Shown here one piece after another: positions 1 to 52,176 of a DNA stretch of 52,176 nucleotides (positions within the stretch are counted from its first letter, which is position 1; every line of letters begins with the position of its first letter). Source of the DNA: a bacterium (GTDB lineage: Bacteria > Patescibacteriota > Microgenomatia > UBA1400 > PJMF01); NCBI GenBank assembly GCA_027620445.1, contig JAQBYG010000005.1:1-52176 (forward strand), given 5' to 3'. The notes under the pieces are model-generated. The model had not been told where the DNA came from. It made no database searches and was given only the letters and a program-made list of their open reading frames with translations. Both the position numbers and the translations under genes were made by a program.

Positions 1-141
1 GAAAAAATAAAAATTTCAAATAATGGAAAAATTCTTCAGAAAAATAATAAGGAATGAAAAAATATTGAAAAATACGCTTCGGGGGTCGTTGCACTTTATT
101 TTTCTTCCGTTATCACTACAGAAAATCACCCTCGCACAACA

Positions 142-219
142 CAGTATATCTGGCTCACTCCCGCCGTCGCTCGACCCATATTTGCCTTCGTTTCACAACG
201 GTAAACATCAGATATACTG
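142..219. repeat. 11-bp perfect inverted repeat with 56-bp spacer
   Basis: CAGTATATCTG at 142-152 is the exact reverse complement of CAGATATACTG at 209-219. Each arm contains a TATACT hexamer: plus strand 213-218, minus strand 148-143. They could be two divergent -10 boxes, the plus one reading toward csaA and the minus one leaving the window to the left, or an operator pair. This is direct observation; the function is inferred. Confidence 0.4.
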
Positions 220-251
220 AAACAATAAGTGAAATTTGTAAAAAACTCTTG

Positions 252-257
252 TAAAAT
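252..257 (+). promoter_or_regulatory. Candidate -10 box of csaA (leaderless)
   Basis: TAAAAT at 252-257 ends only 5 nt before the ATG at 263, with no Shine-Dalgarno between. Transcription starting about 7 nt after the box would begin at the start codon, giving a leaderless mRNA. No good -35 is visible. Confidence 0.4.
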
Positions 258-262
258 AAGCC

Positions 263-592
263 ATGATTCGTTTTGAAGACTTCGAGAAAGTAGACATCCG
301 CGTTGGTGAGATATCCAACGTCCAGCAACTCGAAAATGCTAAATACACAACCCACAAGCTCACTATCGACTTCGGCAGAGTAATCGGTAAAAAGCAATCT
401 TGTGCAAGAGTCATAAACTATAGTGACGAAGAGCTTATGGGAAAACGTGTGATTGGTATTCTTAATTTACCGCCCAAACAGATCGGACAAAATATGTCAG
501 AAGTGTTGACATTAGGAGTGCCGGATTCAAATGGAGAGTGTGTGCTTGTCAGTCCTGACAAAGATATTCCGTTAGGCGGCAAGTTGTATTAG
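263..592 (+). CDS. csaA: CsaA-like tRNA-binding domain protein
   Basis: A 109-residue free-standing tRNA-binding OB-fold protein, the same domain as the C-terminus of bacterial methionyl-tRNA synthetase. The sequence opens with the typical FEKVDIRVGEI motif (about residues 7-17) and has the family's VLTLGVPD segment near residue 90. Family members bind tRNA as dimers; CsaA has also been described as a secretion-related chaperone in Bacillus. Length matches stand-alone CsaA proteins (about 110 aa). The ATG at 263 lies directly after a -10-like TAAAAT, which suggests a leaderless message. It is followed by a hairpin and then an alpha/beta hydrolase. Whether it acts in translation quality or secretion cannot be told from sequence. 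Confidence 0.85.
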   Translation: MIRFEDFEKVDIRVGEISNVQQLENAKYTTHKLTIDFGRVIGKKQSCARVINYSDEELMGKRVIGILNLPPKQIGQNMSEVLTLGVPDSNGECVLVSPDKDIPLGGKLY

Positions 593-594
593 TC

Positions 595-638
595 GGTGAG
601 AGTTTTTTTGCAAACTCTTATTTGGTCTTTTTCTCACC
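595..638 (+). other. Hairpin between csaA and hydrolase
   Basis: Two mutually exclusive pairings exist: AGAGTTT (599-605) with AAACTCT (612-618), and an outer pair GGTGAGA (595-601) with TCTCACC (632-638). The outer stem ends exactly at the TTG start codon of the next gene. T-rich tracts follow the first stem. It may be a weak terminator for csaA or a structure controlling the hydrolase start. Confidence 0.4.
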
Positions 639-1589
639 TTGCATATTGAAAGTTACAGAATAATAACGAAAGATCACCTGAAAAAGATACTTGCAATTAC
701 GCTCATCCTTTTCATCGCCTTTACCTTATTGCGAAATGTTTACAAACAGAGATGTGATTACCAAGAGCCAGAGGCATACAGTGAATTTATAGAATCTCAT
801 GGTGTGAGGATTAACTACGCATTGGTTGGAGATCCTGAGAAACAGAAACTCATTTTTATACATGGCTGGCCAATGCGGTTTCTGAACTATGAACCAATGA
901 GTCTTAATCCTGTTCTAGAAGTGTTAACAAAGCATTTCTATGTGTTTGCCATCACTCCTCCAGGGATGCTTCACTCAGGTCCTCCCTCGATAGATTGGGA
1001 TCAGTCAAAAACAACTCAAATCATTGCAGAACTTACTGATGAGCTTGACTGGAAAGAATCGATAGTCCTGGGCCAATCTAATGGTGGTGGTATTGCAGCT
1101 GCTTATGCTAGTGATTTTCCAGAAAAGGTACAAACACTGGTTTTGGTTGATTCAACAACAACTGAGCGAGCAGATACCAGACTGAATACATATTTTAAGA
1201 TGCTTGATGTCTTCTCGGTGTATAAAAAGATTTTGTTATCTTCAGTTACCCCATTTGAAGCCAAGAAGTGTCTCGTGTATCAAATACACAACGCGGCAAA
1301 TCGGTATCTGACAAAGGAAGAAGTGCCAAAGTATCAATTTGTGCTTCGCAAACAGAACCTCGTTTCTGTTGATTACGCCACAATCGAATCTCCAACCATT
1401 TTGATTTGGGGAGTCGATGATGAGATCACTCCAATTTCCGCTGCTGATCAAATTTTGAATGTTGTAGATGACGTTGAGTTAGTAATCGTTCCTGGTTCTC
1501 ACACGGTGTTATACGACGATCCTGGCTTGGTCATTGGAGAACTTCTGAAAGTTCTCGAAAAAAGTGATGGTGGGATGGAAAAGCTATAG
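639..1589 (+). CDS. Membrane-anchored alpha/beta hydrolase
   Basis: A 316-residue alpha/beta-hydrolase-fold protein with an N-terminal membrane anchor (about residues 16-32) that would place the enzyme outside the membrane. The oxyanion motif HGWP lies near residue 75, the nucleophile elbow reads GQSNGG with Ser147, the acid is in the WGVDDE segment, and the base is the His of GSHTVLY near the C-terminus, so the triad looks complete. The start is the TTG at 639, the only start-type codon in frame before the membrane segment; there is no Shine-Dalgarno and a hairpin ends right before it, so initiation may be weak or controlled. Substrate unknown. A second hydrolase with a similar C-terminal Asp motif lies at 43764-44474. 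Confidence 0.75.
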   Translation: MHIESYRIITKDHLKKILAITLILFIAFTLLRNVYKQRCDYQEPEAYSEFIESHGVRINYALVGDPEKQKLIFIHGWPMRFLNYEPMSLNPVLEVLTKHFYVFAITPPGMLHSGPPSIDWDQSKTTQIIAELTDELDWKESIVLGQSNGGGIAAAYASDFPEKVQTLVLVDSTTTERADTRLNTYFKMLDVFSVYKKILLSSVTPFEAKKCLVYQIHNAANRYLTKEEVPKYQFVLRKQNLVSVDYATIESPTILIWGVDDEITPISAADQILNVVDDVELVIVPGSHTVLYDDPGLVIGELLKVLEKSDGGMEKL

Positions 1590-1603
1590 TTACAATTCTG
1601 TAC

Positions 1604-1609
1604 TATACT
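1604..1609 (+). promoter_or_regulatory. Candidate -10 box of mltG (leaderless)
   Basis: TATACT at 1604-1609, followed by 7 nt and then the GTG start codon at 1617. No Shine-Dalgarno lies between, so a transcript from this box would start at or next to the GTG. A clear -35 is missing. Confidence 0.4.
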
Positions 1610-1616
1610 ACTACCT

Positions 1617-2576
1617 GTGCCAAAACTACCAAAGATTTTTCTTGCCCTTATAGCTCTTCTCATTCTCGCCGTCGCTGGAGTTTATGGCGGTGCAAAGTAT
1701 CTCCTTTCCCCTGTAGCAAATACAGGTGAGGATACCAAGTTCGTCGTGGCCAAAGGTCAAGGCATTGTTGCCATCGGGGCAAAATTGGAGGAAGCCAAGC
1801 TCATACGCTCCAAACACGCCTTTCGTGCATATGTATTGCTCAACAAGATCGATAAAAAAATCCAAGCTGGCACCTTTACGCTCAGCCCAGCCCAGAGTAC
1901 CCCAGAGATCGCGCAGGCGCTGACCGAAGGCACCGAAGATGTTTGGATCACGCTTCTTGAGGGATGGAGAAGAGAAGAAATTGCAGAGTACCTAGAGAAA
2001 GCAGAGTTATCAGAGTTTGACTCCGCCGAATTTCTTGAGCTCACGAGTACCTTTGAGGGCTATCTTTTCCCAGATACCTACTTGGTTCCAAGAGAAATCA
2101 CTACCGCGGCCTTGGTTGATCTCTTTACAACCACCTTTGAAACTAAAGTTGCCACCCTTGGCGATCTCACCCCGAGTGAGGTTGAACGCCTGGTTATTCT
2201 TGCATCGCTCGTAGAGCGCGAGGCCAGAGGGAGTGAGCAGATACGACGAGTAGCTGGAATTCTCGAGAATCGACTTGAGCTTGGTATGGCGCTGCAGGTT
2301 GATGCAACTCTGCAGTATATTCGCGGTCGAGTTGGTAGTGATTGGTGGGCGCCACCTCTCGTGGCAGACAAAGAGCGGAAGTCTGCGTTTAACACGTATC
2401 TCAACGCTGGTTTGCCGCCTCGCCCTATTGCCAACCCAGGTCTGTCAGCACTGCAAGCAGTGCACGCACCTCTGGCCAGCGACGATTATTTTTATCTGCA
2501 CGCCCCAACTGGGGAGATCTACTATGCCGAAACGTACGAAGAGCACCTCGTGAACATTTCTCGCTACTTGCAGTGA
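1617..2576 (+). CDS. mltG: Endolytic murein transglycosylase MltG
   Basis: A 319-residue MltG/YceG-family protein. One N-terminal membrane helix (about residues 6-27) is followed by a LysM-like region and the YceG domain. Recognisable family motifs are EGYLFPDTY (about 147-155), ASLVEREAR with the likely catalytic Glu200, the QVDATLQY segment, and the closing NTYLNAGLPPRPIANPG block. MltG cleaves nascent glycan strands at the membrane and is thought to set their length by releasing them from the lipid carrier. The GTG start places the membrane helix right at the N-terminus and follows a TATACT box by 7 nt. The stop codon region overlaps the rpoB promoter. It is slightly short for the family, with nothing essential visibly missing. 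Confidence 0.93.
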   Translation: MPKLPKIFLALIALLILAVAGVYGGAKYLLSPVANTGEDTKFVVAKGQGIVAIGAKLEEAKLIRSKHAFRAYVLLNKIDKKIQAGTFTLSPAQSTPEIAQALTEGTEDVWITLLEGWRREEIAEYLEKAELSEFDSAEFLELTSTFEGYLFPDTYLVPREITTAALVDLFTTTFETKVATLGDLTPSEVERLVILASLVEREARGSEQIRRVAGILENRLELGMALQVDATLQYIRGRVGSDWWAPPLVADKERKSAFNTYLNAGLPPRPIANPGLSALQAVHAPLASDDYFYLHAPTGEIYYAETYEEHLVNISRYLQ

Positions 2577-2596
2577 GAACTCGATCGTGTTAAAAT
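2568..2596 (+). promoter_or_regulatory. rpoBC promoter
   Basis: TTGCAG (2568-2573), a 17-bp spacer, then TAAAAT (2591-2596) preceded by TGT, which makes an extended -10. The -35 lies in the last codons of mltG. The predicted start site is near 2603, giving rpoB a leader of about 168 nt. Confidence 0.65.
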
Positions 2597-2602
2597 CCTG
2601 AG

Positions 2603-2770
2603 TTCAGCTATTAGGAAACAAATTAGTAGGGGTGATTTTCTGAAGACCACAACACATCGTTTTTTGGTCAGTGAGTAATGTGTCACGCAAGCACGACAGC
2701 GTCGTGGTTGTGTTTTTGTTGGCCGAACATCACCCAGTACCACCAGAGGTACTAAGGTAAAGGAGCGCTT
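2603..2770 (+). promoter_or_regulatory. Structured 5' leader of rpoBC
   Basis: The leader folds on paper into a closed domain. GGGTGAT (2630-2636) pairs perfectly with ATCACCC (2729-2735). Inside lie GACC/GGTC (2645-2648 with 2666-2669, extended by CT/AG across a bulge) and CACGAC/GTCGTG (2692-2697 with 2701-2706). Outside the domain, AGTACC/GGTACT (2737-2742 with 2749-2754) forms a hairpin just before the ribosome site AAAGGAG (2759-2765). No rplJ-rplL genes precede rpoB here, so this is not the usual L10 leader position. An autoregulatory RNA is plausible; the ligand is unknown. Confidence 0.5.
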
Positions 2771-5700
2771 ATGTCACAACTTAATCGGCAAAATTGGGGT
2801 CTTGTGCAAACTACTTTACCAGAATTAGATCTGGTAGGTTTGCAGGTAGAGAGTTACCGGATTTTTCTTGAGCAAGGCATCCGCGAAACCATTGCCGAGA
2901 TTTATGCTGACGAAGGCGTGCAAGATTACACCGGCAAAAACTGGTCGCTGACCTTTGGCGAACACTACTTTGGCAAACAAAAATACTCCATTGCAGAAGC
3001 AAAGCAGAAGGGCGTTTCGTACGATATGCCGCTGTACGTTTCAGCACAGTTGACCAACAAGCGCACAGGTGATGTGCAAGCGCAAGACGTTTTCTTGGGT
3101 GACATCCCAAAAATGACCAACATTGGTACCTTTATTATTAATGGTATTGAGCGCGCTGTAGTGACACAGTTGGTTCGCTCACCAGGTGTCTTTTTTTCAG
3201 GTGAAGCAGATCCTATTACTGGTAGACAGCTGTTTACCGCAGAACTTCGCCCAAAACGAGGTTCTTGGCTCGAGCTGACTGTTGGTAAGAAAAATGTCAT
3301 CACAGTCAAGATTGATCGCCGACGAAAAATCCCTGTCACTACACTTCTTCGCGCGCTTGGTTATAGTACCGACGAAGAAATTACCGCGATGTTGCGCGAT
3401 GAAATTACTCAAGATGAGTATGATTTGATTCAAACAACCCTTTCCAAAGATACGACAAAATCACAGGCAGAAGCGCTCATTGAAATCTATGAGAAGATGC
3501 GCCCTGGCGAACCAGCCGTTATAGAAACAGCAAAAGAGTATCTCAGCCAGCTCTTTTTTGACCGTCGCCGTTATGATCTTGGCAAAGTTGGTCGCTACAA
3601 ACTCAATCGACGTTTGTCGCTCAAAACTAATCCAGATACAACTGTTTTGACCCCAGAAGATATCACAGCCGCAGTCAAGTACCTTATGTTGCTACAGAAC
3701 GAAAAGGGAAAGGTCGATGATATTGATCACTTGAGTAATCGTCGTGTTCGCCAAATTGGCGAGCTCGTCCAAGAGTCAGCGTTCCGTATCGGCTTAATCC
3801 GACTCGAGCGCTCTATCCGAGAAAAAATGTCTCTGACAAAAACGGATGAACTGTTGAGTCCAGCCAGTTTAGTCAATGCACGTCCACTGATTGCGACCAT
3901 CTCAGAGTTCTTCCGACGCAACCGTTTGTCAACTATTCTTGACCAAACCAACCCGCTATCAGAAGTAGACAATCTTCGTCGTTTGTCTGTCATGGGTACC
4001 GGTGGTGTGACACGAGAGCGCGCGTCGTTTTCGATGCGTGACATCAATGCTTCTCAATACTCGAGGATTGACCCCGTTCGTTCGCCAGAAGGTCCAAACA
4101 TCGGTTTAGTCACGTATCTTTCGCTCTACGCACGCGTCAATAGTTTCGGCTTTCTCAAGGCACCATATCAACCAGTCAAAAAAGCTGGCGCAAAAATGAA
4201 GGTGTCCGATGAGATCGTGTATCTGTCTGCAGACGAAGAAGAAGATTACAAGATTACCCACCGCAGTATTAATTTGAACAAAGACAATGTCATCGAAGAT
4301 GAGTGGGTGCCAATTCGCCACATGAACACGTTTATCGAAGGACCGGTTACCGATGTGCAGTACATCGACGTTGTCCCTCGTCAAGTGGTTGGTACTTCCG
4401 CTTCACTGATTCCTTTTATCGCCCACGACGAAGCAAACAGAGCACTGATGGGTACCCACATGCAGTGTCAGGCAGTTCCTCTGATCAAGCCTCAGGCACC
4501 AATTGTTGGCACAGGCATGGAGACAGCTGTAGCTACCTCGATGCATCGCTCGGTCAAAGCACGACATGCTGGAACCGTTGTGAGTGTCGATGGCACAAAA
4601 GTTGAGATCAAGTTATCAAAAGCTGATGCCGCCAAAACTGATGCCTCTCTCAATGATGAAACCACTTTCATCAAAGGTGACGTTGAAACATACAATATAG
4701 AAAAGTTTGTTCGCACCTCGCAGAGTACTTGTTACTCCCAAACCCCAATCGTCACCATAGGACAAGCAGTCAAAGCAGGGGACGTCATTATTGACGGACC
4801 AGCAGCAGACCACGGTGAGTTGGCTCTCGGTAGTAATGTGGTCATTGCCTACACCTCATTTGACGGTCTTGGCTATGAAGATGCTATTGTTATCTCAGAG
4901 CGTCTGGTTCGCGAAGATGTTTTGACCTCGATTCAAATCAACGAGTTCAAAGCAAAAGTAATGGATACTAAGCTCGGACCAGAAGAGTTGACGAGTGATA
5001 TCCCAAATGTTGCCGAAGTGTTTCTCAGTAACTTGACCGAAGATGGCGTAGTCCGAGTCGGTAGTGTTGTGAGCTCCGGTGATATTTTGGTCGGCAAGAT
5101 TGCACCAAAGGGAGAAACAGAGTTGACCCCAGAAGAGCGTTTGCTTCGTGCAATTTTTGGAGAAAAATCTCGAGAAGTTCGCGATACTTCGCTTCGCATG
5201 CCACATGGTGAGTCCGGCACAGTGATTGATGTACAGGTACTAAACGCAGCAAGTGGAGACGAGCTTGATCCAGGTACCCTGCAAGAAGTGACCGTTCGTG
5301 TTGCACAGCTGAGAAAAATTACCGTCGGTGACAAACTCGCAGGACGTCATGGTAACAAGGGTGTTATTTCAAAGATTGTTCCTATGGCAGATATGCCACA
5401 CCTCGAAGATGGCACGCCAGTCGATGTTATTATTTCCCCACTTTCCGTGCTTGCACGTATGAACTTGGGACAATTACTCGAGGCACATGCAGGTTGGGCA
5501 GCCAAGAAACTTGGTTACAAAATCGCAGTTCCAGCCTTTGAGCGCTTTGAGGAAGACAAAATTTGGCAAGAATTGGATCGTGCAGGATTGCCAACAAGTG
5601 GAAAAGCACAACTCTATGATGGCCGAACGGGCGAAGCATATGGTGAGCCAAGTACCGTGGGTATCGGCTATATCCTTAAGCTTTCGCACATGGTCGAAGA

Positions 5701-6223
5701 CAAGATGCATGCGCGTTCGACTGGACCATACTCACTCGTGACCCAACAACCTCTGGGCGGAAAAGCACAGATGGGTGGACAGCGTTTGGGAGAAATGGAA
5801 GTCTGGGCGCTCGAGGCACATCGCGCAGCTCACACCCTACAAGAAATGTTGACGATCAAATCAGATGATGTCATGGGTCGATCCAAGGCGTTCGAAGCTA
5901 TCGTCAAGGGCGAAGTGATTCCAGCACCAACAGTGCCAGAGTCGTTCCGAGTTTTGATGCGAGAGCTCAACTCACTTGGTCTTGATGTAGTACCTCATGG
6001 TGTCGAAGAAGAGATTATCGAAGAAGTTGTTGCCATTCCAGATGGAGACGAGCCTGACATGGTAGAAGATCCAGATGATGCTGATGAGTCCGATGAGGGC
6101 GAAGGTGAAGATGTTTCGAGTGACGATCCAAGCGATGATCCAACTGCGGATACAACCTCAGATGACCTCGCCGATGATGATGCAGATGAAACTGCAGAAC
6201 CAGTAGAGGATGAACAAAACTAA
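2771..6223 (+). CDS. rpoB: DNA-directed RNA polymerase subunit beta
   Basis: A 1150-residue beta subunit of RNA polymerase, which with beta-prime forms the active cleft. Conserved blocks include the fork/rifampicin region near residues 385-435 (DQTNPLSE, GGVTRERA, SPEGPNIGL), the KLAGRHGNKGVISK block, and the C-terminal clamp segment with EMEVWALEAHRAAHTL. At positions equal to E. coli Q513 and H526 this protein has Thr and Asn, both rifampicin-contact positions. The last ~70 residues (from about 1079) form a tail very rich in Asp and Glu, not part of the usual core. Start chosen at the ATG after AAAGGAG. It is 8 nt upstream of rpoC and cotranscribed with it from the promoter at 2568-2596. 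Confidence 0.98.
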   Translation: MSQLNRQNWGLVQTTLPELDLVGLQVESYRIFLEQGIRETIAEIYADEGVQDYTGKNWSLTFGEHYFGKQKYSIAEAKQKGVSYDMPLYVSAQLTNKRTGDVQAQDVFLGDIPKMTNIGTFIINGIERAVVTQLVRSPGVFFSGEADPITGRQLFTAELRPKRGSWLELTVGKKNVITVKIDRRRKIPVTTLLRALGYSTDEEITAMLRDEITQDEYDLIQTTLSKDTTKSQAEALIEIYEKMRPGEPAVIETAKEYLSQLFFDRRRYDLGKVGRYKLNRRLSLKTNPDTTVLTPEDITAAVKYLMLLQNEKGKVDDIDHLSNRRVRQIGELVQESAFRIGLIRLERSIREKMSLTKTDELLSPASLVNARPLIATISEFFRRNRLSTILDQTNPLSEVDNLRRLSVMGTGGVTRERASFSMRDINASQYSRIDPVRSPEGPNIGLVTYLSLYARVNSFGFLKAPYQPVKKAGAKMKVSDEIVYLSADEEEDYKITHRSINLNKDNVIEDEWVPIRHMNTFIEGPVTDVQYIDVVPRQVVGTSASLIPFIAHDEANRALMGTHMQCQAVPLIKPQAPIVGTGMETAVATSMHRSVKARHAGTVVSVDGTKVEIKLSKADAAKTDASLNDETTFIKGDVETYNIEKFVRTSQSTCYSQTPIVTIGQAVKAGDVIIDGPAADHGELALGSNVVIAYTSFDGLGYEDAIVISERLVREDVLTSIQINEFKAKVMDTKLGPEELTSDIPNVAEVFLSNLTEDGVVRVGSVVSSGDILVGKIAPKGETELTPEERLLRAIFGEKSREVRDTSLRMPHGESGTVIDVQVLNAASGDELDPGTLQEVTVRVAQLRKITVGDKLAGRHGNKGVISKIVPMADMPHLEDGTPVDVIISPLSVLARMNLGQLLEAHAGWAAKKLGYKIAVPAFERFEEDKIWQELDRAGLPTSGKAQLYDGRTGEAYGEPSTVGIGYILKLSHMVEDKMHARSTGPYSLVTQQPLGGKAQMGGQRLGEMEVWALEAHRAAHTLQEMLTIKSDDVMGRSKAFEAIVKGEVIPAPTVPESFRVLMRELNSLGLDVVPHGVEEEIIEEVVAIPDGDEPDMVEDPDDADESDEGEGEDVSSDDPSDDPTADTTSDDLADDDADETAEPVEDEQN

Positions 6224-6231
6224 AGGAGCAT

Positions 6232-9200
6232 ATGAAAAACATAATAGATTTTACCGCTCTCGAGATTAGAATTGCTTCACCCGAAGTAATCAAATCCTGG
6301 TCCTTTGGCGAAGTTCGCAAGCCAGAGACGATCAACTACCGTTCCCTCAAGGCAGAAAAAGATGGACTCTTTGATGAAAAGATCTTCGGTCCTATGAAGG
6401 ATTACGAGTGTTACTGTGGAAAGTACAAGCGCATTCGCTATCGCGGCATTGTCTGCGACAAGTGTGGTGTCGAAGTAACACAGTCCAAAGTTCGCAGAGA
6501 GCGTATGGGTCACATTAGTTTGGCTGCTCCTGTTTCACACATCTGGTTTTTTAAGGGTGCTCCTTCCAAATTATCACTTTTGCTCGATATTTCTCCCCGA
6601 AACATCAACGCACTGGTGTACTTTTCTAAGTACATTGTGCTCGAGGTAGATGCTGACGAAAAAGCAAAAAACCTCGAAAAGATGGATATAGATTTGGTCG
6701 CAGCGGTCGATGAGCTCAAAGATGTCGCAAAAACAGAAATGGAAAAAGTTGCGCAGACGCTCAAGGAAAATCTTGCCAGTCTCAAAGAAAAAGTAAGCAA
6801 CAAAGAAACGCTGCAGCTAAAGGTGACTGAGCTCGAGCTCAAGGCAAAGAACAAGATTGTTTCACTCAAGAAGCAGCTTGATAGCCAATCAGTACAAACC
6901 GAAGAGATCTACAAAGCGCTCAAGGCGATGGTAAAGAAGATCAATCTTGGTGTGATTCTTTCCGAAGATGAGTACCTTAAAATCGAAGAGTACGATGTAG
7001 CTTCACACTTACGTGTCGGCATGGGTGCAGAGAGTTTGCTCGAACTCGTGCAAGATCTCAAGCTCGATGATCTGATCGAAAAGTTGCGTGTCGAGATGAA
7101 TGACAGCAAAGGTGCGCGTCGTATCAAAGCGACGAAGCGCTTGCGTGTGATCGAGGGCATGCAGAAGGCACAGATTGATCCAACTTGGATGTTCCTTACT
7201 GTGTTGCCAGTTATTCCTCCAGACCTCAGACCAATGGTTCAGCTGAGTGGTGGTCGATTTGCTACCTCAGATTTGAATGACTTATATCGTCGAGTGATCA
7301 ACCGCAATAACCGTTTGAAACACTTGATTGATCTTGGTGCGCCAGAAATCATTTTGCGCAACGAAAAGCGCATGCTCCAAGAAGCAGTTGATTCACTTAT
7401 CGATGGTACCCAAGCACGTCAGTCTCGACGCAGAGCTACCCGCAGACCGTTGAAGTCTCTCAGTGAAATGCTGCGTGGCAAGCAGGGTCGATTTCGACAA
7501 AATCTGTTGGGTAAGCGCGTTGACTACTCTGGTCGTTCGGTCATCGTTGTTGGTCCAGAGCTCAAGCTCAATGAGTGCGGTATTCCAAAGGATATGGCGC
7601 TTGAGATATTCAAGCCATATGTTTTGCGCGAGTTGATCGTGCAAGGTGTTGCACCAAACGTGAAGAGTGCGCGACAGCTGATAGAGCGTCGTGAGCCAAT
7701 GGTGTATGACATTCTCGAACAAGTCACGACTAACCATCCTGTTATCTTGAACCGTGCACCGACCTTACACAAGCTTGGTATGCAGTCGTTCTTCCCCATT
7801 TTGATTGAGGGAAATGCGATTCGTCTTCACCCTTGTGTTTGTTCTGGTTACAACGCTGACTTTGATGGTGACCAAATGGCTGTTCACGTACCGTTGACAG
7901 TTGAGGCACAGGCAGAGGCAGGCGGTCAGATGCTCGCAACACATAACTTACTGAAGCCAGCCAATGGTGAGCCAATCACCGTGCCAAATAAAGAGATGGC
8001 AATGGGTATCTACTACCTCACCATTGTGAATGAAGATAGACCAGCGTCGAAACAGATTTATGCAAGTACGCAAGAAGCACTCTTTGCATACCAGATTGGG
8101 CACATCACTCGTCGTCAACTCATCACTGTTCGCCTCGAGATCGCAGGCAAGACAGAGCGAGTAGAGACGACCGTAGGACGCTTGCTTTTTAATGCAGTTT
8201 TGCCTGACTCATTTGAGTTTATCAATGAGCCGGTGAACGCACAACGCATTAAGCAAATTGTGACTCGTGCTATTCAGATCCACGACAGCGAAGCTGTTTC
8301 CGCACTGATCGATGACATCAAAGATCTTGGGTTCAAAGCAGCGACCGACTCGGGACTTTCAGTCTCGGTTACGGACTGTGCCATGATTCCAGAAAAAGAT
8401 GGCATCATTGAGGAAGCAAACAAGCAGGTTGAGACGATTCAAGAGGAGTACCTCGAGGGAAGTATCTCAGCAGACGAACGCAAACGTTTGGCGTTTGATG
8501 TTTGGATCAAGACAACCGATACCGTTGCTGAACAAACTTGGAACTCCTATTCCGAGAAGAATGCAGTCAAGGTCATGATCAACTCTGGAGGCACCCGTGC
8601 TTCCAAGGATCAGGTTAAGCAGCTTGCCGCAATGCGTGGTTTGGTTGTTGACCCACTTGGAAACATCGTGGAAATGCCGACGAAGTCTAACTTCCGAGAA
8701 GGCCTCTCCATTTTTGAGTACGTGACTTCCGCTCGTGGTTCGAGAAAAGGTTTGACTGACTCTGCCATCAAAACCGCAGATGCAGGTTACCTCACTCGAC
8801 GCTTGTGTGATGTTGCACATGACGTGATCATCAGGTTAGAGGATTGTGGAGCAACCGAGGGAATTGAAATTGCACAGGCAGATCGCCCAGAAATCTTTGC
8901 GACAAGAATCATGGGTCGCGTAGCGGCTCAGGATATCAAGGCAGGCAAAAAGACTTTGGTAAAACAAGGCGAGATTATCACGCCCGCTGTTTCTAAAGAG
9001 ATTGCCGAGGCCAATGTCGGCACAGTATTTGTTCGCTCCCCACTAGCTTGTCAAGCAATTAAGGGTATGTGTTCACAGTGTTATGGTTGGGATTTCTCCA
9101 CCCATGACATGGTGCAACTTGGTGTCCCAGTCGGCATCGTTGCCGCACAATCTATTGGTGAGCCAGGTACGCAGCTAACCATGCGCGTGAAGCACTCGGG

Positions 9201-9912
9201 CGGTATTCTCGGTCTTGACGTGACGCAAGGTTTGCCACGTGTTGAGGAGTTACTCGAAGCCCGAACACCAAAGAATCAGGCTTTGATTGCTGAGGTTGCA
9301 GGTAAGGTGAAGATCAAAACCAAGGATGACGAGACAATCATTACGATTGGCACGACAGACAAGGTCGAGTACACCATTTCATCGCGCACACCACTGATTG
9401 TTGAGGACGGAGATTTGGTACACATTGGTCAACAGCTCACGGCAGGCTCTATCAACATGCGAGAGATGTTGCAGTTGCAGGGTCTTTTGCCAGTTCAGCA
9501 GCACCTCGTGCGAGAAGTACAGCGTGTCTATGAGTCACAAGGCATTCCAATTCATGACAAGCATTTTGAAGTGATTGTCCGCAAGATGAGTGACAAATTG
9601 CAGATTGAATCGTCTGGAGACACCTCGTTCTTAGCTGGTGAAATTGCGCAACGCAGCCGCTTTAGTCAGATCAATGAAGAGACGATCGCTGCAGGTGGTG
9701 AACCGGCAACTGCCAAGGTGTTATTCCTCGGCATCACTCGCTCGTCACTGTACACTGATTCGTGGTTGTCAGCCGCATCGTTCCAGCACACAAAACATAT
9801 TTTGACTGATGCTGCAAGTATTGGCGCCATTGATGAGTTGCAGGGCCTCAAAGAGAACGTGATTATTGGTCGTTTGATCCCGACAAGTGAGGAGAGAGCC
9901 AGAATTATCTGA
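6232..9912 (+). CDS. rpoC: DNA-directed RNA polymerase subunit beta-prime
   Basis: A 1226-residue beta-prime subunit carrying the catalytic magnesium site [12 protein letters not shown] (about residues 538-549). The N-terminal zinc ribbon (Cys pairs in CYCGKY and CDKCG, about 60-79) and the second zinc site (EDCGATEG near 872, then three Cys near 940-950) are intact. Between the zinc ribbon and the [10 protein letters not shown] region sits an extra Lys/Glu-rich helical stretch (about 135-225) that looks like a coiled coil; actinobacterial beta-prime has an insertion in the same area. The gene follows rpoB by 8 nt with the ribosome site AAAGGAG overlapping the rpoB stop region. No terminator is visible after it; rpsL has its own promoter. 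Confidence 0.98.
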
Positions 9913-9939
9913 TTTACCTCTGCACTCAGGCGGGGAATA

Positions 9940-9948
9940 TGATAAAAT
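9940..9948 (+). promoter_or_regulatory. Extended -10 promoter of the str operon
   Basis: TGATAAAAT: an extended -10 (TG at 9940-9941, TAAAAT at 9943-9948) in the 61-bp rpoC-rpsL gap, about 25 nt before the rpsL ATG. The -35 is poor (TCTGCA near 9919-9924), so recognition would lean on the extended -10. Confidence 0.5.
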
Positions 9949-9973
9949 CATGAATCTGTAAAGAGAGAAATCT

Positions 9974-10381
9974 ATGCCAACAATTAATCAATTAGTTCGA
10001 AAAGGCCGCAGAAGCAAGCGAGCTACGATCAAAGCAACAGCACTACGTCGTAGTTTTAACTCGAACACTGGTCGTCCTGTCAAGACAAACAACCCACAAA
10101 AACGTGGTGTCTGTACTGTCGTCAAGACAATGACGCCAAAGAAACCAAACTCTGCTTTGCGTAAAGTTGCTCGTGTTCGTCTTTCCAATAAAATGGAAGT
10201 CACCGCCTACATCATGGGCGAAGGACACTCCTTAGCAGAACACAGCATTGTGTTGGTACGTGGTGGTAGAGTAAAAGATTTGCCTGGTGTGAAGTATCAC
10301 ATTGTGCGTGGCAAGTTCGATGCTACCGGCGTAGAAGGTCGTAAGACCAGTCGTAGTAAGTACGGTGTGAAGCGCAGTTAA
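9974..10381 (+). CDS. rpsL: 30S ribosomal protein uS12
   Basis: A 135-residue S12 that lines the decoding centre of the 30S subunit. The [14 protein letters not shown] loop and the [14 protein letters not shown] loop are both present; the lysines at the classic streptomycin-resistance positions are of the sensitive type. It is the first gene of the str operon, with a short leader after an extended -10, and rpsG follows after 15 nt. Length and ending (RSKYGVKR) are ordinary. Confidence 0.97.
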
Positions 10382-10396
10382 TCTGCTCTAAATAAT

Positions 10397-10873
10397 ATGC
10401 GATCAAAACAAGCTCCATCCAGAACAGTTCTTCCAGACGGCAAGTACGACTCAGCAGTCGTTGCACGTCTGATTAATTATGTCATGAAAGATGGCAAACA
10501 GAGTGTTGCCAAGAAGCAAGTATATGGTGCTCTCGAACTTGCGGCGACAAAGACTAAACTGAAACCACTCGAGTTACTAGATTCAGTTTTATCTGCAGTC
10601 AGTCCACAGATGGAAGTTCGTTCTCGTCGTGTCGGTGGTGCTGCATATCAGGTTCCGATGCCGGTTCGACCAAAAAGAAGCGAAGCCCTCGCGCTTCGTT
10701 GGTTGGTGCAGGAATCAAACAAACGACCAAGTAAACAATTTCACTCCTTTAGTGAGAAGCTAGCAGCCGAGATGCTCGACGCAATCGAGAACACCGGCGG
10801 AGCTATCAATCGCAAACAAACTGCACATCGTATGGCAGAGGCCAATAAAGCATTTGCTCACTTCCGTTGGTAA
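10397..10873 (+). CDS. rpsG: 30S ribosomal protein uS7
   Basis: A 158-residue S7, the primary binder of the 16S rRNA 3' major domain that nucleates head assembly. It begins with MRSKQAPSRTVLPDGKYDSAVVARLIN and has the conserved RRVGGAAYQVPMPVRP block near residues 76-92 and the MAEANKAFAHFRW end. It lies between rpsL and fusA with short gaps, as in most bacteria. No ribosome site is obvious, so translation may be coupled to rpsL. Confidence 0.97.
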   Translation: MRSKQAPSRTVLPDGKYDSAVVARLINYVMKDGKQSVAKKQVYGALELAATKTKLKPLELLDSVLSAVSPQMEVRSRRVGGAAYQVPMPVRPKRSEALALRWLVQESNKRPSKQFHSFSEKLAAEMLDAIENTGGAINRKQTAHRMAEANKAFAHFRW

Positions 10874-10882
10874 AGGTAGTAT

Positions 10883-13009
10883 ATGGCCACTCTTACCCCA
10901 ACGTCTCAAAAGGTTCCGCTGAGCCGCATTCGCAATATCGGCATCATCGCCCATATCGATGCAGGCAAGACTACAACTACCGAGCGTATTCTCTTCTTTA
11001 CTGGCAAAACCTACAAAATCGGTGAGGTGCATGAGGGTGCTGCGACGATGGACTGGATGGCACAAGAACAAGAGCGTGGTATTACCATTGTGTCTGCTGC
11101 AACTACGACTTTCTGGACACCGTACCTCGATGCTCATCTGGACAAATTGCCATACCGACTCAACATTATCGACACTCCAGGTCATGTAGACTTTACCGCC
11201 GAAGTAGAACGCAGTTTGCGCGTACTTGATGGTGGTGTAACCGTGCTCGACGCGAGTGAAGGCGTGCAATCACAATCAGAAACTGTTTGGAGACAAGCAG
11301 ACAAATACAATGTTCCTCGAATCTGTTTCATCAACAAAATGGATAAACTTGGCGCAGATTTCTTGGCAACGATTGAAGACATCAGGGTAAAATTTGGTGT
11401 CAAACCCGCAGTCATGGTCATCCCAATGGGCGCAGAAAATGATTTTAAAGGTGTTATCCAGTTGCTCGAGCGCAAAGCGCTGTTTTGGAACGACTCTGCC
11501 ACAGCCACTGAGCCAGAAATTGCAGAAGTTCCAGAAGAATATAAGGCTCAAGTAGAACAAAAGCGTCTTGAGTTAGTTGAAGCCATTGCCGAGACCGATG
11601 ACGCACTGCTCGAAAAGTTTTTTGCAGAAGAAGAAATTTCCGTTAACGAGCTCAAAGCAGCCCTGCGCAGAGCAGTCATTGCCTATAAACTCGTGCCCGT
11701 TTTTGCAGGCTCTTCCCTCAAGAACACTGGTGTACAACCGGTACTTGATGCGGTTGTTGAGTACTTGCCATCACCAACCGACATTGATCACATCACTGGA
11801 ATCGATCCTAAAACAGATGCAGAGCTAGTGCGCAAATTGGTGCCAGAAGAAAAACTGAGTCTCCTTGCTTTCAAGATCCAGACTGACCCACACGTTGGGA
11901 AATTAACGTACTGCCGAGTGTATTCTGGGGTACTGAACTCTGGTACGTATATTTACAACTCTACCAGAAGAAAGAAAGAGCGTATTGGACGCCTCCTCCT
12001 GATGCACGCCAATCAGCGCGAAGAAATCACTGAAGCAAAAGCAGGGGAAATTGTTGCAATTGTTGGTCTCAAAGATACTAAGACTGGTGATACTCTCTGT
12101 GACGAGGCTAACCCAATTATTCTTGAGGGTATTACCTTCTCAGATCCGGTTATCTCACTTGCGATTGAACCAAGAACAAAATCAGATCAAGAGAAAATGG
12201 GTATGGCTTTGGCAAAATTGGGAGAAGAAGATCCTACTTTCAAGATTAGTTCCAACTCAGACACAGGTCAGACCATCATTGGTGGTATGGGAGAGCTGCA
12301 CTTGGAGATCATTGTTGATCGTATGAAACGAGAGTTTGGTGTCGATGCGAATGTTGGAAAGCCACAGGTTGCATACAAAGAAACAATTACGAAAGTGGCA
12401 GAAGCAGAAGGCAAGTACATCAAACAATCTGGTGGTAGAGGACAGTATGGACACGTACTGCTCAGACTTGAGCCAAAAGATCGAGGCACCGGTTACGAAT
12501 TCAAGAATGAAATCACAGGCGGTGTTGTCCCACGAGAATATATTGAACCAACCAATAAGGGTATCCAAGAATCACTCGAAAGGGGCTTTCTCGCTGGTTA
12601 CCCGATGACTGACATCGCTGTTGCGCTGCATGACGGTTCGTACCACGATGTTGACTCGAGTGAACTTTCATTCAAGATGGCAGGCTCTCTCGGTATGCGC
12701 GAAGGTGTAAAGACTGCTGGTATGGTGCTGCTCGAGCCCATTATGAAGCTCGAAGTTTCTACACCAGATGATTTTATGGGAGATGTCATTGGCGATTTAG
12801 GTTCACGTAGAGCGCAAATTCAAGGCACCGCAACTCGGGGAGCAACCACAATCATCACAGCACTCGCGCCATTGGCAGAGATGCAGGGCTATGTTACAAT
12901 TCTCAGAAGTATGACTCAAGGAAGAGCGTCTTCAGTGATGCTTCCAAGTCATTATGAAATTGTTCCGCAGTCGATCACGGAAAAAATTATCGCAGAACGT
13001 CAAAAGTAA
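10883..13009 (+). CDS. fusA: Elongation factor G
   Basis: A 708-residue translocation GTPase. The G domain is complete: P-loop AHIDAGKTT (about 22-30), switch [10 protein letters not shown], and NKMDKLGAD for guanine recognition. Domains II to V follow in order, ending in the [12 protein letters not shown] segment. EF-G drives movement of tRNA and mRNA after peptide bond formation and helps recycle ribosomes. It is 9 nt after rpsG, with a weak purine-rich site (aaaggtag) before the ATG, and upstream of tuf in the classical str order. Confidence 0.98.
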
Positions 13010-13048
13010 TAAGTAGTAGTTTGAAGTAATAAAAAAAACGGAGGCACA

Positions 13049-14239
13049 ATGGCAGACGCAAATAAATTTGTCCGCAATAAGCAACATGTAAACATCGGGA
13101 CCATTGGTCACGTTGACCATGGTAAAACAACTCTTTCGGCAGCAATTACCACCACGCTCGCTGCACTTTATCCTTCCGCTTTGAACAAGGCAATGGGGTA
13201 TGGTGATATCGATAATGCTCCAGAAGAAGCTGCTCGTGGTGTTACCATCAATATCTCTCACATTGAGTACGAAACAGAAAAGCGTCACTACGCACACATT
13301 GATGCTCCAGGTCATGCTGACTATATCAAGAACATGATCACTGGCGCAGCGCAGATGGATGGTGCAATTCTTGTTGTCGCCGCTACCGATGGTCCAATGC
13401 CACAGACACGAGAGCACATTCTCTTGGCCAAGCAGGTCAACGTTCCTCAGATCGTTGTTGCACTCAATAAAGTTGACATGGTCGATGATGCTGAGTTGCT
13501 CGATCTGGTCGAGATGGAAGTTCGCGAATTGCTTACCAAGTATGGATATGATGGTGACAAGACTCCTATTGTCCGAGTCAGTGCACTCAAAGCCCTCGAG
13601 GGTGATAAAGATGCACAAGCTCAGGTCATGGAGCTTATGGCCACGGTTGACTCATACATCCCAGATCCAGTTCGAGAGTTGGATAAGCCATTTGCAATGC
13701 CAATCGAAGATGTTTTCTCGATCAAAGGTCGAGGAACAGTAGTGACCGGTAGAATCGCTTCGGGCGTGGTCAAAGTCGGCGAGGAAATCGAAATTGTTGG
13801 TATTCGTGACGCACAAAAGACGACTGTCACTGGTGTTGAGATGTTCCGCAAGTTGCTTGATCAAGGCGAAGCAGGCGACAACGTCGGTATTCTCTTGCGC
13901 GGTGTCGGCAAAGACGATGTCGAGCGTGGACAAGTCCTGGCCAAGCCTGGAACTGCAAAACCATACACCGACTTCGAGGCTGAGGTATACATTCTCACCA
14001 AAGAAGAAGGTGGCAGACACAAGCCATTCTTCACTGGTTACCGTCCACAGTTCTACATCAGAACAACAGACGTTACGGGTGAGATAACTCTGCCGGAAGG
14101 TGTTGAGATGGTCATTCCTGGTGATAACGCCAAGATGACAGTAATTGTGCCAGTAGCCCTACACGAAGGATTGCGTTTCGCAATTCGTGAAGGCGGACAC
14201 ACGATTGGTGCAGGAGCAATAACCAAAATCCTGAAGTAA
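13049..14239 (+). CDS. tuf: Elongation factor Tu
   Basis: A 396-residue EF-Tu that brings aminoacyl-tRNA to the ribosome. G-domain motifs GHVDHGKTT (about 19-27), the switch II block (here [11 protein letters not shown]) and NKVDMVDD are all present, and domains II/III follow. The usual Cys of DCPGHADY is Ala, and the common NKCD is NKVD, variations also seen elsewhere. A strong ribosome site (acggaggcac) precedes the ATG. A perfect rho-independent terminator follows at 14262-14295, so tuf closes the str operon. Confidence 0.98.
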
Positions 14240-14261
14240 GGTATAGCAAAAATTAAGAGTA

Positions 14262-14295
14262 GCGCTCGAGGAAACCTCGGGCGCTTCTTTTTTTT
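14262..14295 (+). terminator. Rho-independent terminator after tuf
   Basis: GCGCTCGAGG (14262-14271), loop AAA, CCTCGGGCGC (14275-14284): a 10-bp GC-rich stem with one G-U pair, followed at once by TTCTTTTTTTT (14285-14295). It separates the str operon from the S10 operon. Confidence 0.93.
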
Positions 14296-14331
14296 GACAG
14301 ATGCGTAAATAAACAATCTCGAGTGACGGGG

Positions 14332-14360
14332 TTTACTTCTCGAGAAAAAGTTTGTATAAT
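14332..14360 (+). promoter_or_regulatory. Promoter of the S10-spc-alpha superoperon
   Basis: TTTACT (14332-14337), 17-bp spacer, perfect TATAAT (14355-14360). Predicted start near 14367, giving rpsJ a leader of only about 24 nt, too short for the enterobacterial L4-responsive S10 leader. Confidence 0.85.
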
Positions 14361-14390
14361 CGCACCCTACGATTTGGTCAAGAAAGATAC

Positions 14391-14723
14391 ATGGCAAAAC
14401 AAGTAAAAACAGACGCAGCAACCAACAAGATTCGAGTACGTCTCAAATCGTATGACCATCGTGTCATTGATGAGGCAAGCAAGAAAATTCTTGAGACAAC
14501 ACTCTCAACTGGAGCACAGGTTGTTGGTCCCGTCCCATTACCGACTCACATCAGAGCCTTTACTGTTTTGACCTCGCCACACGCAGACAAGAACGCCCAA
14601 GAGCACTACGAGATCAGAACACACAAACGTATGCTCGATATCGTAAACCCAACAAGCAAAACAATCGACTCGTTAATGCATTTAGAGCTGCCAGCAGGAG
14701 TATCAATACAGATAAAGATGTAA
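14391..14723 (+). CDS. rpsJ: 30S ribosomal protein uS10
   Basis: A 110-residue S10 of the 30S head; in other bacteria it also doubles as NusE in antitermination. The start is the ATG at 14391 after AGAAAGA; an in-frame start further upstream would fall inside the promoter. Family motifs include [14 protein letters not shown] near the N-terminus and [14 protein letters not shown]. It is the first gene of the large ribosomal cluster. Confidence 0.96.
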
Positions 14724-14759
14724 GCTGAATGCTCCAAGAGAATAGAGAAACATATACGT

Positions 14760-15503
14760 ATGCAAGATATCTTTGTGACAAAAATTGGCATGACACAAGC
14801 CTGGAACACCGCCGGGAAGCGTATTGCTGTGACTCGTTGCAAAGCAGCCGATAATTTAATCGTCGCTTCAAAAGCATCAGACGCTGAAAATACCACCTCC
14901 CTTATCGTGGGATATGGCAAAAAAAACCTCAAAAACATGAAGAAACCAGTCCGCTCTCAGCTTGCTCAGAGCGGTTTTACTATTGGTGCACAACTATTGC
15001 GCGGCACCAAGTTTACAGCCACAGATGAAGCCACTGCAGCACCAAGTGTTGGCAGTAGCATCTCTGCTCTCGATGTGCTCACAGTAGGGGATGTCGTCAA
15101 GGTGCAGGGCACATCAAAAGGAAGAGGTTTCGCTGGTGGTGTCAAACGATATGGTTTTAAAGGTGGACCTAAGACGCATGGTCAATCAGATCGTACTCGT
15201 GCAATTGGTTCTATCGGTGCAGGTACTACTCCCGGTAGAGTGTACAAAGGCAAACGAATGCCTGGACACTTCGGTGTGGACGTCATCACCGTTTCTGGAC
15301 TGGTTGTGGTGCACGTTGACCCAGCTGGAAAAGAGATTTGGATTAGTGGTCCAGTGCCAGGTTCTATCAGCTCATCACTGCGAATTCGCAAACAAGGTGA
15401 ACACCAAGCGGTTTCACTCAACTTTGCTGCATCTGGTGTAGCAGAGCCGGTTGTGGAGAAGACAGACGAACCAAAAGAAGCAGTGACAGAGGCAGCAGCG
15501 TAA
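14760..15503 (+). CDS. rplC: 50S ribosomal protein uL3
   Basis: A 247-residue L3, an early 23S-binding protein reaching the peptidyl transferase centre. The [16 protein letters not shown]-type loop is present (about residues 119-136, with GRGFAGG), as is the [13 protein letters not shown] stretch. The C-terminus is extended by about 20 residues rich in Glu, Ala and Pro that the family does not need. It follows rpsJ by 36 nt; rplD begins 1 nt after the stop. Confidence 0.97.
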
Positions 15504-15504
15504 C

Positions 15505-16200
15505 ATGAAAAAAGCAATCAATACAAAACTAGTCGCCCAAGCTGTTTCAGTCGTGCTCTCGAACAAGCGACAGGGTACGAGTAAAACCAAAACACGTGCT
15601 GAAGTATCACGTACTAAGAAAAAATTGTACAAGCAAAAAGGTACGGGTGGAGCTCGTCATGGCGCACGATCTGCTCCAATTTTTGTGGGTGGTGGAGTTG
15701 CGCACGGACCAAGAGGTAACGCCAATTGGAGTCGCGCTTTGCCACCGGCAATGAAGCGACAAGCGCTCTCTGAGGCTTTGAGTATGCAAGCGGCGGTTAC
15801 TTCTATAATTTCTGGCCTCTCAACTCTTACTGGTAAAACAAAAGGTGCAGTAGAGTTGCTCAAAAAAGCAGCTCCCGATGCTACCAAGATTTGCATTGTT
15901 CTTGATAAATCAGACGCAAATGTGCTTCGTTCCCTCAGAAACATTGCAAGAGTAACACCAGTACTTGCAGCCCAATTGAACGTACTACACGTAGTTCAAG
16001 CTGATGCAATTTTGTTTACCAAAGAATCAAAAGCGATGGTTGATGCGCGAATTGGTGGCGAACCAAGTGTTGTAGTTGTAGAAAAGCCAGTTGTCGAGTC
16101 AGCTGCGAAGAAACCAGCAGCTAAAAAAACTGTTACCAAAAAAGCAGTTGCCAAAAAAACCACTGTAAAGCCAGCAGTGACGAAAGCAAAAAAGGCATAA
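15505..16200 (+). CDS. rplD: 50S ribosomal protein uL4
   Basis: A 231-residue L4. The exit-tunnel loop is clear ([22 protein letters not shown], about residues 43-64, with HGPRGNAN after it). The last ~35 residues form a Lys/Ala/Val/Thr tail of the PAKK type that is absent from most L4 proteins. L4 represses its own operon in enterobacteria, but the short S10 leader here makes that mode unlikely. rplW starts directly after the stop codon. Confidence 0.96.
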
Positions 16201-16509
16201 ATGCAAACATTCTCGATAAAAAAACCAATCATCACTGAGAAAACCTATCAATTGGCAGCAACCGGAAACGCCTATACCTTTGCAGTCGCTACCAGTGCTA
16301 CCAAAAATCAAATTAAAGAAGCAGTTGAGAAGGCATTTTCAGTCACTGTTTTGGCTGTCCGCACGCTTATGTACAACTCACACAGTAAACGTGTCGGCAC
16401 AAAGCGTCTTTTGTCTCAAAAGAAAAAGGTGAAGCGAGCAGTAGTCACGCTCAAGGCTGGTGATAGTATCGATTTATTTAATGTAGGAGCAGCAGAAAAA
16501 ACTGCATAA
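16201..16509 (+). CDS. rplW: 50S ribosomal protein uL23
   Basis: A 102-residue L23, located at the exit of the peptide tunnel where it docks SRP and trigger factor. The opening (KKPIITEKTYQLA) and the ATKNQIKEAVEKAFSVTVLAVRT block are typical. The ATG abuts the rplD stop with no gap, so translation is probably coupled. Confidence 0.95.
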   Translation: MQTFSIKKPIITEKTYQLAATGNAYTFAVATSATKNQIKEAVEKAFSVTVLAVRTLMYNSHSKRVGTKRLLSQKKKVKRAVVTLKAGDSIDLFNVGAAEKTA

Positions 16510-16512
16510 ACT

Positions 16513-17349
16513 ATGTTACGACAACGCAAACCAACCAGCGACGGCAGAAGAAATCAAGTAGTGATCGATCGTTCCGAACTACACAAAGGTTCTCCCGAGA
16601 AATCACTGCTCGTTCCAGGTCACAAAAAGAGACAGGGTCGAGGTTTCCGTGGCCATGTCACGGTTCGTCATCGCGGTGGTGGTGTTAAGAAACGTTTGCG
16701 GGTTATCGATTGGAAGCGTAGCAAACGCAACATCTCAGGTGTAGTGCAGCGAATCGAGTACGATCCAATGCGCAGTGCTCACATAGCTTTGATTCAATAC
16801 CCAGATGGAGAAAAAACCTATCAACTTTCTCCAGAAGGTCTCCAAGTAGGTGACGCCATTATGGCCGGGCCAACTGCAGAAATTAGACCAGGAAATGCTT
16901 TGCCTCTAGCAAATATTCCCGTGGGTGTATTTATTCACAACATTGAAATGACACCAGGTAAAGGCGCTCAAATCGTTCGTGGAGCAGGTACTGGCGCACT
17001 GATTCAATCCAAAGAAGAGAAGTTCGCAGTTGTGTTGCTTCCCTCAAAAGAACTTCGTTTGCTAAAACTTGATTGTATCGCTACAATCGGCCAGGTTGGT
17101 AATCAAGAGTGGAAGGGTCGCAAGCTCGGCAAAGCTGGCACAAAGCGCTTGCTTGGTATTCGTCCAACGGTTCGTGGTACTGCACAACATCCAAACAGTC
17201 ATCCACATGGTGGTGGTGAAGGTCGCAGTGGCGTTGGTATGAAGTATCCAAAGACGCCATGGGGCAAACATGCATTTGGTAAGAAAACTCGCAGTAAGCG
17301 AAAAACAAGTAAAAAATATATTGTACGAGATAGACGGAGCAAAAAATAA
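16513..17349 (+). CDS. rplB: 50S ribosomal protein uL2
   Basis: A 278-residue L2, needed for subunit joining and peptidyl transfer. The RNA-binding core is complete and the C-terminal segment has the conserved [23 protein letters not shown] region containing the important His, followed by a Lys/Arg-rich end. Length matches the family (about 275). It is 3 nt after rplW and 2 nt before rpsS. Confidence 0.97.
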
Positions 17350-17351
17350 TC

Positions 17352-17636
17352 ATGTCAAGATCAAGTAAAAAAGGACCATATGTCGATCCAAAACTGCTCA
17401 TCAAAGTGATGAAGCAGAAGCAGATGGGCGATAAGACAGCTATCAAGACCTGGAGTAGGCACTCGGTTATCAGTCCTGATTTTGTTGGTCACACTTTTCT
17501 GATTCATCAGGGCAAGGCTTTTGTTGAGGTTTTTATTAGCGAGGCTATGGTCGGTCACAAGTTGGGTGAGTTTGCCCCAACCAGAACATTCCGCGGTCAC
17601 GGCAGAATCGTAAAACGAGTACTTACCAAGACATAA
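17352..17636 (+). CDS. rpsS: 30S ribosomal protein uS19
   Basis: A 94-residue S19 of the 30S head, contacting S13 and the A-site finger. It starts [16 protein letters not shown] and contains [30 protein letters not shown], the classic S19 core, and [15 protein letters not shown] near the end. It sits in the standard place between rplB and rplV. Confidence 0.97.
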
Positions 17637-17643
17637 ACTGCAT

Positions 17644-18105
17644 ATGATCATTAGAGTAGTTCAAAAAAATACCAGACAAACACCGAGAAAAATTCGCTTC
17701 GTTGCCGATGCGGTACGCAGTCTGTCTGTCGAGGCAGCTCTCAAGCAGCTCGCGGTTGTCGAAAGACGATCAGCTTTAGTGATGCTCAAAGTCTTTCGTC
17801 AGGCGCTTGCAAATGCACAACATAATCACAATCTTTCGATTGATCAACTAAAAATTAAGTCAATTCAAGTAAATGAGGGTGCTCGCTACAAACGATTCCG
17901 TGCGGTTAGTCGAGGTCGCGCACACAGCATTGTTAAATTGGCCAGCCACGTCATTTTGGAGCTCGAAGAAGTAGAGAAAAAGGCTGAAGAGCCAAAAAAA
18001 GAGATTGAAGTAAAGTCTGAAGCAAAAGTTGAACCAAAATCTGAACCAAAAAAAGTGATAGCAAAAAAAACAGTAGCAAGTACAAAAAAGCCAAGTAAAA
18101 AGTAA
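17644..18105 (+). CDS. rplV: 50S ribosomal protein uL22 with basic/acidic tail
   Basis: A 153-residue L22, whose beta-hairpin lines the exit tunnel. The core (residues 1-110) has RQTPRKIRFVADAVR and the hairpin segment ARYKRFRAVSRGRAHSI. The remaining ~40 residues are an added tail of alternating Lys/Glu/Pro ending in a KKTVAST-type basic stretch. Typical L22 is about 110-115 residues. It is 7 nt after rpsS. Confidence 0.95.
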   Translation: MIIRVVQKNTRQTPRKIRFVADAVRSLSVEAALKQLAVVERRSALVMLKVFRQALANAQHNHNLSIDQLKIKSIQVNEGARYKRFRAVSRGRAHSIVKLASHVILELEEVEKKAEEPKKEIEVKSEAKVEPKSEPKKVIAKKTVASTKKPSKK

Positions 18106-18138
18106 GAGAGTGTAGTACAATACCCCTCTGGTAAAAAT

Positions 18139-18789
18139 ATGGGACAAAAAGTTCATCCAACTGGCTTTCGCACTGGCAACACTTTCGGTTGGAAGTCGCG
18201 CTGGTTTGCTGAACCCGCGCAATACAGCGATACTGTTATCGAAGATTATCGATTGCGCACACACCTCAAAAAGAAGTTATTGAGTGCTGGAGTTGTGCAG
18301 GTTGATATCGAACGATCTTTAACTATCATCAAAATTGTGTTGTACGTATCTCGTCCTGGCGTTGTGATTGGTCGCGGTGGTGTAAACCTCGAGGAAGTAA
18401 AGAAAGATGTCGAGCGCTTACTCAATGTCTCAAAACTCAAGAAGGACCGTGTCAAAATTGATTTGCGTGTCGAAGAAGTAAATAAACCAGATTTAAGTGC
18501 AAAGCTAGTTGTTGAGCGAATCCAAAATCAACTCCTGAAGCGATTCCCTCATCGCAGAGCTGTTATGCAAGCGATTGAGCGCGTGATGCAGGCGGGAGCA
18601 CTCGGAGTAAAAATCGAGTTGTCAGGAAGAATTGGTGGCGCAGAAATTGGACGCAACGAGAAGTACTCACAAGGAAGCGTGCCAACACAAACACTACGTG
18701 CAAATATAGATTATTACCAAGAAGCCGCGCCAACTCGTTCAGGATTTGTCGGCATCAAGGTTTGGATCTATAGAGGAGAGGTAGTATAG
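18139..18789 (+). CDS. rpsC: 30S ribosomal protein uS3
   Basis: A 216-residue S3 at the mRNA entrance, where it helps unwind mRNA. It begins MGQKVHPTGFRTG, has the KH-domain loop VVIGRGGVNLEEVK (about 73-86), and the conserved GRIGGAEIGRNEKYSQGSVPTQTLRANIDY region. The gap to rplV is 33 nt, the largest since rpsJ-rplC, and contains TACAAT (18116-18121), which might be a weak internal promoter, though no -35 is seen. Confidence 0.97.
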   Translation: MGQKVHPTGFRTGNTFGWKSRWFAEPAQYSDTVIEDYRLRTHLKKKLLSAGVVQVDIERSLTIIKIVLYVSRPGVVIGRGGVNLEEVKKDVERLLNVSKLKKDRVKIDLRVEEVNKPDLSAKLVVERIQNQLLKRFPHRRAVMQAIERVMQAGALGVKIELSGRIGGAEIGRNEKYSQGSVPTQTLRANIDYYQEAAPTRSGFVGIKVWIYRGEVV

Positions 18790-18791
18790 CT

Positions 18792-19196
18792 ATGTTGCAA
18801 CCGCGAAAAGAAAAATTCCGCAAGCAATTTAGAGGCAAACGCCGTGGTATAGCTACCCGAGGTGTTGATGTTGCGTTTGGTGAGTTTGGTTTGCAGGCTG
18901 CTTCGTCTGGTTGGGTGTCGGGACGACAAATCGAAGCCGCCCGTAAGAAGATTACGTTTATGACCAAACGGGCTGGTAAGTACTGGGTTCGTGTCTTCCC
19001 ACACAAGCCAATTACTAAGAAGCCAGTTGGGGTAAAAATGGGTTCGGGTAAAGGTGCAGTCGAAGAACACGTAGCGGTAGTAAAATCTGGCTCGGTTCTT
19101 TTCGAGTTGTCCGGTGTAACAGAAGAAATTGCAAGAGATGCATTTCGCAAAGCAGGACATAAATTATCGGTCAAAACAGCTTTTTTGAAAAAATGA
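18792..19196 (+). CDS. rplP: 50S ribosomal protein uL16
   Basis: A 134-residue L16 that contacts the A-site tRNA elbow. It shows the MLQPRKEKFRKQFRGKRRG start, GWVSGRQIEAARKK, and the FPHKPITKKPVGVKMGSGKGAVE loop near the peptidyl transferase centre. It is 2 nt after rpsC and 1 nt before rpmC. Confidence 0.96.
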   Translation: MLQPRKEKFRKQFRGKRRGIATRGVDVAFGEFGLQAASSGWVSGRQIEAARKKITFMTKRAGKYWVRVFPHKPITKKPVGVKMGSGKGAVEEHVAVVKSGSVLFELSGVTEEIARDAFRKAGHKLSVKTAFLKK

Positions 19197-19197
19197 C

Positions 19198-19404
19198 ATG
19201 AAACAAAACGATATACACAAACTACACGAACTAGAAGCGAGTGAGCTCATACAGAAACTTGATGAGTTGAGAACCTCTTTTGTTTCGCTGCGAATGCAGA
19301 AGTTTTCGCACAAGCTCGCAAACATTGCCCAAGTTTCTCACTTGGCCAAAGACATTGCTCGCGTACAGACCGTGTTAAAAGAAAAGATGAAGGCAACAGC
19401 ATGA
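19198..19404 (+). CDS. rpmC: 50S ribosomal protein uL29
   Basis: A 68-residue, largely helical L29 near the tunnel exit. It shows the family's DLR..L.ELR..F..LR..K pattern (here ELIQKLDELRTSFVSLRMQK) and a second helix ending with ARVQTVLKEK. It overlaps the start of rpsQ by 4 nt (ATGA), a translational-coupling arrangement. Confidence 0.93.
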   Translation: MKQNDIHKLHELEASELIQKLDELRTSFVSLRMQKFSHKLANIAQVSHLAKDIARVQTVLKEKMKATA

Positions 19405-19640
19405 AACAGCTTCAAGGCATAATTACTACACTCAAGACACCAAACACGGCACAAGTTACCGTAACCAGACAGTGGCAGCACCCCATGTACGGCAAGTCAG
19501 TTAAACGCACAAAGCGATATGCCTGTCACTACACAGACCTTAAGTTGCAAGAAGGTGACGAGGTAGTGATCGAGTCATGCAGACCAATGAGTAAAACAAA
19601 ACGATTTAAAGTAGCAGCAAAAGTAGTGAAAGCAGAATGA
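19401..19640 (+). CDS. rpsQ: 30S ribosomal protein uS17
   Basis: A 79-residue S17, an early 16S 5'-domain binder with an OB fold. Conserved features are [18 protein letters not shown], the [17 protein letters not shown] loop and the [18 protein letters not shown] block. It overlaps rpmC and rplN by 4 nt each (ATGA). Confidence 0.96.
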
Positions 19641-20011
19641 TTCAATTGCGAACCGTATTAGCTGTGAGTGACAACAGTGGGCCAAAACGCCTGCGCGTTA
19701 TTCAAGTGCATGGCGGATCACAACGACGTTTCGGTTATATTGGCGATATTGTGGCCGCGTCAGTGATTGCTGCTGATCCACAATCGAACATTAAAAAAGG
19801 TGAAAAAGTGAAAGCCGTGATCGTTCGCACTAGAAAAGAGTTTCGCAGAGCCAATGGCACCTACGTACGATTTGACGACAATGCTGCCGTGATTATAGAG
19901 TCTATGAAGAGTCCTAATCCCATTGGTACTCGTGTATTTGGACCAGTGGCTCGCGAGGTAAAGAATAGAGGCTTTGCAAAAATTGCAAGCTTGGCACCAG
20001 AGGTACTATAA
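19637..20011 (+). CDS. rplN: 50S ribosomal protein uL14
   Basis: A 124-residue L14 at the subunit interface, also the docking site of the silencing factor RsfS. It begins [24 protein letters not shown] and has [32 protein letters not shown] and the [12 protein letters not shown] end. Normal length is about 122. It is coupled to rpsQ by an ATGA overlap. Confidence 0.97.
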
Positions 20012-20013
20012 CT

Positions 20014-20340
20014 ATGAAAGTATTTGTAGGCGACAAAGTACTGGTGACATCGGGTAGAGATAAGGGAATGACCGGAGAGATCACTAAGGTTTTTCCAAAA
20101 GAAAATAAGGTCGTCGTCGCTGGTGCAAATATGTACTCGCGCCATGTCAAACCAAGAGACGGCCAAGCAGGAGAGATCCGCAAGGTAGAGCGACCACTTG
20201 ATATGGGAAAGATAGCGGTCCTCAACGAAAAAGGAAAACAAGACAGAATAGGATTTGAGATCAAAGGTGGGACTAAGACAAGAATTTTTAAGAAATCCGG
20301 AGCTCTAGCACCAGTGGTGAAAGCTGCAAAAAAGAAATAA
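20014..20340 (+). CDS. rplX: 50S ribosomal protein uL24
   Basis: A 108-residue L24, an assembly initiator for the 50S subunit with a KOW motif at the N-terminus (GDKVLVTSGRDKGMTGEI, about 5-22). The middle holds ANMYSRHVKPRDGQAGEI. The end is basic (AAKKK). Its TAA stop overlaps the rplE ATG by one base. Confidence 0.95.
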   Translation: MKVFVGDKVLVTSGRDKGMTGEITKVFPKENKVVVAGANMYSRHVKPRDGQAGEIRKVERPLDMGKIAVLNEKGKQDRIGFEIKGGTKTRIFKKSGALAPVVKAAKKK

Positions 20341-20909
20341 TGACACAACTACAACAACACTACAAAGACACCGTCGTACCAGCACTCAAAAAAGAGATGG
20401 GTGTGCAGAGTGAGTTCGCCGTGCCAAGACTACTCAAGATAGTAGTAAATATGGGCGTGAGTAATCCGCAAGATCCTCGAGCTCGAAAACCAGTTCTAGA
20501 GAATATTGCACAACAGTTCATGGCCATCACGGGTCAAAAACCGAATATTACACTTGCTAAAAAATCTATCGCAACCTTTAAGTTGCGCCAGGGTGACCCA
20601 CTTGGAGTGAGTGTTACACTGCGCGACAACCGCATGTGGCAGTTCTTTGACAAATTACTCGCTGTTGCATTACCTAGAGTGAAAGATTTTCAAGGAGTGC
20701 CAAGTACGAGCTTCGATGGTAATGGCAATTATAGTTTGGGCATACAAGAGCAAATCATTTTTCCAGAAGTAAATTTTGATACAGTCGAGAGCATCAGAAG
20801 TTTTCAGGCAGTGTTTGTTACAACAGCAAACAACAATGCTGATGCCCTGCGATTGTTTACACTACTAGGTATGCCCTTCGTGAAAAAGGAAGATACATCA
20901 GGAAAGTAA
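20340..20909 (+). CDS. rplE: 50S ribosomal protein uL5
   Basis: A 189-residue L5, binding 5S rRNA in the central protuberance. Conserved blocks: VPRLLKIVVNMGV (about 28-40), ITGQKPNITLAKKSIATFKLRQGDPLG (about 63-89) and GNGNYSLGIQEQIIFPEV. It is about 10 residues longer than average at the C-terminus (KKEDTSGK). Start codon overlaps the rplX stop. Confidence 0.96.
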   Translation: MTQLQQHYKDTVVPALKKEMGVQSEFAVPRLLKIVVNMGVSNPQDPRARKPVLENIAQQFMAITGQKPNITLAKKSIATFKLRQGDPLGVSVTLRDNRMWQFFDKLLAVALPRVKDFQGVPSTSFDGNGNYSLGIQEQIIFPEVNFDTVESIRSFQAVFVTTANNNADALRLFTLLGMPFVKKEDTSGK

Positions 20910-20915
20910 TAGAGT

Positions 20916-21146
20916 ATGGCAAAGAAATCTAAAATCGCTAAATCATTACGGCTGTTGCAAAAGCGACGAGAGCTCATTCTCTCTGGAGAGAAAAAATATA
21001 ATCGAGTCTCGACTCGAGGAGTAAATCGATGTAAAATAACCGGCCGACCCAAGGCATATATGCGGTTCTTTGGTTTAAGTAGACTAACATTCAGAGAACT
21101 AGCACTCAAAGGTGAGCTACCTGGTGTTGTAAAGGCAAGTAAGTAA
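20916..21146 (+). CDS. rpsN: 30S ribosomal protein uS14, zinc-free short form
   Basis: A 76-residue S14 of the 30S head. The C-terminal core reads [20 protein letters not shown] and ends near [10 protein letters not shown]. Zinc-type S14 (about 61 aa) has two CxxC pairs; here only the first Cys remains and the others are Ile-Thr and Ser/Thr, as in the longer zinc-free type (about 89-101 aa). The length is between the two classes. Placement between rplE and rpsH is standard. Confidence 0.94.
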
Positions 21147-21147
21147 C

Positions 21148-21537
21148 ATGACAGATCCAATCGCAGACTTTCTCATCCGAATCAAGAACGCACTACGTGC
21201 GCATCACACTATAGTGGAGTTGCCGTACTCAAAGATGCGTCACTCCCTTGGCGAAATCTTGGTTCAAGAGGGGTACATTACCAAAATTGAGCAGGTAACT
21301 ACTGGTAAGTTTCCATCTTTGAAAGTCGAGCTGAAGTACAACAATCGTGTCTCAGTTGTAAACGATGTTAAGCGCATTTCGAAGCCAGGTCGCAGAGTGT
21401 ATGCGCCAGCAAACAAAATTCCCCGAGCACTCGGAGGTTATGGCATTACGATTTTATCAACGAACGAAGGATTATTATCAGATAAAGAAGCGCGCAAGCG
21501 TAAGCTTGGCGGAGAACTGCTTTGTCAGGTTTGGTAA
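21148..21537 (+). CDS. rpsH: 30S ribosomal protein uS8
   Basis: A 129-residue S8, a central-domain 16S binder and the spc-operon repressor in enterobacteria. It starts with TDPIADFLIRIKNAL, has the RISKPGRRVYAPANKIPRALGGYGITILST block and ends GGELLCQVW; the GGE-(V/L)LC-x-VW ending is diagnostic. It is 1 nt after rpsN. Confidence 0.97.
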   Translation: MTDPIADFLIRIKNALRAHHTIVELPYSKMRHSLGEILVQEGYITKIEQVTTGKFPSLKVELKYNNRVSVVNDVKRISKPGRRVYAPANKIPRALGGYGITILSTNEGLLSDKEARKRKLGGELLCQVW

Positions 21538-21540
21538 GAT

Positions 21541-22080
21541 ATGTCAAAAATTGGACGCACACCCATCAGCATTCCTTCTGGCGTTACGCTCACTCAGAAC
21601 AATCGTGAAGTGGTTGTTACAGGCCCAAAGGGAGAGCTTACTGTTACGCTGCTTTCTGGTATTACTTTTACCCAAACAGAATCTGAAATCTCTGTTACTC
21701 GAGCAAACGACACGAGACAGAGCAAAGCAAACCATGGTTTAATCCGCAGTTTGTTGCAGAATGCAATTATTGGAGTGAGTACAGGCTATACCAAGACCTT
21801 AAAGCTTGTCGGCACAGGTTATAGAGCGCAGTCCAAAGGTGCTGGTGTTTCACTCGCCTTGGGATACTCTCACCCCATAGTTCAGGAGGCTATCCAGGGT
21901 ATTACCCTTGCTGTTCCAGACACAGAAACAATTATTATCACCGGAATTGACAAGCAACGTGTTGGTCAAATCGCAGCTGAGATTCGCGCAATGCGACCAC
22001 CAGAGCCTTACAAGGGCAAGGGCGTGCGATATGAGGGCGAAGTAGTCAAACGTAAACAAGGTAAGGCAGCCGCAGCATAA
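21541..22080 (+). CDS. rplF: 50S ribosomal protein uL6
   Basis: A 179-residue L6 at the base of the L7/L12 stalk. It starts MSKIGRTPISIPSGV and has both L6 repeats, with the signature PEPYKGKGVRYEGEVVKRKQGK near the C-terminus. Normal length, 3 nt after rpsH. Confidence 0.97.
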   Translation: MSKIGRTPISIPSGVTLTQNNREVVVTGPKGELTVTLLSGITFTQTESEISVTRANDTRQSKANHGLIRSLLQNAIIGVSTGYTKTLKLVGTGYRAQSKGAGVSLALGYSHPIVQEAIQGITLAVPDTETIIITGIDKQRVGQIAAEIRAMRPPEPYKGKGVRYEGEVVKRKQGKAAAA

Positions 22081-22097
22081 AGTTGCAGAATACAACC

Positions 22098-22460
22098 ATG
22101 TCACAAGCATTTCACCATCTTACTACAGACCAAATTCGACAACGCAGAGTGCGTGCGAAGTTGTTTGGCACCGCTAAGCGACCAAGAATTTCCGTACTGC
22201 GTTCAAATAAGAAATTTCAAGTTCAGGTGATTGACGATGGAGCAGGGAAAACGCTGTTTGGTATGCACTCCAAATCACAACAAAAAGTTGGTGATGGTTT
22301 GACCAAGACACAAGTTTCCAACGCATTGGCCAAAGCAGTTGCAGCAGAGTTGCAGAAGAGAAAGATTGCAGCAGCAATCTTTGACCGTGGGCAGTATCCA
22401 TACTTGGGTAGAATTCGTGAGTTTGTACAGACAGTACGTGCAGAAGGCATTACAATATAG
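22098..22460 (+). CDS. rplR: 50S ribosomal protein uL18
   Basis: A 120-residue L18, binding 5S rRNA with L5. The ATG at 22098 is chosen over an in-frame TTG at 22083, since the family begins close to the RRVRAKL segment. Further motifs are RPRISVLRSNKKFQVQVIDD, the ALAKAVAAELQKRKI helix and the closing FDRGQYPYLGRIREFVQTVRAEGI. Positioned between rplF and rpsE as usual. Confidence 0.95.
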   Translation: MSQAFHHLTTDQIRQRRVRAKLFGTAKRPRISVLRSNKKFQVQVIDDGAGKTLFGMHSKSQQKVGDGLTKTQVSNALAKAVAAELQKRKIAAAIFDRGQYPYLGRIREFVQTVRAEGITI

Positions 22461-22467
22461 GATTCTT

Positions 22468-23124
22468 ATGGCAGAACAGCACAACCAAGTATCAGAGTAC
22501 GACGAGAAGGTTATCCAAATCTCCCGTGTTTCAAAAAAAACAAAGGGCGGCAGTAAGGTAGGTTTCTCAGTACTCATGGTAGTTGGTGACAGAAAAGGTA
22601 AGGTTGGTGTTGGACTTGGCAAAGCAAAAGACGTGTCTTCTGCAATTCAAAAAGGCATCAAAAAAGCCAAGAAGCGCATGATTGTTGTACCAATCGATGG
22701 CACAACAATTCCATTTCGCATTGTCATGAAAAAAGGTGCGGGGCAAGTTCTTCTCAAACCAGCACCAAAAGGATCTGGAGTCATTGCTGGTGGTCCAGTT
22801 CGTGCTGTGGTCGAAGCAGCTGGCATCCGAGATATTTCGAGTAAAATATTGGGTGCTCAAAACCAGGCGTCAAATGTGTACGCGACTTTTGCAGCTTTGA
22901 CGAGCATTTCGGAAATCGTGCAACTCAAAAATATCTCATTGAAGTCAATTGCTCAGGTAGAGACAGAAGAGGCACAAAAGGTGAAGGAAGAGCAAAAGCG
23001 ATTGAGTGAAGTCAAAAAAGAAGCAGCTGAGCCAAAAAAAGAGGTCAAGCCAGAGGCATCTAAAAAACCGGTAAAAAAAGTGATTGCAAAAAGCCCAGCT
23101 AAAAAAGCAAGCAAGAAGAAATAA
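22468..23124 (+). CDS. rpsE: 30S ribosomal protein uS5 with Lys-rich tail
   Basis: A 218-residue S5, important for decoding accuracy. The ATG at 22468 follows AGGA; the frame stays open upstream but that stretch lies inside rplR. Core motifs: [21 protein letters not shown] (about 18-38), [17 protein letters not shown] and [26 protein letters not shown]. After about residue 165 a long Glu/Lys/Pro/Ala tail is added. rplO follows with only 2 nt between, so rpmD (L30) is absent, as known for CPR bacteria. Confidence 0.96.
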
Positions 23125-23126
23125 GT

Positions 23127-23576
23127 ATGTCAAGTTTACTCTCCAAGTTACCCCCAAGCTCTATCAAACAACGCAAGCGAGTCGGTCGCGGTTATGGCTC
23201 AGGTGTCGGTGGTCACACTTCTACCAGAGGGCAAAAGGGACAGAAATCACGAGCTGGTGGAAAGACTGCATTATGGTTCGAGGGTGGACAGTTGCCACTC
23301 ATCAAGCGCATGCCAATGCTGCGAGGCAAAGGTCGTTTCGTCTCTTTCGGCAAGCGAGTTGAGCTTTCATTGAAAAAACTGAATCTTGTCTCTGCCACAA
23401 AAGTCACGCTCGAGACACTGAAGTTAGAAAAACTCGTGAGCTCTCGTGCACAAGCAGTCAAAATTATTGGTACAGGCGAAATCACAAAGAAGTTGCAAGT
23501 GATTGATATTGTCGTCACTCCAGGAGCACAAAAGAAAATTGAAGCAGCAGGCGGTAGTATTACACAGACTACATAA
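23127..23576 (+). CDS. rplO: 50S ribosomal protein uL15
   Basis: A 149-residue L15, a late 50S assembly protein with a glycine-rich N-terminal arm ([22 protein letters not shown], about 17-38) and the [21 protein letters not shown] block. It lies between rpsE and secY as usual, minus the missing L30 gene. Confidence 0.96.
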
Positions 23577-23584
23577 CCATAACT

Positions 23585-24868
23585 GTGCAGAGAATACTCA
23601 CCTTCTTCCAAAAAATCTGGTCCGCTCCACAACTGAGAAAAAAACTCCTCTTCACCGCTGGAGTCTTCCTAGTTTTTCGTATATTGGCTCACATCCCGCT
23701 CCCAGGAGTCGACATTGTTCGACTTGGGCAGTTGTTTGATGGCAGTCAGTTTCTGAGCCTACTCAATGTTTTTTCAGGCGGTACCCTTGCACGTTTTTCG
23801 ATTGCTGCCGTCGGCATCAACCCGTACATCACTGCTTCCATTGTGATGCAGTTGGCAGGTATGGTTGTGCCACAACTCAAAGCAATGCAAAAGGATGGCG
23901 AGAGTGGCAGAGAGAAAGTCAATCAATACACTCGCTTACTTTCAGTGCCTCTCGGTATTGTGCAGAGTATTTCTGTCCTTGCGCTGCTGCGTTCGCAAGA
24001 TTTGTTGCTCGCGTCTGATCCTATTATTTTGGGCGTGCTCATTCTTTCTTTGGTCACAGGCGCACTTATTGTTATGTGGCTTGGTGAGCTCATCACACTG
24101 TATGGCATTGGCAATGGTATCTCGATGATCTTGTTTGCTGGCATCATCAGTGAGTTGCCAACCGCAGTTGCCCAGATTTGGTCGCTCACTACAGCCGATC
24201 AATTGATGACAGTTGGGATTTTTCTTGCCCTGTTCCTGTTTGTGATTGCCCTAATTGTGTACATGAACGAAGCAGTTCGTAAAATCCAGATCCAGTATGC
24301 TAAGAGAACGCGTGGTAGCAAAGTGTATGGTGGCCAGAGTACCCACCTGCCTATCAAGGTAAATGTAACTGGCGTGTTGCCGATTATTTTTGCGGTATCA
24401 CTCATGCTCGTTCCTTCGTTTTTGGCGGGCATTCTTACTTCGTCTGGCAACGATACCTGGATTGCATTTGGACAGAACCTCAACATCTGGTTTGCACCAA
24501 CGTCATACATTTACATGGCCGTTTATTTCACCGTTGTTTTGATTTTCTCTTTTTTCTCGGCACTGGTGTTTTTTAACGCCGAAGATATTTCATCAGAGCT
24601 CAAGAAAAGCGGAGCATTTTTGCCTGGTATTCGACCGGGTGCGCCGACCAAAAAATACCTCGAGTTTGTCGTGTCGAGGATCACTTTTGCCGGAGCGCTC
24701 TTTCTTGGTTTTATCGCGGTTCTTCCTTCACTTGCACAGCTTTTGACAAATATTCAATCATTGGCTATTGGTGGTACTGGTGTGCTGATTGTCGTTTCGG
24801 TCATTTTGGAGACGACAAAGCAGGCCGAAAGTATGGTAGTCGAGCAGAACTACGATCAGTACACGTAA
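23585..24868 (+). CDS. secY: Protein translocase subunit SecY
   Basis: A 427-residue channel-forming subunit of the Sec translocon with ten predicted membrane helices. Helix-2 plug region GGTLARFSIAAVGINPYITASIVMQL and the cytoplasmic loop RKIQIQYAKRTRG with GGQSTHLPIKVN are characteristic. The GTG start at 23585 lies 8 nt after rplO. The partner secG is found at 49515-49733 on the other strand. Confidence 0.97.
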   Translation: MQRILTFFQKIWSAPQLRKKLLFTAGVFLVFRILAHIPLPGVDIVRLGQLFDGSQFLSLLNVFSGGTLARFSIAAVGINPYITASIVMQLAGMVVPQLKAMQKDGESGREKVNQYTRLLSVPLGIVQSISVLALLRSQDLLLASDPIILGVLILSLVTGALIVMWLGELITLYGIGNGISMILFAGIISELPTAVAQIWSLTTADQLMTVGIFLALFLFVIALIVYMNEAVRKIQIQYAKRTRGSKVYGGQSTHLPIKVNVTGVLPIIFAVSLMLVPSFLAGILTSSGNDTWIAFGQNLNIWFAPTSYIYMAVYFTVVLIFSFFSALVFFNAEDISSELKKSGAFLPGIRPGAPTKKYLEFVVSRITFAGALFLGFIAVLPSLAQLLTNIQSLAIGGTGVLIVVSVILETTKQAESMVVEQNYDQYT

Positions 24869-24894
24869 GCAGTAATAGCATATAAAGGATGACT

Positions 24895-25431
24895 ATGAAA
24901 ATAGTTCTAATTGGTATTCAAGGTGCTGGTAAATCTACACAGGGGAACATGCTTTCTGAAAAGTACAACGTTCCCTACCTCTCTTCTGGGCACATCTTCC
25001 GAGAAATGGCGAAAGAGAAAACGAAGCTCGGTCGATGGCTCAAAGAGTTATTAAATTCTGGTGCATTGGTACCCGACGATACAACACTCGAAGTGGTTTT
25101 AACCTACCTAAAAAAGCCTGAGTACCAAAATGGTTTTGTGCTCGATGGTTTTCCTCGCACCGTTGCGCAGGCGGAGGCATTTAACGGTTCGATTGATCAT
25201 GTTGTCTATATCAATGTTTCAGACAAAGAGGCGCTCTGGAGAATTTCTGGCAGAGTAGCCGAGCGTGAGGATGAGACACTGGCTGCAATCAGGCAACGGA
25301 TTTCCCTCTTCCACGGCGTCACAACTCCCGTAATCGAGTATTACCGAGAAAAAGGTAAGTTGAGAGAAGTTGATGGTGAAGTTTCGATAGAGGAAGTATC
25401 AGATTTAATAATAAAAGAGATTGAAGCTTAA
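24895..25431 (+). CDS. adk: Adenylate kinase, short-LID type
   Basis: A 178-residue nucleoside monophosphate kinase (AMP + ATP to 2 ADP is the expected reaction). The P-loop is GIQGAGKST (about 7-15) and the NMP-binding DGFPRT motif is present. The LID is very short: GRVAEREDET runs straight on from the helix, so the long or zinc-binding LID of most bacterial Adk is missing, as in eukaryotic AK1 and in UMP/CMP kinases. The usual STGD(L/M)LR is SSGHIFRE. The ATG at 24895 is preferred over 24889 because AAAGGA (24884-24889) overlaps the latter. Position between secY and map supports adk; UMP/CMP specificity cannot be excluded. Confidence 0.88.
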   Translation: MKIVLIGIQGAGKSTQGNMLSEKYNVPYLSSGHIFREMAKEKTKLGRWLKELLNSGALVPDDTTLEVVLTYLKKPEYQNGFVLDGFPRTVAQAEAFNGSIDHVVYINVSDKEALWRISGRVAEREDETLAAIRQRISLFHGVTTPVIEYYREKGKLREVDGEVSIEEVSDLIIKEIEA

Positions 25432-26185
25432 TTCGTCAGCACCAAAGCAACAAGATAAAGTTACTGCTATGCGGCGCGGTGGTCGCATCTTGGCTCAGAT
25501 TCGTGATGAGCTTGCACGTCGAACAACACCAGAGACAACTTTTGAAGAAATAGAAGCCTGGGCTCAGGCTCTGTTGCGAGAGCACAAGGCGAAGCCTAGT
25601 TTTTCTACCGTCCCTGGGTACCACTGGGCTACTTGTGTCATGTTAAATGATGCACTCTGCCATGGCATACCACAGCGTGGTGTCGTGCGAGATGGTGATT
25701 TGGTGACGATCGACATTGGTTTGCTCTGTGACGGGTATCATCTCGATACGACCACCAGTTTCGCTGTTGGCAGCGTCAGCAGTAAGTTGAGAGATTTTTT
25801 GGCAATTGGAAAAAAGAGCCTGAGTTCAGCCATAGCTAAAGTACGTCCGGGAGAGTCGGTATACGGCCTTAGTAAGGCAATGGAGAAAGTGCTTGACGCC
25901 CATGGTTTCGGCGCCGTACATCAGCTCACAGGACATGGAATCGGCAAACAGCTGCATATGGAACCGAGTATTCCTGTGTTAGCAAACAAGGCTGATAAGA
26001 GGGTAATGCTGACTGCTGGGCAGACGCTTGCAATCGAAGTGATGTATACAGCCGGCAGTCCCAACTTGGTGGTAGATGGCGACAAATGGACGTATCGCAC
26101 GGAGGATGGGTCACTTTCTGGCATGTTTGAGGAGACGGTCTTGGTAACAGATTCTGGATATGAGGTTCTGACAAAAAGCCTATAA
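25421..26185 (+). CDS. map: Methionine aminopeptidase, type I
   Basis: A 254-residue metalloprotease that removes the initiator Met. Metal ligands are in place: two Asp in the DIGLLCDGYHLDTTT segment, His in LTGHGIG, Glu in AIEVMY and Glu in the MFEETV segment; the substrate-binding His is in the ALCHGIP block. The usual FEHT motif is FEET. The TTG at 25421, overlapping the adk end by 11 nt, is preferred because the next ATG (25470) would cut off the N-terminal helix. Confidence 0.94.
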   Translation: MKLNSSAPKQQDKVTAMRRGGRILAQIRDELARRTTPETTFEEIEAWAQALLREHKAKPSFSTVPGYHWATCVMLNDALCHGIPQRGVVRDGDLVTIDIGLLCDGYHLDTTTSFAVGSVSSKLRDFLAIGKKSLSSAIAKVRPGESVYGLSKAMEKVLDAHGFGAVHQLTGHGIGKQLHMEPSIPVLANKADKRVMLTAGQTLAIEVMYTAGSPNLVVDGDKWTYRTEDGSLSGMFEETVLVTDSGYEVLTKSL

Positions 26186-26196
26186 TTTGATATAAT
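26168..26196 (+). promoter_or_regulatory. Promoter of infA inside the map 3' end
   Basis: CTGACA (26168-26173), 17-bp spacer, extended -10 TGATATAAT (TATAAT at 26191-26196). Predicted start near 26203, only about 4 nt before the infA ATG at 26207, so the mRNA is nearly leaderless. A second TATAAT lies at 26181-26186. Confidence 0.8.
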
Positions 26197-26206
26197 TACG
26201 AGTTCT

Positions 26207-26536
26207 ATGGGAAAAGTTCAAGATCACAAACGAGCGGCAAAAGGCAGGCGCCAAGTTGACCCAACTCAGCAAAAAGCTGCCGCGATAGATCGATTTGAGG
26301 TCGAGGGTGAGGTTTCTCAGTGTTTGCCTAACACGATGTTTTATGTAAATGTCACACAATCGCAGTATCCCCAAATGGTTGGCAGACAACTCCTCGGCAC
26401 CTTGGTTGGCAAGATGCGTTTGTTCCGAATTCGGGTTTTGCCCGGTGATGCAGTGAAAGGTTACGTATCAAAATATGACCTCAAAAAGATGAAAATAACC
26501 TTTAGATCAACACAAAATGATACGCAGTCAATTTAA
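26207..26536 (+). CDS. infA: Translation initiation factor IF-1, extended
   Basis: A 109-residue IF-1, which binds the 30S A site during initiation. The OB-fold core is clear from FEVEGEVSQCLPNTMFYVNV (about 30-49) through VGKMRLFRIRVLPGD to KYDLKKMKITFR. It has a basic N-terminal extension of about 28 residues, a longer loop before the VGKMR strand, and a short polar C-terminal tail; typical IF-1 has about 72 residues. The ATG at 26207 directly follows a strong promoter, with no room for a Shine-Dalgarno. A shorter start is not available in frame before the core. Confidence 0.9.
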   Translation: MGKVQDHKRAAKGRRQVDPTQQKAAAIDRFEVEGEVSQCLPNTMFYVNVTQSQYPQMVGRQLLGTLVGKMRLFRIRVLPGDAVKGYVSKYDLKKMKITFRSTQNDTQSI

Positions 26537-26539
26537 GTC

Positions 26540-26568
26540 TTTTCAAATTAAGACACACCTGGTATAGT
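26540..26568 (+). promoter_or_regulatory. Candidate promoter of rpmJ-rpsM alpha operon
   Basis: TTTTCA (26540-26545), 17-bp spacer, extended -10 TGGTATAGT (TATAGT at 26563-26568), in the infA-rpmJ gap. Predicted start near 26575, leaving a short leader with GAGGAAG as ribosome site before rpmJ. Confidence 0.55.
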
Positions 26569-26590
26569 TCACCTCTCTTGAGGAAGAATA

Positions 26591-26707
26591 ATGAAAGTAC
26601 GTACATCACTAAAAACAATTTGCATAGGTTGCAAGTTTATTCGACGCAAGGGGGTCCTGCGCGTTGTTTGCAAGACAAATGCAAAGCATAAGCAGAGACA
26701 AGGCTAA
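26591..26707 (+). CDS. rpmJ: 50S ribosomal protein bL36
   Basis: A 38-codon gene encoding L36, the smallest ribosomal protein. The zinc-binding pattern is complete: Cys11 and Cys14 (CIGC), Cys27 and the His of the AKHKQRQG ending. The start is an ATG after the ribosome site TTGAGGAAG. The stop is 3 nt before rpsM, the classic alpha-operon arrangement. Confidence 0.96.
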
Positions 26708-26710
26708 GAT

Positions 26711-27118
26711 ATGATTCGTATTGTCGGTATCGACCTTCCAGAACACAAAAAAATTCGCTATGCACTGCGTAGTATTTTTGGTGTGGGCGATGCTCGATCC
26801 AAGAATATTCTTACCGAAGCACATGTCGATGAGCACAAACGAACGAGAGATCTCACCACAGATGAGGTAAACCGAATTCAAAGAGCTTTGGACAGGTTCC
26901 AAACAGAAGGAAACTTGCGCAGAGAGATCAATGACAACATCGATCGTCTCAAGAGAACCCGCGCGTACCGAGGCCTACGACACATTGCTCATTTACCAGT
27001 ACGAGGACAGCGAACTCGTACCAATTCACGAAGCGCTCGTGGTGGTGGTAAGAGAAAAACAGTCGGTTCGCTCAGTAAAGAAATGGCAGCAAAGCTAGAA
27101 GAACCAGCGAAAAAGTAA
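26711..27118 (+). CDS. rpsM: 30S ribosomal protein uS13
   Basis: A 135-residue S13 of the 30S head, bridging to L5 and contacting the P-site tRNA with its tail. It begins IRIVGIDLPEHKKIRYALRSIFGVG and has NLRREINDNIDRLKRTRAYRGLRHIAHLPVRGQRT followed by TRTNSRSARGG. About 15 residues are added at the C-terminus (Glu/Lys/Ala). Confidence 0.97.
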   Translation: MIRIVGIDLPEHKKIRYALRSIFGVGDARSKNILTEAHVDEHKRTRDLTTDEVNRIQRALDRFQTEGNLRREINDNIDRLKRTRAYRGLRHIAHLPVRGQRTRTNSRSARGGGKRKTVGSLSKEMAAKLEEPAKK

Positions 27119-27121
27119 CGT

Positions 27122-27517
27122 ATGGCAAATATAACAAAAGCACCAGTCAAAAATAAAAAAGCACGATTAGTTTCGAGTGGTCGCATGTATGTGACCGCAA
27201 CTTTTAACACGACACTCGTTAGTATCACCGATGAGCAAGGCAATGTGCTTTGTTGGTCGTCTGCCGGAGAAGCTGGTTTTACCGGTTCTCGTAAATCGAC
27301 GCCATATGCTGCCACAATCACTCTGGAAAACGCAGTCAATAAAGCTCGCGTTTTTGGTATGCAAAACATGGACCTCTTTATTAAGGGTCCAGGTCCAGGC
27401 AGAGATGTCGCACTTCGAGTTCTTAAAGCACAGGGAATTCGCGTTAGTTTGATTGCTGATATGACACCTTCGCCACACAACGGTACTCGACCACGGAAAG
27501 CTAAGCACAACAAATAA
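27122..27517 (+). CDS. rpsK: 30S ribosomal protein uS11
   Basis: A 131-residue S11 of the 30S platform. Core motifs: FNTTLVSITDEQGNVLCWSSAGEAGFTGSRKSTPYAA and the GPGPGRDVALRVLKAQGI segment, ending in the TPSPHNGTRPRKAKH motif. It is 3 nt after rpsM and 1 nt before rpsD. Confidence 0.97.
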   Translation: MANITKAPVKNKKARLVSSGRMYVTATFNTTLVSITDEQGNVLCWSSAGEAGFTGSRKSTPYAATITLENAVNKARVFGMQNMDLFIKGPGPGRDVALRVLKAQGIRVSLIADMTPSPHNGTRPRKAKHNK

Positions 27518-27518
27518 T

Positions 27519-28124
27519 ATGTCAAGATATACCGCTTCTAGAAACAAGCTCGCTCGTCAAATTGGTGAGGATTTATCTCTCAAGACCAATGCTCTCAAGG
27601 TTGGGAAGAGAGTTAATATTCGACCAGGTCAACATGGGGCAAAACGACGCCGCAAACTTTCTGATTTTGGTACTCAGCTGAGAGAAAAACAAAAGATTCG
27701 ATATATCTACGGTATTACCGAAAAGCAGCTCAGAAAACTATATGAGCAAGCTGCCAGTAGTCAGCTCGCAACGGGATCTACGCTTATTTCGTTACTAGAG
27801 CGCAGACTCGATAATGTTGTTTTTCGTCTTGGTTGGGCTCCGACTAGAGCAGCTGCTCGACAGTTGGTGAGTCACCATCATGTTTTGCTCAACGGCAAAC
27901 ATCATAATGTCTCTTCATATCTGGTACAAACCAATGATACTTTTGTCTTGGGTACCACCGCGAGCAAAATTCCAGCTATCAAAGATATGCTGGAGTCAGA
28001 CGCTGTCCAGCCAGAGTGGTTAGAGAAAAAACAAGTTGCCGCAAAGGTGACACGTCTGCCAGTACGTAGTGATGTCGTTGAGCCAGTAGCAGAACAGTTG
28101 GTAGTGGAGTACTACAGTAGATAA
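27519..28124 (+). CDS. rpsD: 30S ribosomal protein uS4
   Basis: A 201-residue S4, a primary 16S binder and assembly initiator. The S4 domain (RLDNVVFRLGWAPTRAAARQLVSHHHVLLNG, about 92-122) is intact. The N-terminus has no cysteines, so this is the zinc-free form. The gene directly precedes rpoA, and a hairpin sits in between that might be a regulatory or processing site. Confidence 0.97.
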   Translation: MSRYTASRNKLARQIGEDLSLKTNALKVGKRVNIRPGQHGAKRRRKLSDFGTQLREKQKIRYIYGITEKQLRKLYEQAASSQLATGSTLISLLERRLDNVVFRLGWAPTRAAARQLVSHHHVLLNGKHHNVSSYLVQTNDTFVLGTTASKIPAIKDMLESDAVQPEWLEKKQVAAKVTRLPVRSDVVEPVAEQLVVEYYSR

Positions 28125-28150
28125 TAAAAGTATTAACCCAAAGAAACGGA

Positions 28151-28169
28151 TTCTCTCGAAGCGAGAGGA
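28151..28169 (+). other. Hairpin in the rpsD-rpoA gap
   Basis: CTCTCG (28153-28158), loop AAG, CGAGAG (28162-28167), extendable by two T-G pairs. It lies 21 nt before the rpoA ATG and is followed by A-rich sequence, so it is not a terminator. An mRNA processing site or translational control element of rpoA are possible. Confidence 0.5.
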
Positions 28170-28190
28170 GAAGAAACAAAAAGGAGAACT

Positions 28191-29135
28191 ATGTTACAAG
28201 ATCTTACACAATACCCGGTGATGAACCCAACCTTCGAGATGAGCGAAGTTGCCCAAAGCGAGACAGTCTCTGTCATTACCATCGATCCTCTCGAGCAGGG
28301 CTATGGTCACACCCTCGGTAATGCATTGCGACGAGTTCTCTTATCATCTTTGCCAGGTGCAGCGATCACTCAAATGCGCGTGAAAGGTGTTGATCATCAA
28401 TTCAGTGCTATCCCAGGTGTCACAGAAGATGTGTTGGAGATTGGCCTGAACCTTAAGCTCGTTCGCGTAGTTGCAGATAATGCTGGTACTGGTGTGCTTA
28501 GAATTGTTGCCAAAGGACCAAAGGTCATAACGGCGAAAGACATTGAGTGCGAAGCTGGTTTTTCTATTGCGAATGGCGATCAACACATCATGACCATTGC
28601 AAAATCTGGCTCGGTTGATATTGAGATGGTTGCGAGCACCGGTACTGGATACCAAGTCTCGGACGAAACACAGAGTACTGGTGTTGGTGATGTTATGCTT
28701 GATGCGCTTTTTTCACCTGTGATCAGTGTTTCTTATAAAGTGGAGTCAACCCGTGTTGGACGCAGAACTGATTTTGATAAATTGATCTTGAGTGTTACCA
28801 CCGATGGATCGATTGCACCAATAGTTGCAGTCAAACAAGCGGCTCATATTCTCTCACGTCAGTTTGCCCAGATCACCAACCCAACAGCGCAAGCGGTTGT
28901 AGAGCCAGAGTCTGCGCTCAGTCCAGAAGAAGCCGAAGTGCTCCGTCTGACGGTTGAGGAACTAGACTTGCCAACTCGAATCGCTAATGCGCTTCGCAAG
29001 GGCGGATTTGCCACAGTTGGAGACTTGGTTGGGGCGCCTAAGAGTGTTATAGCCAAGGTCAAAAACCTCGGTGAAAAGAGTGTTGTTGTTGTAGATGGTG
29101 CGTTAATAAAGAAGGGCGTCAGTTTAGGCGAATAA
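28191..29135 (+). CDS. rpoA: DNA-directed RNA polymerase subunit alpha
   Basis: A 314-residue alpha subunit whose dimer nucleates polymerase assembly. The N-terminal domain carries LEQGYGHTLGNALRRVLLSSLPG (about 31-53), the assembly signature, and the C-terminal domain (about 245-314) has the helix-hairpin-helix fold used to contact UP elements and activators (TRIANALRKGGFATVGDL). A strong ribosome site AAAAAGGAG precedes the ATG. The 66-nt gap to rpsD holds a hairpin. Confidence 0.97.
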   Translation: MLQDLTQYPVMNPTFEMSEVAQSETVSVITIDPLEQGYGHTLGNALRRVLLSSLPGAAITQMRVKGVDHQFSAIPGVTEDVLEIGLNLKLVRVVADNAGTGVLRIVAKGPKVITAKDIECEAGFSIANGDQHIMTIAKSGSVDIEMVASTGTGYQVSDETQSTGVGDVMLDALFSPVISVSYKVESTRVGRRTDFDKLILSVTTDGSIAPIVAVKQAAHILSRQFAQITNPTAQAVVEPESALSPEEAEVLRLTVEELDLPTRIANALRKGGFATVGDLVGAPKSVIAKVKNLGEKSVVVVDGALIKKGVSLGE

Positions 29136-29138
29136 TCA

Positions 29139-29615
29139 ATGAGACACAGAGTAGCAAAGCGCAAGTTCAATCGTGACACAAAACACAGGGGTGCTCTCCT
29201 GAAGAATTTGTTGCGTCAGTTGTTCTTGCATGGTGCAATTACCACCACTCAGGCGAAGGCAAAAGAGCTCAAACGCCAGGTAGATTCTATCGTGGTACAA
29301 GCAAAAACAGATTCAGTTGCGAGCAGACGAGAGATACACAAAACATTTGGCAAACACGATGTTACAAATACGCTGGTCGACGCAATAGGTCCAACCTTTG
29401 CGAAGCGAGACTCAGGGTTTACCACTATCGAGCCGGTCGGCATTCGACGTGGAGACGCAACGCCATTGTTTAAAGTAAGCTTGATGGAACAACGAGAGCG
29501 ATTGCACACGTTTAAACCAGCTACCCCAAAGAAAATTGCTCCTGCAAAGAAGAAAACTGAGGCGCCAAAAGCAAAAGCAAAACCAAAAACAGCAAAGAAA
29601 TTAGCAAAGAAGTAG
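29139..29615 (+). CDS. rplQ: 50S ribosomal protein bL17 with basic tail
   Basis: A 158-residue L17. The N-terminus is typical (MRHRVAKRKFNRDTKHRGALLKNLLRQLFLHGAITTTQAKAKEL) and the GFTTIEPVGIRRGDATPLFKVSL block marks the core end. The last ~35 residues are a Lys/Ala/Pro repeat tail not needed by the fold. L17 usually has about 120 residues. It is 3 nt after rpoA. Confidence 0.96.
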   Translation: MRHRVAKRKFNRDTKHRGALLKNLLRQLFLHGAITTTQAKAKELKRQVDSIVVQAKTDSVASRREIHKTFGKHDVTNTLVDAIGPTFAKRDSGFTTIEPVGIRRGDATPLFKVSLMEQRERLHTFKPATPKKIAPAKKKTEAPKAKAKPKTAKKLAKK

Positions 29616-29616
29616 T

Positions 29617-30042
29617 ATGCAACAAACAACTCTTATCAAACCAGCAGATGTTACCAGGTCGTGGCACATTATCGATGTTTCAAAAACAGTGCTCGGTCGC
29701 TCAGCTACCCAAATTGCTAAGTTGCTTGTGGGCAAGCACAAGCTTGGATACACCCCAAATGTTGATAATGGTGATTATGTTGTCGTGATCAATGCTTCAG
29801 AAGTGGTCGTCACGCGAAACAAACCACAGCAAAAGATGTACCACACACACTCAAACTATCCAGGCGGACTTCGTAGCATCAAGTTTGCTGACCTACAGAA
29901 GAAATTTCCTGAGCGAATTATAGAAAAAGCAGTCTTCAACATGTTGCCAAAGAATAAACTCAGAAGTATGAGAATGAATCGACTCAAGGTGTTTGCGGGC
30001 GCAGAGCACACTCACGAGAGTCAATTGGGAACAAAGGAGTAA
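29617..30042 (+). CDS. rplM: 50S ribosomal protein uL13
   Basis: A 141-residue L13, an early 50S assembly protein. Motifs: RSWHIIDVSKTVLGRSATQIAKLL, the YVVVINASEVVVTRNK block and MLPKNKLRSMRMNRLKVFAGAEHTHESQ. It follows rplQ by 1 nt; truA, often between them in other bacteria, is not here. rpsI follows by 3 nt. Confidence 0.97.
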   Translation: MQQTTLIKPADVTRSWHIIDVSKTVLGRSATQIAKLLVGKHKLGYTPNVDNGDYVVVINASEVVVTRNKPQQKMYHTHSNYPGGLRSIKFADLQKKFPERIIEKAVFNMLPKNKLRSMRMNRLKVFAGAEHTHESQLGTKE

Positions 30043-30045
30043 GTC

Positions 30046-30561
30046 ATGGCGTTACGTTTAGCAAAGAAAAAAGGTCAGGCACAGCGAGTTGTAAAACGAA
30101 TTACTCCGGTTGCAGTCAAAAAAGCTGGAGTCAGCAATGAAAAGGTTGTCATACCAGCTCCAAGTGGTACGTACGTAGAGGGCATCGGCCGAAGAAAAGT
30201 TGCCACTGCTCGAGTACGACTCTTTTCTCAGGCAGGCAACTTTACTGTAAACGGCATGTTGGCGAATGAGTACTTTGGCTCGATTCCACAGGCAGCTAAG
30301 TTATTTACCCTGCCACTAACAGTTACGGAAACAGCTTTGGAATCAATTGCAGTTTCCGCGAAAGTTTCTGGATCCGGTATCAAGGCGCAGCTTGACGCAG
30401 TTGTTCATGGTTTGGCTCGAGCACTTGACGCACACAATCCAGAATTACACACTTTGTTAAAACAAGCAGGCTTACTCACCCGAGATGATCGTATGAAAGA
30501 GACGAGAAAAATTGGAATGGGTGGTAAAGCACGACGTTCTCGCCAATCACCTCGACGTTAA
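30046..30561 (+). CDS. rpsI: 30S ribosomal protein uS9
   Basis: A 171-residue S9, whose C-terminal Arg contacts the P-site tRNA. The core begins at GIGRRKVATARVRLF (about 46-60), ends GMGGKARRSRQSPRR, and keeps the terminal Arg. The first 45 residues are a basic extension over the usual 130-residue protein. Its stop codon overlaps the convergent permease stop, and no terminator is visible between them. Confidence 0.96.
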   Translation: MALRLAKKKGQAQRVVKRITPVAVKKAGVSNEKVVIPAPSGTYVEGIGRRKVATARVRLFSQAGNFTVNGMLANEYFGSIPQAAKLFTLPLTVTETALESIAVSAKVSGSGIKAQLDAVVHGLARALDAHNPELHTLLKQAGLLTRDDRMKETRKIGMGGKARRSRQSPRR

Positions 30562-31349
30562 CTGCTGGCGCTGGTGTATTTTTTCAGACTGAATTTCCAA
30601 AATTGCAGACTTGCAGCTAGCAAGGTCATCGTGACGATAAAAACTATTGGTAAGCTCACAGAGGGCGTTAAGTTCTGTAGTACTTGAGCCGGTATCGTCA
30701 ACATCAACCCAATTGGTAAGAGAAAGAATAGTACGAGTCGCACTGATTCGTGGTAAATGGTGATAGGAAATCTGCCAAGCGCAGAGAGGTCCCGATAGAG
30801 CCAAACCAGTCCATCAATCTCAACCATCGAAATGGCCATTGCAACGATGATGATATGCAGTGCCAAAGCTATGATTACTGCATTCAAAAAGAGTAAGCCA
30901 AAAAGTAGTAGCGAGCTCGTCGTGAGAGTGACGGAGAGTGTAGAGAGCAAGTAAGCACTGCCCAGAGTTGTGGGAATAAGAAAGAGTAGATCATTGATAT
31001 CTGGCTTGTCGGTCAGAATTCTAAAGAGTGGGTTGAGGGGTTTGATCAGCAGAAAATCGAGTTCTCCAGAACGCACTTGATTACCAAAGACATACACATT
31101 CCGAAAGAGCGTTTGAGCGACAGAGTCAATCAGCTGGTAGGTCAGAAAAAAAACAATCATCTCATCACTTGAGTAACCGGCGACACTAGAGACACTTTCT
31201 TTTATGAGAAATAAAAACAGTAAACTAATGAGAAATCGAAATGCTTTGCCTAACAAGAAGAACAGATTGGTACCTCGATTTACAAACGCGATCTGCAAGG
31301 CATTAGTTGCAGTTAATCGCCAGACCCTGAGATAGCTGTTAATTTTCAT
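30558..31349 (-). CDS. ABC-2 type permease (DUF990-like), fourth of the operon
   Basis: A 263-residue integral membrane protein with about six hydrophobic segments, resembling the ABC-2 permeases of the DUF990 group (export of unknown substrates). The conserved SGELDFLLIKPLNP segment (about 93-106) and the closing LKKYTSA motif are shared by all four permeases of this operon. The ATG overlaps the previous permease stop by 4 nt (ATGA), so translation is coupled. It probably pairs with the permease at 31346-32137, both served by the ATPase at 32134-33126. Confidence 0.85.
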   Translation of the reverse strand: MKINSYLRVWRLTATNALQIAFVNRGTNLFFLLGKAFRFLISLLFLFLIKESVSSVAGYSSDEMIVFFLTYQLIDSVAQTLFRNVYVFGNQVRSGELDFLLIKPLNPLFRILTDKPDINDLLFLIPTTLGSAYLLSTLSVTLTTSSLLLFGLLFLNAVIIALALHIIIVAMAISMVEIDGLVWLYRDLSALGRFPITIYHESVRLVLFFLLPIGLMLTIPAQVLQNLTPSVSLPIVFIVTMTLLAASLQFWKFSLKKYTSASS

Positions 31350-32137
31350 TGTCCTTGAGCTGCGTAATTTTTGAGACCTTTATCCCAAAGGAATTTATTG
31401 AGCAGAAAGAAAAAGACGATCCAAAAACAGATAATTATTGAGTGTTGCAAAATGCTCTCTGGAGAAACTTTTCCGAGGAACAATTGACTCTGCATAAACG
31501 TAAGGTATGGAAATGGTGTCAGAAACAGCACAGTTTGCAACCACTCTGGCAGAATGTTGAGCGGAAATAATTTTCCAGCCGAAAAGTCGATAAAAATAAA
31601 GAATAAAAATTTCGGTCCCCACGTTTCTGGACTCCAGAAACCCAGCGTGCCAAAGAGTAGTGAGAATAAAAAATTGAGGATAGTGCCGCCAAATGCCCAA
31701 ACGAGAAACATCCCGAAGACCGCAAGTTGTGGGAACATTATTTGTGGTTGAAACAGCGCGATGAGGATGCCACTCTCGATGAGAGTAAACAGTACGTTGC
31801 GTGCTTTATCTGCAATTTCTTCGATCGCAAAGTATGAACCCAGCGACATAGGTTTTAGCAGGAGGGTACTTATTTCTCCCGAGTAAATTCTGCCTGCTAG
31901 ACCATGTAGTGCGGTTGCAAGGATGAGGCCTTGCAACAGGGCTGCGACAAAAATATAGCTAATCATTTCTGCGCGAGTGTACCCAAAGAGTTCTGTTTGA
32001 TTGACAAACAACACGCTCCAAACAGAGAGAGCCATTAGACTGCTCAAGAATTGGCGAAATCGCCACATCAAGAGATTCGTTCTGTACACGAGTCCATTTT
32101 GCCAACTCAGTGATAAGAGTTTTAGGTGAGAGTTCAC
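31346..32137 (-). CDS. ABC-2 type permease (DUF990-like), third of the operon
   Basis: A 263-residue membrane protein of the same family as its neighbour. The GTG at 32137 is chosen as start because it overlaps the ATPase stop in the GTGA arrangement; a longer in-frame reading would lie inside the ATPase gene and looks like noise. It has the YSGEISTLLLKPMS segment, aligned with the SGELDFLLIKP motif of the other permeases, and ends LKNYAAQGQ. Substrate unknown. Confidence 0.85.
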   Translation of the reverse strand: MNSHLKLLSLSWQNGLVYRTNLLMWRFRQFLSSLMALSVWSVLFVNQTELFGYTRAEMISYIFVAALLQGLILATALHGLAGRIYSGEISTLLLKPMSLGSYFAIEEIADKARNVLFTLIESGILIALFQPQIMFPQLAVFGMFLVWAFGGTILNFLFSLLFGTLGFWSPETWGPKFLFFIFIDFSAGKLFPLNILPEWLQTVLFLTPFPYLTFMQSQLFLGKVSPESILQHSIIICFWIVFFFLLNKFLWDKGLKNYAAQGQ

Positions 32138-33126
32138 GCTGCTTTTGCTTGAGTGCCAAATACCTCGCGAATGATCGCTTCGAGTGGTGCTTCTTCGATA
32201 TTGAGATCTTGGACCGGGAGTGATTCCAGTAATCGCGCAGCAATTTTTGTTGCTTCCTTCCGGGGAACGAGCAGTGTAGCAGAAGTCTTGTTCCACTCCT
32301 TCATCGACCCAAATGTCGTAAGCGATTTTTTGGGAACAGATTCACTAAACACAAGTGAAAGTGTTTTGTTTCGTGCATATTTATCGATAATATTTTGCAG
32401 AGAGCCATCGTAGATTTTTTTGCCACGATCGATCATGATGACTCGCTTGCAGAGCTCCTTCACATCGTCCATGTAGTGACTAGTCAAAATAACCGTGGCG
32501 CCAAACTCGCGGTTATATTCTGCAATAAAGTCTCTGAGAGTCTTTTGCATGATGACGTCGAGTCCGATAGTGGGTTCGTCCAAGAAAAGAACCTTAGGAT
32601 TATGCAAAAGAGCCGCGATGAGTTCGCACTTCATTCTTTGTCCCAGCGAGAGTTTTCTGACCTGAATGTGAATGCAGTCGGCCACATCGAGTAACTCTAC
32701 TAGTTTATCGAGTGTTTTGCGAAACTGTGTCTCAGGAATGTCGTAAATAGCTTGGTTGAGTAAAAACGTTTCCATAGCAGGCAAGTCCCACCAGAGCTGA
32801 TTTTTTTGTCCAAGCACCAGAGAGAACTGTTTTTGGAACGCACTTTTTCGGTCCCAGGGATTAAAGCCTAGTACTGAGATGTCTCCACTGGTGGGATACA
32901 GCAGGCCAGAAAGCATTTTGAGCGTCGTTGTTTTGCCAGCGCCATTTTGGCCGATAAATCCGACGACTTCACCCTGCTCAATCATGAATGAAACACCATC
33001 AACGGCAGCGACCGTTTCGTACTCACGATGCCAGAGAGATCGAAATGAGGCAAGCAGTCCGGGTTGTTTTTTATAGACCGTGAAGTGTTTTTTTAGATTT
33101 GCAACAGTGATGACTGGTTGAGACAT
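32134..33126 (-). CDS. ABC transporter ATP-binding protein
   Basis: A 330-residue ATPase of the ABC-2/DrrA-like exporters. Walker A GQNGAGKTT (about 58-66), signature LSLGQRMKCEL and Walker B VLFLDEPTIGLD are all intact, and a C-terminal ~100-residue domain follows the ATPase core. It lies between two pairs of permeases, the only ATPase in the operon, so it presumably drives both. The ribosome site AAGGA (33135-33131) precedes the ATG; a TATAAT on the same strand overlaps this gap and may be an internal promoter. Confidence 0.93.
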   Translation of the reverse strand: MSQPVITVANLKKHFTVYKKQPGLLASFRSLWHREYETVAAVDGVSFMIEQGEVVGFIGQNGAGKTTTLKMLSGLLYPTSGDISVLGFNPWDRKSAFQKQFSLVLGQKNQLWWDLPAMETFLLNQAIYDIPETQFRKTLDKLVELLDVADCIHIQVRKLSLGQRMKCELIAALLHNPKVLFLDEPTIGLDVIMQKTLRDFIAEYNREFGATVILTSHYMDDVKELCKRVIMIDRGKKIYDGSLQNIIDKYARNKTLSLVFSESVPKKSLTTFGSMKEWNKTSATLLVPRKEATKIAARLLESLPVQDLNIEEAPLEAIIREVFGTQAKAA

Positions 33127-33135
33127 ACGATCCTT

Positions 33136-33141
33136 ATTATA
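33136..33141 (-). promoter_or_regulatory. Possible internal -10 box before the ABC ATPase
   Basis: TATAAT on the minus strand directly before AAGGA and the ATPase ATG. No -35 was recognised, and a start 7 nt on would cut into the ribosome site, so this may be chance. Confidence 0.25.
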
Positions 33142-33147
33142 CCTGGC

Positions 33148-33948
33148 CTAGTTGCCAACACTACTATACCTTTTGAGCGCGAAGTAAAAAAATGTGTGCG
33201 CCAGAATGAGAGACAGCAAACTGCTGACAAACAGCCACACGACCCACTTCGGTTCTGCTCTCTGGAGTAGAATTTCGCTTGGCACACTTGCGACGAGTGA
33301 AAAGGGCAGAATGATGGTAAAAAGAATAGAGGTAGCACCAGCAAAAACACCTCTTGGCACTTGCATGACACGCCTGAGTCCAGGGACTACCTCATTAATA
33401 TTATCAAGCTTTTCAATCCAGAATGCCGTGGTTGAGCATATAAACCAGATGGCATATATCAATAACGCTGCCGCCAAAAGCGCAAGTAGAAATAATGCTA
33501 CTTCAATAATAGAGGGCGAGGCACCGACTCTTTGCACAGAAATGACAATGACGACGCAACCAATTAGAAAGCGAAACACATTGTTGTAATTATTTGTTCC
33601 CATAGTGAGTAAAAAAATAGTGTTGATAGGCTTTGTCAGAAGAGTTGTAAGGGAGCCGGTAAAGATATGTTGTGTGTACTCGTGCATATTACGATGGAAG
33701 AAAGTCCAAGTTAGTGCATCAAGAACGGTAAACACACCGAGTAGTAGATACATTTCATCTGTGCTCCAGCCTGCAATAGTATTGGAAACACGCAAAATGA
33801 GTGAGAAAAAGAAAAAATTAAATCCTGTCCAAAGAATTGAGACTACAGCCCAAAAAATAAAATCACCTCGATACTCAATCATTCGCATCATTTCGAGTTT
33901 ACGAAAATGCCAAAATATGTTCCAGTATTTCTTATAAGTGGACATCAT
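33148..33948 (-). CDS. ABC-2 type permease (DUF990-like), second of the operon
   Basis: A 266-residue membrane protein, with the FTGSLTTLLTKPINTIFL segment matching the S/G-x-L-x-x-LLxKP motif of its paralogues and the ending LKRYSSVGN. The start is the first ATG of an ATGATG at 33948-33943; it overlaps the stop of the upstream permease by 4 nt. The in-frame region further upstream lies inside that permease and looks unrelated. It is probably half of a permease heterodimer with 33945-34760. Confidence 0.85.
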   Translation of the reverse strand: MMSTYKKYWNIFWHFRKLEMMRMIEYRGDFIFWAVVSILWTGFNFFFFSLILRVSNTIAGWSTDEMYLLLGVFTVLDALTWTFFHRNMHEYTQHIFTGSLTTLLTKPINTIFLLTMGTNNYNNVFRFLIGCVVIVISVQRVGASPSIIEVALFLLALLAAALLIYAIWFICSTTAFWIEKLDNINEVVPGLRRVMQVPRGVFAGATSILFTIILPFSLVASVPSEILLQRAEPKWVVWLFVSSLLSLILAHTFFYFALKRYSSVGN

Positions 33949-34760
33949 CCTCCTGCCGAACTGTACTTTTGTATACCCTTGTTCCACAGTAACTTGCTGC
34001 ACAAAATCAAGAACATGATGGTTCCAAGCAGCAAGCCCCAATCTTCAAAAGTAGGAAGTACCCCCTTTTGTACCAGTTGAATTGGAACTGCAAAGAGAAA
34101 CTTCAGCGGCTGCGCATTAGTTGCTTGCAGCAGCCACTCAGGCATAAGCGGCAGAGGAATGAGCGTACCACTAAAGATAGCAACAATAAACCACTTTACA
34201 TGGAGGAGTCCATTTGCTTCTTCAAACCAAAAAGATAATAAGGAGATGCAGAGAGAGAATAACATCTGCATGCAGTATGCAAAAAACATTAAGAGTATGA
34301 ATGCAGCTAGATGTACTATAGTGAGATCTGGAAGTACAATCAGGCCTTGCTGCCAGAGCACTGTTCCAAGAATAATCAAAAGTGGACTGAGCATTAGTAT
34401 ATAGAGCAGCTTGCCGGCCAAATCATTGAGGACAATATCTTGAATATAGTTGTATGGTTTTATTAGAAAAAAATCAATTTTTCCCATGCGAATTTCTTTT
34501 GGCCGATACTCTTCAAAATGCGTGCTGGTAAACCCCTGGATGACAATCACTAGGAAGTAAAAGACCGTAAGATCAGAAAAGAGAATAGCCTGATTTTCTG
34601 AAACAGAGAGTACCGATTTCCAGATAAAGAGCAAAATGATAAACGGAAAGACATCAAGTAAAATCCAAAGCACCATTTCTGTTCGCCACTGGAGCGCTTT
34701 AATGAATTTAAAACGGATGACTTTTGAGTAAAATCGGATCTGGAGAGAAACTTTTTTCAT
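33945..34760 (-). CDS. ABC-2 type permease (DUF990-like), first of the operon
   Basis: A 271-residue membrane protein with about six helices. The motif MGKIDFFLIKPYNYI (about 90-104) and the ending IQKYSSAGG are shared with the three other permeases. The start is taken at the ATG 34760 with a KKVSLQIRFY basic N-terminus; ten further codons upstream are in frame but lie in the terminator of the HU gene. It begins the five-gene ABC-2 operon; no clear promoter was seen, so it may depend on read-through from HU. Confidence 0.82.
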   Translation of the reverse strand: MKKVSLQIRFYSKVIRFKFIKALQWRTEMVLWILLDVFPFIILLFIWKSVLSVSENQAILFSDLTVFYFLVIVIQGFTSTHFEEYRPKEIRMGKIDFFLIKPYNYIQDIVLNDLAGKLLYILMLSPLLIILGTVLWQQGLIVLPDLTIVHLAAFILLMFFAYCMQMLFSLCISLLSFWFEEANGLLHVKWFIVAIFSGTLIPLPLMPEWLLQATNAQPLKFLFAVPIQLVQKGVLPTFEDWGLLLGTIMFLILCSKLLWNKGIQKYSSAGG

Positions 34761-34782
34761 ATGCGCTCTTGAGCTCTGAACC

Positions 34783-34811
34783 AAAAGCACCCTTTCGAAA
34801 AAGGGTGCTTT
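34783..34811 (-). terminator. Terminator after the HU gene
   Basis: A perfect 12-bp stem (34784-34795 with 34800-34811) around the loop at 34796-34799, followed on the minus strand by TTTT. It lies between HU and the first ABC permease. The T-run is short, so some read-through into the ABC operon is possible. Confidence 0.75.
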
Positions 34812-34834
34812 CTATTATCAAACTAAACCAAAGC

Positions 34835-35110
34835 CTACCAAACTGCTTTTTTGAGCGGTTTGCCTACTTTGAGGTTTACCACGCGGTGCGACTTAATCGT
34901 CTGACGTTTGGCTTCGTTGCCGAACGGGACAACTTGTTTGTCGTTGACCGTGCTGACATACAGCGTGCCAAAACCTGAGATGACTACCTTTTCACCCTTT
35001 TTAAGAGCACGGGTAACTTCATCAAACAGTGCTTCGATAGCATCTGATGATGCCTTCTTGGTAAGATGTGCTTTTTTGGCAACAACCGCGATGAGCTGTG
35101 ATTTTGTCAT
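34835..35110 (-). CDS. hup: HU family DNA-binding protein
   Basis: A 91-residue nucleoid protein of the HU/IHF family that bends DNA as a dimer. It has the MTKSQLIAVVAKKAHLTKKAS helix region, the conserved GEKVVISGFGTLYV core (about 39-52) and an arm segment ending in VGKPLKKAVW. The usual RNPxT arm signature is altered to a NEAKRQTI-type sequence. A ribosome site AAAGGAAAT and a promoter lie upstream, and a strong hairpin terminator follows. Confidence 0.95.
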   Translation of the reverse strand: MTKSQLIAVVAKKAHLTKKASSDAIEALFDEVTRALKKGEKVVISGFGTLYVSTVNDKQVVPFGNEAKRQTIKSHRVVNLKVGKPLKKAVW

Positions 35111-35136
35111 GGGCTATTTCCTTTCATGTCAGCACA

Positions 35137-35165
35137 ATATTACTTTTTTACTCTCAGCAAACCAA
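35137..35165 (-). promoter_or_regulatory. Promoter of the HU gene
   Basis: On the minus strand: TTGGTT (35165-35160), 17-bp spacer, TAATAT (35142-35137). Predicted start about 20 nt before the ATG, leaving room for the AAAGGAAAT ribosome site. Confidence 0.55.
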
Positions 35166-35208
35166 GTGTACTGGAAGGAAGTTTCAAGTCAAGTAGATAA
35201 ACGATTTG

Positions 35209-35604
35209 CTAGATGTATCGATATAGTTTGAGAAATGCCAGGCTAGCTCCGAGCATATCAAAACCGACATCGCGCGCAGTCCCGAATCTGCCTGCGACAA
35301 AATTCTGGTGTACCTCGTCAGAAACTGCATAGAGCAGGACGAGAAAAAAAGGGAGCAACCAAACTCGTTTTTCTGTTACCGTCGCATCGCTCGTTATCAG
35401 TTGTGATCGATAGAGTAAAAAGTAGAGTATGGCGTACACCGTGATGTGAGCAATTTTTTTGAAGATAAAATCATAGGTTTCTACATAGAATCCAGGCAAA
35501 ATAGATTGAGCAGAGAGATAAAAGATGAGACTCGCCCAAAGCACGACTGGCAGATAGGCGTTCGCAACAGAATGATAGCTAACTGAGTGTTTTCCCTCGG
35601 GCAT
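35209..35604 (-). CDS. VanZ-like family membrane protein
   Basis: A 131-residue VanZ-family protein with about four membrane helices. Family features are the KIAHITVYAILYFLLY segment (about 49-64) and the AVSDEVHQNFVAGRFGTARDVGFDMLGA block (about 92-119) with conserved charged residues in the membrane region. The ATG at 35604 lies within the last codons of the upstream lamin-tail gene (26-nt overlap). VanZ gives low-level teicoplanin resistance in enterococci; the general role of the family is not known. Confidence 0.88.
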   Translation of the reverse strand: MPEGKHSVSYHSVANAYLPVVLWASLIFYLSAQSILPGFYVETYDFIFKKIAHITVYAILYFLLYRSQLITSDATVTEKRVWLLPFFLVLLYAVSDEVHQNFVAGRFGTARDVGFDMLGASLAFLKLYRYI

Positions 35605-36751
35605 AGAGACTGCTTATGATGACAAGTAGACCTCCCAGTATACCATTGGCGGGAGTCTGTTTCCTGCTAGCTGGTGGTATTTGCTCGCTTTTGGTTTGTG
35701 CGGTGACAGTGTTTTCAGACTCGTAAAATGCAACTGTCTTTCTTATTGAGTACGGGTATGACTCACGCTTCGCTGTACTTCCAAGCACAGAGCCCTTGTC
35801 TGTTGTAGTGTTTTGATTATTAGTTTCCGGGGGTTTCTGAGTAAGAGGAGCTGGAGAGGGAGAAGGATTTGGAGATGCTACCGGTGAGGTCCAGGTCGTT
35901 CCGATGAGATTCAGACTACTGCCAGTAGTACACTCGCTGTAACTAGCTTCGTCAACGAGCACACCCAACTCGGTTGTAATCTTGATGCTGTCTCCGGTGT
36001 TGTTGAGCATGCTGCTACTCCAACTAAATACCGTGTGCTCATTTGCCGGCAGTTTCCCGGAAAGTCGCCGAGTGTTTCCGGTACTATCTGTTGCAATCCA
36101 GTTGAAAATTTCAAGCAGTTCGCCACCATTGAATAGCTTTATCCACTCAGGCTGACCTGAGACTGGGCAGGCCATTATTTCTGAGAGAGAGACGGGTGGT
36201 TTTGGTGCATTTGTAGCTGGTGTAGCTGAGGGGGTGGGAGAGGGAGTTGGGCTTGGCGCCACAGATGGTGAGGGAGTTGGTGATGGCGAGGGGGTTGGAC
36301 TTGGTGTTGCACTACTAGTGGCAACACGACCCGCACTTGGAGTCCCCTCATAGACTTCATTTGACAGCAAATTCAAATGCCAAGAGAGTCCCTTGTTCCC
36401 CGTGGGGTATGACAGCGTTGCCGAGGTAGTTGCGGCTGGGTCTCTGAGCACAACTGTGTCTCCGGTGTTATTCAATTTGCTACCGCTTACTGTAATCACA
36501 GATACTTCGTATGGCTTGAGCACAAAATCAACAAAAGTGTGAAGAATGCTCGACGAACTGAGTGTGTCTGTAAGTGTCCAGTTTGCTAGGTATGCCGAAG
36601 CCGATGCGTTGTTGTACAACTCGACCCATTCATTATCTCCTGTATCAGGAGCGGGATACACTTCTGTGATAACTACTTTTTGGGCGTGTGCTTGATCTGG
36701 AAAACACAGGAGTGTTGTAAGGAGTAGGGCTGCAATGTGAATTCTTTTCAC
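35579..36751 (-). CDS. Secreted surface protein with two lamin-tail domains
   Basis: A 390-residue exported protein. It has a signal peptide (about 1-23, ending AHA), a first lamin-tail domain (about 25-130, with ITEVYPAP and NEWVELYN), a Pro/Ser/Thr linker of about 40 residues, a second lamin-tail domain (about 185-290, with PEWIKLFN), another Pro-rich linker, and a C-terminal hydrophobic segment (about 369-382) closed by basic residues, which should anchor it in the membrane or wall. Lamin-tail domains of bacteria often occur in secreted or surface nucleases and adhesion-type proteins; no catalytic domain is visible here. The GTG at 36751 sits 6 nt after a weak -10-like box on the minus strand (36763-36758). 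Confidence 0.85.
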   Translation of the reverse strand: MKRIHIAALLLTTLLCFPDQAHAQKVVITEVYPAPDTGDNEWVELYNNASASAYLANWTLTDTLSSSSILHTFVDFVLKPYEVSVITVSGSKLNNTGDTVVLRDPAATTSATLSYPTGNKGLSWHLNLLSNEVYEGTPSAGRVATSSATPSPTPSPSPTPSPSVAPSPTPSPTPSATPATNAPKPPVSLSEIMACPVSGQPEWIKLFNGGELLEIFNWIATDSTGNTRRLSGKLPANEHTVFSWSSSMLNNTGDSIKITTELGVLVDEASYSECTTGSSLNLIGTTWTSPVASPNPSPSPAPLTQKPPETNNQNTTTDKGSVLGSTAKRESYPYSIRKTVAFYESENTVTAQTKSEQIPPASRKQTPANGILGGLLVIISSLYARGKTLS

Positions 36752-36795
36752 CGCTAAAGTTTAAGCGAAGAAGATGACAAGAACCGTAGTGTGGG

Positions 36796-37971
36796 TTAGT
36801 AGTTGACGTGTAAGTAGTACGTGCTAATTCCATCGCTTTGCTCAACTCGAACGTAGCGCAAGTTGCCACCGCCACAAGCTATGCTGCCTCGATAGAGTTT
36901 GCCAGGTTGGACCGCACGCACACGAGTGTCGCCAGAAGTACTCAGCATGTCGATTCCAGTGTGTGGAGAACCACCATAGGCACGACGGACGCGTGCATAA
37001 TATGTCATGCCATAGCCCTGAGTGATCCGAGCAGCATCATGCAGCGGCCAGTCCCAGTTTCCTCCAAAACCAAAAGGGGAGTCTGGTTCATTGTTCCAAA
37101 CAGGCGAAATTGATTTGAGATACGACGCGGGATCGCGATTGACGCCATCCTTGGCAACCTCAAAGTGCAAGTGGGTGCCAGTAGAACACACACTTGAGCC
37201 AGTAATAATGTTGGCAATCGTGTCTCCTGTATTTACCCCTCCAACTTCCGACTCGCTTCCTTTGCCGGCAATAATGGATTGTATAGCCGAAAGCTCTGCA
37301 AGTGTTTTTGCGAGCTCTGATTGATACAAGGATTCATTATTCTTGGTTTCTTTGAGGAGGAATTGTTGCTCATTTCTTTGCTTTGCCAGGACGTTTTGCT
37401 CTCGCTCCAGACGCTCCTGCACTTTTTCAATCTGCTCTTGCTTTTCTTCCTTGGTAGATTTTTGTTGATCAAAGGCTAATCGCTGTTCTTCCGCTCTTTG
37501 CATTGCAACAGCGGTTTGCATTCGCGCTTCCTTGAGATACTGCAATTGCGAAAAGAATGTGTTTGCCGATTTTGATTGTAAAAAGAGTAGATTAGAGTTG
37601 ACGCGTGTTTGCCTGTACTCCGTTTGAATACGTTCGACGAGTAGTGTGGTCAAGCGATCAAGTGATAAATTGAGTCCGCCAATGCGCTGACTCAGATCGC
37701 TGATCTGAGCTTCAAGCAAAGAAAGCTCTGCCTCAGTTTTTTGAATCTGTACTTCTTGGATTTCGACTTTGCCATTAATAATGCTAATGGTATTAGTCAG
37801 GGTGACCCGCTGCTGTTTTGTCTCTTCGAGTTTTTGTTCTAAACAACTCTGCTTGTTCTTGAGACAATCGACATCACTAGTGCTGTTACAAACAGTGGTG
37901 CACTCGATTGCATGAACAGAAGTGAGTCCCAAAGAAAGCCAGAGCAACCAGGTTAGAACGAACAATTTCAT
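36796..37971 (-). CDS. Coiled-coil M23 peptidase (EnvC/PcsB-like), permuted catalytic domain
   Basis: A 391-residue secreted murein hydrolase or activator, probably the partner of FtsEX. Signal peptide 1-21, long coiled coil about 35-245, then the M23 (LytM) domain in an unusual order: first the half with the THLHFEVAKDG motif (His267, His269), ending in DPASYL, then a linker, then the half that normally comes first (DWPLHDAARITQGYG, HTGIDM with His337 and Asp341) and the final strand with YYLH (His388), three residues before the stop. All M23 metal and catalytic residues seem present; a further His often found before the last strand is Gln378. The start is the ATG at 37971, 10 nt after ftsX; reading further upstream would lie inside ftsX. 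Confidence 0.88.
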   Translation of the reverse strand: MKLFVLTWLLWLSLGLTSVHAIECTTVCNSTSDVDCLKNKQSCLEQKLEETKQQRVTLTNTISIINGKVEIQEVQIQKTEAELSLLEAQISDLSQRIGGLNLSLDRLTTLLVERIQTEYRQTRVNSNLLFLQSKSANTFFSQLQYLKEARMQTAVAMQRAEEQRLAFDQQKSTKEEKQEQIEKVQERLEREQNVLAKQRNEQQFLLKETKNNESLYQSELAKTLAELSAIQSIIAGKGSESEVGGVNTGDTIANIITGSSVCSTGTHLHFEVAKDGVNRDPASYLKSISPVWNNEPDSPFGFGGNWDWPLHDAARITQGYGMTYYARVRRAYGGSPHTGIDMLSTSGDTRVRAVQPGKLYRGSIACGGGNLRYVRVEQSDGISTYYLHVNY

Positions 37972-37981
37972 AAAAGAGTAC

Positions 37982-38854
37982 TTACGCACGTTGCGCAAAT
38001 CTGTTGGTGGCGACAAAACTGGCGAAGCCACCGAGAATTGCGCCAATTAGTACACCAGCACCGAGTTGCAACAGCAGGAATGTCAGCGGAATCGGAAAGG
38101 TAATGATACCGGAGAAAAAAGTGCTGAGTGTTGGTGTCAGGTACAACAAGATAGCAGTGATGGCGACCCAACCGATGAGGGCACCGAGAACTCCGTAGAG
38201 AATGCCTTCGACCACAAATGGTCTGTTGATATACCAGTTTGAGGCGCCGATCAGTCGCATGATAGTTACTGAGTATTTTTTATTGGCAGCTTTGAGCGTA
38301 ATGATAATGGTGATAGTGAGGAACGAAGCGAAGCTGAGGATGCCAACGTCAACGATTCCAGCGATTCGAAGCGCTTTTGTCCATGCACTGAGTTGTTCTA
38401 CGATGTCTTGTTGAAAAATAACATCATCGACAGGGCCTTCTTTTTTGAGTGCTTCGGCAAGCTGGCTGAGTGTATCGACATTATTGGCTGAAACCTCGAT
38501 GCTAGCTGGGAGGATATCTGCCGTGACAAGTTCGAGTAGCAGCGGGGAGTCGTCATACTCTTTTGCGTAATCTTTGAGTGCTTGTTCTTGGGTAATGAGG
38601 CGGACGTCTGTCACCCCTGCAGTGTTGGCGAGAGATTTAGCAAGCGCCTCCATCTCTTGTTTTTCGGTATCGAGCTTAAAAAAAGCAATTACTTGTGGTG
38701 AGGACTCGAAGTGAGAAAGAACGAGGTGGGCGCCAGAAAGAACAAATGAGAGGCGATAGCCTACAAAAAATGTGACTGCTACCATGAGTAGCGCCGCGAG
38801 CGACTGGTATGGTGTCCGGCGCATGGTGGTGAGGGCGTTTGCGAATGCTTGCAT
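37982..38854 (-). CDS. ftsX: Cell division protein FtsX
   Basis: A 290-residue FtsX with four membrane helices: one near residues 18-42, a large extracellular loop of about 120 residues, and three at the C-terminus (near 170-190, 215-245, 255-280). FtsX transmits ATP-driven changes of FtsE to murein hydrolases through its loop. Motifs VTIMRLIGASNWYINRPFVVEGILYG are typical. It is 2 nt after ftsE and 10 nt before the coiled-coil M23 gene, the likely regulated hydrolase. Confidence 0.95.
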   Translation of the reverse strand: MQAFANALTTMRRTPYQSLAALLMVAVTFFVGYRLSFVLSGAHLVLSHFESSPQVIAFFKLDTEKQEMEALAKSLANTAGVTDVRLITQEQALKDYAKEYDDSPLLLELVTADILPASIEVSANNVDTLSQLAEALKKEGPVDDVIFQQDIVEQLSAWTKALRIAGIVDVGILSFASFLTITIIITLKAANKKYSVTIMRLIGASNWYINRPFVVEGILYGVLGALIGWVAITAILLYLTPTLSTFFSGIITFPIPLTFLLLQLGAGVLIGAILGGFASFVATNRFAQRA

Positions 38855-38856
38855 GG

Positions 38857-39741
38857 TTATTTTACTGTTTCCTCGGTAGCAGCTACTTTTTTCTTGCTAT
38901 TCTTTTTTTCTTTTTCTTGCTTTGGTTTTTCGCTTCCTGACTTACTCTCAGCCTTCTCATTCTTGACAGTGTCCACGACTGGTTTTGTAAATAACCTACC
39001 TAACCAGCTTTCTTGCTTTGGTTTTGAGTTCTCTTTCTCTGGCTTCTTTTCTTCTTTTGGTTTGACTGACCGCACTTTTGCTTTTGAATCATGAACAAGT
39101 GTGCCCGAATCGAGATTGAGAATTCTGGTCTTGTCAGATTTTGTAAGGTCGAGATTGTGTGTGGCAAACAAAATTGTTGTACCAAGTTGATTAATTTTTT
39201 TGAGGAGCTCTACGATGGCTGTTGTATTATCGGAGTCGAGGTTGCCAGTCGGCTCATCGGCGAAGATGAGGTCTGGACCAAGTGCGAGCGCGCGAGCAAT
39301 GCCGACGCGCTGCGACTCCCCGCCGGAGAGTTGTGAAGGGAAGAGGTAGGGCTTTTCTACCAAGCCAATCAGTTTGAGCAAGTCTGTCACTCGGCTTTCA
39401 ATCTCAGCTTGCGGTTGGCCTGCAATCTCGAGCGGCAGTGCAATATTTTCCCAAACGTTTAGTTCTGGCAAGAGCTTGTAGTCTTGAAAGACGACTCCGA
39501 CCTTGCGCCTGAGCTCGGTGACTTTTTTCTGCGGCATGTTTGACAATTCCTCATCAAACAACGAGATTTGCCCAGAGGTTGGGGTGTACTCGCGAATAAT
39601 CAGGCGCATGAGGGTCGTTTTACCGCTGCCAGAAGGTCCAGTTATGAACACAAACTCGCCACTATCTACCGCAAAGGAAACCTGTTTGAGACCGAAGTTA
39701 TTTGGAGAAAACTCTTTCGAGACGTCTTGAAATCGAATCAT
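38857..39741 (-). CDS. ftsE: Cell division ATP-binding protein FtsE, extended
   Basis: A 294-residue ABC ATPase. Walker [10 protein letters not shown] (about 36-44), the Q-loop VFQDYKLLP typical of FtsE, signature LSGGESQR and Walker [13 protein letters not shown] are intact. About 70 residues are added to the usual 220-230: a Lys/Glu/Pro-rich tail with a short hydrophobic SWLGRLF patch in the middle. FtsE binds FtsX on the inside of the membrane and couples ATP use to cell-wall splitting at division. Confidence 0.94.
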
Positions 39742-39752
39742 AAGCAGTGTCT

Positions 39753-39781
39753 AGTGTAAAGAACTGCACGATACTTCGCAA
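39753..39781 (-). promoter_or_regulatory. Promoter of ftsE-ftsX-M23 operon
   Basis: On the minus strand: TTGCGA (39781-39776), 17-bp spacer, TACACT (39758-39753). Predicted start about 5 nt before the ftsE ATG, so this too would give a very short leader. Confidence 0.45.
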
Positions 39782-39791
39782 CCACAGTCTG

Positions 39792-40379
39792 TTAGTTTTC
39801 TGTGGGAGCTTTACCGTCTACATCGATGACTTCGACTCGACCAACATCCATCAGCCAACCAGCTCTCTGTGCCTTAAAGGTTTCACCCCAAACTTTGACT
39901 TCCATGCCAGTTAGTTTATCGAGATCAGTGACTGAAGAAGTGAGATATACAGTTTGTGAATCACCACCCGGACGGAGCAGTTTGTGCGATCCTTCTCCAT
40001 TAATACCGCCTGCTTCGAGATAGCCAGTAGCTGGGTCGTTGAAAGCATCAGTGTCAGGACTGCCGAAGACATCTCCATTTTTGACATTGTCACCAGCGAC
40101 TTGCGACATAACTGCTGCAGATTCAGTTGGGGCAGTTGTGCTAGAACCAGCAAATAGGCGGAAGCTCCCGTAGCCTGTTGCAATGCCAGCCACAATGGCT
40201 GCAATGCTAAACCCAAGTGCAACATTTCTTTTCTTCATGGATGATTTCTCTTCTATTTGTTTATGACTAGTACCAGACTCAAGAGCTCGATTATTGCTTG
40301 CGGGTGGGAGTTCGTCAACCGCAGTTTCAATCGGTTCTATGATGGGGGTTTGTGGTGTGGTCAGATCAAGTTTATGCAT
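39792..40379 (-). CDS. Membrane-anchored protein of unknown function
   Basis: I do not recognise the family. The 195-residue reading has a polar, Pro/Glu-rich N-terminus (1-47), one membrane helix (about 53-76) and an outside part of about 115 residues. The segment GDVFGSPDTDAF is followed by an Asn-Asp-Pro-Ala-Thr-Gly run and then by a region that reads like a compact beta domain: TVYLTSSVTDLDKLTG, then MEVKVWGETFKA and VGRVEVIDVDG, similar in feel to OB-fold domains. An in-frame ATG at 40238 (residue 48) would give a short signal-anchor version. It lies between prfB and ftsE. Confidence 0.7.
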   Translation of the reverse strand: MHKLDLTTPQTPIIEPIETAVDELPPASNNRALESGTSHKQIEEKSSMKKRNVALGFSIAAIVAGIATGYGSFRLFAGSSTTAPTESAAVMSQVAGDNVKNGDVFGSPDTDAFNDPATGYLEAGGINGEGSHKLLRPGGDSQTVYLTSSVTDLDKLTGMEVKVWGETFKAQRAGWLMDVGRVEVIDVDGKAPTEN

Positions 40380-40398
40380 GTTTTTTTTGCAGATTTTT

Positions 40399-40407
40399 AG
40401 TATAGCA
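40399..40407 (-). promoter_or_regulatory. Extended -10 before the anchored unknown protein
   Basis: On the minus strand TGCTATACT (40407-40399), an extended -10, about 19 nt before the ATG at 40379, which has no Shine-Dalgarno. The -35 is not recognisable. Confidence 0.45.
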
Positions 40408-40425
40408 GATCACTTTATGTCTCAG

Positions 40426-41502
40426 CTAGAGCCTTAATTCTGCTTCGATAAACTCATCGAGATCACCGTCGAGTATCGCCTGAACATCCGTGCGTACAAC
40501 TTCTGTTCGCACATCTTTGATTTGTTTGTAGGGGTGCAAAACATAATTGCGGATTTGATTGCCCCAACTTGCATGGGAGTGAGCGCCTTTTTCCTTTGCA
40601 ATCGAGGCCTCTCGCTCTGTTTCTTCACGGAAAGCAAGCTCGGCGCGCAGTTTTTGTAGCGCTCTTTCTTTATTTTGTACTTGCGAGCGTTCTTCTCGAC
40701 AGCGAACTACAATGCCAGTTGGTTTGTGGGTGAGCTCGACCGCTGTGTTCACTTTATTAACGTTTTGGCCACCCGCACCCCCGGCGCGAGAAAACTGCCA
40801 CTCGAGATCTTTGTCATCGATCAAGACAGATTTTTCACTTTCGGGTATGAGAGGGAGGACGGAGGTGAGAGCAAAGGAAGTTTGTCGTAATCCGTCGGCA
40901 TTAAACGGACTCTGTCTGACAAGTCGATGTGTGCCGCGCTCGTGTTTCAGATAACCATACACAAACGGACCGCGGACTTCGTACTCTGCGCTCTTGATCC
41001 CAGCTTCTTCGCCGCGTGATTCGCTGAGGAGCTCGCATTTCCAGCCTTTTCGCTCAAAGTAGCGAAGGTACATGCGGCTGAGCATATCTGCCCAGTCCAT
41101 CGCTTCGGTACCGCCCTGTCCAGAATGAACGGACAAGATCGCGCCAAAACTATCATACGGACCGCTGAGATACTGCTGCAGAGTGACTTTGCGAACAAGC
41201 TTGTCAAGATTTGCTTGACTCTCTGCCAGTTGTTTCTGCAGCTCTATCGCATCAGCGCTATCTTCTGTTGTGCTTTCTAGCAGTGTTTGGATCAGTTCTA
41301 GATCTTCCACCCCTGTTTTAAGTGCGGTTGCGGTATTGAGCTGTTCTTGCGCATACGAGAGTTCCCCCATGATGTCTTGGGCATCAGCTTTTTGCCAAAA
41401 ATCTGATTCGAGCGTTTTTGCTTCGAGTGCTTGGTGATCTGCTGCGAGCGCAGAAATATCAAGATTGCTCAAGAGAGCGTGCGCTTTTTCTAGATCTATC
41501 AT
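40426..41502 (-). CDS. prfB: Peptide chain release factor 2
   Basis: A 358-residue RF2. The catalytic motif GGQ ([15 protein letters not shown], about 240-255) and the UGA/UAA-reading SPF tripeptide (RQSPFNADG) are present. RF2 genes of most bacteria carry a programmed +1 frameshift near codon 25; this one reads in one frame from an ATG 4 nt after the upstream stop codon and has a shorter N-terminus, so no frameshift autoregulation. Presence of RF2 fits the use of UGA as stop in several genes here, e.g. mltG. Confidence 0.95.
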
Positions 41503-41506
41503 GCGA

Positions 41507-42970
41507 TCATTCTATCACGTACTCGAGAAAAGATTTGGTGAGCTGATGATTTTTTGCCCCTGTTGCCGAGATGGTTGTCAGCGTCGTCTCAGCGGTGCCG
41601 GGCTGTTTTTGCAGCATGATTTTTGAAAAGTTTGCAGGGTGTGAGAGCGTTATAGCAATTCTGGTTGTGTTGTTAGGTAGAGTAGTGACAAGAAAACCGA
41701 TTTGTTCAAACACCTGACCAGAGCTGCTCGTGATACTTTCACTGTCAAAGGTGGTGATTTGCTCACCGTTCACAACTATTTGCTCGATTGTTTGACCTGG
41801 GCTATAGAGCAGACGTTGGTAGTTCACATACCCATCTTGGGAGCTATCGTTGTGCAGAGTGATGCCAAGCTCAGTTAGCGTGTCGGAAACAGTCATCACG
41901 TACTCTCGCCTCACCTGCGCATTTACTTTGTTGATGCCAACGTTCGACTCGAGTGGGTAGTAAAAGTGTGTGTCTGGTTCTAGGATCGGCGGACCAAGTC
42001 TGCCTGAGAGGTTGAGCGATTGTGCAAGCGATTGCAATTCCTGCCTTGGGAAGTAGGCCAATATATTTCCTTGCAGCACATGCTGACGAAGTTGTTCCAA
42101 GAGTTGCTTTTTTTCCTCTAGACTCAGTTTGACTACTGCAAGTTTGAGTTGGGTAATGGCCTGCGAAAGAGTATCTTTTTTGGCAGTGCTCCCAGCGAAG
42201 AATGAGTCTCTATCAGCGCGAAGGACCTGGCTGACATTTGCTTCGCTCAGGACTTTGTCCTGATCTATGAGTTGAATCGGCCCGCTGATAGCAAGAATTG
42301 ACTTGACGAGTGGTAAGTTGATCGCCACAACCCCATCTATGTGACTCCGATTGGCCAGAGCAAAGAATCGCAGGGCATCTTGCGAGCTGAGTGCAAAGTC
42401 TGCGTGCCAGTTGGCATCTGGCAGACGCCAGCCTTTGCCGCCGCTGAGAAATTCCTCTACACCACTGGGTGGTTCAAAGTATTCTTTCACCTGACCGTCC
42501 GCGTCGTAGATGTCTTCCACCACGATTTCTCCCAAGTTGCCAGAATTGAAGTGCAGCAACACGTACGAACCCATGAAACCTCCGGTAGCGCGCAACTCAT
42601 CGGAGTTTTGTAGCAGGATAAGGAGGGTTTTTTCTCCCTCTGCAAAGTGCTTGAGAATTGGCAGTGTATCGGCAAGAACAGTAGAAATACTTGTAAGCTG
42701 ATCTCCTCTAGGTCCCAGCTTCGACGCAAATACTTGAGCATGAGATGCGAGTGCTTCCAGGTTTGCTACAAATGGTCCGATGTTCGGCGGTTCACCATTG
42801 CCAACGTTTGTTTGCACCATCTCAAGCGCGAGCAGCGTGTCGTTTGCTGCCAGTAGTGTGTGCAAGCCACTCGACCAGGTTTTATTCATTATCCGCGCAA
42901 TCGGCAGAGCCCTGTTGGCTGAGTTGCGAGATTGTTCGTACTTGCCGCTTTTGAATTGTTGATATGCCAC
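41507..42970 (-). CDS. DUF4012 domain membrane protein
   Basis: A DUF4012 protein, a family common in CPR and Actinobacteria, found in cell-envelope gene clusters and of unknown function. The 487-residue reading from the GTG at 42970 has the family block [23 protein letters not shown] and the [21 protein letters not shown] segment. Just upstream the same frame continues without stop to about 43105 and encodes a membrane helix of about 25 residues, which family members have. No ATG, GTG or TTG exists there; the best-placed candidate is an ACG at 43057-43055, 5 nt after GGTGGAG. The true gene probably starts there. The cyclophilin gene lies just upstream and prfB 4 nt downstream. Confidence 0.85.
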
Positions 42971-43059
42971 AACACTGGTGATAGCACCAAAAGCAAGTAT
43001 GAGGCAGAACAGCCCGATGCAGATACAAAGTAACCAAAATGTGCTACGAGCTGACGTAT

Positions 43060-43692
43060 TTACTCCACCTTTGTTGACACAATTGAGTCGCCGACGGTTA
43101 TGTTTTCAACAACTTCCATACCTTGGGAGACGCGGCCAAAAATGGCGTGTTTGCCATCGAGCCAATCGGTCGCTTCATAGGTGATGAAAAACTGACTTCC
43201 GCCAGTATTTGCTCCGGAATTTGCCATTGAAACAACACCTGGTCCGCTGTGCGTTAGGCCGGGTCCAAACTCATCAGCAATCGTATAGCCAGGTCCACCG
43301 GTTCCCCACATTGCTTGTTTGCTTGGATCTTTGGTGAGTGGGTCACCGACTTGCGCCATGAAGTCAGCGATAACTCGATGAAATACGATGCCATTGTAAA
43401 AACCACTGTTTACGAGTGAAAGAAAGTTGGCTGTAGTGAGCGGCGCTTCTTCTCTGTAGAGCTCGATTACGACATCTCCTTTGGTAGTTGTGAGGGTGAC
43501 GGTCTTGCCGGTAATCTCGCCGAAATCGGTGAGCGTTTTTTCTGTTTTGCTGTTAGGTGACATAGCTTCCTTTTGAGTATTGGTACTAGTGTTGTTCGAC
43601 TTGAGCTGAATTGGTTCGCTTGGCGCCGGTGGCGTGCAGCCAGAAAAAAGCACTGCGGCAGTGAGTACAATGAGAAGGGGTATGGTTCGCAT
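43060..43692 (-). CDS. Cyclophilin-type peptidyl-prolyl isomerase, lipoprotein
   Basis: A 210-residue cyclophilin that should help protein folding outside the membrane. The lipobox LFSGC puts the lipid-carrying Cys at residue 19, followed by a polar linker of about 40 residues. The catalytic domain shows FHRVIADFMAQVGDPL (with the catalytic Arg) and NTGGSQFFIT. Its ATG lies 6 nt after a TATACT box on the minus strand, with a TTGTCT -35, so its mRNA is probably leaderless. It faces the hydrolase operon at 43764 across 71 bp. Confidence 0.93.
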   Translation of the reverse strand: MRTIPLLIVLTAAVLFSGCTPPAPSEPIQLKSNNTSTNTQKEAMSPNSKTEKTLTDFGEITGKTVTLTTTKGDVVIELYREEAPLTTANFLSLVNSGFYNGIVFHRVIADFMAQVGDPLTKDPSKQAMWGTGGPGYTIADEFGPGLTHSGPGVVSMANSGANTGGSQFFITYEATDWLDGKHAIFGRVSQGMEVVENITVGDSIVSTKVE

Positions 43693-43698
43693 TCGCCC

Positions 43699-43726
43699 AG
43701 TATACGAAATCTTGCGCGTGAGACAA
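43699..43726 (-). promoter_or_regulatory. Promoter of the cyclophilin-DUF4012-prfB operon (leaderless)
   Basis: On the minus strand: TTGTCT (43726-43721), 16-bp spacer, TATACT (43704-43699), then 6 nt and the ATG at 43692. No Shine-Dalgarno exists in between. Confidence 0.6.
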
Positions 43727-43751
43727 GGTGCGATTTTGGTCCAGAGGTGCG

Positions 43752-43757
43752 TATAAT
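43752..43757 (+). promoter_or_regulatory. -10 box of the hydrolase-Mur ligase-FemAB operon (leaderless)
   Basis: Perfect TATAAT at 43752-43757 followed by GGTGGC and the ATG at 43764. The spacing predicts transcription starting at the ATG. The -35 is weak. It is divergent to the cyclophilin promoter in the same 71-bp gap. Confidence 0.55.
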
Positions 43758-43763
43758 GGTGGC

Positions 43764-44474
43764 ATGTCAGGCATCTTACCAGAAGTAGTAATTCTCCACG
43801 GTTGGTCTCGGGATGAGTTTCCGAGCGTGAAGTGGCAACCGGTTGTTTTTCGACTGCAACAGGCGGGAGTCAAGGTATCAGCATTGCGGTTGCCGGGTTT
43901 TGAGCTGCCACTTGAGAAACCATGGGGGGTTGATGAGTACATCGCTTGGCTTGCCGAGCAGCTGTCCGAAAAGCAGGATTTTGTCTTAGTAGGTCACTCA
44001 TTTGGCGGCCATCTCGCAGCGACCTACGCCGCTCGTTTTCCTAAGAAAGTGAGCCGATTGGTTTTGATAGCATCTGCTGGTTTTCGCTCTCGCACTCTTT
44101 TTGCTCGATTAAAGCGAACTGGCTTTTATCATCTCGCAAAGTTGGGCAAGCAACTTTCAGACTCCAACACACTTCGGACGATGTTGCATCGATTGGCACG
44201 AGAGCGAGATTACCTGGAAGCAAATGCCGTGATGAGAGAAACAATGCGGCTCGTGATCGCGCACGAGATTGACGCTGATTTGCCGAACATTACTGTTCCT
44301 ACCACAATTATTTGGGGAGCAAATGACAAGGTTACGCCTCTGGAGTTTGCAGAGCGATTACAAGCTGGGATTCCAAGTGCGAAGCTTGAGGTGATAGCCG
44401 GCGCGCGTCATGGAGTGCCATTTACAGATTCTGAAGTCGTAGTAAAGAAGATCTTAGAGGTAGTGCATGTTTAG
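43764..44474 (+). CDS. Alpha/beta hydrolase
   Basis: A 236-residue soluble alpha/beta hydrolase. HGWSRDE near the N-terminus supplies the oxyanion hole, GHSFGG carries the nucleophile Ser79, the acid lies in WGANDKVTP and the base in ARHGVPF. The ATG at 43764 is preferred over an in-frame GTG at 43728, which would place the start before the -10 box. It overlaps the following Mur ligase gene by 8 nt, so the two should be translated together. Substrate unknown; context suggests cell-envelope metabolism. Confidence 0.85.
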   Translation: MSGILPEVVILHGWSRDEFPSVKWQPVVFRLQQAGVKVSALRLPGFELPLEKPWGVDEYIAWLAEQLSEKQDFVLVGHSFGGHLAATYAARFPKKVSRLVLIASAGFRSRTLFARLKRTGFYHLAKLGKQLSDSNTLRTMLHRLARERDYLEANAVMRETMRLVIAHEIDADLPNITVPTTIIWGANDKVTPLEFAERLQAGIPSAKLEVIAGARHGVPFTDSEVVVKKILEVVHV

Positions 44475-45873
44475 TGTTCTCTTTACGATCTACTTAGGCT
44501 GGATGATCGGTTTTCTTGCGGCCGTTGTGTGGTGGGTAGGATTACTGCAACAAAAGGAGTACCGACTCGACCGAGTGAAGGCACATTTTCACTCCCTGAC
44601 TGGACGTCAAATTCTACTACACATTTTGCCTTCGGTCGGATTACTGCATCCAAAGACTTTTAAGCGGCCTGTGAGAACTCTTCGCGTAAAGCTACTATTT
44701 GCAAGTGCTCTGCTCATTTTATTCTTGATTGCCTATCTGCTCCTGCCTTGGGTTGGTGCTGTGCCCTCACTGTTTATTGCTCGTTTAGTTTTGCTTCCTG
44801 TTTTGTTGTATGTATTTGCTCCGGTCGTCTTGTTGTCGCTCACCACCCTGATGAATGTAGCTGTTTGGGGAATCACGACATACTATTTGCACCGGGTGGA
44901 AAAGCTGATACTGGCAAGGAAGCCATTTGTGATTGGGATAACCGGTAGTTTTGGCAAAACAACGACCAAGCAACTGCTCGCTCATGTGTTGGCGCAGCGC
45001 GGGAGTGTTTGCACAACTCCAGGATCGGTCAACACTGCTTTGGGAGTATCGCGCAACCTACTAAACAACTTGGGGAGGGCAGAAACATTGGTGCTGGAGT
45101 ACGCAGCATACTGCCCGGGAGAGATTGCTCGCTTGGCAGCGGCCATACCTCCCGATATGGTGATTTTGACGGGACTCGGGAAGCAGCACATTGAGCTTTT
45201 TGGTTCGCAGCAGAACATTGCTTTGGCAAAAGCAGAGTTGCTTGAAGCACTACCGGAAGGATCGAGGGTGTTTTGCGCAAATGAGTCTGCGCTTGCAATC
45301 GTTTCGGCTGCAAAGAATCGAGCTACTTTACTGGTGGAAGAAACCTGGCTCAGCACCAAGCCAAAAGCGACGACCACAATTATCGGCGAGCAATTTACAA
45401 ATACCCTCAAGGTTGTTTCTGTCGTGGCTAAGCATCTTGGTGTATCTCAAAAACAAATTACGAGTAGTTTGGAATCTTTTGTGCCTACCGAAAAATGGAT
45501 TCGAAGGCGCACTTTGCGATCTGGCGCAGTGGTCATAGATGACTCTGGGACCAGTAACCCAGATGGCTTCTCTGCGGCTGTTAAAATACTTGCGCAAGAA
45601 AAAGCGCAGAGAAAAATTTTGCTGACCGCGGGAATCGTTGATCTGGGAAAAGAATCAATTAGCATCCATCGTATGCTTGCGACACAAGCTACAGATTGTG
45701 TAAGCGAAGTTTGGTACCTTGGTGAGGTAGGAAGGGAAGTATTTGCAACAGTTTTTGCCAAGAACTTGTTTGCCGGTGAAACCGAAATTTCACAGCGACT
45801 GCAGACGCTTGATGAAAAGACAGCAATCCTAATTGAGGGTCGCATTCCTCGCTGGTTGGAAGCAGCACTATGA
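44467..45873 (+). CDS. Membrane-anchored MurF-like Mur ligase
   Basis: A 468-residue Mur-ligase family protein. Residues 1-155 contain about four membrane helices where MurF normally has its UDP-MurNAc-peptide-binding domain. The ATP-binding central domain follows (P-loop GITGSFGKTTTK, 157-168; VILTGLGKQHIELFGS), then the C-terminal domain with VVIDDSGTSNPDGF (MurF-like DSYNANPDSM motif) and a VDLGKESISIHR segment. Such ligases join an amino acid or dipeptide to an acyl group using ATP. The membrane part suggests a lipid-linked substrate such as lipid II. It overlaps the hydrolase by 8 nt and the next gene by 4 nt (ATGA). Confidence 0.85.
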   Translation: MFSVLFTIYLGWMIGFLAAVVWWVGLLQQKEYRLDRVKAHFHSLTGRQILLHILPSVGLLHPKTFKRPVRTLRVKLLFASALLILFLIAYLLLPWVGAVPSLFIARLVLLPVLLYVFAPVVLLSLTTLMNVAVWGITTYYLHRVEKLILARKPFVIGITGSFGKTTTKQLLAHVLAQRGSVCTTPGSVNTALGVSRNLLNNLGRAETLVLEYAAYCPGEIARLAAAIPPDMVILTGLGKQHIELFGSQQNIALAKAELLEALPEGSRVFCANESALAIVSAAKNRATLLVEETWLSTKPKATTTIIGEQFTNTLKVVSVVAKHLGVSQKQITSSLESFVPTEKWIRRRTLRSGAVVIDDSGTSNPDGFSAAVKILAQEKAQRKILLTAGIVDLGKESISIHRMLATQATDCVSEVWYLGEVGREVFATVFAKNLFAGETEISQRLQTLDEKTAILIEGRIPRWLEAAL

Positions 45874-48104
45874 AAAAAAATCAGCCGGTGTTTGGTAGTC
45901 TTGGTTCAAATTACTCTCTCGGGTTTGCCCTGAGACTGCTGTGGTGGTACTTCCTGCCGCCTGCCCGTTCGCAGGTTCAAACGACTTTGGCTCAGCAACT
46001 CCTCGATCGTTTTCCAGAGTTTTCTGAGCCGTATTTTTTTGCGACAGGCAGAGATGCGATTCAGTTTGCACTGCAGCACTTACCGAGCGCAGCAGGTTCC
46101 AAAATTCTTACCCAAGCGTTTAGTTGCGCTGCGATAGAGGAGGCGATCCTGGGCGCAAAAATGAAACCGGTGTTTGTTGATCTTGGCGAACGGTCGACCA
46201 ACCTAGATGCAGCGACACTGCAAGTCGCTTATGAAAAAAATCCCACAGCCAGAATTGTATTGGTGCAGCATGTACTCGGTTGTCCCGCAGATATCGCCTC
46301 TATCCGAGCTTGGTGTGACGAACACAATCTTCTGTTGATTGAAGACTTGGCGCAATCGTTTGGTGGTCTCACTACTACCGGAGAATCCCTTGGCAGCTTC
46401 GGTCACGTCATTGTCACCTCATTTGGGCGAGATAAGATTCTCGACGCAGTTGCAGGAGGTTGCTGCTTGTTCCGTCGAGGAGTGCTGCAGACTGAACCAG
46501 AGCGACCAGAACTGCAAGAGCGAAGTACTTTTCAGCACGCCATCTATCCGCTTTTGACTGTGTTGATTCGAAACACCTTTTCCTCGGGGTTCGGCAAAGT
46601 ACTGCAGCGCTTTGCACAGAATGCCGGCATTATTCGCACCCCTGTGCTTCGAACAACCCCGGTTTTGGGAAAGCTTTCGGTCGGTCAGGCTGCAGCTGTT
46701 CTGGAGCACCTGAAGCATTTGCCGCAACAACTTGAACACCGCTCAACAATCACAGCCATCTATGCGCGCTTGCTCAAAGAGCACTTGCTTTTCCCAGCTG
46801 CTCGAATGAGTGGGTGGTCAGCCTTGCGCGTCCCACTGGCAGTTTCGGATCCGGATGGATTGGCGACAAAACTAAAGCAACATCATTTTTACCTGACCGA
46901 TCGTTGGTATCGAGCGGCTGTTGATAGTGGTTCCATAGCTTGGAACTCTACCTATCATCCAGGTTTATGTCCGCGCGCAGAGACAGCTGCTCGTTCAGTT
47001 TTTACCCTACCAACCCATATGCGGGTAAGTGCTGCAAGCGCCGTTAGATTGGCAGTGTTACTTCGGCAAGTACTTGCACAGCAAGCAGCTTTTTCTGTAC
47101 AGGAAATTACTGATAAAACTACTTGGGAGGCTTGGATAGCTGATCGACCCGAAGCTAACTTTTTACAATCATGGAACTGGGGCGTTTTTCAGCAGCAGCT
47201 CGGGAATAAGATCATTCGGCTGGGATTGTATAACGACGGACAGTTGATCGGTGTTGCGCAAGGTGTTTTTGAGCGAGCCCGTCGCGGCTCGTACTGTAGT
47301 TTTCCTGGTGGTCCGCTGCTTGATTGGGATGATGTACAGGCAGTTGCGGCGCTATTTTCAGAGTTGCAAAAAATTGTTCGAGCGGCTGGCTGTTCTTTTA
47401 TTCGTTTTCGTCCTCAGTTGCTCGATGATGTTGTGGCGAGAGCTGTCGTCAAACAACTCGGCACACTGCATGCAGCGATGCACGTGACAGCTGATCGAAC
47501 AGTCGATATTGATATAACTCAGAGCGATGAGCAGCTACTGGCAAACATGAGAAAAAACACTCGCTCAGCAATTCGAAAGGCAGAAAAAGAGGGAATTACA
47601 ACAACAGTCTCTGACAATCCTGAAGACATCAAAGATTTTTATGAGCAGCAGCGGCTGGTAGCTCAACGCCACAAATTTGTACCATTCAGCTACCTCTTCT
47701 TGTTTGAGCAGTTTCAGACATTTGCAAAAGAACAGCAAGCCTTACTGATATCAGCTTACCGAGGGAGTGATCTACTCGCCACGGCTTTTGTCTTGATGTA
47801 TCACAAGCAGGCTGTGTATCACTATGGCATTTCTACCGCAGAGAACGCTACGCTGCCGGGTGCATATGCAGTGCAGTGGCGGGTAATGATCGAGGCTAAG
47901 CGAGCTGGTTGTGAGAGTTACAATTTATGGGGAGTTGCTCCTCCAGGGATGGAGTCACACCGATTTGCTGGAGTCTCAGTTTTCAAGCGTGGCTTTGGTG
48001 GTAGGGAAGTCCAGTATCTCGAAGCCCAAGATATTCCACTCAAACCAACTTACTGGCTCACAAGGACTTTTGAACTACTGCGCAAGAGGTACCGACACCT
48101 CTGA
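45870..48104 (+). CDS. DegT-family aminotransferase fused to FemAB transferase
   Basis: A 744-residue two-domain protein. Residues about 20-390 form a DegT/DnrJ/EryC1-type PLP aminotransferase-fold domain; the likely PLP lysine is Lys189 in SFGRDKILDAVAGG, and EDLAQSFGG holds the Asp that pairs with the cofactor ring. Residues about 400-744 form a FemAB/GNAT-type domain (LQSWNWGVFQQQLG; NMRKNTRSAIRKAEKEG; the closing FKRGFGG segment), a family that adds amino acids from aminoacyl-tRNA to the peptidoglycan stem peptide. It is coupled to the Mur-like ligase by an ATGA overlap. Its stop codon abuts the convergent solute-binding-protein gene. Confidence 0.88.
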   Translation: MKKNQPVFGSLGSNYSLGFALRLLWWYFLPPARSQVQTTLAQQLLDRFPEFSEPYFFATGRDAIQFALQHLPSAAGSKILTQAFSCAAIEEAILGAKMKPVFVDLGERSTNLDAATLQVAYEKNPTARIVLVQHVLGCPADIASIRAWCDEHNLLLIEDLAQSFGGLTTTGESLGSFGHVIVTSFGRDKILDAVAGGCCLFRRGVLQTEPERPELQERSTFQHAIYPLLTVLIRNTFSSGFGKVLQRFAQNAGIIRTPVLRTTPVLGKLSVGQAAAVLEHLKHLPQQLEHRSTITAIYARLLKEHLLFPAARMSGWSALRVPLAVSDPDGLATKLKQHHFYLTDRWYRAAVDSGSIAWNSTYHPGLCPRAETAARSVFTLPTHMRVSAASAVRLAVLLRQVLAQQAAFSVQEITDKTTWEAWIADRPEANFLQSWNWGVFQQQLGNKIIRLGLYNDGQLIGVAQGVFERARRGSYCSFPGGPLLDWDDVQAVAALFSELQKIVRAAGCSFIRFRPQLLDDVVARAVVKQLGTLHAAMHVTADRTVDIDITQSDEQLLANMRKNTRSAIRKAEKEGITTTVSDNPEDIKDFYEQQRLVAQRHKFVPFSYLFLFEQFQTFAKEQQALLISAYRGSDLLATAFVLMYHKQAVYHYGISTAENATLPGAYAVQWRVMIEAKRAGCESYNLWGVAPPGMESHRFAGVSVFKRGFGGREVQYLEAQDIPLKPTYWLTRTFELLRKRYRHL

Positions 48105-49508
48105 TTATTTTCGACTGACGTCATACGTAAGCAAGTGTTCAAGAAAAATTGCTGGCGGATCTTCTAGGATAAATTGTTGAAACTCTTGGTAAATTTGCTT
48201 GCGCTCTGCTTGTTCAAAGGTTTGTCTTCCTTTTTCGAGCAGGTTGTCAATACGGGTGTTTTTGTAGTGAGTGAAGTTAGTAGTTTGGTCGGAGTGCCAA
48301 AGGTGGTATTGGTCAGGATCAGCAGGAGATTCTTGTCCGATAAGGAGCAACTGAAAATCATTCGTGTCAGGAAAGTTAGAAATTTTCAGTGTCACTTTGA
48401 CGCGCATGTTGGGACATACATCTTTGTTTTCAATTGCTTTTGCAGTGAGACACTGTTCTTCGGCGTAGGTGCCAAACTCTTCCCACTCTTTTTTGACGCT
48501 CTCAGCTCGCTGTGAAAAAGTAGGTGTAGTCGTAAGGGTGAAGAGAAGCGGGAGTTGTGGTGGGTCATCAAACAATCGCTCGAGACCACGCTCCCAGTCT
48601 TTTTCATACGTTTTACCGCCAGGTAAATATGCCCAAGAATTTTTACTGATCGGACCAATTGCTCTGGTTTCATCGGTTGGCTTAGACGTGATGTACGAAA
48701 GCGCCTGGCGAGTATTCTTTGACATGAGTGGGTCTTGTAGGTTGAAAAAGATCGCCACATATCGATCGTCATCAAATCGTTTCGTTACAGTCGTTGTTGG
48801 CCAATCGTACATTTCGTGCTGCTTTACCAGATCGAGCAGCAGGTCGATCTTGCCCTGTTTAAATGCTATCTGCGCATCGTCTTCAGTTTGGTAAAAACGA
48901 TAAATATAGCGCTCTTGTTCACTGTCCACTACAAGCTCTTTCAGTTGGTTATTTCGAGTGCTGTAGTCACTAATGTAGTGATCCCCAATCCCTACAGGGA
49001 GTGGCCTGCTACGGGAAAAAGGTACTTTCTGTTCTGACATTTTCAACAATGGCTTTGCCACCAGACTAGGAAAAGGTGAAAACTCTGCAGGCAACTGAAA
49101 AATAAGATCATGGGCGGTGGTGGCGACAGTTGTATCCTTGAGACTAAACTGCATTTCTTCTGGCAGGACCTTGTTGCCGTCACTCCACACGAGGTTTTCT
49201 TTCAGTACAAAGCGATACGTCTTACCGCCTTGTTCTACGGCCCAGCGTTGTGCCAAAACAGGGACGACATCGCCATCTTCTGTCACCGCAGTCAAGCCCA
49301 CGCTGAGTTGATCTGTGATAATTTCTGGTAGCGAGAAAATGCTGTACTGTCCGATGATGCCAATATAAAAGCGTTCTCGTTTTTCTAGGCGAGTTGCGAT
49401 GATTGGAACAACAAATGAAAAGAATCCAATGGCGACTGCGAGCGAAGCAATCACCATCAATCCATGCTTACGAATGTAAGCAGTAAAATACCAATATGCT
49501 TTGCGCAT
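48105..49508 (-). CDS. Membrane-anchored family-5 solute-binding protein
   Basis: A 467-residue extracellular solute-binding protein of the oligopeptide/nickel type (SBP family 5). A basic N-terminus and one membrane helix (about 17-38) replace the usual lipoprotein signal. Recognisable are the GLTAVTEDGDVVPVLAQRW start of the domain, the TYRFVLKENLVWSDG segment and the NLQDPLMSKNTRQALSY block. No permease or ATPase gene for such a transporter lies nearby; it follows secG by 6 nt. It may serve as a receptor or scavenger, or use transporter parts coded elsewhere. Confidence 0.85.
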   Translation of the reverse strand: MRKAYWYFTAYIRKHGLMVIASLAVAIGFFSFVVPIIATRLEKRERFYIGIIGQYSIFSLPEIITDQLSVGLTAVTEDGDVVPVLAQRWAVEQGGKTYRFVLKENLVWSDGNKVLPEEMQFSLKDTTVATTAHDLIFQLPAEFSPFPSLVAKPLLKMSEQKVPFSRSRPLPVGIGDHYISDYSTRNNQLKELVVDSEQERYIYRFYQTEDDAQIAFKQGKIDLLLDLVKQHEMYDWPTTTVTKRFDDDRYVAIFFNLQDPLMSKNTRQALSYITSKPTDETRAIGPISKNSWAYLPGGKTYEKDWERGLERLFDDPPQLPLLFTLTTTPTFSQRAESVKKEWEEFGTYAEEQCLTAKAIENKDVCPNMRVKVTLKISNFPDTNDFQLLLIGQESPADPDQYHLWHSDQTTNFTHYKNTRIDNLLEKGRQTFEQAERKQIYQEFQQFILEDPPAIFLEHLLTYDVSRK

Positions 49509-49514
49509 AATATT

Positions 49515-49733
49515 TTAGCGAGTGGAGACAACTCCGAGAGCTGCCACGATAAACAAAACCACTCCCGCAATTGTGAGATAAAAGAGAACTTTTTCCAAGC
49601 CCCTACGCGTGTGGTATGTTTCGCCTCCACCGCCCCAAGTAGCTCCTAAACCCGAGCCCTGCGACTGCAACAGAATCGCTGCAATCAGAAAAACCGAGAC
49701 AACAATTTGTAGTGCGAGCCAAAATTCATTCAT
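49515..49733 (-). CDS. secG: Preprotein translocase subunit SecG
   Basis: A 72-residue SecG with two membrane helices (about 5-24 and 49-69) flanking the typical loop LLQSQGSGLGATWGGGGETY. SecG helps SecA-driven translocation through SecYE. Ribosome site AGGAG and a TATACT box precede the ATG on the minus strand (49753-49748). It lies between rny and the solute-binding-protein gene. Confidence 0.93.
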   Translation of the reverse strand: MNEFWLALQIVVSVFLIAAILLQSQGSGLGATWGGGGETYHTRRGLEKVLFYLTIAGVVLFIVAALGVVSTR

Positions 49734-49761
49734 CTTGTTCTCCTAGTATAGCGCACAATCT

Positions 49762-51336
49762 TTAGGTAGCGATAGCTTGCGCTCTCACTTCACGAATGAC
49801 CGAGACCGTGACAGTACCTGGGTAGGTCATGCTCGTCTTGATCTCGTCGCGGATCTTTGAGCTCAGCACGGTGACGTCATCGTCTTTGGATTGTTCTGGC
49901 ATCAGGATTACGCGAACCTCTCGGCCTGCTTGAATGGCAAATGCTTGTTTTACCTGAGGATACTTTGTTGCTATCTCTTCAAGTTGTTGTAAGCGCTTGA
50001 CATATGCGTCGTAGTTTTCGTAGCGAGCACCAGGTCGAGCGCCAGAAATTGCGTCGGCGATATAGACGAGTACTTGCTCTGGTCCAGAAAATGGCTCATC
50101 TTCGTGGTGTTGTGCAATACAATCAATGACTGCCTGCGGTAACTTAAATTGCTGGGCAATTTTGACGCCGAGCTCGACATGACTCCCCTCAGCTTCTTCA
50201 GAGACTTTACCGATGTCGTGCAGTAGACAGCCAAGTTTGACAGTGTTCACATCAAGTCCCAGCTCGCTGGCAAGCTTGATACCAATCTTTGTCTCTTCAA
50301 GCGTATGCGCGATCATATTTTGTCCGTAAGAAAATCGGAACTTAAATTTACCGATCATGCGCATGAGATCGACTGGGAAGTTGTAGACACCAAGATCGTG
50401 ACAAAGTTTTTTGCCTGCTTCAAACGTGACTTTGTCGATCTCTTGTCGGACTTTTGTGACCACCTCTTCTATGCGGGTGGGTTGGATTCGACCATCTTTG
50501 ATTAATCGTTCCAGCGAAATACGAGCAATCTCTCGACGGACGGGATCAAAGCACGAGAGACGAACTTCGGTTGGAGAAGTGTCGAGGTCGACATCGACGC
50601 CAGTTTCGTGCTCAAAGGCATTGATGTTGCGACCAGATTTTCCAATGATTTTTCCCTTAACTTCTTCAGATGGAAGTTGCACAACAGAGATGGTGTACTC
50701 TGGAACATAGTCGGTTGCACCATGCTTCATGGCGTCGATCAAAATTTCCTGAACTTTTTCGCCAGCTTCTTCCTTTGCCTCTTCCTCTTTTTGACGAACG
50801 AAACGAGCCTTTTCTTTGCTCAGTTGCTCATCGAGATCAGCAAAAAGTGATTTGCGAGCTTCTTCTCTTGTTAACTCTGCGACTGACTCGAGTTTCTTGG
50901 TAAGTTTGTCGCGCTCAAGCTTGAGATCTTCGGCTGCTTTTTCTAATTCCTTGCGACTTTTGTCCAAATCTTGCTCGCGCTTATCCATGCTCGACAGGCG
51001 TTCATCAATTCGATCGAGTTTCTGGTTGAGCAGTCGCTGTTGTTCCTCAAGATTGCGGGCGTTTTCTTGTGTTTCTCGTTCTGCTTTGCTACGGATAGCA
51101 AGTGCCTCTGCCTTGGCTTCAACAATAATTTCTCGCGCTTTCTCTTGTGTATCGCGATCAATCTGAACTGGCTGTGGTTGTTTCTGCTGTGGCTGTGCTA
51201 TGGGGATGACTGGGGGAGGGGTGACCGATTTCCTTTCTTGTTTCTGGGCACCCTGTTTACCCGGTTGAGCGGGAAATTTCTGCTTCTGCTTTGTTTGTGG
51301 CCCAAAGAGGGACGAGAGATTACTAAATAATGACAT
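49762..51336 (-). CDS. rny: Ribonuclease Y, without membrane anchor
   Basis: A 524-residue RNase Y, an endonuclease starting mRNA decay in many bacteria. A long coiled coil (about 60-205) leads to the KH domain (GKIIGKSGRNI, about 228-238) and the HD phosphohydrolase domain with LLHDIGK. The N-terminus differs from the family: instead of a membrane helix it has SLFSNLSSLFGP and then a Pro/Gln/Lys-rich stretch, so the enzyme may be soluble or only loosely attached. Ribosome site AAGGAG precedes the ATG. A strong promoter and a leader of about 174 nt lie upstream. Confidence 0.95.
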   Translation of the reverse strand: MSLFSNLSSLFGPQTKQKQKFPAQPGKQGAQKQERKSVTPPPVIPIAQPQQKQPQPVQIDRDTQEKAREIIVEAKAEALAIRSKAERETQENARNLEEQQRLLNQKLDRIDERLSSMDKREQDLDKSRKELEKAAEDLKLERDKLTKKLESVAELTREEARKSLFADLDEQLSKEKARFVRQKEEEAKEEAGEKVQEILIDAMKHGATDYVPEYTISVVQLPSEEVKGKIIGKSGRNINAFEHETGVDVDLDTSPTEVRLSCFDPVRREIARISLERLIKDGRIQPTRIEEVVTKVRQEIDKVTFEAGKKLCHDLGVYNFPVDLMRMIGKFKFRFSYGQNMIAHTLEETKIGIKLASELGLDVNTVKLGCLLHDIGKVSEEAEGSHVELGVKIAQQFKLPQAVIDCIAQHHEDEPFSGPEQVLVYIADAISGARPGARYENYDAYVKRLQQLEEIATKYPQVKQAFAIQAGREVRVILMPEQSKDDDVTVLSSKIRDEIKTSMTYPGTVTVSVIREVRAQAIAT

Positions 51337-51510
51337 AAGACTCCTTGTCTGTGTTTCTATAACAAACCCTATGAGGAAAAAATAAAAGAGTAGGAATCAA
51401 TGCGCAACAAAACTCTACGTTATATCGTATGCGCGGGTTGAGTAAGAACAAAATATTGATTCATAAGGACAATTTTACTTTTATTTTCTCTACGTTCTCG
51501 TAGGATTTCT
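51337..51510 (-). promoter_or_regulatory. Long 5' leader of rny
   Basis: From the predicted start near 51510 to the rny ATG. It contains an 8-bp inverted repeat, ATTGATTC/GAATCAAT (51455-51462 and 51394-51401), enclosing smaller pairings such as TACG/CGTA around 51417-51430. An upstream small hairpin CTACG/CGTAG lies at 51490-51503. No open frame of note. A control region sensed by RNase Y itself is conceivable. Confidence 0.45.
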
Positions 51511-51516
51511 CCTGCA

Positions 51517-51545
51517 ATTGTACTGCCAATGTGACTCAGAGTCAA
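51517..51545 (-). promoter_or_regulatory. Promoter of rny
   Basis: On the minus strand: TTGACT (51545-51540), 17-bp spacer, TACAAT (51522-51517). Five of six matches in both hexamers. The -35 overlaps the recA stop codon. Confidence 0.7.
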
Positions 51546-52176
51546 TCGGACTGCTTAATCTTTTGCCAGATCTCTTTCTGTATTTTCTTGAGTAAATCTG
51601 GGTGTTCTGCCAAGTATGCTTTGGTCGCTTCGCGGCCTTGCGCCAGCACCTCACCACCATACTTGAAAAAGCTCCCGCTCTTTTCGATAATGCCTTCTTG
51701 GGCACCGATATCTACCGTATCTCCAGTCATCGAAATACCATTCTCGTCCATGTCGAACTCAGCGACTTGAAAGGGTGGAGCAACTTTGTTTTTCTTGACC
51801 CGAACGCGGTGACGACTACCGACGACTTTTTCGCCTTCTTGGATGTTACCTATTTTGCGAATATCAAGTCTCTGGGTGGCATAAAACTTGAGCGCATTGC
51901 CACCGGTTGTTGTCTCGGGACTGCCAAACATAACGCCAATTTTCATACGAATCTGATTGGTAAACATCACAAGCGTATTGGTTCGACTAATCGCAGCCGT
52001 CAACTTTCTCATCGCTTGCGACATCAATCGAGCTTGGACACCCATCTGGGCATCGCCCATCTCTCCCTCAATTTCTGATTTTGGTACCAACGCAGCGACT
52101 GAGTCGATAACGACAATGTCAACACCACCTGAGCGAATCAGCGTCTCAGCAATTTCGAGTGCTTGCTCGCCGTAAT
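51542..52176 (-). CDS. recA: Recombinase RecA, C-terminal part (5' end outside window)
   Basis: The C-terminal ~210 residues of RecA, cut at the window edge. The visible part begins [17 protein letters not shown] and includes Walker [25 protein letters not shown], loop L1/L2 segments ([50 protein letters not shown]) and a short C-terminal domain ending in KQSD. RecA forms the ATP-driven filament for homologous recombination and repair. The frame is open to the last base of the window. Confidence 0.96.

Follow-up and report, generated by a model that had tools for sequence, protein, structure and literature searches.

M23 peptidases are a well-studied fold of peptidoglycan hydrolase, and CPR bacteria form a very large radiation with few cultured members. 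The closest described systems to the protein considered here are those that work under FtsEX. In FtsEX-EnvC, it is a restraining arm, about 50 residues long, that keeps the EnvC domain blocked until the coil is moved by FtsEX (PMC7668044), and PcsB and RipC are described as autoinhibited hydrolases (PMC11627006). The active-site set of M23 enzymes and the roles of its members are laid out in a review of the family that makes no mention of permutation (PMC9662197). Natural permutation of a peptidoglycan hydrolase has been described for the LRAT-like and YaeF-like NlpC/P60 proteins (PMC6403190; Xu et al. 2011, cited by PMC12667903), the only such case in the open-access literature that we searched. 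Within that same literature, we found neither a permuted M23/LytM domain nor a CPR hydrolase of FtsEX. The domain described here, which carries the M23 catalytic set in an order other than that of the family, is thus apparently new to the literature.

The window, by which we mean the whole stretch of DNA analysed, comprises 52,176 nucleotides of contig JAQBYG010000005.1 (assembly GCA_027620445.1), from a small-genome bacterium of the Patescibacteriota (CPR), Microgenomatia. The features that bear on the argument are as follows.

36796 to 37971, minus strand: FtsX-linked hydrolase gene with a permuted M23 domain, 391 aa; complete reading frame, with homologues likewise behind ftsX
37982 to 38854, minus strand: ftsX (PF18075 FtsX_ECD, 59.6 bits; PF02687, 39.2 bits)
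38857 to 39741, minus strand: ftsE (ABC_tran, 124.4 bits), adjoining ftsX also in L001, L002 and L004
37909 to 37971, minus strand: putative signal peptide, residues ~1-21 (MKLFVLTWLLWLSLGLTSVHA), read from the sequence; homologues also have a hydrophobic N-terminus
37270 to 37875, minus strand: coiled coil, residues 33-234, from AlphaFold2 helices, EnvC as the top PDB fold and CC_PcsB matches in relatives
37102 to 37257, minus strand: closing half of a standard M23 domain, which comes first in this protein; residues 239-290 (Pfam M23 profile 62-96 at residues 245-281)
37165 to 37173, minus strand: HLH motif with His267 (catalytic) and His269 (zinc ligand), invariant in 31 sequences
37063 to 37101, minus strand: linker of 13 residues between the halves, residues 291-303, a new connection whose length and sequence vary among homologues
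36799 to 37062, minus strand: opening half of a standard M23 domain, which comes last in this protein; residues 304-391 (Pfam M23 profile 2-53 at 36802-36966)
36949 to 36963, minus strand: HTGID motif with zinc ligands His337 and Asp341, both invariant in 31 sequences
36808 to 36819, minus strand: YYLH, in which His388 is the second catalytic histidine, invariant in 31 sequences

The hydrolase reading frame is intact, running from an ATG at 37971 to a stop at 36796-36798, and is separated from the ftsX stop by 10 nt. Behind the signal peptide the protein carries an N-terminal coiled coil of the FtsX-binding type. A fold search of the PDB with the full-length model returned the FtsEX-EnvC complex of V. 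cholerae as its best match (8tzl_E, 3.2e-5) and E. coli EnvC-FtsX at 0.011 (6tpi_A), with RipA and RipC ranking lower, and the Pfam family CC_PcsB is matched by 18 of 30 family members. The EnvC orthologue model NF008644 matches the coil alone, at 20.1 bits against an equivalog cut-off of 270 bits. Adjoining ftsE, at 39792-40379 on the minus strand, lies a membrane-anchored protein of 195 aa whose C-terminal domain (SQTVYLTSSVTDLDK...KVWGETF...AGWLMDVGRVEV) shows strong conservation. It is kept in L001, L002 and L004 and has no match in Pfam.

An earlier note on this DNA had proposed that the two halves of the M23 domain stand in reversed order, and the Pfam profile bears this out: PF01551 matches the protein in two pieces of swapped order, scoring 39 bits against a gathering cut-off of 28.7. 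The first half reads VNTGD..CSTGTHLHFEV..DPASYL, and the motifs HxxxD ... YxH ... HxH of the family run here as HxH ... HxxxD ... YxH, so that the protein is a variant and not a plain member of M23. The residues named in the note, His267 and His269 in THLHFEV, His337 and Asp341 in HTGID and His388 in YYLH, all lie where it had placed them, and between His388 and the stop there are only three residues (VNY), in line with its remark on the end of the protein. When residues 304-391 are placed before 238-303 and rescored against Pfam M23, the window domain rises from 42.6 bits in two stretches to 52.3 bits in a single stretch covering profile positions 2-96. Two divergent relatives behave in the same manner (L026, from 58.3 to 67.7 bits; L035, from 57.5 to 63.5 bits, as a single stretch of 2-90). 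Wrong rotations gave 41.3 and 35.1 bits, and the second M23 domain of this genome, which is of ordinary order and lies away from ftsX (C9), fell from 119.6 bits in one stretch to 102.1 in two when rotated the CPR way.

Profiles of the family searched against the PDB tell the same story from the side of the solved structures. In native order, the family profile splits into two swapped stretches on most M23 structures (9gy1_A, 1.7e-14; EnvC 6tpi_A, 0.42), and the rotated profile aligns nearly all listed M23 structures, and EnvC, in one piece (9gy1_A, 4.7e-18; 6tpi_A, 5.9e-6), though the two profiles differ in depth, with 13 rows in the rotated and 31 in the native. Structure prediction, which the note had suggested as a check, was carried out with AlphaFold2 on 31 sequences and yields a single compact domain (pLDDT 90.5, pTM 0.88) whose strands run in the order expected after permutation. 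Foldseek, which is order-dependent, matched this model to no M23 structure and to nothing in the PDB below an E-value of 0.28, a blank that permutation predicts, though it is no proof of one; neither the profile nor the Foldseek searches of the PDB brought up a solved M23 domain of permuted order. In combination with the invariant catalytic set, the rotation, the PDB profiles and the predicted fold support a true circular permutation of M23, as the note had argued. The rotation match and the compact model rule out two separate decayed domains.

The catalytic equipment of the domain is complete. Both zinc motifs are present (HxxxD as His337/Asp341, HxH as His267/His269) together with the extra catalytic histidine on the YxH strand, His388, for which the role proposed for LytM His260 serves as the model (PMC9662197). 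All five residues are invariant in an alignment of 31 sequences, comprising homologues that share 33-90 % identity with the window domain, all of them in permuted order, and the retention of order and residues across so divergent a set excludes a swapped order arising by chance. Departures occur further out. In a distant permuted clade (L102, L103, L132, L134, L135) the HxxxD spacing is changed (for example HSGRAIDL and HQGNAIDL), and zinc binding there is possibly altered or lost; in L109 and L154, WPGGLD stands where the HxxxD motif is expected, and activity may be gone in such relatives, as in those of the clade. In L034/L129 (G063:C7), the permuted copy is broken after GIHT by an apparent frameshift, through decay or assembly error.

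Based on these features, and on analogy with described FtsEX systems, the protein is very probably a septal peptidoglycan hydrolase controlled by FtsEX, in which an EnvC/PcsB-type coil is joined to a catalytically complete, permuted M23 zinc endopeptidase. By the same analogy with FtsEX-EnvC, PcsB and RipC, FtsEX probably switches the protein on: ATP binding and hydrolysis by FtsE would be expected to shift FtsX and the coil, which would bind FtsX, and so unmask the enzyme. The earlier note had the coil entering the domain through a loop that is internal in standard M23 domains, and suggested that this could alter the way in which FtsX opens the active site. The AlphaFold2 model agrees on the point of entry, with only four residues between helix 213-234 and strand 239-246. 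The last helix of the coil would therefore lead almost at once, across some four residues, to the strands bearing the HLH zinc ligand, and movement of the coil could act directly on them, though the geometry between coil and domain is unsure because the pTM of the full-length model is only 0.64.

The resemblance of the coil to that of EnvC invites a second reading, in which the permuted domain is folded yet serves to activate and not to hydrolyse, by recruiting another hydrolase, much as the M23 domain of EnvC lacks catalytic residues and activates amidases (PMC7668044). We consider this unlikely, since the five catalytic and zinc-binding residues are invariant in the 31 divergent sequences, unlike in EnvC, and since the same slot in relatives is occupied by a CHAP domain or by a C39-like peptidase with Gln, Cys, His and Asp invariant (15 C39-like domains aligned), which argues that the slot requires a hydrolase. 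Less likely still is a domain swap, in which half-domains pair with the halves of a partner chain; this would be compatible with the sequence and with a model of a single chain, but that model is compact and confident, and some relatives have very little sequence joining the halves (L141: DPLPLLSNGTFNWPL). That a standard domain was scrambled in this genome, to leave a rearranged pseudogene or an assembly artefact, might draw on the standard-order M23 partners of FtsX in other CPR but is scarcely credible and is ruled out by the invariance across 31 sequences, the class survey given below, and the conservation of the active site and of the operon with ftsX.

The hydrolase with its permuted M23 domain is confirmed as a real and widespread variant of a known enzyme. 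A wider profile found at least 150 permuted matches, spread over 149 or more of the 374 class genomes sampled (E <= 5.6e-51), both figures being lower bounds because weaker matches were not listed; all but two of the 150, which lie at contig edges, are near full length, and none has an internal stop. With a narrow profile, 36 of 380 genomes sampled from the phylum were matched. Of four relatives in named records, three bear the label Patescibacteria, Pacebacteria or Paceibacterota, and the fourth, L004, is entered just as "bacterium". The note had proposed a search for the same order beside ftsX in other CPR. In all the permuted loci examined, L001-L004 and L006-L067, the hydrolase gene is immediately preceded by an ftsX frame of the same strand, although some of these loci represent the same genome twice. 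Outside the class, reading of FtsX-centred loci in 96 genomes gave 16 permuted M23 partners, 11 of standard order, 9 with CHAP and 2 C39-like, the remaining genomes having no such partner in the stretch read or a stretch left unread. Homologues of standard order, which the note had raised as grounds for taking this copy as a rearranged pseudogene, do therefore occur in other lineages (L104, L113, L116, L121, L139, L145, L151, L160), but this copy is not broken, and what they reveal is the source of the permutation.

Viral sequences offer a few look-alikes. Foldseek against viral models gave three matches with a probability above 0.9, among them a virion protein of a cyanophage, Synechococcus phage P60 gp33 (L172:10286-10777), at 0.94 to the permuted model. 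The C-termini of L172 and of its sequence relatives L173 and L174 read STGPHLDV ... HGID or FGVD ... FVHG/FLHG, a seemingly permuted M23-like order with HLD replacing HLH, and have no Pfam match. A tblastn search of phage and plasmid records with the domain returned low-identity matches, mostly to one M23 half and none shown to be permuted, and in a scan of IMG/VR the matches in which both motifs could be read were M23 of standard order, the others covering one half or being unscored.

Because standard-order M23 domains partner FtsX in other CPR lineages, the order must have been rearranged. A tree that combines standard domains with permuted ones after rotation requires two changes of the permuted label; constraining the permuted domains to one clade gave a likelihood 17 units above that of the free search and a p-AU of 0.81, which makes one ancient permutation plausible without proving it. 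In all sequences read, the opening point is identical, the protein ending just past the YxH strand and the coil entering the strands before HxH. Most simply, an ancient event in CPR would have duplicated the M23 domain in tandem behind the coil, with subsequent loss of the outer halves, so that the termini came to lie in the loop behind the YxH strand. The join in L141 exceeds by just a few residues what the ends of two ordinary domains set head to tail would give, which would fit duplication, fusion and trimming; among the loci read, no full tandem intermediate was seen.

The slot behind FtsX has also exchanged its enzyme. We picked 30 genomes of the class for their lack of a strong permuted match; 28 carry ftsX, and the gene that follows encodes the same coil with a C-terminal C39-like domain of papain fold (L068-L095, L099). 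PF13529 matches at 31.4 bits in L073, above its cut-off, and below it in L068. This type of FtsEX partner was not found in the open-access literature searched. In eight close pairs of permuted and C39 proteins the coils are 42-76 % identical and divergence sets in near the coil-domain junction (permuted L012 against C39-bearing L077, for example, at 75.7 % over about 238 coil residues). A quick FtsX tree, built without bootstrap, has a side of 89 rows with permuted M23 and C39 only and a side of 25 rows with mostly standard M23 and CHAP, four being permuted; over its well-supported branches the permuted label changes at least 11 times and the C39 label at least 10. Selection of the C39 rows for absence of the permuted form biases the frequencies, though not the interleaving. 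Among 38 genomes that carry the permuted form, none shows a match spanning both the coil end and a C39 domain. The sequences thus indicate that permuted M23 and C39-like peptidase have been swapped repeatedly at the coil-domain junction behind related FtsX-linked coils. That the slot is a CPR cassette of this kind, in which the permuted order is kept for a direct coupling of coil to zinc-ligand strands in place of an EnvC-like arm, is a tentative idea that we rate somewhat below even. In one genome of 1 Mb, a C39-like match lies inside an open frame of 24440 aa (G269:C7:152174, L200).

Our findings highlight what this protein shares with known systems and where it departs from them. With M23 enzymes such as LytM, lysostaphin, ShyA and TagE it shares the HxxxD and HxH motifs and the YxH histidine, and forms one match once rotated; the HxH half comes first, and the new termini lie in the loop past the YxH strand. 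Like EnvC, it has an ftsX gene partner, an EnvC-like coil and a C-terminal M23 domain, but EnvC is of standard order, is devoid of catalytic residues, and interposes its arm of ~50 residues between the coil and the domain (PMC7668044). Like PcsB (CHAP) and RipC (NlpC/P60), it would place a coil and a catalytic domain directly under FtsEX, although theirs are papain-like and joined through linkers, of 52 residues in RipC (PMC11627006). With the permuted NlpC/P60 proteins it shares a natural circular permutation in a peptidoglycan hydrolase of unrelated fold. The permuted M23 domain appears to be a major FtsEX partner over much of CPR, and standard annotation presents it just as two weak partial matches; a common enzyme here escapes order-dependent fold search. 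Closely related coils, some driving a permuted M23 and others an unrelated cysteine peptidase, represent a natural experiment on mechanotransmission by FtsEX, in which what the coil requires for switching becomes directly comparable between the two enzymes.
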